A stretch of DNA of 64,000 nucleotides from positions 1 to 64,000 of the forward strand of contig MKUE01000115.1 of the NCBI GenBank assembly GCA_001897675.1. The letters run 5' to 3'. The translations under genes and the position numbers were made by a program. The notes below the pieces were generated by a model. That model saw only the letters and a program-made list of their open reading frames with translations. It ran no database searches and had not been told where the DNA came from. Of the stretch, positions 1 through 64,000 are shown piece by piece. This DNA is from Thiobacillus sp. 65-1059. Its GTDB lineage: Bacteria; Pseudomonadota; Gammaproteobacteria; Burkholderiales; Thiobacillaceae. How positions within the stretch are numbered: the stretch's first letter is position 1; each line of letters opens with the position of its first letter.

Positions 1-1
1 C

Positions 2-724
2 ATCGCGATGCGCGCGACCCGGCCGGGCCGCCACGAATACGAGATCGAGGCGGAGCTGCTGTGCGCCTTCCGCAGCGGCGGCGCCGAGGCGCCGGCCTAC
101 ACCTCCATCGTCGCCAGCGGCGCCAACGCCTGCGTGCTGCACTACGTCTTCAACAACCAGCCGCTCGCCGACGGCGACCTGCTGCTGATCGACGCTGCGG
201 CCGAGTTCGGCAGCTATGCCGCCGACATCACCCGCACCTTCCCGGTCAACGGCCGCTTTTCTGCGGCACAGAAGGATGCCTACGAACTGGTGCTGGCGGC
301 GCAGGCGGCGGCCATCGACGAGGTGCGTCCGGGCCGCCACTGGAATTCACCGCACGAGGCGGCGGTGCGCGTGCTGACGCAGGGCATGGTCGATCTCAAG
401 CTGCTTGCCGGCAGCGTCGACGGCCTGATCGAGTCGAACGCCTACAACCGCTTCTACATGCACCGCACCGGCCATTGGCTGGGCATGGACGTGCACGACG
501 CCGGCGAATACAAGATCAAGGGCGAATGGCGCCCGCTGGTGCCGGGCATGACGCTGACCGTCGAGCCGGGCCTGTACATCCGTCCGGCGGACGACGTGCC
601 CGAAGCCTTCTGGAACATCGGCATCCGCATCGAGGACGATGTCGCGGTGACCGAGTCCGGCTGCGAGGTGCTGACCTCGCCGCCGAAAACCGTGGATGAA
701 ATCGAAGCGTGGATGAACGGATGA
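2..724 (+). CDS. pepP: Xaa-Pro aminopeptidase, C-terminal part (cut by window edge)
   Basis: This is the catalytic pita-bread domain of a proline-specific M24 metallopeptidase, which removes N-terminal residues before proline. The frame is open to the left edge, so the start lies outside the window; family members are about 440 residues and only about 240 are here. Metal ligands are visible in order: Asp in LLIDAAAEFG, Asp in AADITRTF, His in the HRTGHWLGMDVHD block, Glu in TVEPGLY and Glu in IRIEDD. The stop overlaps the next start (ATGA). Grouping of pepP with ubiquinone hydroxylase genes is common in proteobacteria. Confidence 0.93.
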   Translation: MAMRATRPGRHEYEIEAELLCAFRSGGAEAPAYTSIVASGANACVLHYVFNNQPLADGDLLLIDAAAEFGSYAADITRTFPVNGRFSAAQKDAYELVLAAQAAAIDEVRPGRHWNSPHEAAVRVLTQGMVDLKLLAGSVDGLIESNAYNRFYMHRTGHWLGMDVHDAGEYKIKGEWRPLVPGMTLTVEPGLYIRPADDVPEAFWNIGIRIEDDVAVTESGCEVLTSPPKTVDEIEAWMNG

Positions 725-1857
725 CGCCTGTGCTGATCGTCGGCGCCGGCCCGGTCGGCGCGGTGTGCGCGCTGGCGCTGCAGCAGCAGGGGGTCGCTGC
801 GCAGGTGCTGGAGGCGCAGCCGGAAGACGCACGCGTCGACACCCGCACGCTGGCGCTGTCGCACGGCTCGCGCCTGATCCTCGAGCGCCTCGGCGTGTGG
901 GCGCGGCTCGACGATGCCACCCCGATCACCCGCATTCACATTTCCCAGCGCGGCGCGCTCGGAGTGGCGCGGCTGGCGGCAGAGGAGGCGAACGTGCCGG
1001 CACTCGGCTACGTGCTGCCCTATGCATCGCTCACCGTGGCGCTGAAGCGGGCGCTGGCCGATGCCGGCATCGCGGTCGATTATGGCGTGGCGGTGACGCG
1101 CATCGAATCCGGCAGCGAGATGGCAAGCCTGCATGCGGCAGACGGTCGGGTCCATGCCGCACCGCTGGTGGTGGTGGCCGATGGCGGGCGCGGCGACACG
1201 GCCCCCGTGCCCAGATTCGAACGCGACTACGACCAGACGGCGGTGGTGTGCGAGGTGCAGACCGAACTGCCGCACGCCAGCCAGGCGTTCGAGCGCTTCA
1301 CGCCGGAAGGGCCGGCAGCCCTGCTGCCGAAGGGCGATCGCTACGCCCTGGTATGGACTGCCAGCAGGGAAGACGCCGGGCGCATTGCCGCGTTGCCGGA
1401 CGATGAATTTCTCGCCGCCTTGTACCGCCATTTCGGCGGGCGCCAGGGGCTGTTTCTGCACGCCAGCCCGCGCAAGACCTTCCCACTGAAACTCGCCTGG
1501 ACCGGCAGCGCGGCTGCCGCCCGCGTGGTGCGCATCGGCAACGCGGCGCAGACGCTGCATCCGGTCGCGGGCCAGGGCTTCAATATCGGCCTGCGCGACG
1601 CCTGGGAACTGGCGAGCCTGTGCGGCGACACCCCCGCGGACGGGATCGGCGCTGCCGCCATGCTGGCCGCCTACGCGCGCGGGCGGCGTCTGGACGTGCT
1701 GGGCGGGGTCGGCTTCACCGATTTCCTGGTGCGTGTGTTCTCCAACGACAGCGCGCCGCTGCGCCACGCGCGCGGACTGGGGCTGCTGGCGCTGGAAGCG
1801 CTGCCGCCGCTGAAAGCCTTCGTCGCCCGGCGGATGATGTTCGGGGCGCGCGGATGA
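721..1857 (+). CDS. ubiH: UbiH-type FAD-dependent ubiquinone hydroxylase
   Basis: A flavin monooxygenase of about 378 residues, in the family that hydroxylates the ring of ubiquinone precursors. The N-terminal FAD motif is VGAGPVGAV. A DG-type motif (VVADGGRGD) lies mid-protein, and the second FAD motif reads GNAAQTLHPVAGQGFN, which is typical of the UbiH/COQ6 family. The ATG at 721 was preferred over 709 because it gives the usual short N-terminus and an ATGA overlap with pepP. The next gene is a paralogue that overlaps by 4 nt, so the three form an operon. Assignment to UbiH rather than another family member rests on the pepP-ubiH order. Confidence 0.85.
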   Translation: MTPVLIVGAGPVGAVCALALQQQGVAAQVLEAQPEDARVDTRTLALSHGSRLILERLGVWARLDDATPITRIHISQRGALGVARLAAEEANVPALGYVLPYASLTVALKRALADAGIAVDYGVAVTRIESGSEMASLHAADGRVHAAPLVVVADGGRGDTAPVPRFERDYDQTAVVCEVQTELPHASQAFERFTPEGPAALLPKGDRYALVWTASREDAGRIAALPDDEFLAALYRHFGGRQGLFLHASPRKTFPLKLAWTGSAAAARVVRIGNAAQTLHPVAGQGFNIGLRDAWELASLCGDTPADGIGAAAMLAAYARGRRLDVLGGVGFTDFLVRVFSNDSAPLRHARGLGLLALEALPPLKAFVARRMMFGARG

Positions 1858-3011
1858 GCGGCGAGCGCTATCAGGTCGTCATCGTCGGCGCCGGCCTGGT
1901 GGGCGCCGCCGCCGCGCTGGCGCTCGGCCGGCAGGGAGTGCGGGTGGCGCTGGTCGAGCGCCGGCCGCCGCCGCCGCCGGGCGTCGCCTGGGATACCCGC
2001 ATCTACGCCATCAGCCCGGCCAGCCAGCGCTTCCTCGAACGCATCGGCGCCTGGCACCGTCTCGATGGCGGACGCATCCAGCCGGTTTTCCGCATGGATG
2101 TGGCGGGCGACGGCAGCGGCGCGGTCCGCCTCGACGCTTACGCGGCCGGCGTCCCGCGCCTCGCGACCATCCTCGAAAGCGGGCGCCTGCAATCCGCCTT
2201 GTGGCAGGCGATCGAGGCCGACGGCAACGTGGCGCTGCACTGCCCGGCGACGATCGAATCGCTCGTCAGGGATGGCACGTCCACGCAGCTGGCGCTGACC
2301 GACGGAACGGCCATCGAGGCCGAGCTCATCGTCGGCGCCGATGGCGCCGCCTCGCGCATCCGCGAGTGGGCGGGGCTCGCCGCGACGCCGACGCCCTACG
2401 GCCAGAGCGGGGTGGTGGCGAATTTCGAATGCGAACGCGCGCATCGCGGAACCGCGTTCCAGTGGTTTTTCGACAGCGACATCCTGGCCTGGCTGCCGTT
2501 GAGCGGGAACTGCGTGTCGATGGTCTGGTCAACCCGGTCGGCGCATGCCGACGCGCTGCTCATGCTGGAGCCCGCGGCGCTCGCCGAGAAGGTCCGCACG
2601 GCCGGCCATGAGCGGCTGGGGGAATTGCGCTTGCTGACGCCCGCGGCCGCGTTTCCGCTGCGCCTGATCCGGGTGGCGGCTGCCGTTGCCCCCGGCGTGG
2701 CGCTGATCGGCGATGCCGCCCACGGCGTGCATCCGCTGGCGGGACAGGGCGTCAACCTGGGGTTCGGTGATGCCGAAGCGCTGGCCGCCGTGCTGGCGCA
2801 GCAGCGCCGGGGCAATTGCGGCGATGTGCGCGTGCTGCAACGCTATGCGCGCGAGCGCGCCGAGCCGGTGCAGCGCATGCAGGCTGTCACGCATGGCCTG
2901 CATCACCTGTTTGCCGACGACCGCGCGGCCTGGCTGCGCAACAGCGGCATGAAACTCGTCGACCGCCTGTCGCCGCTGAAAGCGATGCTGGTGCGCGAAG
3001 CGATGTCCTGA
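1854..3011 (+). CDS. UbiH/UbiF/UbiI (VisC) family FAD-dependent hydroxylase
   Basis: The second flavin hydroxylase of the operon, about 385 residues, and presumably responsible for a different ring position in ubiquinone biosynthesis. It has the FAD motif VGAGLVGAA near residue 10, VGADGAASRIR mid-protein and GDAAHGVHPLAGQGVNLG in the C-terminal half. It overlaps ubiH by 4 nt. The window does not show whether it acts as the C5, C6 or C1 hydroxylase, so no specific symbol is given. Confidence 0.85.
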   Translation: MSGERYQVVIVGAGLVGAAAALALGRQGVRVALVERRPPPPPGVAWDTRIYAISPASQRFLERIGAWHRLDGGRIQPVFRMDVAGDGSGAVRLDAYAAGVPRLATILESGRLQSALWQAIEADGNVALHCPATIESLVRDGTSTQLALTDGTAIEAELIVGADGAASRIREWAGLAATPTPYGQSGVVANFECERAHRGTAFQWFFDSDILAWLPLSGNCVSMVWSTRSAHADALLMLEPAALAEKVRTAGHERLGELRLLTPAAAFPLRLIRVAAAVAPGVALIGDAAHGVHPLAGQGVNLGFGDAEALAAVLAQQRRGNCGDVRVLQRYARERAEPVQRMQAVTHGLHHLFADDRAAWLRNSGMKLVDRLSPLKAMLVREAMS

Positions 3012-3036
3012 ATTTTTTTATTTTTTGGAGCAAGAC

Positions 3037-3747
3037 ATGAAATTCACTTCCCTGGCGCTGGCCGCAGCCCTGTTGTTCGCGGGGACCGCGCAGGCAAACG
3101 AGTCGCTCATCCGCAAGGCGCTGACGCAGCAGTTTCCGGGGGCCAGCATCGCTTCGGTGCAGAAGACCCCCTACAGCGGGCTGTTCGAGGTCTATCTCGA
3201 CGGGCAACTGATTTATGTCGACGCCAAGGCGCAATACGTGTTCGCCGGCGAAGTCATCGACCTGAAGAGCCGCAGCAACCTGACCCAGGCGCGCTTGAAT
3301 CAGCTGCAGGCGGTGAAGTGGGACACGCTGCCGCTCGGCGACGCGCTCAAGACGGTGAAGGGCAAGGGCGAGCGCAAGCTGGTGGTGTTCTCCGACGTCG
3401 ATTGCCCCTACTGCCGCAAGTTCGAGGCCGAACTCGCCAAGGTCGACAACATCACCGTCTACACCTTCCTCTATCCGATCGAGGGGCTGCATCCCAAGGC
3501 GGTGCAGACATCGAAACAGATCTGGTGCGCCCCCGACCGCAACAAGGCGTGGGACGAATACATCGCCAATGGCAGCGTGCCCAAGAATGACGGAAAATGT
3601 GCCAATCCGGTCGACTCCACCATCGCGCTGGGCGGCAAGCTGAAAGTGAGTGGCACGCCCACGCTGATCTTCGCCAACGGTGTGCGCGTGCCCGGCATGG
3701 TGCCGGCGGCGCAATTGGAGCGCCTGCTCGCCGCCAACGCCAAATAG
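3037..3747 (+). CDS. dsbC: DsbC-type periplasmic thiol:disulfide isomerase
   Basis: A periplasmic disulfide isomerase of 236 residues. It has a Sec signal peptide with likely cleavage after TAQA (residue 20), an N-terminal dimerisation domain, and a thioredoxin-fold domain with active site CPYC (Cys123, Cys126). The cis-proline loop SGTPTLIF lies near the C-terminus. A second cysteine pair (IWCAP and GKCAN) resembles the structural disulfide of DsbC. A good ribosome site (TTGGAG) precedes ATG 3037. The gene follows the ubiquinone operon by 25 nt and abuts a methyltransferase gene. Confidence 0.92.
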   Translation: MKFTSLALAAALLFAGTAQANESLIRKALTQQFPGASIASVQKTPYSGLFEVYLDGQLIYVDAKAQYVFAGEVIDLKSRSNLTQARLNQLQAVKWDTLPLGDALKTVKGKGERKLVVFSDVDCPYCRKFEAELAKVDNITVYTFLYPIEGLHPKAVQTSKQIWCAPDRNKAWDEYIANGSVPKNDGKCANPVDSTIALGGKLKVSGTPTLIFANGVRVPGMVPAAQLERLLAANAK

Positions 3748-3749
3748 GC

Positions 3750-4355
3750 ATGAGCGCCAGCTTCTGGAACGAGCGCTATTCGACCGAGGACTACATCTTC
3801 GGTACCGCGCCGAACGCGTTCCTGGCCAGCCAGGCGGCATTGCTGCGTCCCGGCATGCGCGCGCTGGCGATCGCCGACGGCGAAGGCCGCAACGGCGTGT
3901 GGCTGGCCGAGCAGGGGGTGGCGGTGCATGCGGTCGAGCTGTCGCCGGCGGCACTGGAAAAGGCCCGCAAGCTGGCCGCCGCGCGCGGCGTGGCGCCGAC
4001 GTTCGAGCAGGCCGACATCCTCGACTGGAACTGGCCGGACGCCGCCTACGACCTGGTGGCGGCCATCTTCATCCAGTTCGCTCCGCCGCCCGGGCGCGAT
4101 CGCATCGTCGACGGCATCCGCCGCTGCCTCAAGCCGGGCGGACTGCTGGTATTGCAGGGCTATACGCCGAAGCAGATCGAATTTGCCACCGGCGGCCCCT
4201 CCAATCCCGCCAACCTGTATACCGCCGAGTTGCTGCGCGCCTGGTTCGACGGCTGGGACATCCTGCATCTGGCCGAGCACGAATCGGTCATCAGCGAAGG
4301 CCGCCATCACCACGGCATGTCGGCGCTGGTCGACCTGGTGGCAAGAAAACCCTGA
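3750..4355 (+). CDS. Class I SAM-dependent methyltransferase (TehB/TPMT-like)
   Basis: A 201-residue cytosolic protein. It begins FWNERYS and has a glycine-rich SAM-binding region (ALAIADGEGRNGVWLAEQG), an acidic motif after strand 2 (VELSPAALEKAR) and a motif IV segment (YDLVAAIFIQF). The architecture matches TehB-like and thiopurine-methyltransferase-like enzymes that act on small chalcogen or thiol substrates. The true substrate cannot be read from sequence. It starts 2 nt after the dsbC stop, so it is probably co-transcribed. Confidence 0.82.
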   Translation: MSASFWNERYSTEDYIFGTAPNAFLASQAALLRPGMRALAIADGEGRNGVWLAEQGVAVHAVELSPAALEKARKLAAARGVAPTFEQADILDWNWPDAAYDLVAAIFIQFAPPPGRDRIVDGIRRCLKPGGLLVLQGYTPKQIEFATGGPSNPANLYTAELLRAWFDGWDILHLAEHESVISEGRHHHGMSALVDLVARKP

Positions 4356-4427
4356 GGCTGCGACGATCCGCTGAGGCGTCGTCGAACAGCGTTGCGCCCA
4401 GTAGACATTCTGTCCGGGGCGCAGCGG

Positions 4428-5270
4428 CTACTCTTCGCGCGCAAGGGTGCGCAAGCCTTCGAGGGCGTTTTTGAGGGTGGCGCTGTCGCTGTCGCGCGGG
4501 AACACCATGTAGGCGGTCAATTTGAACTGCGGGCTTTGCGGGACGCGCCACAGCTGCCCGGCTTCGAGATAATGCCGCACCAGCCGCAGCGGGAAATACC
4601 CGCTGCCGCCATAAGTGAGCACCTGTTGCACGCCCAGCCAGCCGATGTTGGCAACCAGCGTGGGGGCCCCCATCTCGGGATGGTGATCGCTGAACAAGGC
4701 GTGGAATTCCGTCCCCCAGTCGATATGGATGTAGTCGGGATCCGGCCAGGGGCGCTTGGGATCGTTGGTTACCAGCAGCAGGGTTTCATCGAACAGCGGT
4801 TCCACCGCCAGCCCGGGGCGCGAGGTCGGCGTGTACATGACGCCGATATCCACCGTGCCCTCGATCAGTCCTTGCATGATGTCGGGTTCGAAGCCGATTT
4901 CCAGGCGCAGCGACACGTCCGGCGCCGCACCGCGCATCCACGCCACCCAGTGCGGCAGAAACCCTTCCCATACCGCGATCCGTCCGCTCAGCGTCAGTAC
5001 ATCGTGAAACCCCTCGGGCAATCCCACGTCGTGGCGTGCCTGTTCCACCGTGCGCACCAGATGCTTGGCATGGCGCAGGAAACGCTTGCCTGCAGGCGTC
5101 AATTCCGCGCCGTTGCGTCCGCGTTGGAACAGACGCACGCCGAGCGTGGTTTCCAGCGTGTGGATGCGCGCGCTCACGGTCGACTGGGTGACGTGCAGAC
5201 GGCTGGCGGCGGCGACGAAGTTGCCGTTGGCGGCGACCATGAGGAAAGTGCGGGCGAGTTCGGTGTCCAT
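4428..5270 (-). CDS. LysR-family transcriptional regulator
   Basis: A 280-residue LysR regulator with an N-terminal winged helix-turn-helix (residues 1-60, SRLHVTQSTVSARIHTLE) and a C-terminal effector-binding domain. It is divergent from the DsrC-like gene and HPP gene at 5374-6546. A LysR-type palindrome lies in the shared promoter, so it most likely controls itself and those two genes. The effector is unknown. The next gene downstream, the methyltransferase, is convergent. Confidence 0.88.
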   Translation of the reverse strand: MDTELARTFLMVAANGNFVAAASRLHVTQSTVSARIHTLETTLGVRLFQRGRNGAELTPAGKRFLRHAKHLVRTVEQARHDVGLPEGFHDVLTLSGRIAVWEGFLPHWVAWMRGAAPDVSLRLEIGFEPDIMQGLIEGTVDIGVMYTPTSRPGLAVEPLFDETLLLVTNDPKRPWPDPDYIHIDWGTEFHALFSDHHPEMGAPTLVANIGWLGVQQVLTYGGSGYFPLRLVRHYLEAGQLWRVPQSPQFKLTAYMVFPRDSDSATLKNALEGLRTLAREE

Positions 5271-5278
5271 TTTTCATG

Positions 5279-5295
5279 TATCGGTTTTTCCGATA
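5279..5295. promoter_or_regulatory. LysR-type binding site in divergent promoter
   Basis: Perfect inverted repeat TATCGG-TTTTT-CCGATA containing the T-N11-A pattern of LysR sites. It starts 9 nt upstream of the LysR start codon and lies 79 nt before the DsrC-like start. Its position fits an autoregulatory recognition site for the adjacent LysR protein. Confidence 0.6.
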
Positions 5296-5373
5296 TTAGA
5301 TACCAAAATTTATCGTTGGATGGATATATTAGAGATCTCTAAACTAGGCGCCTCGTCAAACAAGGAATCCGCG

Positions 5374-5721
5374 ATGAACAGCCGTGCCGGCCTTTCCGCC
5401 CTGATGCCCGAACGCGACAACGAAGGTTTTTTGCTGGATCCCGCCGAGTGGAGCCGGGCGCTTGCGCCGTTGCTGGCGGCCGAGGATGGCCTGATGTTGA
5501 GCGAAGCCCATTGGCAGGTGCTCGATTTCATCCGCGCCTGGTACGCGGAGAACGAAAGCGTGCCCGAAGCGCGCCGGGCGATTCAGCATCTGGCTGCGCG
5601 GGGCGGCGACAAACACGCCGCCAAGCAGGCCTTGTACGAACTGTTTCCGCGTGGCTACGGGCAGCAGGCCTGCCGCATCGCCGGCATGCGCAAACCGCTG
5701 AAACTGATGCTCGATGTGTAA
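5374..5721 (+). CDS. DsrC/TusE-family protein lacking the C-terminal cysteine
   Basis: A 115-residue protein of the DsrC/TusE/DsvC fold. Family members carry protein-bound sulfur on a flexible C-terminal arm. The diagnostic C-terminal block is present (LFPRGYGQQACRIAGMRKP). DsrC has CysB and, eleven residues later, the penultimate CysA; TusE keeps only CysA. Here Cys100 sits at the CysB position, the CysA position is Leu111, and the tail ends LMLDV. It is therefore unlikely to be an ordinary sulfurtransferase; a regulatory or binding role is an inference. It lies 18 nt upstream of the HPP gene and divergent from a LysR gene. ATG 5374 gives a normal-length family N-terminus. Confidence 0.82.
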   Translation: MNSRAGLSALMPERDNEGFLLDPAEWSRALAPLLAAEDGLMLSEAHWQVLDFIRAWYAENESVPEARRAIQHLAARGGDKHAAKQALYELFPRGYGQQACRIAGMRKPLKLMLDV

Positions 5722-5739
5722 AACGGAAACATTGACACG

Positions 5740-6546
5740 ATGAAGACGGCTTACAGGATGTCGGAGCGCGCCCTCAGAAGATGGGTCAGCCTCATGCGGG
5801 GCTGGAGCGGACTGAAAATCGCTTACACGGTTTCGGAGCGCGAGCACTGGGTGTCGGCTGCCGGCGGTTTGCTGGGCCTGCTCGCGGTGCTGTGGGCCGG
5901 CAACTTCTGGGTGGCCGAGCACGGCAATGCGGGCGTGCTGACCATTGCGTCGATGGGGGCTTCCGCCGTGCTGCTGTTCGCCGCCCCGCACGGCGCGATG
6001 TCGCAGCCCTGGTCGGTGTTCGGCGGCCACCTGGTGTCGGCGCTGATCGGCGTCACCTGCGCCCGCTGGTTGCCCGATCCCATGCTCGCTGCAGCACTGG
6101 CGGTGGCCTTGTCGATCGCGGCCATGTACAGCCTGCGCTGCCTGCATCCTCCGGGCGGCGCCACCGCGCTGAACGCCGTGCTGGGAGGCGAAGCCCTGCA
6201 TGCGCTGGGTTACGACTATGTGCTCAGTCCCGTGCTGCTGAACGTCGTCGTGCTGCTGATCGTGGCGGTGGCGTTCAACTACCCGTTTGCCTGGCGGCGT
6301 TATCCGCAGGCGTGGTGGCGCCAGCCGGCGGTGTGCGCGCCTGCGGCGGCGGATTCTGCCGGTTCGGAGGAAAAGTGCATGATCCCGCACAGCGACTTGG
6401 TTTATGCGTTGAGCCAGATCGATACCTTCGTCGACGTCAGCGAAGAGGATTTGCAGAAGATTTATGCGCTGGCGCTGGGGCATCACCATCCGGCGCCCGA
6501 CACAACCGGACCGATCCCGGAGCCGGCCGTCGAATCGGCGCGATAA
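5740..6546 (+). CDS. HPP family integral membrane protein
   Basis: A 268-residue inner-membrane protein of the HPP family, named for the His-Pro-Pro motif seen here in CLHPPGGATA. There are about four to five hydrophobic helices between residues 40 and 185, followed by a soluble C-terminal tail of about 80 residues with a HHH cluster near its end. Some HPP proteins are linked to nitrite transport, but the substrate is not evident here. It probably shares a transcript with the DsrC-like gene. A cytosolic CBS pair, seen in some relatives, is absent. Confidence 0.82.
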   Translation: MKTAYRMSERALRRWVSLMRGWSGLKIAYTVSEREHWVSAAGGLLGLLAVLWAGNFWVAEHGNAGVLTIASMGASAVLLFAAPHGAMSQPWSVFGGHLVSALIGVTCARWLPDPMLAAALAVALSIAAMYSLRCLHPPGGATALNAVLGGEALHALGYDYVLSPVLLNVVVLLIVAVAFNYPFAWRRYPQAWWRQPAVCAPAAADSAGSEEKCMIPHSDLVYALSQIDTFVDVSEEDLQKIYALALGHHHPAPDTTGPIPEPAVESAR

Positions 6547-6679
6547 CGCACCGGGCCAGACCCGGCGCAGCCGAACAAACGCAGCGACACGACCCCGCTT
6601 CCCGGGCGGCCCTGCGGCGGGGCGTGATTTGCAGTAAAGTGAAAGCGTCGTCACGACGCCGTCACGAGGGGGGCTCCGA

Positions 6680-9049
6680 ATGGACACGCCCTGGACTTTT
6701 CGCCCGCCGGCCGCAGCGGGGCACGCCCCCGGCGCACCCGGGATCGCGCCCAGTTGGACCTCGTCCGCCAAGGATCTGGTCGGTACCGCGATCGGCTCGT
6801 CGCGGCTGTGGTTTACCCTCGGCCACGGCATCGTCAACGAGGTCTATTGCCCGCGCATCGACACTCCGCAGATCCGCGACCTCGGCTTCATCGTCGCCGA
6901 CGACGCCGGCTTCTGGGTCGAGCTCAAGCGCGGCGCCGATTACACGCTGGCCGTGCCCGCGCCGGGGGTGCCGCTGCCGGCCGTCGTGCACCGCCACCCG
7001 CGCTTCACCCTCAGCCTGCGTTTCTGTCCGGATGCGGCGCGCGATGTGCTGCTGATCGATCTGGCGCTCGACGGCGAGGCGGGCTTGCGCGTCTACGCCC
7101 TGCTCGCGCCGCATCTGGGCGGCACCGGCTGGAACAATCGCGCGTGGGCGGCGAGCCATCTGGGGCAGGGGGTGCTGTGGGCGGAGCAGGGGCCGTTCGG
7201 GGCGGCGCTGCTGGCGTGCACGGCGGACGGCGCGGATGCGCTGGGCGCGGCGTCGGCGGGCTACGTCGGCGTTTCCGACGGTTGGCAGGATTTCGCCGCC
7301 AACGGGCGCATGGCCTGGCATTACGCCGCAGCCGGGCCGGGCAACGTGGCGCTGATGGCGGAGGTGGCGCCGCGCGCAACGCTGGCGCTGGGCTTGGCGA
7401 CATCGATGCAGGCCGCCGCCACGCTGGCGCGCGCGGCGTTGATGCAGCCGTTTGCCCGCATGTGGGAACAGCAGCGCGCGGCCTGGACGGAATGGCATCA
7501 GGGGTGCCATACCGCAGCCCTGGCGGCCGGCTTGCCGGATGAACTGCAGGCGCAGCTCGCCTGTTCGGCGCAGGTTCTCAAAACCCACAGTGACAAGACC
7601 TTTCTCGGGGCGATGGTGGCGAGCCTGTCGGTGCCGTGGGGCAATCACGGCGAAGAGCGCGGCGGCTACCACCTGGTGTGGCCGCGCGATCTGGTCGAAT
7701 CGGCGCAGGCGCTGCTGGCGCTCGGCAGCGTCGGCGAAGCGCAGGCGGTGCTGGGCTACCTGCTGGCAACGCAGAATGCCGACGGCCACTGGAACCAGAA
7801 CCAGTGGCTCGGCGGCAAGCCATACTGGGCGGGGATCCAGCTCGACGAGACGGCATTCCCGGTGCTGCTCGCCGCGAGCCTGGCCGAACGCGATGCGCTG
7901 GGCGGCATGGCGGTGGCGGCGAGCGTGCGCCGCGCGTTGGCCTTCCTGGTGCAGGCGGGCCCCGCCAGTCCGCAGGATCGCTGGGAGGAAGACGCCGGCG
8001 TCAGCCCGTTTACGCTCGCGGTGTGCATCGCCGCGCTGGTGGCCGGCGCCGGCTTGCTGCCCGAGGCCGAACGCGGCTTGCCGCTGGCGGTGGCCGATTT
8101 CTGGAATGCGCGGCTGGAAGACTGGTGCGTGGCACGCGGCACCGCATTGGGCGCGCGCCATGGCGTGCCTGCGTATTACGTGCGCGAAGCGCCGCCGGAC
8201 ATCCTGTGCGACGACTATGCCATGCAGCGGGTATTGCCGATCAAGAACCGGGGCGACGGCCTGCGGCTTGCGGCCGACGCGCAGGTCGCCACCGATTTCC
8301 TGCAATTGGTGCGGCTGGGCCTGCGCCGTGCCGATGACGCGCTGATCGTCGGCACCCTGGCGCTCGCCGATGCACTGCTGCAAACCGCCACGCCGCTGGG
8401 GCCGGTATGGCATCGTTACAACGGCGACGGCTATGGCGAGCATGACGACGGAAGCGCATTCGACGGCGCCGGACGCGGGCGCGGCTGGCCGCTGCTCAGC
8501 GGCGAACGCGGCCATTACGAACTCGCCGCCGGCCGCGACGCGCGGCCGTATCTGGCGGCGATGAATGCCATGGCCAGCCATGGCCTGATACCCGAACAGG
8601 TATGGGATGCCCCGGCGCTCGGCCGGTTCCGGCCGGGGCGGCCGACCGGCAGCGCCATGCCGCTGGCGTGGGCGCACGCCGAATTCGTCAAGCTTGCCGC
8701 CTCGCGCGCCGAGGGACACCCCTTCGATCGCCCGGCTGCGGTGTGGCGGCGCTACGGCGGCAAGCGCCCCAGGGCGGCCGCCGCCATCTGGACCCCCGGC
8801 GCGCCGCTGCGCCGGGTGGAGCAAGGCCAGGCGCTGTGGATCGTGCTGCCGGAGGCGGCAGTGGTCCGGCTGTGGCTGGATGCGGCAAGCACGCCGGCCG
8901 AGCAGGCAACCGCTGCTTGCGGCCTGGGCCTGCACGGACTGCTGCTGGACGCGGCCCGGCTGGCGGGACACAGCCGTCTGCAATTCAGCTGGCAGGATCA
9001 GCGCGGCAAGGCGATGCAGGAGATGGCCCGCGTCGACTTGGCGGGCTGA
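6680..9049 (+). CDS. Glycoside hydrolase family 15 glucoamylase/glucodextranase-like
   Basis: A 789-residue enzyme expected to release glucose from the non-reducing ends of alpha-glucans. The N-terminal part (about 1-270) resembles the beta-sandwich of bacterial GH15 enzymes, and the rest is an (alpha/alpha)6 barrel. Family motifs are GGYHLVWPRD, WEEDAGVSPFTLA (catalytic acid Glu) and GLIPEQVWD (catalytic base Glu). No signal peptide is visible, so it probably acts in the cytosol, perhaps on stored glycogen. GAGGGGGG just upstream is a strong ribosome site. It stands alone between the HPP gene and the convergent ferritin-like gene. Confidence 0.92.
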   Translation: MDTPWTFRPPAAAGHAPGAPGIAPSWTSSAKDLVGTAIGSSRLWFTLGHGIVNEVYCPRIDTPQIRDLGFIVADDAGFWVELKRGADYTLAVPAPGVPLPAVVHRHPRFTLSLRFCPDAARDVLLIDLALDGEAGLRVYALLAPHLGGTGWNNRAWAASHLGQGVLWAEQGPFGAALLACTADGADALGAASAGYVGVSDGWQDFAANGRMAWHYAAAGPGNVALMAEVAPRATLALGLATSMQAAATLARAALMQPFARMWEQQRAAWTEWHQGCHTAALAAGLPDELQAQLACSAQVLKTHSDKTFLGAMVASLSVPWGNHGEERGGYHLVWPRDLVESAQALLALGSVGEAQAVLGYLLATQNADGHWNQNQWLGGKPYWAGIQLDETAFPVLLAASLAERDALGGMAVAASVRRALAFLVQAGPASPQDRWEEDAGVSPFTLAVCIAALVAGAGLLPEAERGLPLAVADFWNARLEDWCVARGTALGARHGVPAYYVREAPPDILCDDYAMQRVLPIKNRGDGLRLAADAQVATDFLQLVRLGLRRADDALIVGTLALADALLQTATPLGPVWHRYNGDGYGEHDDGSAFDGAGRGRGWPLLSGERGHYELAAGRDARPYLAAMNAMASHGLIPEQVWDAPALGRFRPGRPTGSAMPLAWAHAEFVKLAASRAEGHPFDRPAAVWRRYGGKRPRAAAAIWTPGAPLRRVEQGQALWIVLPEAAVVRLWLDAASTPAEQATAACGLGLHGLLLDAARLAGHSRLQFSWQDQRGKAMQEMARVDLAG

Positions 9050-9060
9050 TCCTGCACGGG

Positions 9061-9618
9061 TCAGCGGTTGAGGTCCTCCAGCAGGCTCGACAAATCGTTG
9101 GCGTGCTCCTCTTCCATCGCCAGGATGGTCTCCAGCATCCGCCCGGTGGTGATGTCCTTGTCGCCGATGTAACGGATCATCTCGCCGTAGCTCTCGATCG
9201 CGATGCGCTCGGCGACGAGGTTTTCCTTGATCATCTCGATCAGGCTGCCGCCTTCGACGTACTCGGCGTGCGAGCGCATCGCCAGCCCGTCCGGGCTGAA
9301 GTCGGGTTCGCCGTTCAGCTGCACGATGCGCGCGGCGATCAGGTCGGCATGGCCCTGTTCTTCGGTGGCGTGCTGGAGGAATTCCTGCGCCACCGTGTCG
9401 GCGTTGATGCCGCCGGCCATGAAGTAATGCCGCTTGTAACGCAGGATGCAGACCAGTTCGGTGGCCAGCGCCTCGTTCAGCAGCTTGATCACGACGGCGC
9501 GGTCGGCCTGGTAGCCGGCGGTGACGGCGCCGTCCTCGATGTGCTTGCGCGCGCGGGCGCGCAGGGTCTTGATGTCGGTCAGGAACGGTTGTTGGGTTGC
9601 GGGTGCGGTCTTGGCCAT
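9061..9618 (-). CDS. Ferritin-like (DPS-like/bacterioferritin) protein
   Basis: A 185-residue four-helix ferritin-like protein. Metal-binding residues are visible as Glu in NEALATELVCILRYKRH, the EEQGHAD block mid-protein, and the later NLVAERIAIESY and AMEEEHANDL motifs, which is the ExxH pattern of diiron sites. It probably stores iron or uses peroxide to oxidise it. AAGGAG precedes the ATG. It lies 28 nt downstream of the ZIP gene on the same strand, so metal uptake and storage are likely co-expressed. Confidence 0.85.
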   Translation of the reverse strand: MAKTAPATQQPFLTDIKTLRARARKHIEDGAVTAGYQADRAVVIKLLNEALATELVCILRYKRHYFMAGGINADTVAQEFLQHATEEQGHADLIAARIVQLNGEPDFSPDGLAMRSHAEYVEGGSLIEMIKENLVAERIAIESYGEMIRYIGDKDITTGRMLETILAMEEEHANDLSSLLEDLNR

Positions 9619-9646
9619 GGTGGACTCCTTTCGGTTCGTCGAGTGC

Positions 9647-10564
9647 TTATCCCAGAGCAGTGTCGAGCAGCATCATGACGACGAAGCCGCCGATGATCCC
9701 CAGCGTTGCGGCCTGCTCGTGCCCCTTGCGATGGGTTTCCGGGATGATTTCGTGCGATACCACCCAGATCATCGCGCCGGCGGCAAAGCCCAGGCCGGCC
9801 GGATAGAGCGGCGCGAAGCCGGAGGTCAAGGCGACGCCGACGATGGCGCCGAGCGGCTCGGCCAGCCCGGTCAACGCGGCCGCGCCGGCGGCCTTCAGGG
9901 GCGTATACGCCACGGTACGCAGCGCCACCGCCACCACCAGGCCTTCCGGAATGTCCTGGATGGCGATCGCCGCGGTCAACGGGACGCCCACCGAGGCGTC
10001 GCCGCCGGCGAAGCCGACGCCGATCGCCATGCCCTCGGGGAAGTTGTGCAGGGCGATGGCGAACACCATCAGCCAGACGCGGCGCAGCTGCATCCAGCCG
10101 GGGCCGTGGCGGCCGGCGCCGGGATGCTCGTGCGGCACCGCCTTGTCGGCCAGCAGCAGGAACAGCGCGCCCAGCACCAGCCCGGCGGCGACGATCGCCG
10201 CGCCGGCCGGCTTGCTGCCGAGAATGCCGGCGCCGGCGGCGACCCCCGGAAGGATCAGCGAGAAACACGAGGCGGCGGCCATCACGCCCGCCCCGAAGCC
10301 GAGCATGACGTCTTCCCAGCGCGCCGAGATGCGGCGGACGAACAGGGCGGGCAGGGCACCCGCGGCGGTGGCGAGCGCCGCTATGGCCGAGCCGGCCAGC
10401 GCCTGCCCCATCGGGGTGCCGATGCGGGCGCCGCCCTGCACCACGGCCACCCACGCCAGCCCGCCCAACAGGGCAACAGCCAGAGCGCTGCCGCCGTGCC
10501 GCGCCGCGCGGGCATGGCGCGGGTCGGCGAGGAAATCCTGCAGGCTGCGGGCGGCGGAATTCAT
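9647..10564 (-). CDS. ZIP family divalent metal transporter
   Basis: A 305-residue inner-membrane transporter with about eight hydrophobic segments. The ZIP signatures are HNFPEGMAIG in helix 4 and QDIPEGLVVA in helix 5, which form the binuclear metal site, plus the later SHEIIPETH. A His-containing loop (HEHPGAGRHG) between helices 3 and 4 is typical. The metal could be Zn, Fe or Mn. The ATG overlaps the stop of a 28-codon leader ORF (ATGA), suggesting translational coupling. The operon continues into the ferritin-like gene and is divergent from oxyR. Confidence 0.87.
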   Translation of the reverse strand: MNSAARSLQDFLADPRHARAARHGGSALAVALLGGLAWVAVVQGGARIGTPMGQALAGSAIAALATAAGALPALFVRRISARWEDVMLGFGAGVMAAASCFSLILPGVAAGAGILGSKPAGAAIVAAGLVLGALFLLLADKAVPHEHPGAGRHGPGWMQLRRVWLMVFAIALHNFPEGMAIGVGFAGGDASVGVPLTAAIAIQDIPEGLVVAVALRTVAYTPLKAAGAAALTGLAEPLGAIVGVALTSGFAPLYPAGLGFAAGAMIWVVSHEIIPETHRKGHEQAATLGIIGGFVVMMLLDTALG

Positions 10565-10647
10565 GCGTTCACGCCTGGCCGCGCTGGCGCGGTCCGGTCC
10601 ATGCCCTGCGTTTCGTCATGCGTGCTCGCCATGTCCAGCGCGATCAT
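10561..10647 (-). CDS. Small leader ORF coupled to the ZIP gene (28 aa)
   Basis: A short ORF beginning MIALDMASTHDETQG, preceded by GAGGAGAACAGGC (purine-rich ribosome site). Its stop overlaps the ZIP start codon as ATGA. It overlaps the previous small ORF in another frame. No family is recognised. It may be a leader peptide that couples translation to the transporter, or a chance frame. Confidence 0.4.
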   Translation of the reverse strand: MIALDMASTHDETQGMDRTAPARPGVNA

Positions 10648-10696
10648 GCCTGTTCTCCTCGCCAGTGGCGCGGGTCATGCAAGGGCATTGCGGCAT
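10616..10696 (-). CDS. Small Cys/His-rich leader ORF (26 aa)
   Basis: A short ORF starting MPQCPCMTRATGEEN and containing two Cys and three His, with a strong AAGGAG ribosome site six nt before the ATG. It is the first ORF of the ZIP-ferritin transcript unit. The composition would suit a metal-responsive leader peptide, but that is inference; no homologue is recognised. Confidence 0.4.
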   Translation of the reverse strand: MPQCPCMTRATGEENRHDRAGHGEHA

Positions 10697-10816
10697 GGGG
10701 CTCTCCTTCGTTTGGCCGGTGCTTGAACGGCGGATGAATTGCATTTAAGACCACAAACGAAAAGTTGTCTCATGAATAGTCTAGAATCAAACGATTGAGA
10801 AAACCGAACAAGCGGC

Positions 10817-11722
10817 ATGACCCTGCAAGAGCTCAAGTATCTAGTGGCGCTGGCCGATCACGGCCACTTCGGGCGTGCGGCCGAGTCCTGTTTCATCACC
10901 CAGTCGACCTTGTCGACCCAGATCAAGAAGCTGGAAGACTTTCTCGGTGTGACCCTGTTCGACCGCAGTCTCAAGCGCGTCGCGCCGACGCCGATCGGCC
11001 GTGAAATCCTGCAGGCGGCGCGCAACATCGTCGAGGAGTCGGAGCGGATCAGGGAGCTGGCCAGGCACGCGCAGGACCCGATGGCGCGCACCGTCCATCT
11101 CGGCGTGATCCCCACCCTGGGACCGTATTACCTGCCGCATGCGCTGACCCTGGTGCACAGGAAATACCCTGGCCTGCGGCTGCTGCTGCGCGAGGAAATG
11201 ACGCAGCACATCCTGGAGCGCCTGAATGCGGGCACGCTCGACGCAGGCTTGCTGGCGCTGCCGGTCGCCGACGACGGCCTGCGCGTCGAGCCGCTGTTTT
11301 ACGAGCCCTTTTTTGCCGCCTTGCCGGCGGGCCACCCGCTGGCCAAACGCGATGTCCTGAAGGTGAACGACATCATGGCCGAGAAGCTGCTGCTGCTGGA
11401 TGAAGGCCACTGCCTGCGCGACCAGGCGCTCGATGTCTGCGGCGGCGGGTCGCGCGGCCGCGAGGAGGTGCGCGCCACCAGCCTGGAAACCCTGCGCCAG
11501 ATGGTGGGCCTGGGATTGGGCTTGACGCTGCTGCCGGCGCTGGCGGTGGACGCTGCGCCGCGCGCAAGCAAAAAGGCGGTCGAGATCCGTCCGTTCAGGA
11601 CGCCGCCGCCCGGCCGCACGATAGGCCTGGTGTGGCGCCGCCGCGCGCCGTTTCCCGAAACCTTCGAACGTCTGGCACTGCTGCTGAAAAGCGCGCTGCC
11701 CGGCGGGGTGGAGCCTGTCTGA
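10817..11722 (+). CDS. oxyR: Hydrogen peroxide-sensing regulator OxyR
   Basis: A 301-residue LysR-type regulator with helix-turn-helix SCFITQSTLSTQIKKLE near the N-terminus. The redox block GHCLRDQALDVC places cysteines at residues 199 and 208, the same positions as the peroxide-sensing pair of E. coli OxyR. It is divergent from the ZIP/ferritin genes across about 250 bp and 2 nt upstream of a DUF202 gene. It probably activates peroxide defence, plausibly including the divergent iron-handling genes. Confidence 0.93.
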   Translation: MTLQELKYLVALADHGHFGRAAESCFITQSTLSTQIKKLEDFLGVTLFDRSLKRVAPTPIGREILQAARNIVEESERIRELARHAQDPMARTVHLGVIPTLGPYYLPHALTLVHRKYPGLRLLLREEMTQHILERLNAGTLDAGLLALPVADDGLRVEPLFYEPFFAALPAGHPLAKRDVLKVNDIMAEKLLLLDEGHCLRDQALDVCGGGSRGREEVRATSLETLRQMVGLGLGLTLLPALAVDAAPRASKKAVEIRPFRTPPPGRTIGLVWRRRAPFPETFERLALLLKSALPGGVEPV

Positions 11723-11724
11723 AC

Positions 11725-12090
11725 ATGTCCGGTCTCGACGATCCGCGCGTATTCTTTGCCGCCGAACGCACGCTGATGGCGTGGAACCGCACCGGCCTCA
11801 CGCTGATGGCGTTCGGCTTCGTGCTCGAGCGCTTCGGCCTGTTCCTGCACATGCTGCGCCAGGATCCGCACCATGTCGGGCGCGACCTGTCGTTCTGGAT
11901 CGGCATCGCCTTCATCGGCCTGGCGTTGCTGGCGATCGGTTTTTCCATCGTGCAGTTCCGGCGCGTGCTGCGGACCCTGAGACCGGTCGAGATCCCCGCG
12001 CGCTACTGCACCTGGTCGGGCATGGCGATGAACCTGGCGGTGGTGGTGCTGGGCGTCGCGCTGCTGGCCTACCTGTTTTCCGAACTGTAA
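11725..12090 (+). CDS. DUF202 family membrane protein (YidH-like)
   Basis: A 121-residue protein with three predicted membrane helices: around residues 25-42, 58-80 and 95-120. The N-terminal motif FFAAERTLMAWNRTGLTLMAFGF is the DUF202 signature, with Arg and Trp before helix 1. Function is unknown. It starts 2 nt after oxyR and is convergent with modC, so it is probably read through from oxyR. Confidence 0.8.
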   Translation: MSGLDDPRVFFAAERTLMAWNRTGLTLMAFGFVLERFGLFLHMLRQDPHHVGRDLSFWIGIAFIGLALLAIGFSIVQFRRVLRTLRPVEIPARYCTWSGMAMNLAVVVLGVALLAYLFSEL

Positions 12091-12100
12091 GCGCCGTCAG

Positions 12101-12916
12101 TCAGTCGGCGGCTTCGATGCGCAGGCGCACGCTGTCGCCCGGCGCGGCGTGCACGCCGGGCAGGCGCAGGGTCTGCCCGGCGATGTCCAGAACGGTCAGC
12201 CCCGCTTCGTGCGCAAGCACGCGCGCGCGATGCGCCGGTGCGATTCCCAGGCGCGCCAGCCCGTCCGCCGCCTTGCCCTGCCAGACGATACGCCCGGCCT
12301 CCAGGCACAGCAGATGGTCGGCCAGCCGGGCGACCTCTTCCGCCGCATGGCTGACGTACAGCAGCGGGATTGCCAGGCTGCGGTGCAGTCGGTCGAGGTA
12401 CGGCAGGATGTCGGCGCGCGCGCCGGCGTCGAGTGCGGCCAACGGCTCGTCCATCAGCAGCAGCCGCGGGCACGACAGCAGCGCGCGGCCGATCGCCACG
12501 CGCTGGCGCTGCCCGCCCGACAGCTGGTGCGGGCGATGTGCAATCAGCGGCGCCAGTCCCAGCCACTCGATCACCTCGTCCCACTGGATGGTGCGCTCCC
12601 CCGGCGGCACGCGCTGCCAGCCGTATTCCAGGTTGGCGCGCACCGACAGGTGCGGAAACAGGCTGGCCTCCTGGAAGACATAGCCGAGCGCGCGGCGATG
12701 GGGGGGAACGAAGACCGAGTCGTCCTGCCAGATCTCGCCGTCCACGACGAGGCGCCCGGGCGCGCGGGAGAGCCCGGCGATCAGCCGCAGCAGCGTCGTC
12801 TTGCCCGAGCCGGACTGGCCGAACAGGGCGGTGACGCCGTGCGACGGCAGGCTGAAATCCGCGTCGAGCGAAAATTCGCCGAGCCTGGCGCGGAACCGCC
12901 CCTCGATCAGGCTCAC
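12101..12916 (-). CDS. modC: Molybdate ABC transporter ATP-binding protein
   Basis: The ATPase that powers molybdate import. Walker A is GQSGSGKTT, the signature is [10 protein letters not shown], Walker B is [12 protein letters not shown] and the switch His is in YVSHAAEE. The start is a GTG at 12916 overlapping the modB stop (GTGA), which gives 271 residues. That is shorter than the usual roughly 350 because only a partial Mop/TOBE segment follows the ATPase. An apparent longer frame running back into modB is a high-GC artefact. Confidence 0.9.
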
Positions 12917-13596
12917 GTCGCGGTCCGCTGCCAATGCCCGCCGTAGCGGCCCAGCATCAGCAGCACGAGGAAGGAAAAAGCGACCAGCCCGGCCGACAGC
13001 AGGTGCGCATCGGCGTATTCGAGCGCCTCGACATGGTCGTAGATCGCCACCGACAGCACCCGCGTCTCGCCCGGAATGTTGCCGCCGAGCATCAGCACCA
13101 CGCCGAATTCGCCTACGGTGTGGGCGAATGTGAGCACCGCTGCGGTGATGAAGCCGGGGCGGGCCAGGGGCACGGCGACGCTGGCGAAACGGTCCCATGG
13201 CGAGGCACGCAAGGTCGCGGCCACTTCGAGCGGCCGCGTGCCGATGGCGGCAAACGCATTGGCGATCGGTTGCACCGCGAACGGCAGCGAAAAAATGACC
13301 GATCCCACCAGCAACCCACCAAAAGTGAAAGGCAGGGTCGACATCCCGAACTGCTGCATCCATTGGCCGACGGCGCCCTGCGGCCCCAGCAGCACCAGCA
13401 GGTAGAAGCCGAGCACCGTCGGCGGCAGCACCAGCGGCAGCGACACCAGCGCGGTGACCGCCGCACGCAGGCGCGCGTGGGTGTGGGTCAGCCACCATGC
13501 CAGCGGCGTGGCGATCAGCAGCAACAGCACGGTCGTGACCGACGCCAGCTTCAGCGTCAGCACGATGGCCGTGGTGTCGACCGGCGCCAGTGGCAT
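12913..13596 (-). CDS. modB: Molybdate ABC transporter permease
   Basis: A 227-residue inner-membrane permease with about five to six hydrophobic helices. The EAA-like coupling loop reads [25 protein letters not shown], followed by [14 protein letters not shown], which is typical of ModB/CysT permeases. It starts 3 nt downstream of the modA stop and overlaps modC by 4 nt. With ModA and ModC it forms the high-affinity molybdate importer. Confidence 0.93.
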
Positions 13597-13599
13597 GGC

Positions 13600-14352
13600 T
13601 TACAGCTCGTAGCCGTAGCTGCGGATGACGGCTTGCGCCTCGTGGCTCCTGAGGAAATCGAGCAGGGCGCGCGCCGCCGCATTGGCTGCACCGCGCTTCA
13701 GCAGGGCGGCGTCCTGGCGGATCGGCGCATGCAGCGCGGGCGGCACGAGCCATGCCGAGCCGCCGGTGAGCTTGCCGTCCTGCCAGACCTGCGACAGCGC
13801 GACGAAGCCGAGTTCGGCGTTGCCGCTGGCGGCGAACTGGTGCGTCTGGCCGATGTTCTCGCCCATCACGAGCTTGTCCTTCGCTTGCCCGGCAAGCCCG
13901 AGTTTTTCCAGTACCTGCATCGCGGCGGCGCCGTAGGGCGCGAGCCTGGGGTTGGCCACCGCGAGCCTGTTGTAGGCACCGCGGCGCAGCAGCGCGTCGC
14001 TGCCGTCAAGTTTCGCGGCGTCGGCGCTCCACAGGGCGAGCTTGCCGACCGCATAGGTCTGCGTGCGCACCGCGTCGCCTTCGCGCAGCAGGCGGGCCGG
14101 CGTCTCGTCGTCGGCGGCGAGCAGCACGTCGAACGGCGCGCCGTTCTTGATCTGCGCGTAGAACTTGCCGGTCGAGCCCGGCGACAGGGTGAGCCTGTGG
14201 CCGGTCGCCTGTTCGAAGCGGGCGCTCAGCGCCTTCATCGGCGCGGCGAAGTTGGCGGCGACGGCGATGTGCGCGCTGTCAGCGGCGGCGGGCAGGCTGG
14301 CGGATGCGGACAGCACCAGGACGGATGCCAGTTTCTTGAATGCGCGCGTCAT
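13600..14352 (-). CDS. modA: Molybdate-binding periplasmic protein
   Basis: A 250-residue secreted protein with a signal peptide ending near SLPAAAD. Ligand-binding regions of ModA are visible: VAANFAAPMKAL after the signal, SPGSTGKFYAQIKNGAPFDVLLAADDE, and AVANPRLAPYGAAAMQ later. It captures molybdate or tungstate for ModBC. It is the first gene of modABC, with a ModE-like palindrome 31 nt upstream of its start codon. Its promoter region also faces modE, which is transcribed in the same direction from upstream. Confidence 0.94.
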   Translation of the reverse strand: MTRAFKKLASVLVLSASASLPAAADSAHIAVAANFAAPMKALSARFEQATGHRLTLSPGSTGKFYAQIKNGAPFDVLLAADDETPARLLREGDAVRTQTYAVGKLALWSADAAKLDGSDALLRRGAYNRLAVANPRLAPYGAAAMQVLEKLGLAGQAKDKLVMGENIGQTHQFAASGNAELGFVALSQVWQDGKLTGGSAWLVPPALHAPIRQDAALLKRGAANAAARALLDFLRSHEAQAVIRSYGYEL

Positions 14353-14382
14353 GCAGGTCTCCCCGGTTGATCGGATGCAGGT

Positions 14383-14410
14383 TTCGATATGTTCAGTATG
14401 TCATATCGAA
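14383..14410. promoter_or_regulatory. ModE-type operator upstream of modA
   Basis: Perfect inverted repeat TTCGATATG and CATATCGAA separated by 10 bp, placed just before modA and 60 nt after modE. Known ModE operators are AT-rich palindromes of this general size at mod promoters. The modE gene next door supports the assignment. Confidence 0.75.
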
Positions 14411-14470
14411 TGGAAGGATAACAAGTTAGGCCTTGAGCTTGCCGGGCATCGGCAGGGGCGTGCCGCAGCT

Positions 14471-14818
14471 TCAGTCAGTGGTCCGCAGATGCCGGGCCAG
14501 CGCGCGCATGTCCGCTTCGGTGGCCTTGCGGGCACGGGTTTCCAGGCGGCGGTACAGGGCGATCACTTCGCCGGCCAGCGGCGTGAGCTGCGCGCCGCCG
14601 CCATGCGCGCCGCCTTTGCTGGCTTCGACCAGCGGGCTGGTGAAACAGCGGTTCATGGTGTCGACCAGATGCCAGGCGCGTTTGTAGCTCATTCCCAGGG
14701 TGCGGCCGGCGGCGGCGATGGAGCCGCTGTCGCGGATGGCTTCGAGCAGCTGCACCTTGCCGGGGCCGAGCGCGATGTCGTCGCCGAGGATGAGGCGGAA
14801 GGCGAGGCGCGGCGTCAT
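14471..14818 (-). CDS. modE: Molybdate-dependent repressor, DNA-binding domain only
   Basis: A 115-residue ModE N-terminal domain (LysR-like winged helix): GPGKVQLLEAI, SGSIAAAGRTLGMSYKRAWHLVD and the GGGAQLTPLAGEVIALY wing. E. coli ModE is about 260 residues with two C-terminal Mop domains that bind molybdate; none is present here. It either senses molybdate through another protein or binds DNA without it. It overlaps the metR stop by 4 nt and precedes modABC. Confidence 0.85.
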   Translation of the reverse strand: MTPRLAFRLILGDDIALGPGKVQLLEAIRDSGSIAAAGRTLGMSYKRAWHLVDTMNRCFTSPLVEASKGGAHGGGAQLTPLAGEVIALYRRLETRARKATEADMRALARHLRTTD

Positions 14819-15750
14819 GCTGCGCTGACCGCCGGGCGGATGCCGGGCAGGCGGGCAAAGCTGTCGCGCTTCACGGTCTCGATGAAGTCGGCGACGTAGG
14901 CGCGCGCGGCATCGGTTTCGCGCACCGCGGCGTAAAGCTCGGCCCACAGGCCGTGTTTGCCGATGCCGCGCGCGGCCACGTAGCCGCGTTCGAGATAGGG
15001 CGCGACCGCCCAGGCGGGCAGCGCGGCCAGCCCTCTGCGGCTGGCGACCAATTGCAGGATCGCCACCGTCAGCTGCGCTTCGCGGCGCGGCGGCCTGATC
15101 CCGGCCGGCGCGAGCACGCGGCGGATCAGGTCGAGACGGTCTTCCGGCACCGGATAGGTGATCAGGGTGTGGCCGGCGAAGTCGCCCGGGGCCAGCCATT
15201 TCCTGGCGGCCAGCGGATGCGCCGGCGGCAGCAGCGCCAGCATCTCGAAGCCGAACAGCGGCGCATGGAAAATGCCCGGGCGCGGCGCGGCCTCGGAGGT
15301 GATGACGAGGTCGGCGCGGCCATCCAGCAGCAGCCCCACCGGGTCGGCCTGAAAGCCGCCCAGCAGGTCGAGCTCCACCCCCGGCCAGACGTCGCGGTAA
15401 CAGTCCATCGCCGGCATCAGCCAGTCGTAGCAGGTGTGGCATTCCACCGCGATGCGCAGTTCGCCGGCGTCGCCGTCCTTCAGCTTGGCGAGGTCGCGCA
15501 GCGCGGCGTCCGCCAGCGGCAGCGCGGCCTGCGCCAGGGCCAGCAGGCGCCGCCCGGCGGCGCTGAACTGCAGCGGGCGCACCGCACGTTCGACCAGCGG
15601 CAGCCCCAGGGCTTCCTCCAGCGCCTTCAGCTGGTGCGATACCGCCGATTGCGTGAGATGCAGGCGCTCGGCGGCGGCAGTCAGCCCGCCGGTTTGCGCC
15701 ACCGCCTGCAGCAGGCGCAGGTGGCGCAGTTCAATATGATGATTGTTCAT
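14815..15750 (-). CDS. metR: MetR-type LysR regulator of methionine biosynthesis
   Basis: A 311-residue LysR protein. The N-terminus (ELRHLRLLQAVAQTGGLTAAAERLHLTQSAVSHQLKALEE) and the ECHTCYDWLMPAMD segment in the effector domain match MetR, whose co-activator is homocysteine. It is divergent from metE, the classic MetR target. ATG 15750 (MNNHHIEL) was preferred over an upstream ATG at 15768 that adds six residues not typical of the family. A TGAA-N5-TTC motif lies between the two genes. Confidence 0.9.
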   Translation of the reverse strand: MNNHHIELRHLRLLQAVAQTGGLTAAAERLHLTQSAVSHQLKALEEALGLPLVERAVRPLQFSAAGRRLLALAQAALPLADAALRDLAKLKDGDAGELRIAVECHTCYDWLMPAMDCYRDVWPGVELDLLGGFQADPVGLLLDGRADLVITSEAAPRPGIFHAPLFGFEMLALLPPAHPLAARKWLAPGDFAGHTLITYPVPEDRLDLIRRVLAPAGIRPPRREAQLTVAILQLVASRRGLAALPAWAVAPYLERGYVAARGIGKHGLWAELYAAVRETDAARAYVADFIETVKRDSFARLPGIRPAVSAA

Positions 15751-15758
15751 GTTAAAAA

Positions 15759-15771
15759 TGAAAAACATTCG
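15759..15771. promoter_or_regulatory. Probable MetR binding site
   Basis: TGAA-AAACA-TTCG matches the MetR consensus TGAA-N5-TTCA with one mismatch, and lies between the divergent metR and metE genes about 60 nt before the metE start. A second, larger palindromic arrangement (TTCAT...ATGAA) overlaps it. Confidence 0.5.
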
Positions 15772-15830
15772 TTTGTCTCATGGTATCCGCATCGGCATCA
15801 TGGCGTCCATCGTTCATTGGGAGCACGCAC

Positions 15831-18116
15831 ATGGCACTGGCACACGTACTGGGGGTTCCGCGCATCGGCCCGAACCGCGAACTGAAATTTTCACAGGAAG
15901 CCTTCTGGCGCGGCGAAATCGATGCCGTCGCGCTCAAGGCGGTGGGCAGCGGCATCCGCCAGGCCAACTGGCAGCGGCAGCATGCGGCCGGGCTGGACTT
16001 CGTCAGCGTGGGGGATTTTGCGTTTTACGACCAGATGCTGAACCACGTCGCGCTGCTGGGTTGCGCGCCGGTGCGCTTCGGTTTCGGCGAGACGCTCGAT
16101 CTTGCGCAGTATTTCGAACTGGCGCGCGGCAATGCCGACTGCCATGCGATGGAAATGACCAAGTGGTTCGACACCAACTATCACTATCTGGTGCCCGAAC
16201 TCAAACCGGACACCCGGTTCTCGCTGGACACCGGCTGGCTGTTCGACGAAGTGGCGGAGGCGCAGACCGCCGGGTTCAACGCCAAGCCCGTGCTGATCGG
16301 CCCGCTCAGTTTCCTGTGGCTGGGCAAGGAAAAGATCGCCGGCTTCGACCGCCTCGAGCTGCTCGACCGGCTGCTGCCGGTCTATGCGCAGATTCTGGCG
16401 CGGCTGAAGGCGCAGGGGGTGGAATGGGTGCAGATCGACGAGCCGATCCTGAGCCTGGATTTGCCGTCCGGCTGGCGCGCCGCGTTCGAACGCGCCTACC
16501 ACCATCTGAATGCGGCGGGCATGAAGTTGCTGCTCGCCAGCTATTTCGGGCCGCTGCGCGAGAACCTGCTGGTGGCGCTGAAACTGCCGGTGGCCGGGGT
16601 GCACGTCGATTGCGTGCGCGGCGGCGACGAGCTGGCCCAGGTGGTCGACTGGCTGCCCGCCACCAAGGTGCTGTCGGCAGGCGTGATCGACGGCCGCAAT
16701 ATCTGGAAGAGCGATCTGAATGCCGTGTTCGAACGCTTCGAAGGCCTGCATCTGCGGCTGGCCGAGCGGCTCTGGCTTGCCCCCTCGTGCTCGCTGCTGC
16801 ACGTGCCGGCGAGCCTGGCGGGGGAAGAGCGGATGGATGCGGAGCTGAAGAGCTGGCTGGCGTTCGCCGACGAAAAAATCGCCGCGCTGGCCACGCTCAA
16901 AACCGCATTCAACGAGGGCCGCCAGGCGGCTGCCGCGGCGCTGTCCGACAATGCCCGGGCGCTGGCTTCGCGCCGTGCCTCGCAGCGGGTGCACGATGCG
17001 GCGGTGGCGGCGCGGCTGGCCGCGCTGACGTCCTTGCACGACGCACGCAACAACGCGTTCGCGGTGCGCCGGGCGCTGCAGCGCGAGCGCTTCAGGCTGC
17101 CGGCCTTCCCCACCACGACCATCGGCTCGTTCCCGCAGACGGCGGCGATCCGCCATGCCCGCGCGCGCTTCAGGAAGGGCGAAATCGACGCCGCCGACTA
17201 CGCGGCGGCGATGCAGCGCGAGATCCGTCACGCCGTCGAAAAGCAGGAAGCCCTGGGGATCGACGTCCTGGTGCACGGTGAGGCCGAGCGCAACGACATG
17301 GTCGAGTATTTCGGCGAGCAGCTGGCCGGCTTCGCGTTTTCGCAGAACGGCTGGGTGCAGTCCTACGGCAGCCGCTGCGTGAAACCGCCGATCCTGTACG
17401 GCGATGTGTCGCGCCCGCAGCCGATGACGGTGGGCTGGACGCGCTATGCGCAGTCGCTCACCGGGAAGCCGATGAAAGGCATGCTGACCGGCCCGGTGAC
17501 GCTGCTGCAATGGTCGTTCGTGCGCGACGACCAGCCGCGCGCGGCCACCGCCCTGCAGATTGCGCTGGCGATCCGCGACGAGGTGGTCGATCTCGAGGCG
17601 GCCGGCATCGGCATCATCCAGATCGACGAGCCCGCCTACCGCGAAGGCCTGCCGCTTCGGCGCGCCGACTGGCCGGCCTATCTCGACTGGGCGAGCCGCG
17701 CGTTCCGCATCAGTGCATCCGGGGTGAACGACGCCACCCAGATCCACACCCACATGTGCTATTCGGAATTCAACGACATCCTGCCGGCGATTGCGGCGAT
17801 GGATGCGGACGTCATCACCATCGAGACCAGCCGTTCGGACATGGAGCTGTTGCGCGGCTTCGGCGATTTCGACTATCCCAACGAAATCGGCCCCGGCGTC
17901 TACGACATTCACAGCCCGCGCATTCCCGACGCCGGGGAAATGGTCCGCCTGCTGGAAAAGGCCGCGCAGGTGATCGCGCCCGAGAAGCTCTGGGTCAACC
18001 CCGACTGCGGACTGAAAACGCGCGGCTGGGCTGAAACCGAGGCGGCGCTCTCGCAGATGGTGGCGGCGGCCCGAAGCTTGCGGCAGGCGCACCGGAGGGA
18101 GGCGGCGGCGCGCTAA
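15831..18116 (+). CDS. metE: Cobalamin-independent methionine synthase
   Basis: A 761-residue enzyme that transfers a methyl group from 5-methyltetrahydropteroyltriglutamate to homocysteine, the last step of methionine synthesis. The N-terminal barrel begins [12 protein letters not shown]. The catalytic barrel contains [37 protein letters not shown], the zinc ligands in [11 protein letters not shown] and the late Cys in [16 protein letters not shown] 15831 has GGGAG upstream; the longer frame from 15780 lacks a ribosome site. Regulation by the divergent metR is likely. Confidence 0.95.
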
Positions 18117-18145
18117 AAAGCCCCGCAGGCTTGCGCCTGCGGGGC
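18115..18145 (-). terminator. Rho-independent terminator for the PhoX-like gene
   Basis: A 10-bp stem, GCCCCGCAGG / CCTGCGGGGC, with a 6-nt loop. The T-run (five T) follows on the minus strand, so it mainly ends the phoX-like transcript. The hairpin may also slow transcription leaving metE. Confidence 0.75.
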
Positions 18146-18205
18146 TTCGCCGGCTGCCGTCGAAGCTGCTGGCGGCACGTGGCCGTCGCCGCGCAGCCGG
18201 CCCGT

Positions 18206-19594
18206 TCAGTCCGTGTCGCGATCTTTGCCGTGGCCGCGGCGACGGTCCTGGCCATGGTTCGTTCTCGCCGGGCAAGGCGCGCTGATCATGATGGTGCGAT
18301 CGACGCCGCTGGCGGGATGCTGCACGTTGACGTAGGCGACATTCGGCTTGAACCTGTCGAAGTACAGGCCGCTGCTTTCCGCGCCGACGGTCGACAGGCT
18401 GGCCCACTTGCCGATGGCCTCGGCGACGCCGTCATGGTTCTCGTCCCTGGCGAACCAGATGTCGGCCACGCCGCCCGGCTGGTCTTCCACGATGTAGATA
18501 TTGCCTTCGGCGTCGATCGCCAGGTTGTCCGGATTCCTGAAGGCGCTGCCGGCGGGCTGGCCGGTGGCCATGTCCAGCGTGTCCTGGCTGGCGAACAGCT
18601 TGACCGTGTCGCGCGACAGGTCGATGGAGAACACCTTGTGGTTGGTGGTGGCGGCGACGAACAGCATCTGCCTGCCGTTCTTCAGGCTCTTGATTTCCAG
18701 ATCCTCCGGGCGGTCGAACCTGGTGCCGAGGAAAGCCGGCAGCTTCGGCGTGGCGCGGCCGTCGATCGCGGCCAGGCCGTTGGGGTCGGTGACGACGACG
18801 GCGCCGGGCAGGGCAACGCCGTTGACGTCGGTGAGCGGAATCCAGGTGGCGGCGCCGGTGGCTTCTTTAACCGTGCCGTCGCCCACGCGCAGCACGAAGG
18901 TCTGGCCGGCGGCAAAATAGTCGTCGCCGCTGGTTGCATTCGGCTTGGCGGAGGCGAACTTGAAGATGTGGCTGTCGTTGCGCTCGTCGACGAAGTACAG
19001 GTTGTTGTCCTTGTCGAACGCCAGGCCTTCGTGCGCGATGCGCGGCAGAATGGCGCGGTGGACGAGGTCGATGTCGGCCGGGTCGGCAAGCGGATGGGCC
19101 ACTTCGAACAGGCGGCCGTAGAGGCTGGCCGGGCCGGCCGGATCGCTCCACGATTCCTCGGCGGTGAGGAAGCTGCCCCACGGGGTCCAGCGCGATGCAT
19201 CGAACGCCACGTGGCTGTTCGGCGCGGGGGCTGCGGCCGGGCTGGACCAGATGGTGGTGGTGATCATGGTGCGCAGGTCGGTGCGCTGGATGCCGGCCTG
19301 GCCGGTTTCGAACACGGTGAACAGGTAGCGGCCGGCGTCGGGGCCGGTCTCGTTTGCGGTGTGCATGTCGTAGCTGCCGCTGTCGAAGCGTTGGGCCTGG
19401 GCGACGTCGCGGGCAACGATGGTCGTCTGGCTGAAATGGGGCGAGGACAGCCTGTAGGGCGCCGCCTCGGGCAGGGTGCCGGCGCCGACGTCGCCGGTCA
19501 TGGGCGTGAAGTGGCTGAACGGCGTGCCGGCGGCGAAAGCCGGCGAAGCTGCCAGGGCCAGGCCGATTGCGAGCGAGCGTTGCTTGAGCGTCAT
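18206..19594 (-). CDS. PhoX/DUF839-family secreted protein
   Basis: A 462-residue exported protein with a signal peptide (LAIGLALAASPAFAA) and a DUF839/PhoX beta-propeller-like body. Segments such as TAEESW, HEGLAFDKDNNLYFVDE, FDRPEDLEI and FRNPDNLAIDAEGNIYIVED are the Ca/Fe-binding propeller strands of PhoX-type alkaline phosphatases. A phosphatase role is plausible, but activity is unproven in many DUF839 proteins. The tail is Arg/His/Asp-rich. ATG 19594 was chosen because the signal peptide starts there; the frame extends 14 codons upstream. Confidence 0.82.
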   Translation of the reverse strand: MTLKQRSLAIGLALAASPAFAAGTPFSHFTPMTGDVGAGTLPEAAPYRLSSPHFSQTTIVARDVAQAQRFDSGSYDMHTANETGPDAGRYLFTVFETGQAGIQRTDLRTMITTTIWSSPAAAPAPNSHVAFDASRWTPWGSFLTAEESWSDPAGPASLYGRLFEVAHPLADPADIDLVHRAILPRIAHEGLAFDKDNNLYFVDERNDSHIFKFASAKPNATSGDDYFAAGQTFVLRVGDGTVKEATGAATWIPLTDVNGVALPGAVVVTDPNGLAAIDGRATPKLPAFLGTRFDRPEDLEIKSLKNGRQMLFVAATTNHKVFSIDLSRDTVKLFASQDTLDMATGQPAGSAFRNPDNLAIDAEGNIYIVEDQPGGVADIWFARDENHDGVAEAIGKWASLSTVGAESSGLYFDRFKPNVAYVNVQHPASGVDRTIMISAPCPARTNHGQDRRRGHGKDRDTD

Positions 19595-19817
19595 GTTGCG
19601 TTTCCCTTGATCGTTGAGTGAAGGCCGCACCGGCATCCGTTCGATTCGCCGTTTGAAACATGCGCTCGACCTATTCAGTGCACGGGCATCCTGGCGGGCC
19701 GATGTGTCATGCCTATTTCAGCTGCCGCATGAAGCCGCCCCTGTCCTGCCCGCGCGGCGCGGAACTTGCGCCTGCCTTTCGCGGTCCGCAGCGGGACTCG
19801 TTTAGAATCTTGCCACC

Positions 19818-21218
19818 TTGAAACCCGTTCCGTATCGCCTCCTGTTGTGCGCGTCGCTTGCGCTGCTGCCGTCGTGGGGGCGTGCGGCCGAACTCGAACT
19901 GCCCGCGCGCGCCGGCACCTTCTGGCGGCAGCCCGGCGCGCTGTCCGCTCCCCTTGCGGCCGCGCAGACCGATGCCGTGCGCTTCGCCAGCCTGGCCGCG
20001 CTGACCGAGCATGCGCTGCGCGAACGCACGGAATCGCGCGCCGCCTGGCTCGGCATCCAGGCCGAGGCGGCGCGGCTGGATGCCGCCGCGGCCGCCAACT
20101 GGCCCACGCTCAGCGGCCAGTTCAACTTCACCCAGAGCCGTGCGCTGTCCAGTTCGGGGGCGTCGGTGCCCGCGCTCCATCGCTACGGCCCCAGCCTCAG
20201 CCTGGCCTACGTGCTGGTCGACTTCGGCGCGCGCGCCGCCGGCATCGAAGCCCAGCGCTACCAGCTCATCGCCAGCCTGCTGAACAGCAACCGCACCCTG
20301 CAGGACACCGTCGCCGAGGTCGAGGCCGCCTATTTTGCGGTGCTTGCCGCGCGCGCGCAGGAGGCCGCGCAAGCGCAGCAGGAGGCCGCCCTGCGCGCCA
20401 GCCTCGATGCGGTCGAGGTCAGATTGCGTGGCGGCCTGGCGGCGCGCGCCGACCAGCTGCGCGCGCGTGCCGCCCTGAGCGAGGCGCAACTTGCGCGCCA
20501 GACCGCCGAGCGCGATCACGCCAAGGCCATGGCCGCATTGAAGCGGGCCGCCGGCATCGCGCAGACGCAGACGCTGGAACTGGACTGGGAAACCGCGCTG
20601 CCGGATACGCTGACAGCCGGCACCCTGTTGGCCGATTTGCTGCACGAGGCGCAGCGCAATCGCCCCGACCTGCAAGCCTTGCAGGCCGCCGCGGCCAGCG
20701 CGCGTGCCGAGGCCGAACGTGCGCGCGCGGCGCGCTGGCCGAGCCTGTCGCTGGGAGCCAGCGGCGGCCGCACCTTTTTCCTGGAAGACGAGCGGACGCC
20801 GTCCACCACCTACAGCGTCGGCCTGAGTCTGTCCGTGCCCCTGTTCGACGGCGGCCGGCTGGCGGCGCAGGCGCGCGCCGCCGAGCGCGACGCCGAGCGG
20901 CTGCAGGCCGAGGCCGACGGCCAGCGCAGCCAGGTGGCGCTGAGCGTGACCGAGGCGTACCACGACGTGCGCCACGCGCAGGGCCGACGCGACGGCGTGG
21001 CGGTGCAGTTCGACAGCGCCAGCGAATCGGCGCGCGCCGCCGAGGCGCGCTACGCCGCCGGGGTCGGCAGCCTGCTCGAACTGCTGACCGCGCAGGCCGA
21101 CCTGGCGCGCGCCCGGCAAAGCGCCGCGCAGGCCGACGCCGACTGGCTGGCGGCCTTTTCCCGTTTGAACCATGCCCTGGGCCGTCTGCCTGGCGCCTCT
21201 ACTGCGAACCTGCCATGA
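19818..21218 (+). CDS. TolC-family outer-membrane efflux protein
   Basis: A 466-residue outer-membrane channel protein with a signal peptide ending near WGRAA and two long coiled-coil repeats rich in Ala, Glu and Arg (for example TVAEVEAAYFAVLAARAQEAAQAQ and the matching VTEAYHDVRHAQ). Segments such as PSLSLAYVLVDFG and YSVGLSLSVPLFDGG are typical of TolC beta strands. The only start consistent with the signal peptide is TTG 19818. It is the first gene of an RND efflux operon and overlaps the next gene by ATGA. Confidence 0.87.
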   Translation: MKPVPYRLLLCASLALLPSWGRAAELELPARAGTFWRQPGALSAPLAAAQTDAVRFASLAALTEHALRERTESRAAWLGIQAEAARLDAAAAANWPTLSGQFNFTQSRALSSSGASVPALHRYGPSLSLAYVLVDFGARAAGIEAQRYQLIASLLNSNRTLQDTVAEVEAAYFAVLAARAQEAAQAQQEAALRASLDAVEVRLRGGLAARADQLRARAALSEAQLARQTAERDHAKAMAALKRAAGIAQTQTLELDWETALPDTLTAGTLLADLLHEAQRNRPDLQALQAAAASARAEAERARAARWPSLSLGASGGRTFFLEDERTPSTTYSVGLSLSVPLFDGGRLAAQARAAERDAERLQAEADGQRSQVALSVTEAYHDVRHAQGRRDGVAVQFDSASESARAAEARYAAGVGSLLELLTAQADLARARQSAAQADADWLAAFSRLNHALGRLPGASTANLP

Positions 21219-22327
21219 AACTCCGCATTCTTGTCATCCTTGTCGTGCTGGCGCTGATGGCGGGCGTGGCGTATCGCATCCAGAACCAGGCGGGCAGCGA
21301 CCGGCCGGCCGGCGGAGATCGCGCGCTCAGCGTGAAAACTGTGCCGGTGGCGGTGCGCGATTTCCCCCGCGTGATCGATCTGCCCGGCACGCTGGAAGCC
21401 GCCCATCAGGTGGCCATCGTCGCCCAGGCCGGCGGCAGCGTGCTGCAGCAGCATGTGCAGGAAGGCGACAGCGTGCGCGCCGGGCAAGTCCTGTTCAGCC
21501 TGGATGCGCGGCCGGCGCAGGCGCGCATCGCGCAAAGCCAGGCGGCGCTGACGGGCGCGCGCGCCGAGACCGCCGAGGCGGAAAAAAAGCGCGAGCGCTT
21601 GAGCCCGTTGCTGCAGTCGGGCTACATCAGCCGCCAGGAGTTCGACGACGCGCAGCTGGCGCTGGAAGCCGCCCGCGCCCGCGCCGGCAGCGTCCGCGCC
21701 GAACTGGAATCGGCGCGGCTGGAGGTGGCGTATGCGCAGATCCGCGCGCCGATTGCCGGGCGCGTCGGCCGCATCATGGTGCGGCCGGGCAGCCTGGTGC
21801 AGGCAGGGGGCGAGCCGCTCACCACGCTCCTGGCCCCCGGAACGCTCGACGTGCGCGCCAGCGTGGCGCAGCAGGACTGGCCCGAGCTGGCGGCGGCGCG
21901 CGCGCAGGGCAAGGTAACGGCCGCGATCGCGCTCGACGCGGACGCGTCGGTGCAGGCCCGCGGCGAACTCGTCTTCGCCGACGCGCAGATCGACGCCGCC
22001 ACCGGCGCGGTGCCGGTCAAGGTGCGGCTGGCCGCGACGCCGCCCGCGCTGCTGTCGGGACAGGGGGTGCGGGTGCGCCTGCTGCTGGGCGTTGAGCCGG
22101 ACGCCAAGGTGGTGCCGGAAGCGGCGCTGCAGCACGCGCAGGAAGGCACCTATGTCTATGTGGTGCGCGGCGGCAAGGCCGTGGTACAGCCGGTGAAGCT
22201 GGTCCGCAGCCTCGACGGCGAGCATGTGGTGGCGGGCGAACTCGCCGCCGGCGAGCCGGTGCTGATCGAGATTCCGCAGCGGCTCAAGGCGGGCGGCAAG
22301 GTCAGGCTCGAAAGCGCGCCCCGATGA
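21215..22327 (+). CDS. RND efflux periplasmic adaptor (membrane fusion protein)
   Basis: A 370-residue HlyD/AcrA-type protein with an N-terminal membrane anchor (residues 5-22). The lipoyl half-motifs are GTLEAAHQVAIVAQAGGSV and YAQIRAPIAGRVGRIMVRPGSLV, flanking an alpha-hairpin (residues about 100-175) rich in Ala, Glu and Arg. It links the RND pump to the TolC-like channel. It overlaps both neighbours by 4 nt. The lack of obvious His/Met clusters argues against a metal pump, but the substrate is unknown. Confidence 0.9.
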   Translation: MKLRILVILVVLALMAGVAYRIQNQAGSDRPAGGDRALSVKTVPVAVRDFPRVIDLPGTLEAAHQVAIVAQAGGSVLQQHVQEGDSVRAGQVLFSLDARPAQARIAQSQAALTGARAETAEAEKKRERLSPLLQSGYISRQEFDDAQLALEAARARAGSVRAELESARLEVAYAQIRAPIAGRVGRIMVRPGSLVQAGGEPLTTLLAPGTLDVRASVAQQDWPELAAARAQGKVTAAIALDADASVQARGELVFADAQIDAATGAVPVKVRLAATPPALLSGQGVRVRLLLGVEPDAKVVPEAALQHAQEGTYVYVVRGGKAVVQPVKLVRSLDGEHVVAGELAAGEPVLIEIPQRLKAGGKVRLESAPR

Positions 22328-25300
22328 ATCTGTCGCGGCTGTTCATCGAGCGCCCGGTCGCCACCCTGATGCTGGTGCTGGCGCTGGCGCTGTTCGGCGC
22401 GCTCGCCTACAGGATGCTGCCGGTGAACGATCTGCCGCAGGTGGACTTCCCCACGCTGCGCATCTCGGCTTCGCTGCCCGGAGCCAACCCGGAGACCATG
22501 GGCAACACCGTGGCGACGCCGCTGGAGCGGCAGCTGGCGACGGTGGCGGGAATCGAATCGATGAGTTCGCAGTCGAGCCAGGGATCGACCAATATCACCC
22601 TGCAGTTCGAACTCGGGCGCGACATCGACGCCGCCGCGCAGGACGTGCAGACCGCGATCGCGCAGGCGGCGCGCAATCTGCCCCAGGGCATGGACCCGCC
22701 GCAGCTGCGCAAGATCAACCCGGCCGATTCGCCGATTCTGTATCTGGCGCTGTCGGCCGAACGGCTGCCGCTGACCGAACTCGACGCCATCGCCGATTCG
22801 CGGGTGGCGCAGCGCTTGTCCGGCTTGAGCGGGGTGGCGCAGGTGCTGGTGTTCGGGTCGCAGAAATACGCGCTGCGGCTGTATCTCGACCCCGCCAGGC
22901 TGCAGCAGCGCGGCCTGACCTTTGCCGATGTCATCGCCGCCGTGCAGGGCGCCAACGCCAACCTGCCGTCCGGCACCCTCGACGGCGCCACCCGCGCCTA
23001 CACGGTGAAGGCGCCGGTGGCGCTCGCCAATGCGGCGGACTTCGGCGACATCGTGGTGGCCTATCGCGACGGCGCCGCGCTGCGGGTGAAAGACCTCGGC
23101 CGCGCGGTCGACAGCGTGGAAAACGACAAGGCGCGCACCTGGTACAACGGCACCCGCGCCATCGTGCTGGCGGTGCAGCGCCAGCCGGGGGCGAACACGG
23201 TCGAGGTCGCCGACCGCATCCGCGCGATGCTGCCGCAGATCGAGGCCGAGTTGCCGGACGGCGTGCGCCTGCAGGTGCATTTCGACCGCTCGCGCTTCGT
23301 CAAGGACTCGCTGCACGAGGTCAACTTCACCCTGGTCCTCGCGCTGGCGCTGGTGATCCTGGTCATCTTCGCCTTCCTGCACAACCTGCGCGCCACGCTG
23401 ATCGCCGCGCTGGTGCTGCCGAGTTCGCTGCTCGGCACTTTCGCCTTCATGCACCTGCTGGGCTACAGCCTCAACAACCTGAGCCTGATGGCGATCACGC
23501 TGGCGATCGGCTTCGTGGTCGACGACGCCGTGGTGGTGATCGAGAACATCGCGCGCCATCTGGAGATGGGGAAATCGCGCATGCAGGCCGCGCTCGACGG
23601 CGCGCAGGAGATCGGCTTCACCGTGCTGTCGATGACGATCTCGCTTGCCGCGGTGTTCCTGCCGATTCTGTTCATGGGCGGCATGATCGGCCGGCTGTTC
23701 CAGGAATTCGCGGTCAGCATCGGCGTCGCCGTGCTGCTGTCCGGCGTGGTCGCGCTGACGCTCACGCCGATGCTGTGCGCGCGCGGGCTGGCGCACGCGC
23801 CGCCCGGCAATCCGCTGTCGCGCGCGTTCGACGCCGGCTTCAACCGCTTCCGTGACTGGTACGGCGATACCCTGCGCGCCTCGATGCGCCATCGCGGCGC
23901 GATGCTGCTGGCGTCGCTGGCGGTGCTGGGCGCGATGCTGTGGCTGGCCGGACAGGTCAAGCAGGGCTTCATCCCGCGCGTCGACTCGGGGATGATTTTC
24001 GCCAGCATCCAGTATCCCGAGGGCATCCCGTTCGAGGAACTGAGCGCGCGCCAGCAGAAAATCGCCGCCATCGTGCAGCGGCATCCCGCGGTCGAAGGCC
24101 TGACCTCCTCGGCCGGCCAGGGCGGCGGCGGCGTGACCGGCGGCAACGTCGGCCGGCTGGTGATCCGGCTGACGCCGCGCGGCGGCCGCCCCGGCGCGGA
24201 CCAGGTGATCGAGGAGCTGCGCGCGCAGACCCGCAAGGTGAGCGGCGTCAACGTCACCCTGCAAAACCCGGCCTCGATCAACGTCGGCGCGCTGGCGTCG
24301 AGCAGCGACTACCAGCTGACGCTGACCGCGGGCGACTTCGAGGCGCTGAAAGCCGCCTCCGCCGCGGTCGAAAAGCGGCTGGACGCGCTGCCGCAGATCG
24401 AGGACGTCAACAGCAACCTGGAACTGCGCAATCCGGAGCTGCGCGTCAGTCTCGATCAGGTCGAGGCGGCGCGCCTCGGCGTGACCGCGCAACAGGTCCA
24501 GCAAACCCTGTACGACGCGCTGGGGGGGCGCCGCATCAGCGAAATCTACGGCGCCAGCGACCAGTACGTGGTGAGCGTCAAGGCGCTGCCGGAAGCCCAG
24601 CTCAACCCGGCGGTGATCGGCCAGCTGCCGCTGAAGACCGCGGCCGGCACGCTCACCCGGCTCGATGCGGTGGCGCGGGTGGAGGCCGGAGTCGGGCCGA
24701 TCGCGGTGCATCACTACGGCCAGCAGCCCGCCGTCACGCTGTCGTTCAACCTCGCGCCGGGCGTCTCGCTCGACGCCGCGCTGGCGGCCGCATACGAGGC
24801 GGCAAGAGAAGTGGTGCCGGCGGAGGTGGCGCTGGAATTCACCGGCGCCGCGCAGAAATTCCAGGAGTCCACGCTGCAGCTGCCGCTGCTGCTGCTGTTC
24901 ACCGTCGTCGTCATCTACATGGTGCTGGCGGTGCTGTACGAACACCTCGGGCATCCGCTCACCATCCTCACCGCGCTGCCGCTGGCAGGCGCAGGCGCCT
25001 TGCTGGTGCTGCTGCTGCTGGACGAGGAACTCAACATCTTCAGCTTCGTCGGCATCATCCTGCTGGTCGGCCTGGTGAAGAAGAACGGCATCATGATGAT
25101 CGACTTCGCGCTCACCCGGCAGCGCGCCGGGGCGAGCGCCGAGGACGCCATCGTCGAAGCCAGCCTTACGCGTCTGCGGCCGATCATGATGACCACCTTC
25201 GCCGCCATCTTCGCCACGCTGCCGATCGCCATCGGCTTCGGCGCCGGCGGCGAGGCGCGCCGCCCGCTCGGCATCGCGGTGGTCGGCGGCCTGCTGTTCT

Positions 25301-25395
25301 CGCAGTTCCTCACGCTCTATGTCACGCCCACCTTCTACGTCAGCATGGCGCGGATGGAAGCGGCCCTGAAAAGCTGGCGCGCCCGGCCGGCCTGA
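22324..25395 (+). CDS. RND family multidrug efflux transporter (AcrB/MdtB-like)
   Basis: A 1023-residue inner-membrane proton antiporter, full length for the hydrophobe/amphiphile RND family. It begins NLSRLFIERPVATLMLVLA. The helix 4 motif AITLAIGFVVDDAVVVIEN has the paired Asp of the proton relay, and the late helix contains GLVKKNGIMMIDFA. Two periplasmic loops of about 300 residues are present. The sequence resembles MdtB/MdtC-like pumps more than metal exporters. Its stop codon touches the stop of the convergent YqaA-like gene. Confidence 0.92.
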   Translation: MNLSRLFIERPVATLMLVLALALFGALAYRMLPVNDLPQVDFPTLRISASLPGANPETMGNTVATPLERQLATVAGIESMSSQSSQGSTNITLQFELGRDIDAAAQDVQTAIAQAARNLPQGMDPPQLRKINPADSPILYLALSAERLPLTELDAIADSRVAQRLSGLSGVAQVLVFGSQKYALRLYLDPARLQQRGLTFADVIAAVQGANANLPSGTLDGATRAYTVKAPVALANAADFGDIVVAYRDGAALRVKDLGRAVDSVENDKARTWYNGTRAIVLAVQRQPGANTVEVADRIRAMLPQIEAELPDGVRLQVHFDRSRFVKDSLHEVNFTLVLALALVILVIFAFLHNLRATLIAALVLPSSLLGTFAFMHLLGYSLNNLSLMAITLAIGFVVDDAVVVIENIARHLEMGKSRMQAALDGAQEIGFTVLSMTISLAAVFLPILFMGGMIGRLFQEFAVSIGVAVLLSGVVALTLTPMLCARGLAHAPPGNPLSRAFDAGFNRFRDWYGDTLRASMRHRGAMLLASLAVLGAMLWLAGQVKQGFIPRVDSGMIFASIQYPEGIPFEELSARQQKIAAIVQRHPAVEGLTSSAGQGGGGVTGGNVGRLVIRLTPRGGRPGADQVIEELRAQTRKVSGVNVTLQNPASINVGALASSSDYQLTLTAGDFEALKAASAAVEKRLDALPQIEDVNSNLELRNPELRVSLDQVEAARLGVTAQQVQQTLYDALGGRRISEIYGASDQYVVSVKALPEAQLNPAVIGQLPLKTAAGTLTRLDAVARVEAGVGPIAVHHYGQQPAVTLSFNLAPGVSLDAALAAAYEAAREVVPAEVALEFTGAAQKFQESTLQLPLLLLFTVVVIYMVLAVLYEHLGHPLTILTALPLAGAGALLVLLLLDEELNIFSFVGIILLVGLVKKNGIMMIDFALTRQRAGASAEDAIVEASLTRLRPIMMTTFAAIFATLPIAIGFGAGGEARRPLGIAVVGGLLFSQFLTLYVTPTFYVSMARMEAALKSWRARPA

Positions 25396-25800
25396 TCAGA
25401 CGAACCAGGCCAGCGCGGCATAGCGCGCCAGCTTGCCCAGCGTCACCAGCAGCAGAAAGCTCCCCACGCTCACGCGCAGCACCCCGGCGACCAGGCACAG
25501 CGGGTCGCCGACCAGCGGCAGCCACGCCAGCAGCAGGCTGGGGCGGCCGAAGCGGCTGAACCAGCGCTCGGCACGGGCCATGCGGCGTTCGGTTTTTTCG
25601 CTGCGCTGCCGCACCGTCCGCCGGCCGAACCGCCCGATGCCGTAGGTGATGAGGCTGCCGAGCACGTTGCCGGCGGTGGCGGTCGCTACGCTGGCCAGCG
25701 GGTCTGCCCCTTGGTGCAGGCGATACAGCAGCAGCGCTTCGGAACCGCCGGGAAGCAGGGTGGACGACAGCAGCGCCGATCCGAACAGGGTCCAGTCCAT
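25396..25800 (-). CDS. YqaA-like small VTT/DedA-related membrane protein
   Basis: A 134-residue membrane protein with about four hydrophobic segments. The motifs TLLPGGSEALLL, GNVLGSLITYGIGRFG and SLLLAWLPLVGDPLCLVAGVLR match the YqaA family, a short relative of DedA/VTT proteins. Function is uncharacterised; membrane-lipid or envelope roles are known for relatives. It is convergent with the RND gene, and the two stop codons are adjacent with no gap. Confidence 0.82.
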   Translation of the reverse strand: MDWTLFGSALLSSTLLPGGSEALLLYRLHQGADPLASVATATAGNVLGSLITYGIGRFGRRTVRQRSEKTERRMARAERWFSRFGRPSLLLAWLPLVGDPLCLVAGVLRVSVGSFLLLVTLGKLARYAALAWFV

Positions 25801-26043
25801 CAGCGGTCGGCTGCCCTGGATTCAGGCGCGGCGGCGGATCGGGCGGGGCGTGGCGGGCGATGCATGGCGGTTCCGGTGAATGGCGGGCCGGCAAGTGTGG
25901 CACAGCCGGCGCGAAGAAAGGCAGTGGCGATTGATGTATTCAATCGTTTGTATCCAGATTATCCGTTGGATCGATTTATCGATAACTCCTAACATTGTTC
26001 CTGTCTTGATCGACAACGCAAATCAACCAAACAGGAGCGAATC

Positions 26044-26517
26044 ATGCAGAACACGACATCCCCGACCATCCAGAACCTGGAAGCCGCCTTCGCCGGCGAG
26101 TCGATGGCTCACATCAAGTACCTGTGGTTCGCCCGCCAGTGCCGCAAGGCCGGCGACGAAGCGACCGCCCGGGTGTTCGAGGACACCGCGGCGCAGGAGA
26201 TGCTGCACGCCTTCGGCCATGCCGAGCTGCTGTTCGCCGACGAAGCGATGACGCCGGCCAAGTGCCTGCAATACGCGATCGAGGGCGAGACCCACGAGTA
26301 CACCGAGATGTACCCGAAGTTCCGCCACGAGGCGATGCAGGAAGGGCACGACGCTGCGGTGGCCGAGATCGACGAGCAGATCGCCGAATCGAAGCAGCAC
26401 GCCGAGATGTTCAAGGCCGTTCTGGACAAGGCCGCCAAGCGCTTCGCCGCGCTGGCCAAGGTGGAAGAGAAGCACGCGAAGCACTACCAGGCGCAGAAGG
26501 ACGCGATCAGCGCCTGA
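26044..26517 (+). CDS. Rubrerythrin without a rubredoxin domain
   Basis: A 157-residue ferritin-like diiron protein. Metal ligands lie in [45 protein letters not shown] and [10 protein letters not shown] (the ExxH pairs). Classical rubrerythrins are about 190 residues with a C-terminal rubredoxin domain; here that domain is encoded separately 38 nt downstream. It is expected to reduce hydrogen peroxide using electrons from the rubredoxin and reductase genes that follow. AGGAG precedes the ATG. The promoter region upstream is AT-rich with several palindromes. Confidence 0.92.
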
Positions 26518-26555
26518 ACGGATCAACCGAAATCATTCAACTGAAAGGACCCATC

Positions 26556-26729
26556 ATGAAAGTTTGGCAATGCATTGTTTGCGGTTACATCTACGACGAA
26601 GCCCAGGGCGACCCGGAGCACGGCATCGCTCCCGGCACCCGCTGGGAGGACGTGCCGGAGAGCTGGGAATGCCCGGACTGCGGCGTCGCGAAAGCGGATT
26701 TCGAGATGGCTGAAGTCAGCGCCGCCTGA
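26556..26729 (+). CDS. Rubredoxin
   Basis: A 57-residue one-iron electron carrier. Its four Cys ligands are in [16 protein letters not shown] and [13 protein letters not shown]. The length and [11 protein letters not shown] linker are typical. It lies between rubrerythrin and a rubredoxin reductase, so it most likely passes electrons from the reductase to rubrerythrin. AAAGGA precedes the ATG. Confidence 0.96.
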
Positions 26730-26788
26730 GCCTCGCCACCATCCCCGGGGCCGCGCCCGCCGCGGCCTCGCCGACCCAGGAGAACCCC

Positions 26789-27925
26789 ATGCATCCCATC
26801 GTCATCGTCGGTTCCGGCCTCGCCGGCTACACGCTGCTGAAGGAAATCCGCAAGCGCGACACCGCCACGCCGGTCACGCTGGTGACCGCGGACGACGGCA
26901 CCTTCTATTCCAAGCCCAACCTGTCGAACGCGCTCGCCGCGGGCAAGTCCGCCGCGGCTCTGGCGGGCGCCGGCGCGGAGGACATGGCGGCCGGGCAGGG
27001 CGCGACGGTGCTGACGCACACCCGCGTCACCGCAATCGACACGCAGAGGCAGCGCATCCGCAGCGACGCCGGCGAACTCGAATACGGCAAGCTGGTGCTC
27101 GCGCTCGGCGCCGACCCGTTGCCGCATGGCCTCGCCGGCAGCGGCGCGGCGAGCGTGCTGGCGGTGAACGATCTGGCCGATTACGCCGCGTTCCGCAGCG
27201 CCATCGCCGGCAAGCAGCGCGTCGCCGTGCTCGGCGGCGGCCTCATCGGCTGCGAATTCGCCAACGACCTGGCGCACGCCGGCTTCGCGGTCGACGTGGT
27301 GCATTTGGGCGAGTGGCCGCTGGAGCGCCTGCTGCCGGTCGAGGCCGGCCAGCGCCTGGCCGACAGCCTCGCCGCGCTGGGAGTGAGCTGGCATTTCGGG
27401 CGCACCGCAACAGGCGTCGAGCGGACGGCGACCGGCTATCGCGTTGCGCTCGACAACGGCGAGGTCATCGAAACCGACGTGGTGCTGTCGGCGATCGGTC
27501 TCAGGCCGCGCACCGGGCTGGCGCAGGCGGCGGGCATCCCGACGGGGCGCGGCATCCGGACCGACCGCCTGCTGCAAACCGGCGCCCCGAACGTGTACGC
27601 GATGGGCGACTGCGCCGAAGTCGAGGGGCTCAACCTGCCCTATGTGCAGCCGTTGCTGCTGCAGGCGCGCGCGCTCGCCGCCACGCTCGCCGGGACGCCG
27701 ACGCCGGTTGTCTATCCGGCGATGCCGGTGATGGTGAAAACCCCGGCGCATCCGGTGGCGGCGCTGCCGCCCCAGGCCGGCGCGACGGGCGGCTGGCAAG
27801 TGGAATGCGGCGACACCGGGGTCTGCGCGCTGCATACCGACGGCAGCGGCCGGCTGCAGGGATTTGTGCTGACCGGCGGCGAAACCGGCCGCCGCAGCGC
27901 GCTGCTGAAGGAACTGGCGGGCTGA
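26789..27925 (+). CDS. NAD(P)H:rubredoxin reductase
   Basis: A 378-residue FAD/NAD-dependent oxidoreductase. The FAD motif is IVGSGLAGYTLLKE at the N-terminus, the NAD(P)-binding motif is VAVLGGGLIGCEFAND mid-protein, and the C-terminal FAD motif is NVYAMGDCAEVEG. Size and context fit rubredoxin reductase: it follows rubrerythrin and rubredoxin in the same direction, with CAGGAG before ATG 26789. It would reduce rubredoxin with NADH or NADPH to drive peroxide reduction. Confidence 0.88.
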   Translation: MHPIVIVGSGLAGYTLLKEIRKRDTATPVTLVTADDGTFYSKPNLSNALAAGKSAAALAGAGAEDMAAGQGATVLTHTRVTAIDTQRQRIRSDAGELEYGKLVLALGADPLPHGLAGSGAASVLAVNDLADYAAFRSAIAGKQRVAVLGGGLIGCEFANDLAHAGFAVDVVHLGEWPLERLLPVEAGQRLADSLAALGVSWHFGRTATGVERTATGYRVALDNGEVIETDVVLSAIGLRPRTGLAQAAGIPTGRGIRTDRLLQTGAPNVYAMGDCAEVEGLNLPYVQPLLLQARALAATLAGTPTPVVYPAMPVMVKTPAHPVAALPPQAGATGGWQVECGDTGVCALHTDGSGRLQGFVLTGGETGRRSALLKELAG

Positions 27926-27970
27926 ATTGCGGAGTCTTCTTCGCTTGCGGCAAGGCGGCGCGGCCGCCCG

Positions 27971-28417
27971 TCAGCAGCGCGGGCAGGCCTGCACCGGCAG
28001 GCCGCGGGCGATCCAGCCCGGTCCGGCGCTGCTTCCCGTCATGCCTTCCTTGATGTTGTAGACCCGGGTGAAGCCGGCTTCGCGCAGCATCCTCTGGACA
28101 TGCGTGGTGCGGTTGCCGGCGCGGCAGAGGAGGCCGATCGGGGCGTGCTTGTCGCCGCCCAGTTCGGCGGCCACCTGGCGGGCGAAGCCGCCTTCGCGCT
28201 GCGCGGCCGCCAGGCTGATGCGCAGCGCGCCCGGGACCACGCCGGTTTTGCGCCATTCGTCGGGGCGCCGCACGTCGATCAGCGTCAGCCTGCCGGCTCG
28301 CGCCTGGCCATAGGCGTCGGGCGCGCTCAAGGTAGGCCCGTCATTGCGCGAACAGGCAGGGGTCGACAGCAGCATGAGCGCGGCAATCGCCGCAACCGCC
28401 AGGCGTGGCACCAGCAT
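27971..28417 (-). CDS. Exported single-domain rhodanese-like protein
   Basis: A 148-residue protein with an N-terminal signal (VAAIAALMLLSTPACS, possibly lipidated but with a weak lipobox) and one rhodanese domain. The active-site loop is LLCRAGNRT with the catalytic Cys, and TLIDVRRPDEW and GVVPGALRIS are family motifs. It would handle sulfane sulfur in the periplasm. It is convergent with rubredoxin reductase and divergent from the QueD-like gene. Confidence 0.85.
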   Translation of the reverse strand: MLVPRLAVAAIAALMLLSTPACSRNDGPTLSAPDAYGQARAGRLTLIDVRRPDEWRKTGVVPGALRISLAAAQREGGFARQVAAELGGDKHAPIGLLCRAGNRTTHVQRMLREAGFTRVYNIKEGMTGSSAGPGWIARGLPVQACPRC

Positions 28418-28508
28418 GGTCGCTCCGTAACGGGACAGGACGCCATGAGTTTATCCGGGACGGCAAAGGCCGCATAGCCAGCACCGGCCGCATGCGCGAA
28501 AATGCCGC

Positions 28509-28868
28509 ATGGACATCTTCCGCATCTTCCACCTGCAATGCGCGCGGCGGCTTCCCGCGCTGCCCGCATCGCATCCCTGTTCGCGCCTGCATGGCCATTC
28601 GTTCGAGGTCGAGCTGACCGTCAGCGGCGACGTCGACCCCGTGCTTGGCTGGGTGCTCGACTTCGCCGACATCGAGGCGGCCTGGCAGCCGATCCATGCG
28701 GCGCTCGATCACCGCTGCCTCAACGATATCGCCGGGCTAGACAATCCCACCAGCGAAAATCTGGCGCAGTGGCTGTGGCGGCAGCTCGAGCCCGCGCTGC
28801 CCGGATTGTCGCGGATAAAAGTGATGGAAACGCACGATTCGGGCTGCATCTACAGCGGGCCGGCCTGA
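28509..28868 (+). CDS. 6-pyruvoyl-tetrahydropterin synthase/QueD family protein
   Basis: A 119-residue enzyme of the T-fold PTPS/QueD family. Zinc and catalytic residues are seen in CSRLHGHSFEVE (Cys, HGH), WVLDFADIEA, ALDHRCLND and the late MET-HDSGCIY segment (Glu and His). It could make 6-carboxy-tetrahydropterin for queuosine or deazapurine synthesis. No other queuosine genes are adjacent, so the pathway is uncertain. Confidence 0.86.
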   Translation: MDIFRIFHLQCARRLPALPASHPCSRLHGHSFEVELTVSGDVDPVLGWVLDFADIEAAWQPIHAALDHRCLNDIAGLDNPTSENLAQWLWRQLEPALPGLSRIKVMETHDSGCIYSGPA

Positions 28869-28956
28869 GCGCCTGCTGGGAGGCGCGGTTCCGCGCGCCA
28901 TCGCGGCGCCGGCTGCGGTTTCGTCGCGCGCAGCGGAATGGTGGAAACATCGCTTG

Positions 28957-28984
28957 CAATATTCTAATGATCGCGCGAATATTG
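28957..28984. promoter_or_regulatory. Probable operator of the ArsR-rhodanese regulator
   Basis: Perfect inverted repeat CAATATTC and GAATATTG with a 12-bp spacer, ending 5 nt before the ArsR-family start codon. Position and symmetry suit an autoregulatory ArsR site that blocks transcription when bound. Confidence 0.6.
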
Positions 28985-28989
28985 TCCTC

Positions 28990-29646
28990 ATGGATAAACG
29001 CAAAACCAAGGACCTGCTCTACGAACAGGTCGCCCGCATCGGCAAGGCGGTTTCCAGCCCCAAGCGGCTGGAACTGCTGGAAATCCTCGCGCAGGGCGAG
29101 AAGACCGTCGACGCTTTGGCCGCCGAAGCCGGCATCGACATCAAGCTGGCGAGCGCGCATCTCAAGGTGCTGAAAGAGGCGCGCCTGGTCGAGGCGCAGC
29201 GCGACGGCCGTTTCATCGCCTACCGCCTGTCCGGGGCGGACGTCAGCGCGCTGTGGGTCAACCTGCGCACGGTGGCGGAAGAACACCTGGTCGAGCTGAA
29301 AGTGGCGATGGAGCGGATCTTCGCTGCGCCGGAAAAACTCGACGCCGAGACGCGCCGCTCGCTGATGGAGAAGGCGCGGCGCGGCGAGGTGGTGGTGATC
29401 GACGTGCGCCCGTCGGCCGAATACGCAACCGGCCACCTGCCGTTTGCGCGCTCGCTGCCGCTGTCCGAACTCAAGCAGCGGCTGGCAGAGCTGCCCGCCG
29501 ACCGCGACGTCGTCGCCTATTGCCGCGGGCCGTTCTGCATGATGTCCGCCGAGGCGGTGGCGCTGCTGAAGGAACACGGCTACCGCGCACGGAAGATCGC
29601 CGACGGCATCCCCGAATGGCAGGCGGCCGGTCTGCCGCTGGCATGA
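28990..29646 (+). CDS. ArsR-family regulator fused to a rhodanese domain
   Basis: A 218-residue two-domain protein. Residues 1-105 form an ArsR winged helix (SSPKRLELLEILAQ and IDIKLASAHLKVLKEARLV). Residues 125-215 form a rhodanese (VVVIDVRPSAEYATGHLP, active loop YCRGPFCMMS with Cys178 and Cys183). The ArsR half has no cysteine, unlike the persulfide sensors BigR and SqrR, so sulfane sulfur is probably sensed at the rhodanese loop. ATG 28990 is preferred over an upstream ATG inside the operator. It precedes the persulfide dioxygenase gene by 59 nt and is its likely controller. Confidence 0.9.
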   Translation: MDKRKTKDLLYEQVARIGKAVSSPKRLELLEILAQGEKTVDALAAEAGIDIKLASAHLKVLKEARLVEAQRDGRFIAYRLSGADVSALWVNLRTVAEEHLVELKVAMERIFAAPEKLDAETRRSLMEKARRGEVVVIDVRPSAEYATGHLPFARSLPLSELKQRLAELPADRDVVAYCRGPFCMMSAEAVALLKEHGYRARKIADGIPEWQAAGLPLA

Positions 29647-29705
29647 CCTTGATGCGTCCGGCCCCGAACCCCTGCCTGCCCTGAATTAATACCAAGGAGA
29701 CTGCC

Positions 29706-30437
29706 ATGTTTTTCCGTCAACTGCTGGCGAAGGACGCCACGCTTTCCTATTTCTTCGGCTGCGGCTCCTGCCATGTCGGCGTCGCCGTCGATCCGGTGCT
29801 CGGCGACGAGGACTGGTTCATCGACGAAGCCGCCAAACAGGACGTCAAGATCACCCACGTGATCGACACCCATGTCCACGCCGACCACTTTTCCGGCGGC
29901 CGCAAGCTGGCCGAATTGAGCGGCGCGGCCTACTGCCTGCACGAAGCCAACGCCGGCCGCGTGAACTATCCCTTCGACGCGCTCGAGGACGGCCAGCGCA
30001 TCGTGGTCGGCAACGTCTTCGTCGACGTGCTGCACACCCCCGGCCATACGCCGGACTCGATCTGCCTGGTCGTCACCGACCAGCGCCGCGCCGAAGCGCC
30101 GTGGTTCGTGCTCACCGGCGACACCCTGTTCGTCGGCAGCGCCGGCCGGCCCGACCTCGCCGGCCGCGAAACCGAGATGGCGGGGCAGATCCACGACACC
30201 CTGCACCGGCGCTTGCTGACGCTGCCGGCCGAGGTCGAACTGTATCCCGGCCACACTTCGGGCAGCGCCTGCGGCGCCGGCATGTCGGGCAAGCCGATGT
30301 CGACCATCGGCTTCGAGAAACGCTGGAACCCGATGCTGGCGATGGGTCGCGACGAGTTCGTCGCCGCGCTGACGCAGTCGATCCCGCCACGCCCCGCGGA
30401 GATGGACCGCATGGTCGCCTTCAACCTCGGCAACTGA
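29706..30437 (+). CDS. ETHE1-like persulfide dioxygenase (MBL fold)
   Basis: A 243-residue metallo-beta-lactamase-fold protein of the ETHE1/Blh group, which oxidises glutathione persulfide to sulfite. The iron site motif is DTHVHADHFSGG, followed by HTPGHTPDSIC, LTGDTLFVG and LYPGHTSGS. It lacks a fused rhodanese domain. ACCAAGGAGA lies before the ATG. Placement behind an ArsR-rhodanese regulator and before a transporter supports a sulfane-sulfur role. Confidence 0.88.
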   Translation: MFFRQLLAKDATLSYFFGCGSCHVGVAVDPVLGDEDWFIDEAAKQDVKITHVIDTHVHADHFSGGRKLAELSGAAYCLHEANAGRVNYPFDALEDGQRIVVGNVFVDVLHTPGHTPDSICLVVTDQRRAEAPWFVLTGDTLFVGSAGRPDLAGRETEMAGQIHDTLHRRLLTLPAEVELYPGHTSGSACGAGMSGKPMSTIGFEKRWNPMLAMGRDEFVAALTQSIPPRPAEMDRMVAFNLGN

Positions 30438-30439
30438 AC

Positions 30440-31747
30440 ATGTCGCTCGCCCGGAACGCGGCGGACTACCGCTACGGCATCCGCCACAACTTCGCCCAGT
30501 TTTCGCACCAGCTGGTGCAGGTGTTCTTCGTCGGCCTCGCCATCGGCATGTTCCGCACCGTGGTGCCGGCGCTCGCCGAAACCGAGTTCGGCGTCGCCCG
30601 TGGCTCGTTCATGATGCTGATGGCCTTCGTCACCGCCTTCGGCTTCGTCAAGGGCACGCTCAATTTCGTGGCGGGCCGGTTGTCCGAGCGCCTGGGACGC
30701 AAGAAAGTATTGTTCATCGGCTGGCTGGCGGCGCTGCCGATCCCGTTCATGATCCTCTACGCGCCGAACTGGAGCTGGATCGTGGCGGCGACCGTGCTGC
30801 TGGGGGTGAACCAGGGCCTCGCCTGGTCGATGACGCAGACCGCCAAGCTCGACCTCACCCGCGCCGACCAGCGCGGCCTCACCATCGGGCTGAACGAGTT
30901 CGCCGGCTACTTCGGCGTCGCGGTGGCGGGCATCGTCACCGGCCACCTCGCCACGGCTTTGGGTCCGCGCGAAGGGCTGATGTTGTTCGGCCTCGCGGTG
31001 GTGGCGCTGGCCGGCCTGATGACGCTGCTGTGGGTGAAGGACACCCTGCCGTGGGCGCACGCCGAAGGCAAAAAGCACGCTGCCGGACAGATGGCCGGCC
31101 CGCAGCCGCGCTATCCGACCCATATTTCCGACCGGCCCGGCACCTGGGAGGTCTTCACCCTGATGTCGTGGCGCGATGCGCGCATGGCGTCGATCAGCCA
31201 GGCCGGGCTGGTGGAGAAGTTCGTCGATGCGCTGGTGTGGGTGTTCTTCCCGGTCTATCTCTACCGGCATGGCTTGAGCCTCGCCGGCATCGGCTGGGTG
31301 GTCGGCGTGTACGGCTTCGTCTGGGGCATTTCGCAGTTCTTCACCGGCCACTGGTCCGACCGCGTCGGCCGCAAGAAGCCGATCGTCGCCGGCATGTGGC
31401 TGTGCGGCGGCGGCGTCGCGCTGGTCGTGCTGGGCGAGGGCGAACTGTGGTGGTCGTTCGCCGCCGCCGTCATGGGCTTCGGCATGGCGCTCTTGTACCC
31501 CACGCTGTCGGCGGCGGTGTCCGACATCGCCCACCCCAACTGGCGCGGTTCGGCCATCGGCATCTACCGCTTCTGGCGCGACCTCGGCTACGGCATCGGC
31601 GCGCTGCTGCTGGGCGCGGTGGCGGCGCTTTTCGGCGGCATCGAGGCCGGCTTCTGGTTCACCGCCGCCGCCATGTTCGTCTCCGGCCTCATCGTCCTGC
31701 TGGCGTGCGAGGAAACCCATCCGCGCCTCAACCCGGATGCCGATTGA
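30440..31747 (+). CDS. Major facilitator superfamily transporter
   Basis: A 435-residue inner-membrane protein with 12 predicted helices and the MFS loop motifs GRLSERLGRKKV (after helix 2) and GHWSDRVGRKKP (after helix 8). It starts 2 nt after the dioxygenase stop, so it shares that transcript. A substrate linked to sulfur metabolism, such as sulfite, is an attractive inference but nothing in the sequence proves it. Confidence 0.87.
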   Translation: MSLARNAADYRYGIRHNFAQFSHQLVQVFFVGLAIGMFRTVVPALAETEFGVARGSFMMLMAFVTAFGFVKGTLNFVAGRLSERLGRKKVLFIGWLAALPIPFMILYAPNWSWIVAATVLLGVNQGLAWSMTQTAKLDLTRADQRGLTIGLNEFAGYFGVAVAGIVTGHLATALGPREGLMLFGLAVVALAGLMTLLWVKDTLPWAHAEGKKHAAGQMAGPQPRYPTHISDRPGTWEVFTLMSWRDARMASISQAGLVEKFVDALVWVFFPVYLYRHGLSLAGIGWVVGVYGFVWGISQFFTGHWSDRVGRKKPIVAGMWLCGGGVALVVLGEGELWWSFAAAVMGFGMALLYPTLSAAVSDIAHPNWRGSAIGIYRFWRDLGYGIGALLLGAVAALFGGIEAGFWFTAAAMFVSGLIVLLACEETHPRLNPDAD

Positions 31748-31855
31748 AGTCGAACCCTCCTGGAGCGCAGGCGGGAAGGGAGGTAAGCTCCGATCGATCA
31801 TGTGCCTGAACCGGAACCCGCCGTGGGCTTCGCCGAACCTGACGGGCGCAGCCCG

Positions 31856-33055
31856 ATGACCGCCTCCTCCCGCGGCAACATCCTGATCCTGGCGCTGAGC
31901 CAGGCCTTGACGCTTTCCGCGGTCGTCCTGTCGATGGCGCTCGCCGCGATCCTCGGCAGCATGCTCGCGCCCGACCAGGGACTGGCGACGCTGCCGGTGG
32001 CGGCGATGGTGATCGGTACCGCCATCGCCTCGCTGCCGGCGGCAATGCTGATGCGCCGGCATGGCCGCCGGCCGGGTTTCCTGCTTGGCGCGCTGCTGGG
32101 CGTCGGCGGCAGCCTGCTGTGCGCGCTGGCGCTCCAGCAGGGCAGTTTTGCCGCCTTCGTCGTCGGCCATTTCCTGCTCGGCAGCTACCAGGGATTCGCC
32201 AATTACTACCGCTTTGCCGCGGTCGAGGCGGCTGGGCCGCAGCGTGCCGGCAAGGCCGTTTCCCTGGTGGTGGCCGGCGGCGTGGTGGCGGCCTTCCTGG
32301 GCCCCCAGCTCGGCCAATGGGGGCGCGACTGGATCGGCGGGCAGATCTTCGTCGGCTCCTATCTGGCGCAGGGCGTCCTGAGCCTCGCCGCCCTGGCGCT
32401 GCTCTCCCGCCTTCGGCTCCCCGGGATGGCCGCCGCGCATGCCGGCGCCGTCCGCCCGCTGCGCGAAATCCTGGGCCAGCCCGTGCTGCGGGTTGCGATC
32501 TTCGGCGCCGCCATCGGCTACGCCGTGATGATCATGGTGATGACGGCGACGCCGCTGGCGATATTGGGCTGCGGCCTGCCGGAAACCAGCGTGACGCCGG
32601 TGATCCAGTGGCACGTGGTGGGCATGTTCGCGCCTTCCTTCTTCACCGGCTCGCTGATCCAGCGCTACGGGGCGCCGCGCATCATGCAGGCCGGATTCAT
32701 CCTGCTGCTCGGCCATGTCGCAGTGGCGTTATCCGGCGTCGAATTCCTGCATTTTCTGTCGGCGCTGGTGCTGCTCGGCGTCGGCTGGAATTTCGCCTTC
32801 ATCGGCGGCACCACGCTGCTGACCCAGACTTACCGGCCGGCCGAACAGCTGAAGGTGCAGGCGGTGAACGAGTTCGCCGTCTTCGGCCTGGTGGCGCTGG
32901 CCACCCTCTCGGCGGGCTGGCTCTACGACCGTTTCGGCTGGATCGCGCTGAATCTCGCGGTGGCGCCGCTGCTGGCCGCCGCGCTGATCGCGGTTGTCGG
33001 CATCGAGCGCCGCCTGCGCCGGCCGGCGATGGCTGCGGCCGGCGAGCAGGCCTGA
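31856..33055 (+). CDS. Second MFS transporter (YfcJ/YnfM-like)
   Basis: A 399-residue membrane protein with about 12 hydrophobic segments, of a different MFS subgroup from its upstream neighbour. Motifs include MLMRRHGRRPGFLLGALLG after helix 2 and VGHFLLGSYQGFANYYRFAAVE in helix 4. A GTG at 31802 would add 18 residues; the ATG at 31856 fits the usual short cytoplasmic start, but neither has a clear ribosome site. Substrate unknown. It follows the first MFS gene by about 110 nt. Confidence 0.8.
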   Translation: MTASSRGNILILALSQALTLSAVVLSMALAAILGSMLAPDQGLATLPVAAMVIGTAIASLPAAMLMRRHGRRPGFLLGALLGVGGSLLCALALQQGSFAAFVVGHFLLGSYQGFANYYRFAAVEAAGPQRAGKAVSLVVAGGVVAAFLGPQLGQWGRDWIGGQIFVGSYLAQGVLSLAALALLSRLRLPGMAAAHAGAVRPLREILGQPVLRVAIFGAAIGYAVMIMVMTATPLAILGCGLPETSVTPVIQWHVVGMFAPSFFTGSLIQRYGAPRIMQAGFILLLGHVAVALSGVEFLHFLSALVLLGVGWNFAFIGGTTLLTQTYRPAEQLKVQAVNEFAVFGLVALATLSAGWLYDRFGWIALNLAVAPLLAAALIAVVGIERRLRRPAMAAAGEQA

Positions 33056-33088
33056 TTCGCTGCGGACGCGAGGACGCCCGGCCAGGCG

Positions 33089-34405
33089 TCAAGCCGGCGC
33101 GTCGGGCGGCGTGCCTTCTGCGGGCGCAATCGGCGTGGCGAGGATCTTGTCGATGCGCTTGCCGTCGAGGTCGACCACCTCCAGCCGCCAGTTTTCCCAG
33201 ACCAGAATGTCGCCGGTCTGCGGCAGCCGTCCGGACAGCCACATCACCAGCCCGCTCAGCGTGTGGTAGCGGCCTTTGCCTTCCTCGGGCACGGTTTTCA
33301 GGCCGAGCCTGTCCTTGAGCTCGGGGATCGGGATCAGGCCGTCGAGGAACCAGGAGCCGTCCTCGCGCGGCACCGCCCAGGCGTCTTCCTGGTTGCGCGG
33401 CTTGAATTCTCCGGTCACCGCTTCCAGCACGTCCTGCAGCGTGACCAGGCCGTTGATCTCGCCGTATTCGTCGATGATCAGCACCATCTGGGTGTCGGAT
33501 GCGCGGAAGTGCTCCAGCAGGTCCATCCCGGTGAGGCTTTCCGGCACATACACCGCCGGCGTCAGCCGCACGGTCAGGTCGTCGGCGTTGCCGCCGCGCA
33601 GCTGCTGGTTGAGCAGCTGCTTGGCGGTGACGATGCCCAGCACCTCGTCGAGCCCGCCGCGGCAGACCGGAAAACGCGAGTGTTCCGATTCGGCGACGCG
33701 GCGCAGGTTTTCCTCCGGCGGCAGGCTGGCGTCGAGATAGACGATGTCGGCGCGCGGGATCATCAGCGAGTTGATGTGCCGTTCGTCGAGGCGGAACACG
33801 TTGCGCACCATGTCGCGTTCCTGCTGCTCGATCGCGCCGCTTTCCGAGCCTTCCTCCAGCAGGGCGTGGATTTCCTCCTCGATCACGCCTTCCTGGCTGG
33901 ACGGCTGCTTGCCCAGCAGGCGCAGGATCGCATCGGTCGACCCCGCCAGCAGGCGCACGAAGGGGCGCGCCAGAATCGCCAGCAGATGCATCGGGCGCGC
34001 CACCCGGCGGGCGATGCCCTCGGGATTGAACTGGCCGATGCGCTTCGGCACCAGCTCGCCGACTACGATCGAGACATAGGTGATGACGACGACCACCAGC
34101 GCGGTCGAGGCGATGCGGCCGGCTTCCGTTTCCAGCCCGAGCGACTGCAGCCACAGTGCCAGCGGCTGCGCCAGCGCCGCCTCGCCGACGATCCCGCTGA
34201 GGATGCCGATCGAGGTGATGCCGATCTGCACCGTCGACAGGAAGCGCGTCGGGTCGTCGTGCAGTTTCATCGCGACCGCTGCCGCGGCGTCGCCGTCCTC
34301 GGCCAGCCGCGCCAGGCGGGCGCGGCGCGCCGTCACCAGGGCGATTTCCGACATGGCGAACGCGCCGTTGAGCACGATCAGGGCGGTCAAGAACAGGATT
34401 TCCAT
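33089..34405 (-). CDS. HlyC/CorC family protein (DUF21-CBS-CorC)
   Basis: A 438-residue protein with an N-terminal DUF21 transmembrane domain (EILFLTALIVLNGAFAMSEIALV, then helices to about residue 150), a CBS pair (about 205-325, with SLMIPRADIVYLD) and a C-terminal CorC_HlyC domain (about 340-430). Such proteins are tied to magnesium or cobalt efflux or metal resistance. ATG 34405 starts directly at the first membrane helix and is preferred over an ATG 18 codons upstream. It is divergent from the P-type ATPase gene. Confidence 0.85.
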   Translation of the reverse strand: MEILFLTALIVLNGAFAMSEIALVTARRARLARLAEDGDAAAAVAMKLHDDPTRFLSTVQIGITSIGILSGIVGEAALAQPLALWLQSLGLETEAGRIASTALVVVVITYVSIVVGELVPKRIGQFNPEGIARRVARPMHLLAILARPFVRLLAGSTDAILRLLGKQPSSQEGVIEEEIHALLEEGSESGAIEQQERDMVRNVFRLDERHINSLMIPRADIVYLDASLPPEENLRRVAESEHSRFPVCRGGLDEVLGIVTAKQLLNQQLRGGNADDLTVRLTPAVYVPESLTGMDLLEHFRASDTQMVLIIDEYGEINGLVTLQDVLEAVTGEFKPRNQEDAWAVPREDGSWFLDGLIPIPELKDRLGLKTVPEEGKGRYHTLSGLVMWLSGRLPQTGDILVWENWRLEVVDLDGKRIDKILATPIAPAEGTPPDAPA

Positions 34406-34620
34406 GGATGTTCCAATCCAGTAGGGGTTGACGGGAGCGGACCAGCATTCGCCGCCCAAACCGAAGCGTAGACCGTGTTGCGCGCCCCGGCTGGGGCGGG
34501 GCCGTCAGGCCGGGGCGCCGGGGTCGGGCACATGGCGGCAAGCCGCCGCCCCCGAAGCGGCCGCGCGGCTGCGGTTCGGCTTGCCTATCCGCTGCAGTCC
34601 GGATCGGGGCCGTTGTGTCT

Positions 34621-37380
34621 ATGTTGAACGAACAGGATGCGTCACCGGGCTCCTCCGTGCACATTCAAACCCTTACTGTCGAGCAGTCCTTCGCCAGCCT
34701 GCATACCTCGGCTGCGGGGCTGACTGCGTCCGAGGCGCGGCGCCGGCTGGCGGAATTCGGCCCCAACCGCGTCGAGGAGGTGAGGCGCGAGTCCCTGCTG
34801 CTGCGCTTCGCCCGCGAATTCACCCACTTCTTCGCCGTCATCCTGTGGCTGGGGGCGGCGCTGGCGTTTTTCGCCGAGTATTTCGAACCCGGCCAGGGCA
34901 TGGCCCGGCTGGGGATCGCCATTGTCGGCGTCATCCTCGTCAACGGCATTTTTTCCTTCTGGCAGGAATACAAGGCCGAACGCGCGGTCGACGCGCTGCG
35001 CCAGTTGCTGCCGCAGCAGGCGACGCTGTTGCGCGGCGGCGAAGCGGTGCGGCAGCTTGCCGGCGAACTGGTGCCCGGCGACATCGTGCTGCTGGAGGAG
35101 GGCGACTTCGTGCCGGCCGACTGCCGGGTGGTCGAGGCGCTCGGCCTGCGCGTCAACACCGCGACGATCACCGGTGAATCGCTGCCCGCGGCACGCAGCG
35201 CAGCCCCCCACCCGGAGGGCTCGCCGCTCTTTGCCAGAAACATCGTGCTGGCCGGCACCGCGGTGGTGTCGGGCCAGGCGCGCGCGGTGGTCTATGCCAC
35301 CGGCATGCGAACGGAATTTGGCCGCATCGCCCATCTGACGCAGACGGCAGGCGCAGCCATATCGCCGTTGCAGCGTGAGATCAAGCGGCTTTCCCGCATG
35401 GTGGCTTTTCTCGCCAGCGGCATCGGCGGCGCGTTCTTCCTGGTCGGCCAGGCGCTCGGCCTGCCGTTCTGGGAGAACCTGCTGTTCGCCATCGGCATCA
35501 TCGTCGCCAACGTGCCGGAAGGCCTGCTGCCGACGGTGACGCTGTCGCTGGCGATGGCGACGCAGCGCATGGCGAAGCGCAACGCGCTGGTGCGGCACCT
35601 GCCCGCAGTGGAGGCGCTCGGCTCGACCACGGTGATCCTTTCCGACAAGACCGGCACGCTGACGCAGAACCGGATGTCGGTGCGGCGTCTATGGCTGGGA
35701 GGCGGATTCGTCGCGGCGGACGCCATCGCGGCGCAGCCGCGTCTGGCCGCGGATCACCGCGCGCTCTTCGTGAATGCCGCGCTCTGCCACAACCTGAAAG
35801 AAACAGGCAATCAGGGCAAGCACGCCTGGCTGGGCGACCCGATGGAGGCGGCGCTGGCCGACATGGGCCGGCAGGCGGCCGGCGCGCTCGACGGCTACGC
35901 GCGCATCGACGAGATTCCCTTCGACACCGACCGCAAGCGCATGTCGGTGCTGTGCGAAACCCCGCAGGGACGCATGCTTTACTGCAAGGGGGCGCTGGAA
36001 ACGGTGCTTGAGGCCTGCGATTTCGCGCAGCTCGACGCCATGGTTGCGCCGCTCGATGGCGCCGTGAAAACCCGCCTGCTCGCGGCGCAGGACGCGTTGG
36101 CGGAGGCCGGTCTGCGCGTGCTGGCTTTTGCCCATGGCCCGGTCGACGGCGGCCTGCCGGCCGAGGAGCGCGGCCTCGTCCTGTCGGGCCTGGTCGGGCT
36201 GGAAGATCCGCCGCGGCCGGAAGTGCCGGAGGCCATGGCGCGCTGCGCCGCGGCCGGCATCCGCGTCATCATGGTCACTGGCGACCATCCGCATACGGCG
36301 CAGGCCATCGCCCGCGAAATCGGCCTGACGAAGAGCGCGCAGCCGGTCGTCATCAGCGGCGACGATCTGGGCCGCCTGTCGCCGGCGCAGCTGCAGCTGG
36401 CGCTGGATGCGCCGGAAATCCTGTTCGCCCGCGTCGCCGCCGTGCAGAAGATGCACCTCGCCGAGGCGCTGCAGAAGAAGGGCGAGATCGTCGCCGTCAC
36501 CGGCGACGGCGTCAACGATGCGCCGGCGCTGAAGGTCGCCGACATCGGCATCGCCATGGGCATTGCCGGCACCGACGTCGCCAAGGAAGCGGCCGACCTG
36601 ATCCTGCTCGACGACAACTTCGCCAGCATCGTCTCGGCCATCGAGGAAGGGCGCGCGGTGTTCGACAACCTGCGCAAGTTCCTCACCTACATCCTTTCCT
36701 CCAACATTCCCGAACTGGTACCCTATCTCGCCTTCGTGCTGCTGCGCATTCCGCTGCCGCTCACCATCATCCAGATCCTGGCGGTCGACCTCGGCACCGA
36801 CATGCTGCCGGCGCTCGCGCTCGGTGCCGAAAAGCCCGACCCCGACGTGATGCGGCGCCCGCCGCGCGCGCGCGGCGAAAGGTTGTTGTCGTGGGGCCTG
36901 ATCGCCCGCGCCTATCTGTTCCTCGGTGTGCTGGAAGCGGCTGCCGCGATGACGGTGTTCTTTTTCGTTCTCGACGCCGCCGGCTGGCACTACGGGGAGC
37001 CGTTGGCGCGAACCGCGCCGCTCTACCTCGAGGCGACCACCGCCTGCCTCGCGACCATCGTGATGATGCAGGTGATCAATGTATTCCTGTGCCGCCACCC
37101 GCGGCGTTCCGTCTTCGCGTTCAGCCTTTCCGGCAACCCGCTCATCCTGCTCGGCATCGCAGCGGAGCTGGGCCTGCTGCTGTTCATCGCCTATACCCCG
37201 ACCGGCCATTGGCTGTTCGGCACGGCGCCGGTGGGGGCTGAGGTCTGGCTGTTCGCGGCGGCGCTGGCGGCATTGATGGGGTTCGCGGAGGAGCTGCGCA
37301 AGAGGTGGCTGCGGCGGCGCCGGTGCGCGGCCGGTTGCGGACGTCGGCCTGCACGCCCAGGCCGGGTGCGGCCGGACTGA
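34621..37380 (+). CDS. P2-type cation-transporting ATPase
   Basis: A 919-residue ion pump. The N-terminal cation-ATPase domain precedes the actuator motif TITGESLPAA. Helix 4 carries IIVANVPEGLLPTVTLSLA, which resembles Na/K and Ca pumps. The phosphorylation site is ILSDKTGTLTQN, the nucleotide-binding region has YCKGALE, and the hinge is VTGDGVNDAPALKVAD. The C-terminal six-helix region is complete. Monovalent cations or calcium are possible substrates. ATG 34621 lies 6 nt inside a GTG alternative. It is divergent from the CorC-like gene. Confidence 0.88.
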   Translation: MLNEQDASPGSSVHIQTLTVEQSFASLHTSAAGLTASEARRRLAEFGPNRVEEVRRESLLLRFAREFTHFFAVILWLGAALAFFAEYFEPGQGMARLGIAIVGVILVNGIFSFWQEYKAERAVDALRQLLPQQATLLRGGEAVRQLAGELVPGDIVLLEEGDFVPADCRVVEALGLRVNTATITGESLPAARSAAPHPEGSPLFARNIVLAGTAVVSGQARAVVYATGMRTEFGRIAHLTQTAGAAISPLQREIKRLSRMVAFLASGIGGAFFLVGQALGLPFWENLLFAIGIIVANVPEGLLPTVTLSLAMATQRMAKRNALVRHLPAVEALGSTTVILSDKTGTLTQNRMSVRRLWLGGGFVAADAIAAQPRLAADHRALFVNAALCHNLKETGNQGKHAWLGDPMEAALADMGRQAAGALDGYARIDEIPFDTDRKRMSVLCETPQGRMLYCKGALETVLEACDFAQLDAMVAPLDGAVKTRLLAAQDALAEAGLRVLAFAHGPVDGGLPAEERGLVLSGLVGLEDPPRPEVPEAMARCAAAGIRVIMVTGDHPHTAQAIAREIGLTKSAQPVVISGDDLGRLSPAQLQLALDAPEILFARVAAVQKMHLAEALQKKGEIVAVTGDGVNDAPALKVADIGIAMGIAGTDVAKEAADLILLDDNFASIVSAIEEGRAVFDNLRKFLTYILSSNIPELVPYLAFVLLRIPLPLTIIQILAVDLGTDMLPALALGAEKPDPDVMRRPPRARGERLLSWGLIARAYLFLGVLEAAAAMTVFFFVLDAAGWHYGEPLARTAPLYLEATTACLATIVMMQVINVFLCRHPRRSVFAFSLSGNPLILLGIAAELGLLLFIAYTPTGHWLFGTAPVGAEVWLFAAALAALMGFAEELRKRWLRRRRCAAGCGRRPARPGRVRPD

Positions 37381-37566
37381 GGGGCTTGCCGGGCCGGCCG
37401 ACCGCGATTGCCGCGCAGCCCCCGTTCGGGCGCCGGCCTGCCGCCATCGACAGACGACCGACGCGCGCCGGAAAAAGCATTTCAGATCTTGCGCAAAATG
37501 CCGATAATCATTGCAAAGGTAATCTTGAACTCCATATCTTTTTATCTTTCATTGCGGGGAATGCCG

Positions 37567-38001
37567 ATGCGTCTTTATCGCTTGTGGTTCGCCATTTCCC
37601 TGCTGGCCCTGTCCTGGCCGGCGGCAGCCTCCCCGCCGGGGAAAATCGCGGTGCCGGACGCCATCGCCGGCGTGACCACGCTGAATGCCGAGGGCCTGAT
37701 CGAATTGGCCGAACGTTTGCCCGGGCTGGTCGTCATCGATTCGCGGATGGCTGTGGACCGGCGCCAAGGCTATATCCAGGGATCGATCAGCCTGCCGGAC
37801 ACCCAGACCGCCTGCGCGACGCTGGGCGATTTCATTGCCACGCTTGACACCCCGACCCTGTTCTATTGCAACGGGGTCAAATGCGGGCGCAGCGTGATCG
37901 CGATCAGGATCGCCCAGGGCTGTGGCTACCGCAGGCTGTACTGGTTCCGCGGCGGCTTCGAGGAGTGGAAGCAGAAAGACTATCCTTTCCTGCGGCAGTA
38001 G
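37567..38001 (+). CDS. Exported rhodanese-like protein
   Basis: A 144-residue protein with a signal peptide (LWFAISLLALSWPAAASP) and a rhodanese fold. The active loop FYCNGVKCGRSV has two cysteines, and VVIDSRMAVDRRQGYIQGSISLP is the family motif. It is expected in the periplasm. ATG 37567 has GGGGA at a suitable distance; ATG 37561 is possible. It lies 6 nt upstream of the diguanylate cyclase gene, so periplasmic sulfur handling and c-di-GMP signalling may be co-expressed. Confidence 0.82.
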   Translation: MRLYRLWFAISLLALSWPAAASPPGKIAVPDAIAGVTTLNAEGLIELAERLPGLVVIDSRMAVDRRQGYIQGSISLPDTQTACATLGDFIATLDTPTLFYCNGVKCGRSVIAIRIAQGCGYRRLYWFRGGFEEWKQKDYPFLRQ

Positions 38002-38007
38002 GCCGGC

Positions 38008-39525
38008 ATGCTGCGCCGCCCGATCACCCTGCGTGTACTGAGCGGCCTGGTGGTGCTGGCAATGGGCGTGCTCGGCATGTCGCTGGCGCTGGTGACCGGC
38101 GAGATCTACCATCGCCTCACCCTGGACAATCAGCGTCAGGGTCTGAGCGGAATGGTGGGGCTGGCAGCCAGCGAGCGCATTGAACGTCTGCAAGAAAAAT
38201 CCCGCTCCCTGGGCCTCAGCATCCAGAGCGATCCGACCTTCGAGCGGCTGCTGAAGGCGGGGGACTATTCCGCCGTCAATCATCTGCTCGATGATCAGTT
38301 CCATCAGTATTTCGTGACCGCCGGCGAGATCCGGCTGGTCCAGTTGCGGCTGTTCAGCCCCGACTTCAGGCTGCTCGCCGAAGCCGGCGAGGGCGTGCGC
38401 GGGGCTTCCGCACAAAAGGCCGCCTGCCCCGGCGTGCTGGAGGCGGCGAAACGCCGCCGCGGCCCGCAGCGCCTGCAATCCCTCTCCGCCCTGTGCGCCG
38501 CACCCCTGCCGCTGCACAGCCTGATCGTGCCGGTCGGTGGCCTGTTTCTGCGCGGCTATCTTGAGGTCGTGGTCGACCCTTCCCCCAGCCTGGTCGGCCT
38601 GGACAAGACCCTGGGCATGCCGTTGCGCATGCAATCGGTGACGGGCAGCGAACTGTATCGATCCGCGTCATGGCCGGCGGCGGGCAGCGAGCGTGGCGCC
38701 CTGGAAGTGAACTATGCGCTGCGGGACGACGGCGGACGCGAGGTGTTGCGGCTGACCATGCTGAGCGATGTCGCGGCCCTGCGCGGCCAGCTCGACGAGA
38801 CGCGGCGCAATATCCTGCTGGTGGCGACCTTGCTGACCCTGGCGGTGGCAATACTGCTGTACCGGGTGCTGCGCAGGACGATGCTGGAGCCGATTACGGA
38901 CCTGCTGCGCCGCCTGCAGCGCTACGGCCAGCATGGCGAGGCCGACAGGAAAGACATGGTGCCGACCGGGGCGATCCGGGAACTGCATGCCCTGCAGGAC
39001 GTTTACGACACCCTGGATCATCTGGCCCGCACCGATCCGTTGACCCAGCTGCCGAATCGCGCCCAGTTCCAGGATTGTCTGGAGCGCCATACCACGGGAG
39101 AGCATCGGCACAATGGCGGTTTTGCCTTGTTGATGATGGACCTCAACGGCTTCAAACAGGTGAACGACCAGTTCGGCCACCACGTCGGCGATGCGCTGCT
39201 GCAGCAGGTGGCGGCGCGCCTGGAAAGCACCAAGCGCCGGGGGGATGTCCTGGCGCGCCTGGGGGGCGACGAATTCGGGATGCTCCTGCCCGGGGTGCGG
39301 GAGCGCGAGAGCGCCGGCAGCGTGGCGGATAAGCTGGCCCGGATACTGGGCGATCCGTTTCAGATCGGTTCCCATGCGTGCCGGGTGGGCGTGAGCATCG
39401 GCATCGCCTTCTATCCCGACGACGACGCTGACCCCGATGCGCTGATCCGCCTGGCGGACGCCGCCATGTACGAGGCCAAGCGCGGCCGCGGCGGCCATGC
39501 CTATGCGAATTCCGCTATGGCCTAG
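38008..39525 (+). CDS. Membrane-anchored diguanylate cyclase
   Basis: A 505-residue protein that makes cyclic di-GMP. Helix 1 lies at about residues 12-32, followed by a periplasmic sensor region of about 240 residues, a second helix (about 270-290) and a C-terminal GGDEF domain starting at LARTDPLTQLPNRAQF. The active site is LGGDEFG, and RRGD five residues before it is an intact inhibitory I-site. The periplasmic region contains a few Cys residues and no recognised domain. It is likely an operon partner of the exported rhodanese upstream. Confidence 0.9.
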   Translation: MLRRPITLRVLSGLVVLAMGVLGMSLALVTGEIYHRLTLDNQRQGLSGMVGLAASERIERLQEKSRSLGLSIQSDPTFERLLKAGDYSAVNHLLDDQFHQYFVTAGEIRLVQLRLFSPDFRLLAEAGEGVRGASAQKAACPGVLEAAKRRRGPQRLQSLSALCAAPLPLHSLIVPVGGLFLRGYLEVVVDPSPSLVGLDKTLGMPLRMQSVTGSELYRSASWPAAGSERGALEVNYALRDDGGREVLRLTMLSDVAALRGQLDETRRNILLVATLLTLAVAILLYRVLRRTMLEPITDLLRRLQRYGQHGEADRKDMVPTGAIRELHALQDVYDTLDHLARTDPLTQLPNRAQFQDCLERHTTGEHRHNGGFALLMMDLNGFKQVNDQFGHHVGDALLQQVAARLESTKRRGDVLARLGGDEFGMLLPGVRERESAGSVADKLARILGDPFQIGSHACRVGVSIGIAFYPDDDADPDALIRLADAAMYEAKRGRGGHAYANSAMA

Positions 39526-39569
39526 CGGACAGCGCCGCCCCGGCCGCCGGCCTTGAGCGGCGGTGCCGG

Positions 39570-39824
39570 TCAGCGCCCCTCGGGCAGCACGATGTTGACT
39601 TCCAGCACTTCGTAGTTGCCCTGCTTCTCGAGCCCCACCTTGATACCGGCGGGATCGATCGGGAAGTACTTGGAAATCACCGCGACCAGGTCTTTTTGCA
39701 GATCGGGCAGGAAATCGGGACCGGAGAGTCCCGCGCGTTCGTGCGCGATGATGAGTTGCAGGCGCTCCTTGGCAACCGAGGCGGTCGGTTTCTTTTCGCC
39801 GAAAATGAGGGTGAGCCAGGACAT
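39570..39824 (-). CDS. minE: Cell division topological specificity factor MinE
   Basis: An 84-residue protein, the usual MinE length. The N-terminal anti-MinCD helix region contains [17 protein letters not shown], and the C-terminal topological domain is [13 protein letters not shown] onward. It stimulates MinD ATPase activity and gives pole-to-pole oscillation. It is the last gene of minCDE, 1 nt after minD. Confidence 0.96.
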
Positions 39825-39825
39825 C

Positions 39826-40641
39826 TTACTTGCCTCCGAACAGGCGCTTGATCAAGCCCGGTTTTTCGTAGTCGACGAAACGCAGCGGATGCTCCTCGCC
39901 GAGGAAGCGGCCGATCGCATCCTGATAGGCGTCGGCCACCGGGGTGCCTTTCTGATGGATCGCGGGGATCCCCTGGTTGGAGGCCTGCAGCACCGCCTCG
40001 GATTCCGGGATGACGCCCAAAAGCGGGATCCGCAGCAGTTCCTGGATGTCGGTGTAGGTCAGCATTTCGCCTTCCACCGCGCGCTTCGGGGCATAGCGGG
40101 TGACCAGCAGATGTTCCTTCACCGGCTCGCGGCCTTCGCTGGCGCGGCGGCTTTTCGACTGGATGATGCCGAGGATGCGGTCGGAATCGCGCACCGACGA
40201 GACTTCCGGGTTGGTGACGACGATGGCCTGGTCGGCGAAGGTGAGCGCCACCACCGCGCCGTGCTCGATCCCGGCGGGCGAGTCGCAGACGATGTAGTCG
40301 AAGCCCTGGTGTTCCAGGTCCTTCAGCACCTTCTCCACGCCTTCCTCGGTGAGCGCGTCCTTGTCGCGCGTCTGCGAGGCCGGCAGCACGAACAGGTTGT
40401 CGGCGTGCTTGTCCTTGATCAGCGCCTGGTGCAGGTTGGCGTCGCCCTGGATAACGTTGACGAAGTCGTACACCACGCGGCGTTCGCAGCCCATGATGAG
40501 GTCGAGGTTGCGCAGACCCACGTCGAAATCGATCACGGCTGTCTTGAAGCCGCGCAGCGCAAGGCCGCTGGCGATCGAGGCGCTGGTGGTGGTCTTGCCG
40601 ACGCCGCCCTTGCCTGAGGTCACAGTGATGATGGTTGCCAC
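39826..40641 (-). CDS. minD: Septum site-determining ATPase MinD
   Basis: A 271-residue deviant Walker ATPase ([14 protein letters not shown]). [22 protein letters not shown] and [11 protein letters not shown] are MinD signatures, and the amphipathic membrane-targeting tail [11 protein letters not shown] is intact. The start is GTG 40641 ([12 protein letters not shown] follows), because the frame extends upstream without a better start. It recruits MinC to the membrane. Confidence 0.96.
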
Positions 40642-40654
40642 GGCGCTTCCTTTT

Positions 40655-41347
40655 TTACTGGGGATGGAGAGGTTCGATGACGATCTGGCTGGCGTCGGCC
40701 AGCCGGATTTGCGCCGGCTTGCCCGCCACGGCGGCGTCCGGCGCGGATTCGAAGGTGCGGTACACGCCCGCGATCGACACCAGTTCGGCTTCAAGCTGCG
40801 TGGTGAAGATGCGCGCCGCGGTGTCGCCGCGCGCGCCGGCGAGCGCCCGCCCCTTGAGCGGGGCATACACATGGATGCTGCCGTCGGCGATCACTTCCGC
40901 GCCGGGATTGACCGCGGCCAGCACCACGATGTCGCCGCCCGCCGCGTACACCCGCTGCCCCGAGCGCAGCGGCTTGTCGATGATGCGGGTGGGGGCGCTG
41001 GCCGCAGCGGCCGGCGCGGCCTGGTTCAGCACCAGCAGTCCGGCCTGGGTGGCGGCTGCGGCCAGTTCGGCCGACGCATTCTGCACCGCGAAAGGATTCA
41101 AGCCCCGGTTTTTCAATTCCTGCGCCAGCCAGACCCAGTCGGGCGATGCCGCGTCGGCCGGCAGGCGGCTGCACTCGAACACTGCCGCCTCGCCGCCGAA
41201 GAAATCCGGCGTCGCCGCAAACAGCGTGGTGAGATGGGTGTCCAGCGCAGCGTGCTCGGCGCTGTTGAGGATGACTTGTATCCCGGCGAGCCGCGTGGTT
41301 TTCAGTTCCAGCGCGGGCGCGGGGCGGGGCTCACGTCGGCGCGGCAT
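40655..41347 (-). CDS. minC: Septum site-determining inhibitor MinC
   Basis: A 230-residue protein with an N-terminal FtsZ-inhibiting domain (ALELKTTRLAGIQVILNSAE) and a C-terminal beta-helix domain (IIDKPLRSGQRVYAAGGDIVVLAAVNPGAEVIADGSIHVY), joined by an Ala/Pro-rich linker. It blocks FtsZ assembly at the poles. It is first in minCDE, 13 nt before minD. Confidence 0.95.
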   Translation of the reverse strand: MPRRREPRPAPALELKTTRLAGIQVILNSAEHAALDTHLTTLFAATPDFFGGEAAVFECSRLPADAASPDWVWLAQELKNRGLNPFAVQNASAELAAAATQAGLLVLNQAAPAAAASAPTRIIDKPLRSGQRVYAAGGDIVVLAAVNPGAEVIADGSIHVYAPLKGRALAGARGDTAARIFTTQLEAELVSIAGVYRTFESAPDAAVAGKPAQIRLADASQIVIEPLHPQ

Positions 41348-41399
41348 GGCAGGCAGGGCGGGGAGAATTCACGAAACAGGCGGTAGAAAGCAACCCCGA

Positions 41400-41548
41400 G
41401 AGTCTAGCCGCACCTGCATGGCGGGGCAAGGCGCGCGGGCGCGGCGGATCGACGCCGAGGGTTCGCCGATGGCGGCGGCCGGGCCGCCGGCCATCAGCGC
41501 GATGCGCTCGGACAGCAATCCCGCCGCCTCGGCGTCGTGGAGCCCTTC
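41400..41548 (-). pseudogene. Remnant of an ABC-transporter ATPase C-terminus
   Basis: On the minus strand this gap can be read as EEGLHDAEAAGLLSERIAL followed by MAGGPAAAIGEPSASIRRAR. That matches the switch-His and post-Walker-B end of nitrate/sulfonate-type ABC ATPases (THD..EA...DRI..M..GP...IGE). There is no start codon or Walker A, and the upstream side runs into the dienelactone hydrolase gene. It looks like the last piece of a deleted transporter gene. Confidence 0.55.
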
Positions 41549-41549
41549 C

Positions 41550-42347
41550 TCACTGGCAGCGCATCTCCGGCGTCAATTTCATCCACTGCGCCAGCCAGTT
41601 TTTTGCCCGCTCGCGCGCATGCCGCGTGGCGATCTTTTCCTCCGGCGTCTGGTCGGGACGGAAGTCGAACGCACGCCGCGCCATCGGGTAGACCTGGTAT
41701 TCGACCGGCACGCCGCGCTCCCACAGCGCATAGAACGCGCGGCCGCCGTTCATGCGGCGCAGCTCGTAATCCTGTTCGCCGATCAGGTACAGGATCGGCG
41801 TGGCGAGCTGCATGATTTCGGGTGCGATGCGGAACAGTTGGTCCGGCTCGGGCGCGTTGGGATTCTGCATGTGGCCGTAATAGCTGACGATGGCGGCGAT
41901 GTCGTTGCCGCGCTTGGCGGCCAGCCGGATCGCGTAATACGGGCCGCGCGACAGGCCGACGATGCCGACCGGCTGCTTGCAGGCGTTGGGCAGCGACTTC
42001 AGATAATCGAGCCCGGCTTCCACATCCATTTCGGTGTCGGGATTGTGCGCCGACGGCCAGCGCTCGATGAAGCGGCCGCTCTGCCAGTCGGGCGCGACGA
42101 CCAGGAAGCCCTGCTCGGCGAGCTCGCGCACGTGGGCGCGTTCGTCGCCTTCGTAGCCGCGCTTGGCGTGGATGAACAGCAGCGGCGGGAACGGGCCCTT
42201 GCCGGCGGGGGTGGCGATCTCGACCGGCACGTCGGAACCGTCGGCGGCCTGGATGGTGGTCTTGCTCAGTTCGACGGCGCCGGCGGCGAAGGCCGGCGCG
42301 CCCAGCGCCGATGCTAAGATGGCGCCCGCGATGACGAGTCTTTTCAT
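41550..42347 (-). CDS. Exported dienelactone hydrolase-like protein
   Basis: A 265-residue alpha/beta hydrolase with a signal peptide (MKRLVIAGAILASALGAPAFA). It has the fold elements of dienelactone hydrolase: PPLLFIHAKRGYE, nucleophile elbow GLSRGPYYA (Ser rather than the Cys of DLH) and GEQDYE with the acid Asp. The usual catalytic His in the GHAF-type motif appears as Arg (MARRAFDFRP), so catalysis may differ or be lost. Substrate unknown. Confidence 0.75.
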   Translation of the reverse strand: MKRLVIAGAILASALGAPAFAAGAVELSKTTIQAADGSDVPVEIATPAGKGPFPPLLFIHAKRGYEGDERAHVRELAEQGFLVVAPDWQSGRFIERWPSAHNPDTEMDVEAGLDYLKSLPNACKQPVGIVGLSRGPYYAIRLAAKRGNDIAAIVSYYGHMQNPNAPEPDQLFRIAPEIMQLATPILYLIGEQDYELRRMNGGRAFYALWERGVPVEYQVYPMARRAFDFRPDQTPEEKIATRHARERAKNWLAQWMKLTPEMRCQ

Positions 42348-42458
42348 GGTCTTCTCCGGGTGTTTTTCTGGCCGCCATTCTAGGCCAGTGCCTCCGGTTT
42401 GCCGCGCAGTCAAAACGTACCCGGGGGGACATGCATCCCCCGGCGGGCATCGCTGCCG

Positions 42459-43148
42459 GTGAACGCTTCCCGCGACGAACCGGCGATCCCGCTCCGGCTG
42501 CGGCGGCCGCTGGCCGCGGTGTGGATTTCGCTGGGCCTGCATGCGGCGCTGATCGCGCTGGTGCAGCTGGCGCCGCCGCCGGCGGGCACCGGGGCGCCGG
42601 TGATCGAGGCGCGGCTGGAGTCGCCGCGCGCCGCGCCGCCTGCCGCGGACGTGCCGCCGCTCGCGCCCGCAGCGGATGCGCCGGACGACTCCGCGCAGGA
42701 TGCCCCGCGGCTTGCGCCGAGCGAGACGGCGGAGGCGCTGCCGGTGGCCGAGCCGGCAGCGCCCGCACCCGCCGCGTCCCCGCCTGCCCCGGGCGCTGCC
42801 GAGCCGTTGCCGGGCGTGACGATCGCCAGCGCGGTCGACCTTACCTATTACAGTGCGCGCGACCTCGATGTGCCTCCGCGCGCCTTGCGCGAGATCGTGC
42901 CGGATTATCCCGGCGCCGCCGACCGTCAGCGGCTGTCCGGCAAGGTGCGGCTGCAACTGAAGCTGGAAGCCGATGGCCGCGTCAGCGACGTCGATGTCGT
43001 GAGCGCCGTTCCGCCCGGCCTGTTCGAGGATTCCGCGCTGAAGGCGTTCCGCGATGCCCGCTTCGCCCCGGCGCAAAAAGGCGGCCGCCCGGTGCGCGCG
43101 CTGGTGCTGATCGAGGTGGAGTACGACTGGGAAGGCCGGCCGCGTTAG
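42459..43148 (+). CDS. TonB-like energy transducer
   Basis: A roughly 229-residue protein with one N-terminal membrane helix (LAAVWISLGLHAALIALVQLA), a long Pro/Ala-rich periplasm-spanning linker and a C-terminal TonB domain (IVPDYPGAADRQRLSGKVRLQLKLEADGRV). The Pro/Ala linker suits a TonB that reaches outer-membrane receptors. No exbB or exbD is adjacent. The start is unsure: GTG 42459 gives a typical cytoplasmic head, and an ATG exists 20 codons upstream. Confidence 0.75.
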   Translation: MNASRDEPAIPLRLRRPLAAVWISLGLHAALIALVQLAPPPAGTGAPVIEARLESPRAAPPAADVPPLAPAADAPDDSAQDAPRLAPSETAEALPVAEPAAPAPAASPPAPGAAEPLPGVTIASAVDLTYYSARDLDVPPRALREIVPDYPGAADRQRLSGKVRLQLKLEADGRVSDVDVVSAVPPGLFEDSALKAFRDARFAPAQKGGRPVRALVLIEVEYDWEGRPR

Positions 43149-43152
43149 CCGT

Positions 43153-43554
43153 TCAGCTTGCCGGAGGCGGGGTGGCCAGGCCTTGCAGGATGGGGCAGTC
43201 GGGACGGTGGTCGCCGTGACAGGCCTGCGCGAGCGTGGTCAGGGTGGTGCGCATCTCGGTCAGCGCCGTGATGCGCGCGTCGAGATCGGCGATGTGCGCT
43301 TCGGCCAGGCGCTTGACGTCGGCGCTGGCGCGCCCGGGGTCGTCCCACAGCGACAGCAGTTGGCCGATCTGGTCGAGCGAAAACCCGAGATCGCGCGCGC
43401 GGCGGATGAAGCGCAGCAAATGGACGTCGCGTTCGTGATATTGCCGGTAGCCCGCCTGGGTGCGGCTGCTGGTGCGGATGAGGCCGATGCGCTCGTAATG
43501 GCGGATCATCTTGGCCGACACGCCGCTGGCGCGGGCGGCGTCGCCGATGTTCAT
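43153..43554 (-). CDS. cueR: CueR-type MerR regulator
   Basis: A 133-residue MerR protein. The winged helix is [24 protein letters not shown], followed by a dimerisation helix and the metal-binding loop [10 protein letters not shown] with Cys112 and Cys120, the Cu(I) ligand positions of E. coli CueR. It overlaps the copA stop by 4 nt, an unusual downstream placement: copA is read first. It should act at the 19-bp-spacer promoter in front of copA. Confidence 0.87.
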
Positions 43555-45938
43555 CGCGCGTCCCCGGCAGGACGCCAGCGCCGCAGCAGCAGCGCGTTGC
43601 TCACCACGCTGACGCTGGAAAACGCCATCGCCGCGCCGGCGATGACCGGGTTCAACAGGCCCGCCGCGGCGAGCGGAATGCCGACCACGTTGTAGACGAA
43701 GGCCCAGAACAGGTTCTGCCGGATCTTGGCGTAGGTGCGCCGGGAAATGTCGATGGCGTCGGCCACCAGCGCCGGATCGCCGCGCATCAGGGTGATGCCG
43801 GCGGTGTGCATGGCGACGTCGCTGCCGGAGGACATGGCGATGCCGACGTCGGCGGCGGCGAGCGCGGGGGCGTCGTTGATGCCGTCGCCGACCATCGCCA
43901 CCGTTCCGCCCGTGGCCTTGAGTTGGCCGATGTGCGCGGCCTTGTCCGCCGGCAGCACTTCGGCCAGCACGCTGTCGATGCCGAGCGCGCCGGCCGCCGC
44001 CTGGGCGGCGCCGCGGTTGTCGCCGCTGAGCATGACGGTGGCGATGCCTTGCGCCTTGAGGTGCGCCACGCCCGCGGCGGCGGTGGGCTTGATGGCGTCG
44101 CCGAAGGCCAGCACGCCGAGCGCGCGGCGGTCGCTGGCGCGCGCCAGCCACGACACGGTGCGGCCTGCGGCCTGCAGTTCGGCCGCGGCGGCATCGAGCG
44201 CGGCGGTGGCGACCTCGTTCTCGGTCATCAGGCGGCGATTGCCCAGCCAGTATTTCGCGCCGTCGACTTCGCCGGCAATGCCGCGCCCCGGCAGCGCCTG
44301 CTGCGCGCGCGCCGGCCGGGCGGCGCTGGCGGAAGCGGCGTGCTTCGCCAGCACCGCGCGCGCCAGCGGGTGCTCGCTGCCCGCCTGCAGTCCGGCGGCG
44401 ATGGCCAATACCTCGTTTGCGTCGTTGCCGTCCGCCGCCAGGCAGGCCGCCACGTGCGGGGTGCCGTCGGTGAGGGTGCCGGTCTTGTCGAACACCACGG
44501 TGTCGACCTTGTGCGCCAGTTCCAGCGCTTCGGCGTCCTTGATCAGGATGCCGTGGCGCGCGGCGACGCCGGTGCCCGCCATGATTGCGGTGGGGGTGGC
44601 CAGGCCCAGCGCGCAGGGGCAGGCGATCACCAGCACCGCGACGGCGTTGAGGATGGCCTGTTCGGCGTCGCCGCCCAGCGCCCACCAGCCGGCAAAGGTG
44701 AGCAAGGCGATTCCCATCACCACCGGCACGAACACCGCGCTCACCTTGTCCACCAGCCGCTGGATCGGCGCCTTGGCGGCCTGCGCGTTTTCCACCATGC
44801 GGATGATGCGCGCCAGCGTGGTCTCCGTTCCCACCGCCGTGGTGCGTGCGAGCAGCACGCCGTGCGCGTTGATGGCGCCGCCGGTCACCATATCGCCCGG
44901 CTGCTTGTCGACCGGCAGAGACTCGCCGGTGAGCATGGATTCGTCGATCTGGCTTTCGCCTTCGATCACCTCGCCGTCGACCGGCACCCGTTCGCCGGGG
45001 CGGATCACCACCAGATCGCCCACCCGGATCGCGTCGATCGGCATGTCGCGGTCGACGCCGTCGAGACGCACCCGTGCGGTGGCCGGGCGCAGGGCCTGCA
45101 GGGCGCGGATGGCTTCGGTGGTCTGGCGTTTGGCACGCGCCTCCAGCCATTTGCCCAGCAGCACCAGGCTGATCACCACCGCCGAGGCCTCGAAATACAG
45201 ATGCATCGGGTCGCCGCGCGTCAGCAGCAGGTATACGCTCAGGCCATAGGCCGCGCTGGTGCCGACGGCCACCAGCAGATCCATGTTGCCGCTGCCTGCG
45301 CGCAGCGCCTTCCAGCCGGCGCGATAGAAACGCGCGCCGAGCCAGAACTGCACCGGCGTCGCCAGCACCATTTGCAGCCAGCCCGGCGGCATCCAGTGCA
45401 CGCCGAACAGGCTGCCGAGCATGGGGGCGACCAGCGGCAGCGATAGCGCTATCGCCAGCGCCACCGGCCACCAGTCGGGCAGCGCGCGCAGCGGGGCGGC
45501 CGGGCTTGCGCTTGCCGCCTGCGGCCGTTGCGCGCCGTAACCGGCGCGCTCCACCGCGGCGATCAGCGCGGCGGCTGACGTGCCCTGCGCCACCTCGACC
45601 GTCGCCTGCTCGGTGGCCAGGTTGACGCTGGCATCAAGTACGCCGGGCACGTTGCCGAGCGCCTTTTCCACCCGCGCCGAGCAACTCGCGCAGGTCATGC
45701 CGGCGATGTCGAGGGTCAGCGATTCGGTTGGCACGCTGAAACCGGCCTGCTCGATGGCGCGCTGAACCGACGCCGCATCGGCCGCACCCGTGACGGTCGC
45801 GGTTTCGGTCGCCAGATTCACCGTTGCACTGGTCACGCCCGGCAGCTGCCGGAGCACTTTTTCCACGCGCGCCGCACAGCTGGCGCAGGTCATGCCCTGG
45901 ATGCCGACGGCGAGCGGAGAGGCGTTGGAGGGGTTCAT
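43551..45938 (-). CDS. copA: Copper-exporting P1B-type ATPase
   Basis: A 795-residue Cu(I) exporter with two N-terminal heavy-metal-binding domains, each with GMTCASC (residues about 14-20 and 82-88). The transport motif [14 protein letters not shown], phosphorylation site [10 protein letters not shown] and hinge [13 protein letters not shown] are intact. It pumps Cu(I) out of the cytosol. It is followed by cueR with an ATGA overlap and preceded by a MerR-type promoter. Confidence 0.95.
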
Positions 45939-45968
45939 CGTGGATTCCCGGTTGAGGCAGATGCTGAC

Positions 45969-45999
45969 ACCATAAACCCTACCACGATGGAAAGGTCAA
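45969..45999 (-). promoter_or_regulatory. CueR-responsive copA promoter (19-bp spacer)
   Basis: On the minus strand, -35 TTGACC and -10 TATGGT are separated by 19 bp, the long spacer typical of MerR-family targets. The spacer holds a near-palindrome, ACCTTTCCA-tcg-TGGTAGGGT (7 of 9 matches), resembling known CueR operators. It lies 30 nt upstream of copA. Confidence 0.8.
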
Positions 46000-46059
46000 G
46001 CGGGCGGCGGCGGCCCGCTCGCGGGGATGAATAAAGCCGATCGATCGCAACCGCCGCGC

Positions 46060-47301
46060 TCAGCGGCGGACGGTGGTCAGGGGGAAGTCCTTCGGCAGCA
46101 GCACCCACATGCGGCCGCGCTGTTTCATGCGGCCGGCGAGTTCACCCGCCGCGTTGCCGAAGCCCCAGAAGAAGTCGGCGCGCACGCCACCGCGGATGGC
46201 GCCGCCGGTATCCTGCGCCATCACCAGCCTGTTCAGCGGCAGCGGCGAATTGGGCTGGGTGGTGGCGAGAAAGACCGGTGCGCCGAGCGGAATGAAACGC
46301 GGGTCGATGGCGATCGAGCGGCCGCCGGTGAGCGGCACGCCGAGCGCGCCGAGCGGGCCAGGCAGGTCGTTGGGTAGTTCGCGGAAGAATACGAAACTGG
46401 GGTTGCTGGCGAGCAGCTCCGGCAGCTTGTCGGGATTCTTCGCGCCCCAGTCCTTGATGCCCTGCATCGAGGCCTGTTCGAGCTTCAGTTCGCCGCGCTC
46501 GACCAGCAGCTTGCCGATCGATAGATAGGGGTGGCCGTTCTGGTCCGCGTAGCCGACGCGCAGGTGCGCGCCGTCCGGCAGTTCGATGCGGCCCGAGCCC
46601 TGGATCTGCAGGAAAAAGAGCTCCACCGGGTCTTCCGCCCAGGCAATCGGCCTGCCCTTGAAGCCGTTGCCGTTGGCCGCCTCGATTTCCTTGCGGGTGG
46701 GGTAGGGCACCAGCTTGTTGCCGGCCAGCCGACCGCGCAGGCGTAGGTTTTTCAGTTCGGGGTAGACGCTTGCGAGATCCACCGTGATGAGATCGTCGGG
46801 GGCGGCATAGAGCGGGAAACGCGCGCGCGCGGTACGCACGCGGTCGCCCTTCAGCAGGGGCTCGTAGTAGCCGGTGATCATGCCTTCGGTACTGCCGTCT
46901 TCCTGGCTGGCCTGGTAAGGCTGGAAACGCTGCTCGAAAAATGTCCGTACGGTCGCGTCGTCGGGGGGCGGCATCGCCGCCGCATCGGCACAGACCGCTT
47001 GCCATGCGGTGCGCTTGCCGAGCGTGGCGCAGCTGCGCAGGAAGGCGGTCCAGGCTTCGCCGGCCCTGTCGTCCTGCCAGAAGGCCACGGCCGTCCAGTC
47101 CACCGGTCTGAGCGTGGGGTAGGCTGCAGCCGGAACCGGGATCGGAACGGAGGGCGGAGCGGGTTCGGGTTGCGGCGCGGGCACCGGGACTGGCGCCGGC
47201 ACCGGCGCCGGCGTCGGAGGAACGGGCAGCACCGCAGGCGGTTGCACCGCACAGGCCGACAACAGCAGGGCGAACAGCCACGGACTTGTGCGTAACAGCA
47301 T
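46060..47301 (-). CDS. mltA: Membrane-bound lytic murein transglycosylase A
   Basis: A 413-residue lipoprotein with lipobox LLLSAC and a long Pro/Val/Ala linker (residues about 25-60). The body shows MltA and 3D domain motifs: GMITGYYEP, PIAWAEDPVELFFLQIQGSG, GGRSIAIDPRFIPLG and VMAQDTGGAIRG with the catalytic Asp. It cleaves peptidoglycan glycan strands from the outer membrane. ATG 47301 precedes the lipoprotein signal; an ATG ten codons earlier is less likely. Confidence 0.93.
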   Translation of the reverse strand: MLLRTSPWLFALLLSACAVQPPAVLPVPPTPAPVPAPVPVPAPQPEPAPPSVPIPVPAAAYPTLRPVDWTAVAFWQDDRAGEAWTAFLRSCATLGKRTAWQAVCADAAAMPPPDDATVRTFFEQRFQPYQASQEDGSTEGMITGYYEPLLKGDRVRTARARFPLYAAPDDLITVDLASVYPELKNLRLRGRLAGNKLVPYPTRKEIEAANGNGFKGRPIAWAEDPVELFFLQIQGSGRIELPDGAHLRVGYADQNGHPYLSIGKLLVERGELKLEQASMQGIKDWGAKNPDKLPELLASNPSFVFFRELPNDLPGPLGALGVPLTGGRSIAIDPRFIPLGAPVFLATTQPNSPLPLNRLVMAQDTGGAIRGGVRADFFWGFGNAAGELAGRMKQRGRMWVLLPKDFPLTTVRR

Positions 47302-47363
47302 CACGGGTGAAGATGGCCCCAGCAAAAACATGCGCCGAGTATAGCAATGGAGGGACGGGTTTA

Positions 47364-47456
47364 ATGGAGACCCAGGGGCTGGGCTGGCTGCTGCTGGAGG
47401 CGGGAATCGCGCTCGGATTGCTGCTGTTCATCGTGTGGTGGACGATGAAAAAATAG
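47364..47456 (+). CDS. Small single-helix membrane protein (30 aa)
   Basis: A 30-residue ORF starting METQGLGWLLLE. Residues about 7-26 form one hydrophobic helix ending WWTMKK. GGAGGG lies about 10 nt before the ATG. No family is recognised. It lies between mltA and apaG, is divergent from mltA, and could be a real small membrane protein. Confidence 0.5.
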   Translation: METQGLGWLLLEAGIALGLLLFIVWWTMKK

Positions 47457-47518
47457 GATTCGGGGAGCTTGTGCGGCTTCGCCGCGCTACGCTTTGTTGC
47501 GGCCTTCCGGCCCCTGCC

Positions 47519-47902
47519 TCAGTGCAGAACCCGCGGCATCGACAGCGTGAACTGGGGGATTTCGGCGTCGAACTTGTTGCCGTCTTCCGCCGCCATCTGG
47601 TAGGTGCCGCGCATGGTGCCCACCGGCGTCGCCAGCGCGGTGCCGCTGGTGTATTCGAAGCTTTCGCCGGGCCGCAGCAAGGGCTGTTCGCCGACCACGC
47701 CGAGGCCTTTGACTTCCTGGATGACGTTCTCGGCATCGGTGATGATCCAGTGGCGCGAAATCAGTTGTGCGGCCACGGTGCCGGTGTTGGCGATGGTGAT
47801 GGTGTAGGCGAACACGTAACGGTCGGCCGAAGGATCGCTCTGTTCGGCCAGATAGGTTGTGTTGACGTTGACGCTGATATGGTATTTCTTGCCTTCGGCC
47901 AC
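47519..47902 (-). CDS. apaG: ApaG family protein (Co2+/Mg2+ efflux-associated)
   Basis: A 127-residue beta-sandwich protein. Motifs are EQSDPSADRYVFAYTITIANTG, SRHWIITDAENVIQEVKGLGVVGEQPLL and YTSGTALATPVGTMRGTYQM, which identify ApaG/DUF525. Its role is poorly defined. GTG 47902 (AEGKKYHISV follows) gives the usual length; an ATG at 47944 would add 14 residues. It is divergent from rpe. Confidence 0.9.
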   Translation of the reverse strand: MAEGKKYHISVNVNTTYLAEQSDPSADRYVFAYTITIANTGTVAAQLISRHWIITDAENVIQEVKGLGVVGEQPLLRPGESFEYTSGTALATPVGTMRGTYQMAAEDGNKFDAEIPQFTLSMPRVLH

Positions 47903-47999
47903 GGGAATGCTCGACGGGTATGGGATGCGCGGAGTGTAACGCAATGGCGCGGCGGGCTGCTAAAATGGCCGGGTTTTCCCAAAAATCCCGGAGCTTCCC

Positions 48000-48683
48000 A
48001 TGACGTACCGCATCGCCCCGTCCATCCTGTCCGCCAACTTTGCCCGGCTTGGCGAGGAAGTCGACAACGTGCTCGCCTCCGGCGCCGACATCGTCCACTT
48101 CGACGTGATGGACAACCACTACGTGCCCAACCTCACCATCGGCCCGCTGGTGTGCGAGGCACTGCGGAAGCACGGCGTCACCGCGCCGATCGACGTGCAC
48201 CTGATGGTGAAGCCGGTCGACCGCATCATCCCCGATTTCGCGAAAGCGGGGGCGACCTACATCACCTTCCATCCGGAAGCTTCCGAGCACATCGACCGTA
48301 CCATCGGCCTGATCAAGGAAAACGGCTGCAAGGCCGGCCTGGTGTTCAATCCGGCCACCCCGCTCGACGTGCTGGAATACACGCTGGACAAGCTCGACAT
48401 GGTGCTCTTGATGAGCGTCAACCCCGGCTTCGGCGGCCAGAAGTTCATCCCCTACGTGCTCGACAAGGCGCGCGCCGTGCGCAAGATGATCGACGACCGC
48501 GGCCTTGACGTGAACATCGAGATCGACGGCGGCGTCGGCCCCGCCAACATCGCCGACGTGGCGCGCGCCGGGGTCGACACCTTCGTCGCCGGCTCGGCCG
48601 TGTTCGGCGCCGCCAAGGACAGCGACCCGCAGCGCTACAACAGCGTCATCGCCGCGATGCGCGCGGAACTCGCCAAGGTTTAA
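48000..48683 (+). CDS. rpe: Ribulose-phosphate 3-epimerase
   Basis: A 227-residue TIM-barrel enzyme interconverting ribulose 5-phosphate and xylulose 5-phosphate, used in the pentose-phosphate and Calvin cycles. Catalytic blocks are [52 protein letters not shown] and EIDGGVG. It is the first of rpe-gph-trpE, a conserved order in this group. In an autotroph it would feed the Calvin cycle. Confidence 0.96.
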
Positions 48684-48685
48684 AC

Positions 48686-48756
48686 AGATACAAGATTCAA
48701 GGTTCAAGAGACAAGACGTTCTCTTGCTTCTTGAGTCCTGCAACTTGCATCTCAAA
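48686..48756. repeat. Intergenic repeat family A, copy 1 (imperfect hairpin)
   Basis: An AT-richer 70-bp stretch made of CAAGATTCAAGGTTCAAGAG and a partly complementary right arm TTGAGTCCTGCAACTTG. The same unit recurs after trpC at 59064-59141. It sits between rpe and gph, ends at the gph start and can form a hairpin. Confidence 0.65.
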
Positions 48757-49440
48757 ATGAAAAGCTTCCCCCTCCCCATCAAGGCCGTCGTCATCGATCT
48801 CGACGGCACCCTGCTCAATACCGCGCCGGACCTGGCGCACGCCGCCGAGCTGATGATGGCCGACCTCGGCCGCCCCTGCCCGTCGCTGGAAACGATTTCC
48901 ACCTACATCGGCAACGGCGTGTCGCGGCTGGTCAAGCGCGTGCTCACCGGCGACATGGACGCCGAACCGGAGGCCGCGCTGTTCGCGCAGGCCATCGCCG
49001 CGTACCAGAAGCATTACGGCGAACACGTGTCGCTGCACTCGCGCCCGTTCCCCGGCGTGGTCGAGGGCCTCGACGCATTCAAAGCGATGGGCCTGCACAT
49101 CGCCTGCATCACCAACAAGGCCGCGCAGTTCACCCATCCGCTGTTGAAGGACACCGGCCTGTTCGATTATTTCGAACTGATCCTGTCCGGCGACACCCTG
49201 CCGAAGCGCAAGCCCGACCCGCTGCCGCTGCTGCACGCCTGCGAGGTGTTCAAGGTGCAGCCGGCCGAGCTGCTCCTGATCGGCGACTCGCTCAACGACA
49301 CCCAGGCCGCGCGCGCCGCCGGCAGCCCGGTGTTCTGCGTGCCCTACGGCTACAACCGCGGCCGCCCGGTCGCCGAGCTCGACCTCGACGCGGTGGTGCC
49401 GAGCCTCGCCGAGGCGGCGAAGATGGTGGTCAAGGCGTGA
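48757..49440 (+). CDS. gph: Phosphoglycolate phosphatase
   Basis: A 227-residue HAD phosphatase removing phosphate from 2-phosphoglycolate, the by-product of Rubisco oxygenation. HAD motifs are VVIDLDGTLLNT, CITNKA, KRKPDPLPL and LIGDSLNDTQAARAAG. ATG 48757 gives the usual N-terminus; the frame runs 11 codons upstream through a repeat and is not used. Together with rpe it fits a carbon-fixing organism. Confidence 0.9.
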   Translation: MKSFPLPIKAVVIDLDGTLLNTAPDLAHAAELMMADLGRPCPSLETISTYIGNGVSRLVKRVLTGDMDAEPEAALFAQAIAAYQKHYGEHVSLHSRPFPGVVEGLDAFKAMGLHIACITNKAAQFTHPLLKDTGLFDYFELILSGDTLPKRKPDPLPLLHACEVFKVQPAELLLIGDSLNDTQAARAAGSPVFCVPYGYNRGRPVAELDLDAVVPSLAEAAKMVVKA

Positions 49441-49553
49441 GGCGTGAGGCGCAAGGGGTGAGGCGGGGCTGCGCAGGCGCGGAGCGCCGATGGCGATGGC
49501 TGGCTTCCGACTGAGTTCCTCGCCTGACGCCTCACTCCTAACGCCTCACGCCA
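49437..49553. repeat. Intergenic repeat family B, copy 1 (GAGGCGT arms)
   Basis: Direct repeats of GTGAGGCG at the left end (49437-49468) face CGCCTCAC repeats at the right end (about 49521-49552), giving a large imperfect inverted repeat between gph and trpE. The same unit occurs at 63893-63937. The middle holds no gene. Confidence 0.65.
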
Positions 49554-49556
49554 AAA

Positions 49557-51032
49557 ATGACTGAACAAGAATTCTTCGAACTCGCCCGCCAGGGCTTCAA
49601 CCGCATTCCGCTGGTGCGCGAGATGCCCGGCGATCTGGAAACGCCGCTGTCGGTGTATCTCAAGCTGGCCAATGCGCCCTACGCCTACCTGCTCGAATCG
49701 GTGGTGGGCGGCGAGCGTTTCGGACGCTACTCCTTCATCGGCCTGCCGGCGCGCACGATCCTCCGGGTTCGCGCGCACCTGCTGACGGTGGAAACCGACG
49801 GCCGGGTGGTCGAGGAGCACACGCTGCCCGACCCGCTGGCTTTCGTCGCCGATTTCCAGGCGCGCTTCAAGGCCGCACCGCTGGCCGGGCTGCCGCGCTT
49901 CACCGGCGGGCTGGCCGGCTACTTCGGCTACGACACCATACGCTACATCGAGAAGCGGTTGGCCGACAGGCGCAAGGACGACGTGCTGCATACGCCGGAC
50001 ATCCTCCTGATGCTGACCGAGGAACTGGCGGTATTCGACAACCTCGCCGGCAAGCTCTACCTCATCACCCATGCCGATCCGATGCAGCAGGATGCCTATG
50101 CGCAGGGCCATCTGCGTCTTGCCGGACTGGCCGAGAAACTGCGTGCACCGGTGACGCTGCCGGTCGAACCGCTTGCCGATGTGGCCGAACCGAGTTCCGA
50201 ATTCGGCGAGGCCGAATTCAAGGCGGCGGTGCAGAAAGCCAAGGACTACATCGCCGCCGGCGACATCATGCAGGTGGTGCTCTCCCAGCGCATGGCACGG
50301 CCGTTCGCCGCCTCGCCGCTGTCGCTGTACCGCGCGCTGCGCAGCCTCAACCCGTCGCCCTACATGTTCTTCTACGACCTCGGCGGCTTCCACATCGTCG
50401 GTTCGTCGCCGGAAATCCTGGTGCGGCTCGAAGGCGACCTCGTCACCCTGCGTCCCATCGCCGGCACCCGCCCGCGCGGACTCACGCGCGAGGACGACCA
50501 GCGCCTCGCCGAGGAACTGCTGGCCGACCCCAAGGAGTGCGCCGAGCACCTGCAGCTGCTCGACCTGGGGCGCAACGACACCGGGCGCGTCGCCGTCACC
50601 GGCTCGGTTCGCGTCACCGAGAACATGCAGATCGAGCGCTACTCGCACGTCATGCACATCGTCTCCAACGTCGAGGGCAGGCTGAGGCCGGGCCTTTCCG
50701 CGCTCGACGTGCTGCGCGCGAGCTTCCCGGCCGGCACCGTGTCGGGCGCCCCCAAGGTGCGGGCGATGGAAATCATCGACGAGCTGGAACCCAGCAAGCG
50801 CGGCATCTACGCCGGCGCGGTCGGCTATCTGGGGTTCAATGGCGACATGGACCTGGCGATCGCCATCCGCACCGCGGTGGTGAAGGACGGCATGCTTTAC
50901 GCGCAGGCGGGCGCCGGCATCGTCGCCGATTCAGTGCCCGACAACGAATGGATGGAAACGCTCAACAAGGCGCGCGCCGTCGTCCGTGCGGCCGAGCTGG
51001 CCCAGGCGCGCTTCGCGACCCGGGCCGAGTGA
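49557..51032 (+). CDS. trpE: Anthranilate synthase component I
   Basis: A 491-residue enzyme making anthranilate from chorismate with TrpG. The tryptophan feedback site region is [19 protein letters not shown]. The catalytic C-terminal half has [63 protein letters not shown] and GAGIVADS. Its usual partner trpG is 5.6 kb away because fisR-sqr and an integrated element intervene. Confidence 0.96.
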
Positions 51033-51185
51033 GCGGGCTCCAGGGGGCCGCGATAACGCGGCATCAAGCGGCGTCTTTTTCAGCGTGACGGCGTTGCCAT
51101 GGTCCGGGCGCGCCGCCTTCCCGCGCCTTGCCCAGCGCAAAAATCCATCCGTTTCCTCCGCTCGCGCTGTTGCGGCAGCCGGCCG

Positions 51186-52481
51186 CTAGCCCAGGCCATA
51201 GCGTTTCAGCTTGCGGTACAGCGTGCGTTCGGTGACGCCGAGCGCGGCAGCGACCCGGCTGCGATGGCCGGCGTGCGAGTCGAGCAGGGCGCGGATGTGG
51301 CTGCGCTCGATCTCGGCCAGCGGCTGCGTGCCCGCGCCCGGCTGCTGCGGTAGTGCCGCCACAGGCAGATGCAGGTCGGCGGCGCGGATCACGCCGTCCT
51401 GGCAGGTCAGCACCGCGCGCTGCAGCAGGTTGCGCAGTTCGCGCACATTGCCGGGGAATTCGTATGCCTGCAGCGTGGCCAGCGCGGCTGCATCCAGCCG
51501 GCAGGCACGGCGGCTGCCGGCCAGGCGCTTGAGCAGAAACGCCGCCAGCGCAGGGAGGTCCTCGCGCCGTTCGCGCAGCGCAGGCAGGGTCACGTCGATG
51601 CCCGCCAGCCGGTAATACAGATCGAGCCGGAACCGTTTCTCGTCCACCTCGTCCAGCAGCCGGCGATTGGTGGCCGATACCAGCCGCACGTCGGCGTTCA
51701 GCGTATGGGTGCCGCCGACGCGGCGGAATTCGCCGGTTTCCAGTACCCGCAGCAGCTTGGCCTGCAAGCCCAGCGGAATCTCGGCCACCTCGTCCAGGAA
51801 CAGCGTGCCGCCGTCCGCCAGTTCGAACAGCCCTTTCTTCAGGCCGCTGCTGCCCGAGAAGGCACCGCGCTCATGGCCGAACAGTTCGCTTTCGAACAGG
51901 GTTTCCGGCACGGCGGCGCAGTTGATCACGATGAAGGGGCCGCCGGCTCGCGCCGAACGGGCATGAATGAAGCGCGCGGCGAGATCCTTGCCCACCCCGC
52001 TCTCGCCATACAGCAGGATCGAGGCCTCGCTGTCGGCCACCCGTGCGAGATTGTCCACGCAGGCCAGAAACGCCGGGGACTGCCCCACCATCTGCATGGC
52101 ATCGCAGTCGGTGCCGACGCTGGCTTCCAGCGGAAAGAGCTGTTCGCCCAGATAGCGCTCGCCATCCACGCCGCGCAGGGCATGCCCGCGTATGCGGGTG
52201 CGCTCGGGCTGGTCGCCGGCATGGAAATGGGTGTGCAGCACCTCGACCGCTTCGCCGTGGTCGAACAAGGCCTGGTGCGGGCACTGTTCGCCGTTTTCGT
52301 GGCAGGGGCGCGATGCGTGGTGCGACACGGCATAGCAGTGCCGGCCGACGATGGCGCCGGGCGTCACGCCGTAGGCTTCGCCATAGCGCTGATTCGCCGC
52401 CACGATGCGGTATTCGCGATCGATCACCACAAAGGGCTGGTCGTTCGCGTCGATGAGATCCTGCAGTTCGATATGGGGCAT
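51186..52481 (-). CDS. fisR: FisR-type sigma-54-dependent sulfane-sulfur regulator
   Basis: A 431-residue activator with an N-terminal PAS-like sensor (1-110), AAA+ domain (about 128-355, Walker A GESGVGKD) and a Fis-type helix-turn-helix (about 390-431, [19 protein letters not shown]). The sensor has Cys49, Cys60 and Cys67, spaced 11 and 7 as in the persulfide-sensing cysteines described for FisR. The sigma-54 contact loop reads GAFSGS instead of GAFTGA. It is divergent from sqr, which has a sigma-54 promoter. Confidence 0.85.
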
Positions 52482-52583
52482 GGCTGCAACCGGGTCATGA
52501 CTTCAGCGGAGCGTGGCATGACAATATGGTCATGTCAAACCGCGCAGACCTCTCCAGCGCCCGAATCCAGGCGCATCGAATGA

Positions 52584-52599
52584 TGGCGTGGAGCTTGCT
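52584..52599 (+). promoter_or_regulatory. Sigma-54 promoter of sqr
   Basis: TGGCGTG-GAGC-TTGCT matches the -24/-12 consensus TGGCACG-N4-TTGCA, with GG and GC correctly 10 bp apart. It lies about 46 nt upstream of the sqr start and faces it, with a gene for a sigma-54 activator on the other side. Confidence 0.8.
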
Positions 52600-52644
52600 T
52601 ATCCAGTTGCTAAGCTAAATGGGACACCTCGACAGGAGACAGCA

Positions 52645-53913
52645 ATGGCACATATCGTAATTTTGGGTGCGGGCGTGGGCGGCATGACGATGGCCTACGA
52701 AATGCGCGAACAGGCGCGGACCGAAGACAAGGTCACCGTGATTTCCAACCTGCCGTATTTCCAGTTCACGCCGTCCAACCCCTGGGTCGGGGTCAACTGG
52801 CGCAAGCGCGACGACATCACCCTGCCGGCCGCGCCCTACCTCAACAAAAAAGGCATCGATTTCATCCCGGTCGGCGCCGCGCGCGTGCACCCCGAACGCA
52901 ACCAGGTCGAACTCGCCGATGGCCGGGCGGTGGACTACGACTTCCTCGTCATCGCGACCGGCCCCAAGCTGGCGTTCGACGAAATCCCGGGATTGGGCCC
53001 GGAAGGGCATACCCAGTCGGTGTGCCAGGTCGAACACGCCGTCGCCGCGGGTCAGGCCTGGGAACGCTTCGTGCAGGAGCCGGGGCCGATCGTGGTCGGC
53101 GCCGTGCAGGGGGCGTCGTGCTACGGGCCGGCGTATGAATTCGCCATGATCATGGACACCGACCTCAGGCGGCGCAAAATCCGCGACCGCGTGCCGATGA
53201 CCTACGTCACCGCCGAGCCCTACATCGGCCACCTGGGCCTGGGCGGCGTCGGCGACTCCAAGGGCATGCTGGAATCCGTGATGCGCGACCGCCACATCAA
53301 ATGGATCTGCAACGCCAAGGTCAGCAAGGTCGAAGCCGGCAAGATGTTCGTCGCCGAACACAACGAGAAAGGCGAGGTCGTCAAGGAACACGAATTGCCG
53401 TTCGCCTACTCGATGATGCTGCCCGCATTCAAGGGCATCGACGCCGTGTTCGGCATCGAGGGGCTGACCAATCCGCGCGGTTTCATCACCATCGACGCCT
53501 TCCAGCGCAACGCCAAATTCCAGAATGTCTATTCGGTGGGCGTGTGCGTCGCCATTCCGCCGGTCGAGGCCACGCCGGTGCCGACCGGAACGCCGAAAAC
53601 CGGCTACATGATCGAATCCATGGTCACCGCGGCGGCGCGTAACATCCGCGCCGTGCTGGACGGCCGCGAACCCACCGAGAAAGCCACCTGGAATGCCATC
53701 TGCCTGGCCGATTTCGGCGACACCGGCGCTGCCTTCGTGGCGCTGCCGCAGATCCCGCCGCGCAACGTCAACTGGTTCAAGGAAGGAAAATGGGTGCACC
53801 TGGCCAAGGTCGCATTCGAGAAATACTTCATGCGCAAGATGAAAAAAGGCTCGACCGAGCCGCTGTACGAAAAATACGTGCTCGGTCTGATGGGCATCAA
53901 GAAGCTCAAGTGA
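52645..53913 (+). CDS. sqr: Sulfide:quinone oxidoreductase
   Basis: A 422-residue peripheral membrane flavoprotein that oxidises sulfide and reduces quinone, leaving sulfane sulfur. The FAD motif is ILGAGVGGMTMAYEM, and the active-site cysteines Cys127 (QSVCQVEHA), Cys159 (GASCYGPAYE) and Cys353 (TWNAICLADFGD) are all present as in the Acidithiobacillus ferrooxidans enzyme. The C-terminal region has a basic amphipathic stretch (YFMRKMKKGS). AGGAGA precedes ATG 52645. It is followed by a clear terminator, so it is monocistronic. Confidence 0.93.
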   Translation: MAHIVILGAGVGGMTMAYEMREQARTEDKVTVISNLPYFQFTPSNPWVGVNWRKRDDITLPAAPYLNKKGIDFIPVGAARVHPERNQVELADGRAVDYDFLVIATGPKLAFDEIPGLGPEGHTQSVCQVEHAVAAGQAWERFVQEPGPIVVGAVQGASCYGPAYEFAMIMDTDLRRRKIRDRVPMTYVTAEPYIGHLGLGGVGDSKGMLESVMRDRHIKWICNAKVSKVEAGKMFVAEHNEKGEVVKEHELPFAYSMMLPAFKGIDAVFGIEGLTNPRGFITIDAFQRNAKFQNVYSVGVCVAIPPVEATPVPTGTPKTGYMIESMVTAAARNIRAVLDGREPTEKATWNAICLADFGDTGAAFVALPQIPPRNVNWFKEGKWVHLAKVAFEKYFMRKMKKGSTEPLYEKYVLGLMGIKKLK

Positions 53914-53935
53914 TTTCCCCCAGGCTCCTCCTTTC

Positions 53936-53958
53936 AAGCGCCTGCGGGCGCTTTTTTT
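53936..53958 (+). terminator. Rho-independent terminator of sqr
   Basis: Stem AAGCGCC / GGCGCTT with a 4-nt loop (TGCG), then seven T (52-58 of the hundred). It lies 23 nt after the sqr stop. It separates sqr from the original trpG leader. Confidence 0.85.
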
Positions 53959-54049
53959 GTGCCGATGCAGCAGGCTGCGCGGCTATAATCCGCTGCTCTG
54001 GCGCAGGCTTCCGCTTCGCCACGCCGCCGCGCCGCCGAAGGACACCCCC

Positions 54050-54073
54050 ATGCTGCTGATGATCGATAACTAT
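54050..54073 (+). other. Left attachment-site copy (attL), first 24 bp of trpG
   Basis: ATGCTGCTGATGATCGAT followed by AACTAT duplicates the first 24 nt of trpG (56670-56693) with two synonymous C/T differences. The native leader with GAAGGACACCCCC lies directly before it. After the copy the sequence diverges into the element and the frame closes 30 codons later. It is read as the left junction of a site-specific integration. Confidence 0.75.
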
Positions 54074-54184
54074 CATCGGCATCCAGTGAAGTCCAAGATT
54101 GTCCGATACCCAAGCCAAAAGCCAGAAGCGGCGCGGGTTTGAAGGCCAGCAACAACCATCATTGTCCATTGCCATCCGGTTAAA

Positions 54185-54225
54185 TTGCGGGTATCGTTGC
54201 GGGTATCGAAAGCCTGATACCCGCA
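54185..54225. repeat. GCGGGTATC repeats, left end of element
   Basis: Two direct copies of TTGCGGGTATC (54185-54195 and 54197-54207) and an inverted copy GATACCCGCA (54216-54225). The second and third form a 10-bp stem with an 8-nt loop, 3 nt before the integrase ATG. They could be recombinase arm sites or an operator. Confidence 0.7.
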
Positions 54226-54228
54226 GCC

Positions 54229-54672
54229 ATGCCCCTAACCGACGCCAAGATTCGCAACGCGAAGCCCGCAGACAAGCCGCAGAAGCTGGCGGACGGCGGC
54301 GGGCTGTACCTTGAAGTTCGACCGACCGGCGCGAAGTTGTGGCGCTACCGCTACCGCATCGCGGGCAAAGAAAACGTCTTTGCCGTCGGCGAGTACCCGA
54401 CCATCGGCCTATCGGACGCACGCGACGAACACCGCAAGGCGCGGGCATTGGTCGAACAAGGCATTCACCCTTCCCACAATCGACAGGCCGAACGGCTGGC
54501 GAACGTCACGGCCAACGCAAACACCTTCGAAGCCGTCGCGCGGGAGTGGATAGCGAAGAAGTCGGCAGGATGGACGCCGTACTATCTGCGGCAGGTTGAA
54601 CGCTTCATGGCCGCCGACGTTTGCCAACATGCTTTCGATTCTGTCGCGCATCCTGTCGGACAGCGAACTTGA
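54229..54672 (+). pseudogene. Truncated phage-type integrase (N-terminal part)
   Basis: A 147-residue frame. The first 130 residues match the DUF4102/Arm-DNA-binding N-terminus of P4-type tyrosine integrases (MPLTDAKIRNAKPADKPQKL, DGGGLYLEVRPTGAKLWRYRY, YPTIGLSDARDE) and the start of the core-binding domain (FEAVAREWIAKKSAGWTPYYLRQVERFMAADV). The catalytic domain with its Arg, His and Tyr is missing. After about 54620 the sequence belongs to another gene, so a deletion fused the two. Function is presumably lost. Confidence 0.85.
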
Positions 54673-54715
54673 ATCGCGCATTGAAGCTTTGGAGCAACGC
54701 GGGGGCTTGCACTGA
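54629..54715 (+). pseudogene. Short gene fragment or tiny ORF after the integrase deletion
   Basis: A 28-codon frame, MLSILSRILSDSELE..., ending GGLH. It overlaps the integrase remnant in another frame and shares TGATG with the next gene. The helical charged sequence looks like the C-terminus of a longer protein cut by the same deletion that truncated the integrase. Confidence 0.4.
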
Positions 54716-55161
54716 TGGCACGCATCGGACTTAAAGCCCGGCTGTCGAAACTGGAAAAGCAACGTCGCAAGGCGTCGCCGAACCGGGTTCTTCACTACAA
54801 CCCCGCCGACCTTGCAGGCGGCCCCCTAAGCGCCGACTTGCCCGTTCGTGTTGTCGGGTACTGGCGGAAGGGTGAAAACCCCGCCAGCGGGCCGCTAGGT
54901 GCCTTCGCGGGCCGGTTCGCCCTTATGCCCGACTTCGGTTCGGCTGCGGAATGGGAAGCGGCGGCGGAACGGCAGCAAAAGGAACTGTTGGCAACGGCCC
55001 GCAGCCGCACCAACGAACCGGCGACCGAAGCGCCCGATATTGTGGACACCATCGCCGAAGACGTGCCCGCACCCATGCGCAAAGGCGAAAAGGGCGCGCG
55101 TTTCGTTGAACTGGCAGACGGTCGCACCTTCGACCGCACAACCGGCGAATTCGTCGAATAA
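54715..55161 (+). CDS. Element-encoded protein of unknown function (148 aa)
   Basis: A 148-residue protein that I do not recognise. It begins with a basic helix (IGLKARLSKLEKQRRKA), then a globular section with SADLPVRVVGYWRKGENPASG and an Ala/Glu-rich helix, and ends with a short strand-like tail (FVELADGRTFDRTTGEFVE). No signal peptide or membrane segment. Its start overlaps the preceding stop. The arrangement resembles small conserved genes in phage-type modules, but no function is assigned. Confidence 0.65.
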   Translation: MARIGLKARLSKLEKQRRKASPNRVLHYNPADLAGGPLSADLPVRVVGYWRKGENPASGPLGAFAGRFALMPDFGSAAEWEAAAERQQKELLATARSRTNEPATEAPDIVDTIAEDVPAPMRKGEKGARFVELADGRTFDRTTGEFVE

Positions 55162-55230
55162 GGGGGCTGATGACGCGAACCGTTCAGGCGTCGGCGCATT
55201 CCGCGTCGCAACCTTCGAAGGAATTTCACC

Positions 55231-55950
55231 ATGAACCAAACGACCAACGCCGTAGCCCCGGCATTTACGAACAGCCTTGTACAGACGCCGCAAGCAAGCG
55301 GCTTTCTTGAACTGGCTGCAACCGAAACGGGCCGAAAAGCCTTCCTTGGCGACCCCGAAAAGTTCGACAGTGACGTAGGGCCGGACATTCTGAACGCGCA
55401 AATCGCGCTGCGGGATGGCGTCGAAACCATCGCCCGACTGTTGAAGGACGAAACCCGCAACGAAGTTCAGCGGCACGAAGTCGCGGGCGTTGTTGCCGCG
55501 CGCACCGTGGAAGCCTTGGAAAAGTCGAAAGCGGCCATCGAACGCCGGGCCGAACTGCTGTACAGCGACGGCGTAGCGCAGGCCGAACGGGAGTTTTCGC
55601 CCCGTGCCAGCCATGCCGCGCTTGAAAGCGAAATTCGCACGTACATTCGGGAGCTTGCGAACAAGGCCGACGGCCCTTCGAAGATTCGTGCGGCCATGCT
55701 CGAAAGCAAGGACGTTGCCGCCGTTATCTACCATTCGCCCGGCTTCCTTGTGGGCATCAACCCCGAAACGCATTCGAAGCTTCGTTTTGAAGCGACCGAA
55801 CGTTGGGTTCCCGACGCTTACAAGCGCATGACCGGCAGCATTGCGCTTTCTGAACTTGCGCCGAAGTTCGCCAAGGCTGCGAACAGCGTTCGAAACAGCT
55901 TCTACAACCCCACACTTGCCGCGAAGGTTTCGACGCGCGTTCAGTTCTAA
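55231..55950 (+). CDS. Element-encoded protein of unknown function (239 aa)
   Basis: A 239-residue soluble protein that I do not recognise. The middle third (about residues 75-150) is strongly helical and charged and could be a coiled coil (ARTVEALEKSKAAIERRAELLY). The C-terminal part has GFLVGINPETHSKLRFEATERWVPD. AAGGAA lies before the ATG. It follows the 148-aa gene by 69 nt on the same strand and is followed by a terminator. A structural or scaffolding phage-like role is only a guess. Confidence 0.65.
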   Translation: MNQTTNAVAPAFTNSLVQTPQASGFLELAATETGRKAFLGDPEKFDSDVGPDILNAQIALRDGVETIARLLKDETRNEVQRHEVAGVVAARTVEALEKSKAAIERRAELLYSDGVAQAEREFSPRASHAALESEIRTYIRELANKADGPSKIRAAMLESKDVAAVIYHSPGFLVGINPETHSKLRFEATERWVPDAYKRMTGSIALSELAPKFAKAANSVRNSFYNPTLAAKVSTRVQF

Positions 55951-55977
55951 CCGAACCCCAGTGCCATGGGACTTTTG

Positions 55978-56004
55978 CCCGGCCTTCGTGCCGGGTTTTT
56001 TTTT
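55978..56004 (+). terminator. Terminator after the 239-aa element gene
   Basis: Stem CCCGGC / GCCGGG with loop CTTCGT and nine T following, 28 nt after the stop. It closes the plus-strand unit of the element, and the convergent lipoprotein gene ends 3 nt beyond it. Confidence 0.85.
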
Positions 56005-56006
56005 CG

Positions 56007-56441
56007 TTAGCCGTTCTGGCAGTTGATCGGGCGACCGCGATAGATGATGTTCATTCCGGTCGTTACGTTCTGCGTTCTGACAATCTGCCCGTTTTGGTAG
56101 AAGAACCAAAATTGTTGGTTGCCGGTGTATCCGCCGTAAGAGTTCTTGGCGTTCACCAGAACGCACGACGAATAGCCGTAGATTGCGCGCTTGTTCGCTA
56201 TGGCGTGTTCTTTGCGCGGCGTGCTGAATTCGGCGTACCTCGCCGATTCGGGGTCTTTCAGCGTCTTCGTCATGTACGCCTTGATTAGCTCTTGGTAGTT
56301 GTCGGGATAGCTACCATAGTCGGCGTTTGGTTCGGGTAGCGTTGCCTTGTATACGTCAAAGGCTTCGTCGGCTTTCTGCGCTTGGGTGGCGCAACCGGCA
56401 AGAAGCGCCGTTGCGACCGCTAGAACTGCAATTCCTTTCAT
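56007..56441 (-). CDS. Element-encoded lipoprotein of unknown function
   Basis: A 144-residue lipoprotein with signal [18 protein letters not shown] and a clear lipobox (LLAGC). After an acidic, helical region ([27 protein letters not shown]) a C-terminal beta-rich part contains two cysteines ([17 protein letters not shown] and PINCQNG), possibly disulfide-bonded. AAAGGGGAAA precedes the ATG. It reads opposite to the other element genes. It may be a surface or exclusion-type cargo protein, but no family is recognised. Confidence 0.75.
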
Positions 56442-56594
56442 GGTTTCCCCTTTCTTGTTGTGCGTCCGATGCGGCTTCATGCCAGCGGTGCCAGCTTCGC
56501 CCCTCATTGACAGTTTATGCGAAAGCCGATACGTGCGAAAATGCCGCGTTTGGTGTCGGCAGTTCCAGACCATCGCACAGGGTATCGAACGAAA

Positions 56595-56617
56595 TTGCGG
56601 GTATCCAAGCGGGTATC
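56595..56617. repeat. GCGGGTATC repeats, right end of element
   Basis: TTGCGGGTATC at 56595-56605 and GCGGGTATC at 56609-56617, with GGGTATC at 56579-56585 nearby. These match the left-end repeats at 54185-54225 and lie 52-75 nt inside the right trpG copy. Matching motifs inside both ends fit recombinase arm sites. Confidence 0.65.
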
Positions 56618-56669
56618 AAGCCCGGAAAGCTGGAACTAAAGCCTTGCAAATCAATAGGATACCTTCTTT

Positions 56670-56693
56670 ATGCTGCTGATGATCGACAACTAC
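56670..56693 (+). other. Right attachment-site copy (attR), 5' end of trpG
   Basis: The first 24 nt of the intact trpG gene, duplicated at 54050-54073. The upstream sequence AATAGGATACCTTCTTT belongs to the element, so trpG now uses an element-derived ribosome-binding region. Confidence 0.75.
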
Positions 56694-57239
56694 GACAGTT
56701 TCACCTACAACCTGGTGCAGTATTTCGGCGAGCTGGGCGAGGACGTCAGGGTGGTGCGCAACGACGAAATCGACCTCGCCGGCATCGCCGACATGCGCCC
56801 CGACCACATCGTCGTCTCGCCCGGGCCCTGCACGCCCAACGAGGCGGGCGTGTCGGTGCCGCTGATCAAGAAATTCGCCGGCGCGATTCCCATCCTCGGC
56901 GTCTGCCTCGGCCACCAGAGCATCGGCCAGGCCTTCGGCGGCAGGATCGTGCGGGCGAAGGAACTGATGCACGGCAAGACATCGATGGTCCATCACCTGG
57001 ATGCCGGCGTATTCAGCGGCCTGCCGAATCCCTTCCGCGCCACCCGCTACCACTCGCTGGTGATCGAGCGCGAAACCCTGCCGGACTGCCTCGACATCAC
57101 CGCGTGGACCGACGACGGCGAAATCATGGGGGTGCGCCACAAGACGCTGGCAGTCGAGGGGGTGCAGTTCCATCCCGAATCCATCCTCACCGAACACGGC
57201 CACGCCATGCTGGCGAATTTCCTGAAAGGTACCCGATGA
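56670..57239 (+). CDS. trpG: Anthranilate synthase component II (glutamine amidotransferase)
   Basis: A 189-residue class I amidotransferase that supplies ammonia to TrpE and may also serve folate synthesis. The oxyanion and catalytic motifs are [25 protein letters not shown] (nucleophile Cys) and [12 protein letters not shown] (His and Glu). The frame is intact despite the insertion at its first codons. It overlaps trpD by 4 nt. Confidence 0.95.
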
Positions 57240-58267
57240 TCACGCCGCAACAGGCGCTCGCCCGGCTGGTCGAGCAGCGCGAAATCTTCCACGACGAGAT
57301 GCTGTCGCTGATGCGCCAGATCATGAACGGCGAACTCACGCCGGTGCAGATCGCCGGCATCCTCACCGGCCTTCGGGTGAAGAAGGAGACCGTGGGCGAG
57401 ATCGCCGCCGCGGCCCAGGTGATGCGCGAATTCGCCGCCACGGTGCCGGCACGGAACAGCGCGCATCTGGTCGACACCTGCGGCACCGGCGGCGACGCCG
57501 CGCATACCTTCAACATTTCCACCGCCGCCGCCTTCGTCGCGGCGGCGGCCGGTGCGCGGGTCGCCAAGCACGGCGGGCGCTCGGTGTCGTCGACCAGCGG
57601 CAGCGCCGATGTGCTGGAGGCGCTGGGCGTCAGCCTCGATCTCACCCCCGGGCAGGTGGCGGCGAGCATCGACGCCATCGGCATCGGCTTCATGTTCGCG
57701 CCGAAGTTCCACGGCGCGATGAAGCACGCCGCGCCGGCGCGCCGCGAGCTCGGCGTGCGCACGATCTTCAACATCCTCGGCCCGCTGACCAACCCGGCGG
57801 GCGCGCCGCACCAGCTGCTGGGGGTGTTCCACCCGGACCTGGTGGGCATTCTGGTGCGCGTGCTGCAACGCCTCGGCAGCCGTCACGTCATGGTGGTGCA
57901 CGGCTCCGACGGCATGGACGAAATCACCCTTTCCGGCGAAACCCTGATCGGCGAACTGAAGGATGGCGAGGTCATGGAATACGCGATCCATCCGCGCGAG
58001 TTCGGCTTCGAGCCGTGCGGCAGCGAAGCGCTCAAGGTGTGGGACGCGACGCAGGCGAAGGACATGCTGCTCGGCGTGCTCGACGGCCTGCCGGGACCGG
58101 CGCGCGACATCGTGCTGCTCAACGCTGGCGCAGCCATCTACGTGGCCGACCGTGCCGCCACGCTGGGCGAGGGGATCGAGCTGGCGCGCGAGGCGATCGC
58201 GAGCGGCGCGGCGCGCGAGCGGCTGCGGCAGCTGGTCGAGTTTTCCAACCGCGCCGGGGAAGCGTGA
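57236..58267 (+). CDS. trpD: Anthranilate phosphoribosyltransferase
   Basis: A 343-residue enzyme adding phosphoribose to anthranilate. It has the PRPP-binding motifs [19 protein letters not shown] and [21 protein letters not shown], and [34 protein letters not shown] in the anthranilate site region. It lies between trpG and trpC with near-zero spacing, the normal GDC order. Confidence 0.96.
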
Positions 58268-58272
58268 GCGCC

Positions 58273-59061
58273 ATGTCCGACATCCTCGAAAAAATCCTCG
58301 CCACCAAGCGCGTCGAAATTGCCGCCGGACTTGCCAGCGTGCCGCTGGCCGAGATGCGGGCGCGCGCCGAAGCCGCTGCCGCCCCGCGTGACTTCGTCGG
58401 CGTGCTGCGCGCGAAGCTCGCCGCCGGACAGCCTGCGGTGATCGCCGAAATCAAGAAGGCCAGCCCCTCCAAGGGGGTGATCCGCCCCGACTTTCGCCCT
58501 GCCGAGATCGCGGCGAGCTACGAGGCGGGCGGCGCTGCCTGCCTGTCGGTGCTGACTGACCGCGACTACTTCCAGGGCAGCGCCGCGTATCTGGAACAGG
58601 CGCGCGCCGCGTGCGCGCTGCCGGTGCTGCGCAAGGACTTTCTCATCGACCCCTACCAGGTCTACGAAGCGCGCGCGATGGGGGCGGACTGTATTTTATT
58701 GATCGTCGCCGCGCTGGACCTGGCGCAGATGCAGGCGCTGGAAGCGCTGGCGTTCGAGTTGGGGATGGCGGTGCTGGTGGAGTCGCACGACACCACGGAA
58801 CTGGCCACCGCGCTGCAACTGAAGACGCCCCTGCAGGGCATCAACAACCGCAACCTGCGCAGCTTCGAGGTGAGCCTCGACACCACGCTGGCGCTGCTGC
58901 CGCAAATCGGCGGCGAGCGTGTCGTCGTCACCGAGTCCGGCATCCTCGCGCCGGTCGACGTCGCGCGCATGCGCAGCCACGGCGTCAACGCATTCCTGGT
59001 GGGCGAGGCCTTCATGCGCGCCGCCGATCCGGGCGCCGAACTGGCCAGGCTTTTTGCCTGA
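58273..59061 (+). CDS. trpC: Indole-3-glycerol phosphate synthase
   Basis: A 262-residue TIM-barrel enzyme closing the indole ring. Motifs are [74 protein letters not shown] and VVTESGI. ATG 58273 lies 5 nt after the trpD stop. It ends the trp cluster and is followed by a type A repeat. Confidence 0.96.
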
Positions 59062-59063
59062 CG

Positions 59064-59141
59064 AGATTCAAGTTGCAAGATTCAAGAGACAGGGTTTTCC
59101 TTGACTCCTGCAGCTTGAGCCTTGAACCTCGCGCAGCGTAG
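59064..59141. repeat. Intergenic repeat family A, copy 2
   Basis: Left arm AAGATTCAAGAGACAGG, four T, then right arm CTTGACTCCTGCAGCTTGAG, partly complementary to the left. It matches the copy at 48686-48756 in order and content. It sits between trpC and the convergent HerA-like gene and could also end transcription. Confidence 0.6.
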
Positions 59142-59151
59142 CTGCGTCGAG

Positions 59152-60660
59152 TCAGCGCTTGCCGCCGAACAGGCTGCCCAGCACGCCGCGCATGATGGCG
59201 CGGCCGACCTGGCTGCCGATGGAACGGGCCGCGGATTTCGCCATCGCCTCGACCGCCCCTTCGCGGCGCCCGCCGCGTCCGCCCAGAATGTCTCCCAGCA
59301 CGCCGCCGAGTCCGCCGCCACTGGCGCCGGGCCGGGTGGCGGCTTTGGCCTGCTGTTCCGCCTGGGCCTGCGCGGCCGCCGCCTGCTCGGCGCGCGCCTT
59401 CAGATTTTCATAAGCGGATTCGCGGTCGACGCTCTTGTCGTAGGCGCCGGCGACCAGCGAGGTCTGCATCAGCTGCTGGCGCTGCGCCGTGGTGATGGGG
59501 CCGATCTGCCCCTGCGGCGGCACGATGTAGGCGCGTTCGACCATGCCGGGGCGGCCTTTCTCGTCGAGCATGGACACCAGCGCCTCGCCGACACCGAGTT
59601 CGGTGATGACGGCGGCCTCGTCCAGCGCCGGATTGTCGCGCATGGTCTCGGCGGCGGCCTTGACGGCTTTCTGGTCGCGCGGCGAGAACGCGCGCAGCGC
59701 GTGCTGCACCCGGTTGCCGAGCTGCGAGAGGATCTTGTCGGGTACGTCGGCCGGATTCTGGGTGACGAAATACACGCCGACACCTTTGGAGCGGATCAGC
59801 CGCACCACCTGCTCGATCTTTTCCACCAGCGCGTCGGGCGCGTCGGCAAACAGCAGATGCGCTTCGTCGAAGAAGAACACCAGTTTCGGCTTGTCGAGGT
59901 CGCCCGCTTCGGGCAGGTTCTCGAACAGCTCCGCCAGCAGCCACAGCAGCAGCGTGGCGTACATTTTCGGCGCCTGCATCAGGCGGTCGGCCGACAGGAT
60001 GTTGATGACGCCGCGCCCGCGGTCGGTCTGGATCAGGTCGGCGATGTCGAGCATCGGCTCGCCGAAAATCCGCTCGCCGCCCTGCGACTCCAGCGCCAGC
60101 AGGCCGCGCTGGATGGCGCCGATCGAGGCCGGCGAGACGTTGCCGTAGTCGGTGGTGAACTGTTTGGCGTTCTCGCCGACGTAGGCCAGCATGGCGCGCA
60201 GGTCCTTCAGGTCGAGCAGCAAGAGGCCGTTGTCGTCGGCCACCTTGAACACCAGGTTCAGCACCCCGCTTTGGGTTTCGTTGAGATCCAGCATGCGCCC
60301 CAGCAGCAGCGGCCCCATGTCGGACACCGTGGCGCGCACCGGATGCCCGGATTCGCCGAAAGGATCCCACAAGGTGACCGGATAGCCCTGATAGGCAAAA
60401 CCTTCGAGCTTGAGCGACGCGACCCGCTCGGCCACCTTGGCGTTGCCGCCGCCGGGCTGCGACACGCCCGACAGGTCGCCCTTCACGTCCGACATGAAGC
60501 AGGGCACGCCGATTGCGGAGAAGTGCTCGGCCAGCGTCTGCAGGGTGACGGTCTTGCCGGTGCCGGTGGCGCCGGTGATGAGGCCGTGGCGGTTGGCCAT
60601 CTGCGGCAGCAGATGGAGATCGGCGGTGGCGTTCCTGGCGATGAGCAGCGGTTCGGTCAT
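59152..60660 (-). CDS. HerA-like ATPase (DUF853)
   Basis: A 502-residue ATPase of the HerA/DUF853 group. Walker A is [23 protein letters not shown], Walker B-like is [17 protein letters not shown], and the arginine-finger region is [30 protein letters not shown]. After residue 430 an Ala/Gln-rich coil leads to a Gly-rich tail ending LGSLFGGKR. It is widespread with unknown role; DNA translocation or repair is possible by analogy with HerA. Confidence 0.88.
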
Positions 60661-60789
60661 GGTGCGGGTTCCTGATTGGTCGATGCAGGAATTCTAGCGA
60701 GTTCGGCGGCGCCCCGCGTCAAGCAATCTATAGAAGCGGTCGCTAATATCCCGGGTATCATCGCGGCATGATGAAAACAGGGGGAAACC

Positions 60790-62112
60790 GTGGCAACTGA
60801 GCAGCGAATGCATGAAATCGTCATTGTGGGCGGCGGGGCGGGCGGGCTGGAACTGGCCACCCGGCTGGGCGACAGGCTGGGCAGGAAGAAACGCGCGAAC
60901 ATCACGCTGATCGATGCCTCGCCTTCGCACCTGTGGAAGCCGCTGCTGTACGAAGTCGCCGCGGGCAGCCTCGATTCCTACGCGGAGCGGCTGGAATATC
61001 TGGCGCAGGGCCACTGGCACGGCTTCACTTTCCGCCTCGGCCGCATGGACGGGCTCGACCGCTCGCGGCAGGAAGTCAGCGTCGCCCCCACGCTGGATGA
61101 AAACGGCGTCGAGATCATTCCGCGCCGCAGCTTCCGCTACGACACCCTGATCATCGCGGTCGGCTCGGTCGGCAACGACTTCGGCGTGCCGGGCGTGAAG
61201 GAGCACTGCATCATGCTCGACACCCCCGAGCAGGCGCGCGAATTCCATCGCCGCCACATCAACGCCTGCCTGCGCGCCAACACCCAGACCGAGGCGGTTG
61301 CGCCAGGCCAGCTCACCGTCGGCATCGTCGGCGCCGGCGCCACCGGCGTCGAGCTCGCCGCCGAACTGCACGACACCACGCGCGAGCTGTCGGCCTACGG
61401 CATGGACAACATCGAGCCCGACAAGAGTTTGAAGCTGCTCCTCGTCGAAGCCTCCGATCGCATCCTGCCGGGGCTGCCGCCGCGCCTGTCGAATGCGGCC
61501 GCCGAACGCCTGACCGAACTGGGAGTGGAAATGCACACCCGGGAACGCATCGTCGAAGTGCGCGCCGACGGCATGCTGACCGCCGACGGCAGGTTCATCC
61601 CCGCCAGCATGATGGTGTGGTCGGCCGGCATCAAGGCGCCGGATTTCCTGCAGGACCTCGACGGCCTGGAAACCAACCGCATCAACCAGCTGGCGGTGCG
61701 CCCCACCTTGCAGACCACGCGCGACGACAACATCTTCGCCTTCGGCGACTGCGCCGCCTGCCCCATGCCGGACGGCAAGGGCTTCGTCCCGCCGCGCGCG
61801 CAGGCGGCGCACCAGCAGGCGTCAATGCTGGTGAAGTCGGTGTGCCGCCGCCTGCGCGGCAAGCCCTTGCCCGAATATGTCTACCGCGACTACGGTTCGC
61901 TGGTCGCGCTGGGCCGTTTTTCCACCGTCGGCAGCCTGATGGGCGGGCTCACCGGCGGCAGCATCATGATCGAAGGTGCGATGGCGCGGCTGGTGTACTG
62001 GTCGCTGCACAAGATGCACCAGATCGCGCTGCACGGCTGGGTCAAGACTTCGCTCACCACCTACGCCCATTTCATCAGCACGCCGACGCGGGCGCGCATC
62101 AAGCTGCACTAG
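60790..62112 (+). CDS. ndh: Type II NADH:quinone dehydrogenase
   Basis: A 440-residue flavoprotein that feeds NADH electrons to quinone without pumping protons. The FAD motif is IVIVGGGAGGLELATRLG, the NADH motif is VGIVGAGATGVELAAELH, and the C-terminal FAD motif is NIFAFGDCAACPMP followed by APPRAQAAHQQA-type quinone-site residues (PPRAQAAHQQ). Cysteine positions do not match SQR. The GTG at 60790 has GGGGGAAA upstream; ATG 60808 is an alternative. It is divergent from the HerA-like gene. Confidence 0.9.
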   Translation: MATEQRMHEIVIVGGGAGGLELATRLGDRLGRKKRANITLIDASPSHLWKPLLYEVAAGSLDSYAERLEYLAQGHWHGFTFRLGRMDGLDRSRQEVSVAPTLDENGVEIIPRRSFRYDTLIIAVGSVGNDFGVPGVKEHCIMLDTPEQAREFHRRHINACLRANTQTEAVAPGQLTVGIVGAGATGVELAAELHDTTRELSAYGMDNIEPDKSLKLLLVEASDRILPGLPPRLSNAAAERLTELGVEMHTRERIVEVRADGMLTADGRFIPASMMVWSAGIKAPDFLQDLDGLETNRINQLAVRPTLQTTRDDNIFAFGDCAACPMPDGKGFVPPRAQAAHQQASMLVKSVCRRLRGKPLPEYVYRDYGSLVALGRFSTVGSLMGGLTGGSIMIEGAMARLVYWSLHKMHQIALHGWVKTSLTTYAHFISTPTRARIKLH

Positions 62113-62118
62113 GGCGCG

Positions 62119-63120
62119 CTACACACCCTGGTCATTCCACAGCCACGCCGCGCCGCGCACCCCGCTGGAGTCGCCGTGTCGCGGCGCCACCAGCTTCGTG
62201 TCGACGCGGTCGGAAAACACGTAGCGCGGCCACAGCCGCGGCACGCTGTCGTACAGCCGGGCGATGTTGGAGAGTCCGCCGCCGAGCACGATGACGTCGG
62301 GGTCGATGAGGTTGACGACGCTGGCGAGCGCGCGCGCGAGGCGTTCCTCGTAGCGCGCCAGCGTGGCGCTGCACGGGCCGTAGCCGGCGTTCGCCAGCTG
62401 CACGATTTCGTGCGCGGGCAATTCCTCGCCGCCGTAGCGCACGTGGTCGGCGGCGAAGCCTGGACCGGACAGCCAGGTTTCGATGCAGCCCTTCTTGCCG
62501 CAGTAGCACGCCGGCGCGGCGTCGAGCTCGCGCAGGCTCGGCCACGGGTGCAGGATGGCTTCGCCGGTGGCGGGGTGCTGTCCGGTGGAGGCGCGGTCGG
62601 CCTGGGCGTGGGCGAACTGGAAGTGGGGCAGCGGCGAATGGCCCCACTCGCCGGCGATGGCGTTGGCGCCCTTGAGCAGCTGGCCGCGCACGACCACGCC
62701 GCCGCCGACGCCGGTGCCGAGGATCACGCCGAAGACGGTATCTGCCCCGGCGGCGGCGCCGTCGGTCGCTTCCGACAGGGCGAAGCAGTCGGCGTCGTTG
62801 GCGAGCCGTACCTCGCGATTCAGCGTGCGCTCGAGGTCCTGCTGCAGCGGCCGCCCGTTGAGGCAGGTCGAATTGCAGTTCTTCATCAGGCCGCTCGCGG
62901 GCGAGATGGCGCCGGGGGTGCCGACGCCGATGCTGCCGCTCTGCCCGAGTTCGAATTCGGCCGCGTGCACCAGCGCGGCGACCGCCGTCACCGTGGCGAG
63001 ATAGTCGTTCTGCGGGGTCGGCACGCGGCGGCGCAGGATTTCCCGGCCGCCGGCGTCGAGCGCGATCAGTTCGATTTTGGTGCCGCCGAGGTCGACGCCG
63101 AAACGTAGAGGGGGAGCCAC
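62119..63120 (-). CDS. ROK family sugar kinase (fructokinase/glucokinase-like)
   Basis: A 333-residue ATP-dependent sugar kinase. The phosphate loop is [16 protein letters not shown], the catalytic Asp lies in [26 protein letters not shown] binds ATP, and the zinc motif is [15 protein letters not shown] 63120 has GGAG 12 nt upstream and yields the usual start; an ATG eight codons earlier overlaps the yebC leader. Substrate is not certain: fructose, glucose or N-acetylmannosamine are possible in ROK. Confidence 0.87.
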
Positions 63121-63161
63121 GGTGTAAAATCTCCGGCTATTCAAATTGCGTTGGAATCGAC

Positions 63162-63893
63162 ATGGCAGGACATTCGAAGTGGGCCAACATCCAGCACCGC
63201 AAGGGGCGCCAGGATGCCAAGCGCGGCAAGATCTTCACCAAGCTTATCAAGGAAATCACCGTGGCCGCCAAAATGGGCGGCGGCGATCCCGCGATGAACC
63301 CGCGCCTGCGGCTGGCGATCGAAAAGGGCAAGGCGGAGTCGCTGCCGAAGGACAACATCGAGAATGCGATCAAGCGCGGCACCGGCCAGCTTGAGGGCGT
63401 CAACTACGAGGAAGCGCGCTACGAGGGCTACGGCATCGGCGGCGTCGCGGTGATGGTCGACTGCCTTACCGACAACAAGACGCGCACCGTCGCCGACGTG
63501 CGCCACGCCTTCGTCAAGCACGGCGGCAACATGGGCACCGACGGCTGCGTCGCGTTCCAGTTCAAGCACTGCGGGCAGATCATCCTGGAGCCGGGCGCCA
63601 GCGAGGAAGCGGTGATGGAAGCCGCGCTCGACGCCGGCGCCGAAGACATCATCCCCAACGAGGACGGCTCGATCGAGGTGCTGACCTCGCCGGATCCGAA
63701 AGCCTTCGAGGCGGTGAAGGAGGCGCTGGAAAAGGCCGGCTTCAAGCCGGCGGTGGCCGAGATCACCATGCGTCCCGAAGCCGAGACCGAACTCGCGGGC
63801 GACGATGCGGTGAAGATGCAGAAGATCCTCGACGCGCTCGAGAGCCTCGACGACGTGCAGGACGTCTACACCAACGCCGTGCTTCCTGAATGA
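63162..63893 (+). CDS. yebC: YebC/PmpR family DNA-binding protein
   Basis: A 243-residue protein of the TACO1/YebC family. It starts [20 protein letters not shown] and has [26 protein letters not shown] and [22 protein letters not shown]. Family members act as transcriptional regulators and help ribosomes translate polyproline stretches. It is divergent from the ROK kinase. Its stop overlaps the start of the next ORF (ATGA). Confidence 0.95.
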
Positions 63894-64000
63894 GGCGTGT
63901 GGAAAAACGTGAGGCGTTAGGCGTGAGGCGTGAGGGGCGCAAGCACTATGACCTGGTGCTGTGGCAGCAGGCAATGTTGCTGGTCAAGCACGTCTACGAA
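63890..64000 (+). CDS. S23/four-helix-bundle protein, N-terminal part (cut by window edge)
   Basis: The frame from ATG 63890 overlaps the yebC stop and runs through a type B repeat before reaching [19 protein letters not shown], the opening of the S23 ribosomal-intervening-sequence/four-helix-bundle family (Y..L.VWQ.AM.L...VY). The real start could be the GTG at 63923, inside the repeat. The rest is beyond the window. Such genes often lie in intervening sequences or near diversity-generating systems, but the function of stand-alone copies is unknown. Confidence 0.65.
63893..63937. repeat. Intergenic repeat family B, copy 2
   Basis: Repeated GAGGCGT units (TGAGGCGTGTGG, GTGAGGCGTTAGGCG, GTGAGGCGTGAGG) between yebC and the S23 gene. 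They match the arms flanking the gph/trpE gap at 49437-49553. They overlap the possible N-terminal codons of the S23 frame. Confidence 0.65.

Follow-up and report, generated by a model that had tools for sequence, protein, structure and literature searches.

A probable deletion remnant of an integrative element at the first codons of trpG in a Thiobacillus genome

The window analysed here, i.e., the whole stretch of 64,000 nucleotides (nt) of Thiobacillus DNA, contains the first codons of trpG twice, at 54050-54073 and at 56670-56693. An earlier note on this DNA had claimed a duplicated trpG start with copies 2.6 kb apart, and both copies were found where it had placed them. With up to three mismatches allowed there are 2 matches in the window, against a mean of 0.00 in 100 shuffles, and the exact matches to a degenerate 24-mer of the trpG start in the entire 2.9-Mb genome are these two copies only. 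The duplication had been described as a 24-bp att site; the repeat holds, while its length does not, as the identical stretch of the two copies is 17 nt long (ATGCTGCTGATGATCGA). The left copy (attL, 54050-54066, forward strand) covers trpG codons 1 to 6 on the host side and includes the core ATGATCGA at 54059-54066, with similarity running on to 54073. The right copy (attR, 56670-56686, forward strand, core at 56679-56686) now opens the intact trpG. The 7 bases after the 17-nt repeat are similar, with 2 differences (TAACTAT vs CAACTAC), which had been counted as synonymous differences within the repeat. Because the left copy of a related locus, L109, continues with the same TAACTATCATCGG as the left copy of the window, these bases are best read as probable element sequence (attP) on the left side, and not as synonymous drift of trpG.

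Similar repeats were found in other elements of this kind. Across ten attL/attR pairs, one of which (L126) consists of the two left ends of a tandem, ATGATCGA is present in both copies, except for one substitution in the attR of L108. In G010 and L115, an alternative run of equal length, ATGCTGCT, is equally common to both copies. The codons preceding the core differ between the left and right copies in 6 of the 10 pairs, which is the expectation if the left copy derives from the host and the right copy from the element. There are no tRNA genes in the 64-kb window, and integration associated with a tRNA gene was ruled out on this ground.

The two copies differ in what precedes them. The left copy follows the native trpG leader (53984-54049, forward strand), left behind with a TATAAT at 53984-53989, whose promoter role was judged by eye, and a GAAGGA at 54037-54042; 22 of 56 genomes of the genus have the same leader joined to trpG without a break. 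It now stands 2.6 kb upstream of trpG and directly precedes a chimeric open reading frame (ORF) of 30 codons (54050-54142, forward strand), which begins with MLLMIDNY and continues in element sequence. The right copy is preceded by a leader derived from the element (56650-56669, forward strand; AGGA at 56656-56659) and starts the intact trpG of 189 amino acids (56670-57239, forward strand). The element thus provides trpG with a ribosome-binding site, a start codon, and first codons in frame, keeping MLLMID. This agrees with the earlier description in two respects: the left copy retains the native leader while the right one opens an intact gene, and the reading frame is restored while the leader and ribosome site of trpG are replaced.

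Apart from the product of this trpG, the genome has no close TrpG/PabA-type protein that we could detect. The second-best match to the trpG product is 32% identical and lies within an open frame of 446 amino acids. The genome has 7 GATase matches, of which the six besides trpG lie in longer open frames and are taken to be other amidotransferases, from their size alone. In a consensus promoter scan no sigma-70-like promoter was flagged in the right end of the element, nor was the native TATAAT. A terminator scan returned a hairpin with a T run at 55977-55996 (forward strand), one of 3 such sites compared with 5.3 in shuffles, i.e., no excess. Of 18 right ends, 16 contain a Shine-Dalgarno-like match of 4 nt or longer (G026 and L108 do not), a tally made without a shuffle control. 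We infer that trpG is now transcribed from the right end of the element.

Between the two copies, the gene nearest to the left end encodes a truncated tyrosine integrase of the P4 type (54229-54672, forward strand). It starts 156 nt past the end of the left copy, and its residues 3-88 match the Pfam N-terminal arm-binding domain Arm-DNA-bind_3 (1.8e-28), which bears out the earlier claim of an integrase with a P4-like N-terminus at this distance. Similarity to full-length relatives stops at about residue 131: the central-domain match covers the first 35 of 96 positions, just at the cut-off, and no catalytic tyrosine recombinase domain was matched in Pfam. Judging from these domains, the gene is a fragment of a member of the P4-type tyrosine integrase family and probably not a working one. 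The integrase of Enterobacteria phage P4 belongs to the same domain family and is about 42% identical to integrase P0001; phage P4 integrase targets a tRNA gene. As most of the window integrase is deleted, the element should not move by its own enzyme.

The integrase fragment is followed by the 3' end of a small element gene (54621-54715, forward strand; 103 amino acids in L108), fused to it by a deletion and with a frame judged by eye. Next come p148 (54715-55161, forward strand), a 148-residue protein that weakly and only in part matches a family of phage small terminases (8.8e-6) and is 94% identical in L109, and p239 (55231-55950, forward strand), of 239 residues, with identities of 97% to L109, 58% to L082, and 55% to L108. 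For p239 there was no Pfam match, only weak PHROG matches, no phage match, and no confirmed relative on viral contigs; its AlphaFold model (mean pLDDT 61) had no Foldseek match at E<=0.001 in the viral or PDB libraries. On the reverse strand, at 56007-56441, lies a gene for a 144-residue protein named lipoprotein-like by eye, which matches PHROG 2320 (function unassigned) and is 95% identical in L109. PADLOC returned nothing for the 8 element proteins submitted to it, and of 8 proteins only the two integrases had an NCBIfam match. Apart from the weak match to a terminase family, no head, tail, or lysis gene was matched in the 2.6-kb insert, and we rejected a complete temperate prophage on this basis.

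Both ends of the insert carry repeats resembling integrase arm-type sites. At the left (54105-54222) GATACCC occurs at 54105 and 54216, together with the pair GCGGGTATC-N3-GCGGGTATC at 54187-54207; at the right (56580-56617, forward strand) GGGTATC occurs at 56580, 56599, and 56611, i.e., at -90, -71, and -59 from the trpG ATG. The paired motif has exactly 2 occurrences in the genome with at most one mismatch, one at each end of the insert. GGGTATC is found at or near the same three distances in many right ends, with 39 matches in 18 right ends vs 2.8 expected from mononucleotide shuffles; of these ends, several of which are close relatives, ten come from the attL/attR pairs (26 motifs) and eight were chosen by eye because their leader looked element-like (13 motifs, with G030 and G072 contributing none).

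The earlier note had proposed that close relatives should have an uninterrupted junction between leader and trpG, and such genomes exist. We searched 56 genomes of the genus, including that of the window, with a query of 450 nt joining the left flank to trpG. A single collinear match crosses the junction in 22 of them; one genome (G074) has no match, and the remainder matched in separate pieces or partly. In four other loci (L032, L088, L092, L098), trpG is directly behind trpE. The core pattern is doubled on one contig in 5 of the 56 genomes (that of the window, G061, G010, G031, and G026), the copies being separated by 2,620, 5,492, 8,051, 9,945, and 7,085 nt, and three more genomes (G019, G027, G004) have two core matches on different contigs. 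The insert is thus flanked by direct repeats and has relatives in which the site is empty, as an island integrated at a gene 5' end should. The uninterrupted junction in 22 of 56 genomes rules out that this gene content was simply inherited vertically.

Two relatives show what a longer form of the element contains. L109, from a metagenome-assembled genome (MAG) labelled Acidithiobacillus, has an element of 6,272 nt inside a trpG that is itself diverged, and the core falls on the same codons as in the window. Two matches to L109 span the whole window element at 95-96% identity (531/554 and 1957/2049 aligned positions), one on either side of a junction at 54620/54621, where 3,653 bp of L109 and 3,387 bp of L082 have no counterpart in the window. 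L082 (the same as G061) gives the same junction. Its extra segment encodes the remainder of the integrase, with a catalytic domain (PF00589, 4.4e-23), and an AAA ATPase with helicase- or primase-like matches; L109 has the segment as well, and there too it encodes the missing part of the integrase together with an ATPase-like protein. The window genome has no match to integrase P0001 at E<=1e-30 besides the truncated gene. The comparison indicates that the window element is a deletion derivative, a 2.6-kb remnant with most of its integrase gone, although the junction rests on the assembly of a draft genome (143 contigs, 4% estimated contamination). Because the elements are near-identical while the trpG genes of the two hosts have the same base in only 430 of 578 alignment columns, the element would have moved horizontally into the same trpG codons, if the L109 MAG is well binned.

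We consider it very probable (roughly 0.93) that an integrative element encoding a tyrosine integrase of the P4 type entered the start of trpG and that its present form is a deletion remnant. The integrase would have recombined the attP of the element with the first codons of trpG, with strand exchange probably within ATGATCGA. As attP would bring its own ribosome-binding site, start codon, and MLLMID codons, integration would leave the N-terminus of TrpG unchanged behind an element-borne leader, with the native leader displaced to the opposite end of the element. Some 3.4 to 3.7 kb would later have been lost from the interior of the element, including the integrase core and, to go by the relatives, a gene for a replication-type ATPase; what is left is a 2.6-kb remnant, fixed in place and presumably immobile. 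Excision in the past is likewise presumed.

A short direct repeat can by itself come from duplication, and the repeat could thus have arisen by a local duplication of the trpG start around unrelated genes, without site-specific recombination. This origin is hardly credible and we rejected it: the site is empty in 22 of the 56 genomes, arm repeats occur at both ends of the insert, complete integrase-bearing elements sit at the same codons in distant hosts, and the comparison with L109 already contradicts it. The nature of the deletion leaves more room for argument. The truncated integrase, p148, p239, and the lipoprotein-like gene might be a complete small element moved in trans by another integrase, as the ORFs that remain are uninterrupted, with 94-97% identity to L109, and neither the att sites nor the arm repeats have been lost; yet the only match to P0001 (E<=1e-30) in the genome is the truncated gene itself, and L109 and L082 hold the missing segment with the rest of the integrase and the ATPase-like protein, which makes this reading improbable.

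A shade less probable again is that the deletion is an artefact and the real genome has a complete element, an idea that draws on the draft state of the assembly and on the complete elements of the relatives. Against it, both sides align with L109 right up to the junction, and the L109 ends that are joined there share no run of bases able to mislead an assembler.

The remnant thus interpreted as a former integrative element has parallels at other genes. Protein-coding 5' ends had been called uncommon att sites. Protein-coding sites in general are not rare, as 43.4% of the islands reported by TIGER/Islander are in coding sequences and 33.8% in tRNA or tmRNA genes, without separation of 5' and 3' ends (PMC12424338); sites at 5' ends are known in prfC, mutL, and dusA. 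The closest parallel is that of the dusA-associated integrases, where variable islands have in common one integrase family directed at the 5' end of a housekeeping gene, a short repeat, and a replacement 5' end supplied by the island, and where excision was shown by PCR (PMC4482086). The two systems differ in target (dusA there, trpG here), which places the window element outside the dusA-associated family as defined by its target, and they are likened by description, not by integrase sequence; the main text of that paper makes no mention of trpG (PMC4482086). By analogy, the trpG-start element probably works like the dusA 5'-end integrase family, with a different target gene. SXT/R391 integrative and conjugative elements (ICEs) likewise use a tyrosine recombinase and near-identical attP and attB at the 5' end of prfC, but are conjugative (PMC2791158). 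SpyCI is a phage-like island at the 5' end of mutL which differs in its Streptococcus host and growth-dependent excision; in one strain the integrase has become a pseudogene, and the target gene is reportedly driven from a promoter inside it (PMC3430984, PMC4689407). At trpG itself, the R-type pyocin cluster of P. aeruginosa places phage-derived DNA between trpE and trpG, a likeness of position and not of sequence (PMC7344871), a predicted P. aeruginosa prophage has a span that includes trpG (PMC12456005), and regions bordered by trpG are described in Xanthomonas arboricola (PMC4686621). The part of the literature surveyed describes no attachment site at the trpG start, which the TIGER table may list.

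Other integrase elements abutting trpG, for which a search had been suggested, were found at its start. We scanned genome contigs with one peptide pattern from an alignment, A1, of seven integrases with a trpG-start core (window fragment included), and 79 related loci were obtained among the best 80 matches listed. A core with at most 2 mismatches lies 170-440 nt upstream of the integrase in 45 of these 79 listed loci. Six more were added by hand (L138, L139, L150, L154, L159, L152): L138 and L139 have the core 3.2 kb upstream, right behind trpE, and L150, L154, and L159 have variant trpG starts at the usual distance. This gives 51 of 79 among the matches listed, which is no frequency, since the query consisted of trpG-associated integrases, three of them being the integrases of L125, L140, and L155 (3/79). 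The core accompanies 31 of the 34 listed loci with at least 60% integrase identity and 20 of the 45 others. The end of trpE is upstream in 40 of the 51 core loci, 0.2 to 9.3 kb away; trpG is at the far end in 6 of 51, the other 45 having it beyond the sequence covered or not found. The 51 loci fall in 20 named families, with 14 loci lacking a family name; taxon labels are those of the records, and L140, labelled Gammaproteobacteria, is the same contig as the congener G031.

A quick tree of 82 rows requires 10 changes of the trpG label, compared with a mean of 23.5 when labels are shuffled (0 of 500 shuffles as low), and at least 6 changes are forced by the starred branches; L152 is still labelled otherwise in this tree, and L183 and L185 are on very long branches of doubtful placement. 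By these sequences, trpG-targeting integrases appear clustered without being one clade, and the 10 changes suggest that trpG specificity was gained or lost more than once. On viral contigs (37 loci), all 3 loci with an integrase at least 83% identical carry the core, at a distance of 178-179 nt. In the sequence covered, the remaining 34 had no core within one mismatch; the upstream stretch was examined in 16 of them, and many others begin at the integrase, so that a core could be cut off. For the 4 phage records examined, of 469 matching, a trpG site was rejected, as no core was present upstream of the integrase over a comparison of up to 600 nt (233 nt for one record).

Potential targets are common: among 399 genomes sampled across the order, that of the window included, 227 have the degenerate 17-nt site. 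The conserved first codons of trpG would let mobile DNA integrate in a wide range of hosts with no need for a tRNA gene, and a near-identical element is found there in hosts labelled as different classes. The trpG start can serve as a defined attB for locating island boundaries, and as a natural case of a metabolic gene whose leader is repeatedly swapped by mobile elements. A broader proposal, which we regard as tentative and rather unlikely, is that P4-type integrases of several lineages use these codons in several proteobacterial classes, perhaps beyond them (MAG labels Geobacter and Bdellovibrio), and take over the expression of trpG, so that its output depends on the presence or excision of the element. 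If true, a gene needed for tryptophan, and for folate where it encodes the sole amidotransferase, would come under the control of the element. Among the related loci, L127 and L142 are at other genomic places with a TGATCGA-like sequence. Phage satellites of the P4 or PICI kind pair an integrase with a replication gene and carry few virion genes or none; here L082, L034, and L045 combine the integrase with an AAA ATPase or a primase-type protein, the window element has lost its replication gene, and L033 has a long ORF judged by eye to be tail-like.

The start of trpG carries one and the same island at five of the loci compared (L149, L151, L152, L153 and L100), and from the integrase onward its copies are nearly identical, at 96-99.6% identity over 4.2 to 11.2 kb when L151 is taken as the reference. 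The hosts are Zoogloea, Achromobacter, Brachymonas, Pseudomonas putida and one Thiobacillus genome, and this near-identity suggests that the island spread recently among distant hosts.

Relatives of the 239-aa protein encoded by the element in the window (55231..55950, + strand) were observed near other integrases at L235 and L236, and the end of the protein only was found, likewise near another integrase, at L237. Because these integrases are 25% (L235), 25% (L236) and 46% (L237) identical to the integrase P0001, the 239-aa protein may mark a family of elements that swaps integrases.

Pairs of copies of the core, the short att sequence within the first codons of trpG, also occur in G053 and in a Chitinibacter genome. 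In G053 (L083), two copies 6.2 kb apart flank genes that we named by eye as metH- and metF-like; no match to the integrase of G010, a genome of the window's genus, was found in this stretch. In Chitinibacter sp. GC72 (G380; L084 and L085), two copies lie 42 kb apart on one contig and enclose a P4-type integrase and phage-like genes; the genes were assigned by eye, from part of the span between the copies.

At L126, related elements form a tandem pair at the trpG start (positions 9823 and 17262). At L036, L091 and L101 (genomes G024, G073 and G061), the SQR-like gene is separated from trpG by genes identified by eye as hemerythrin-like and NnrS-like, which may represent an earlier insertion into this same site.
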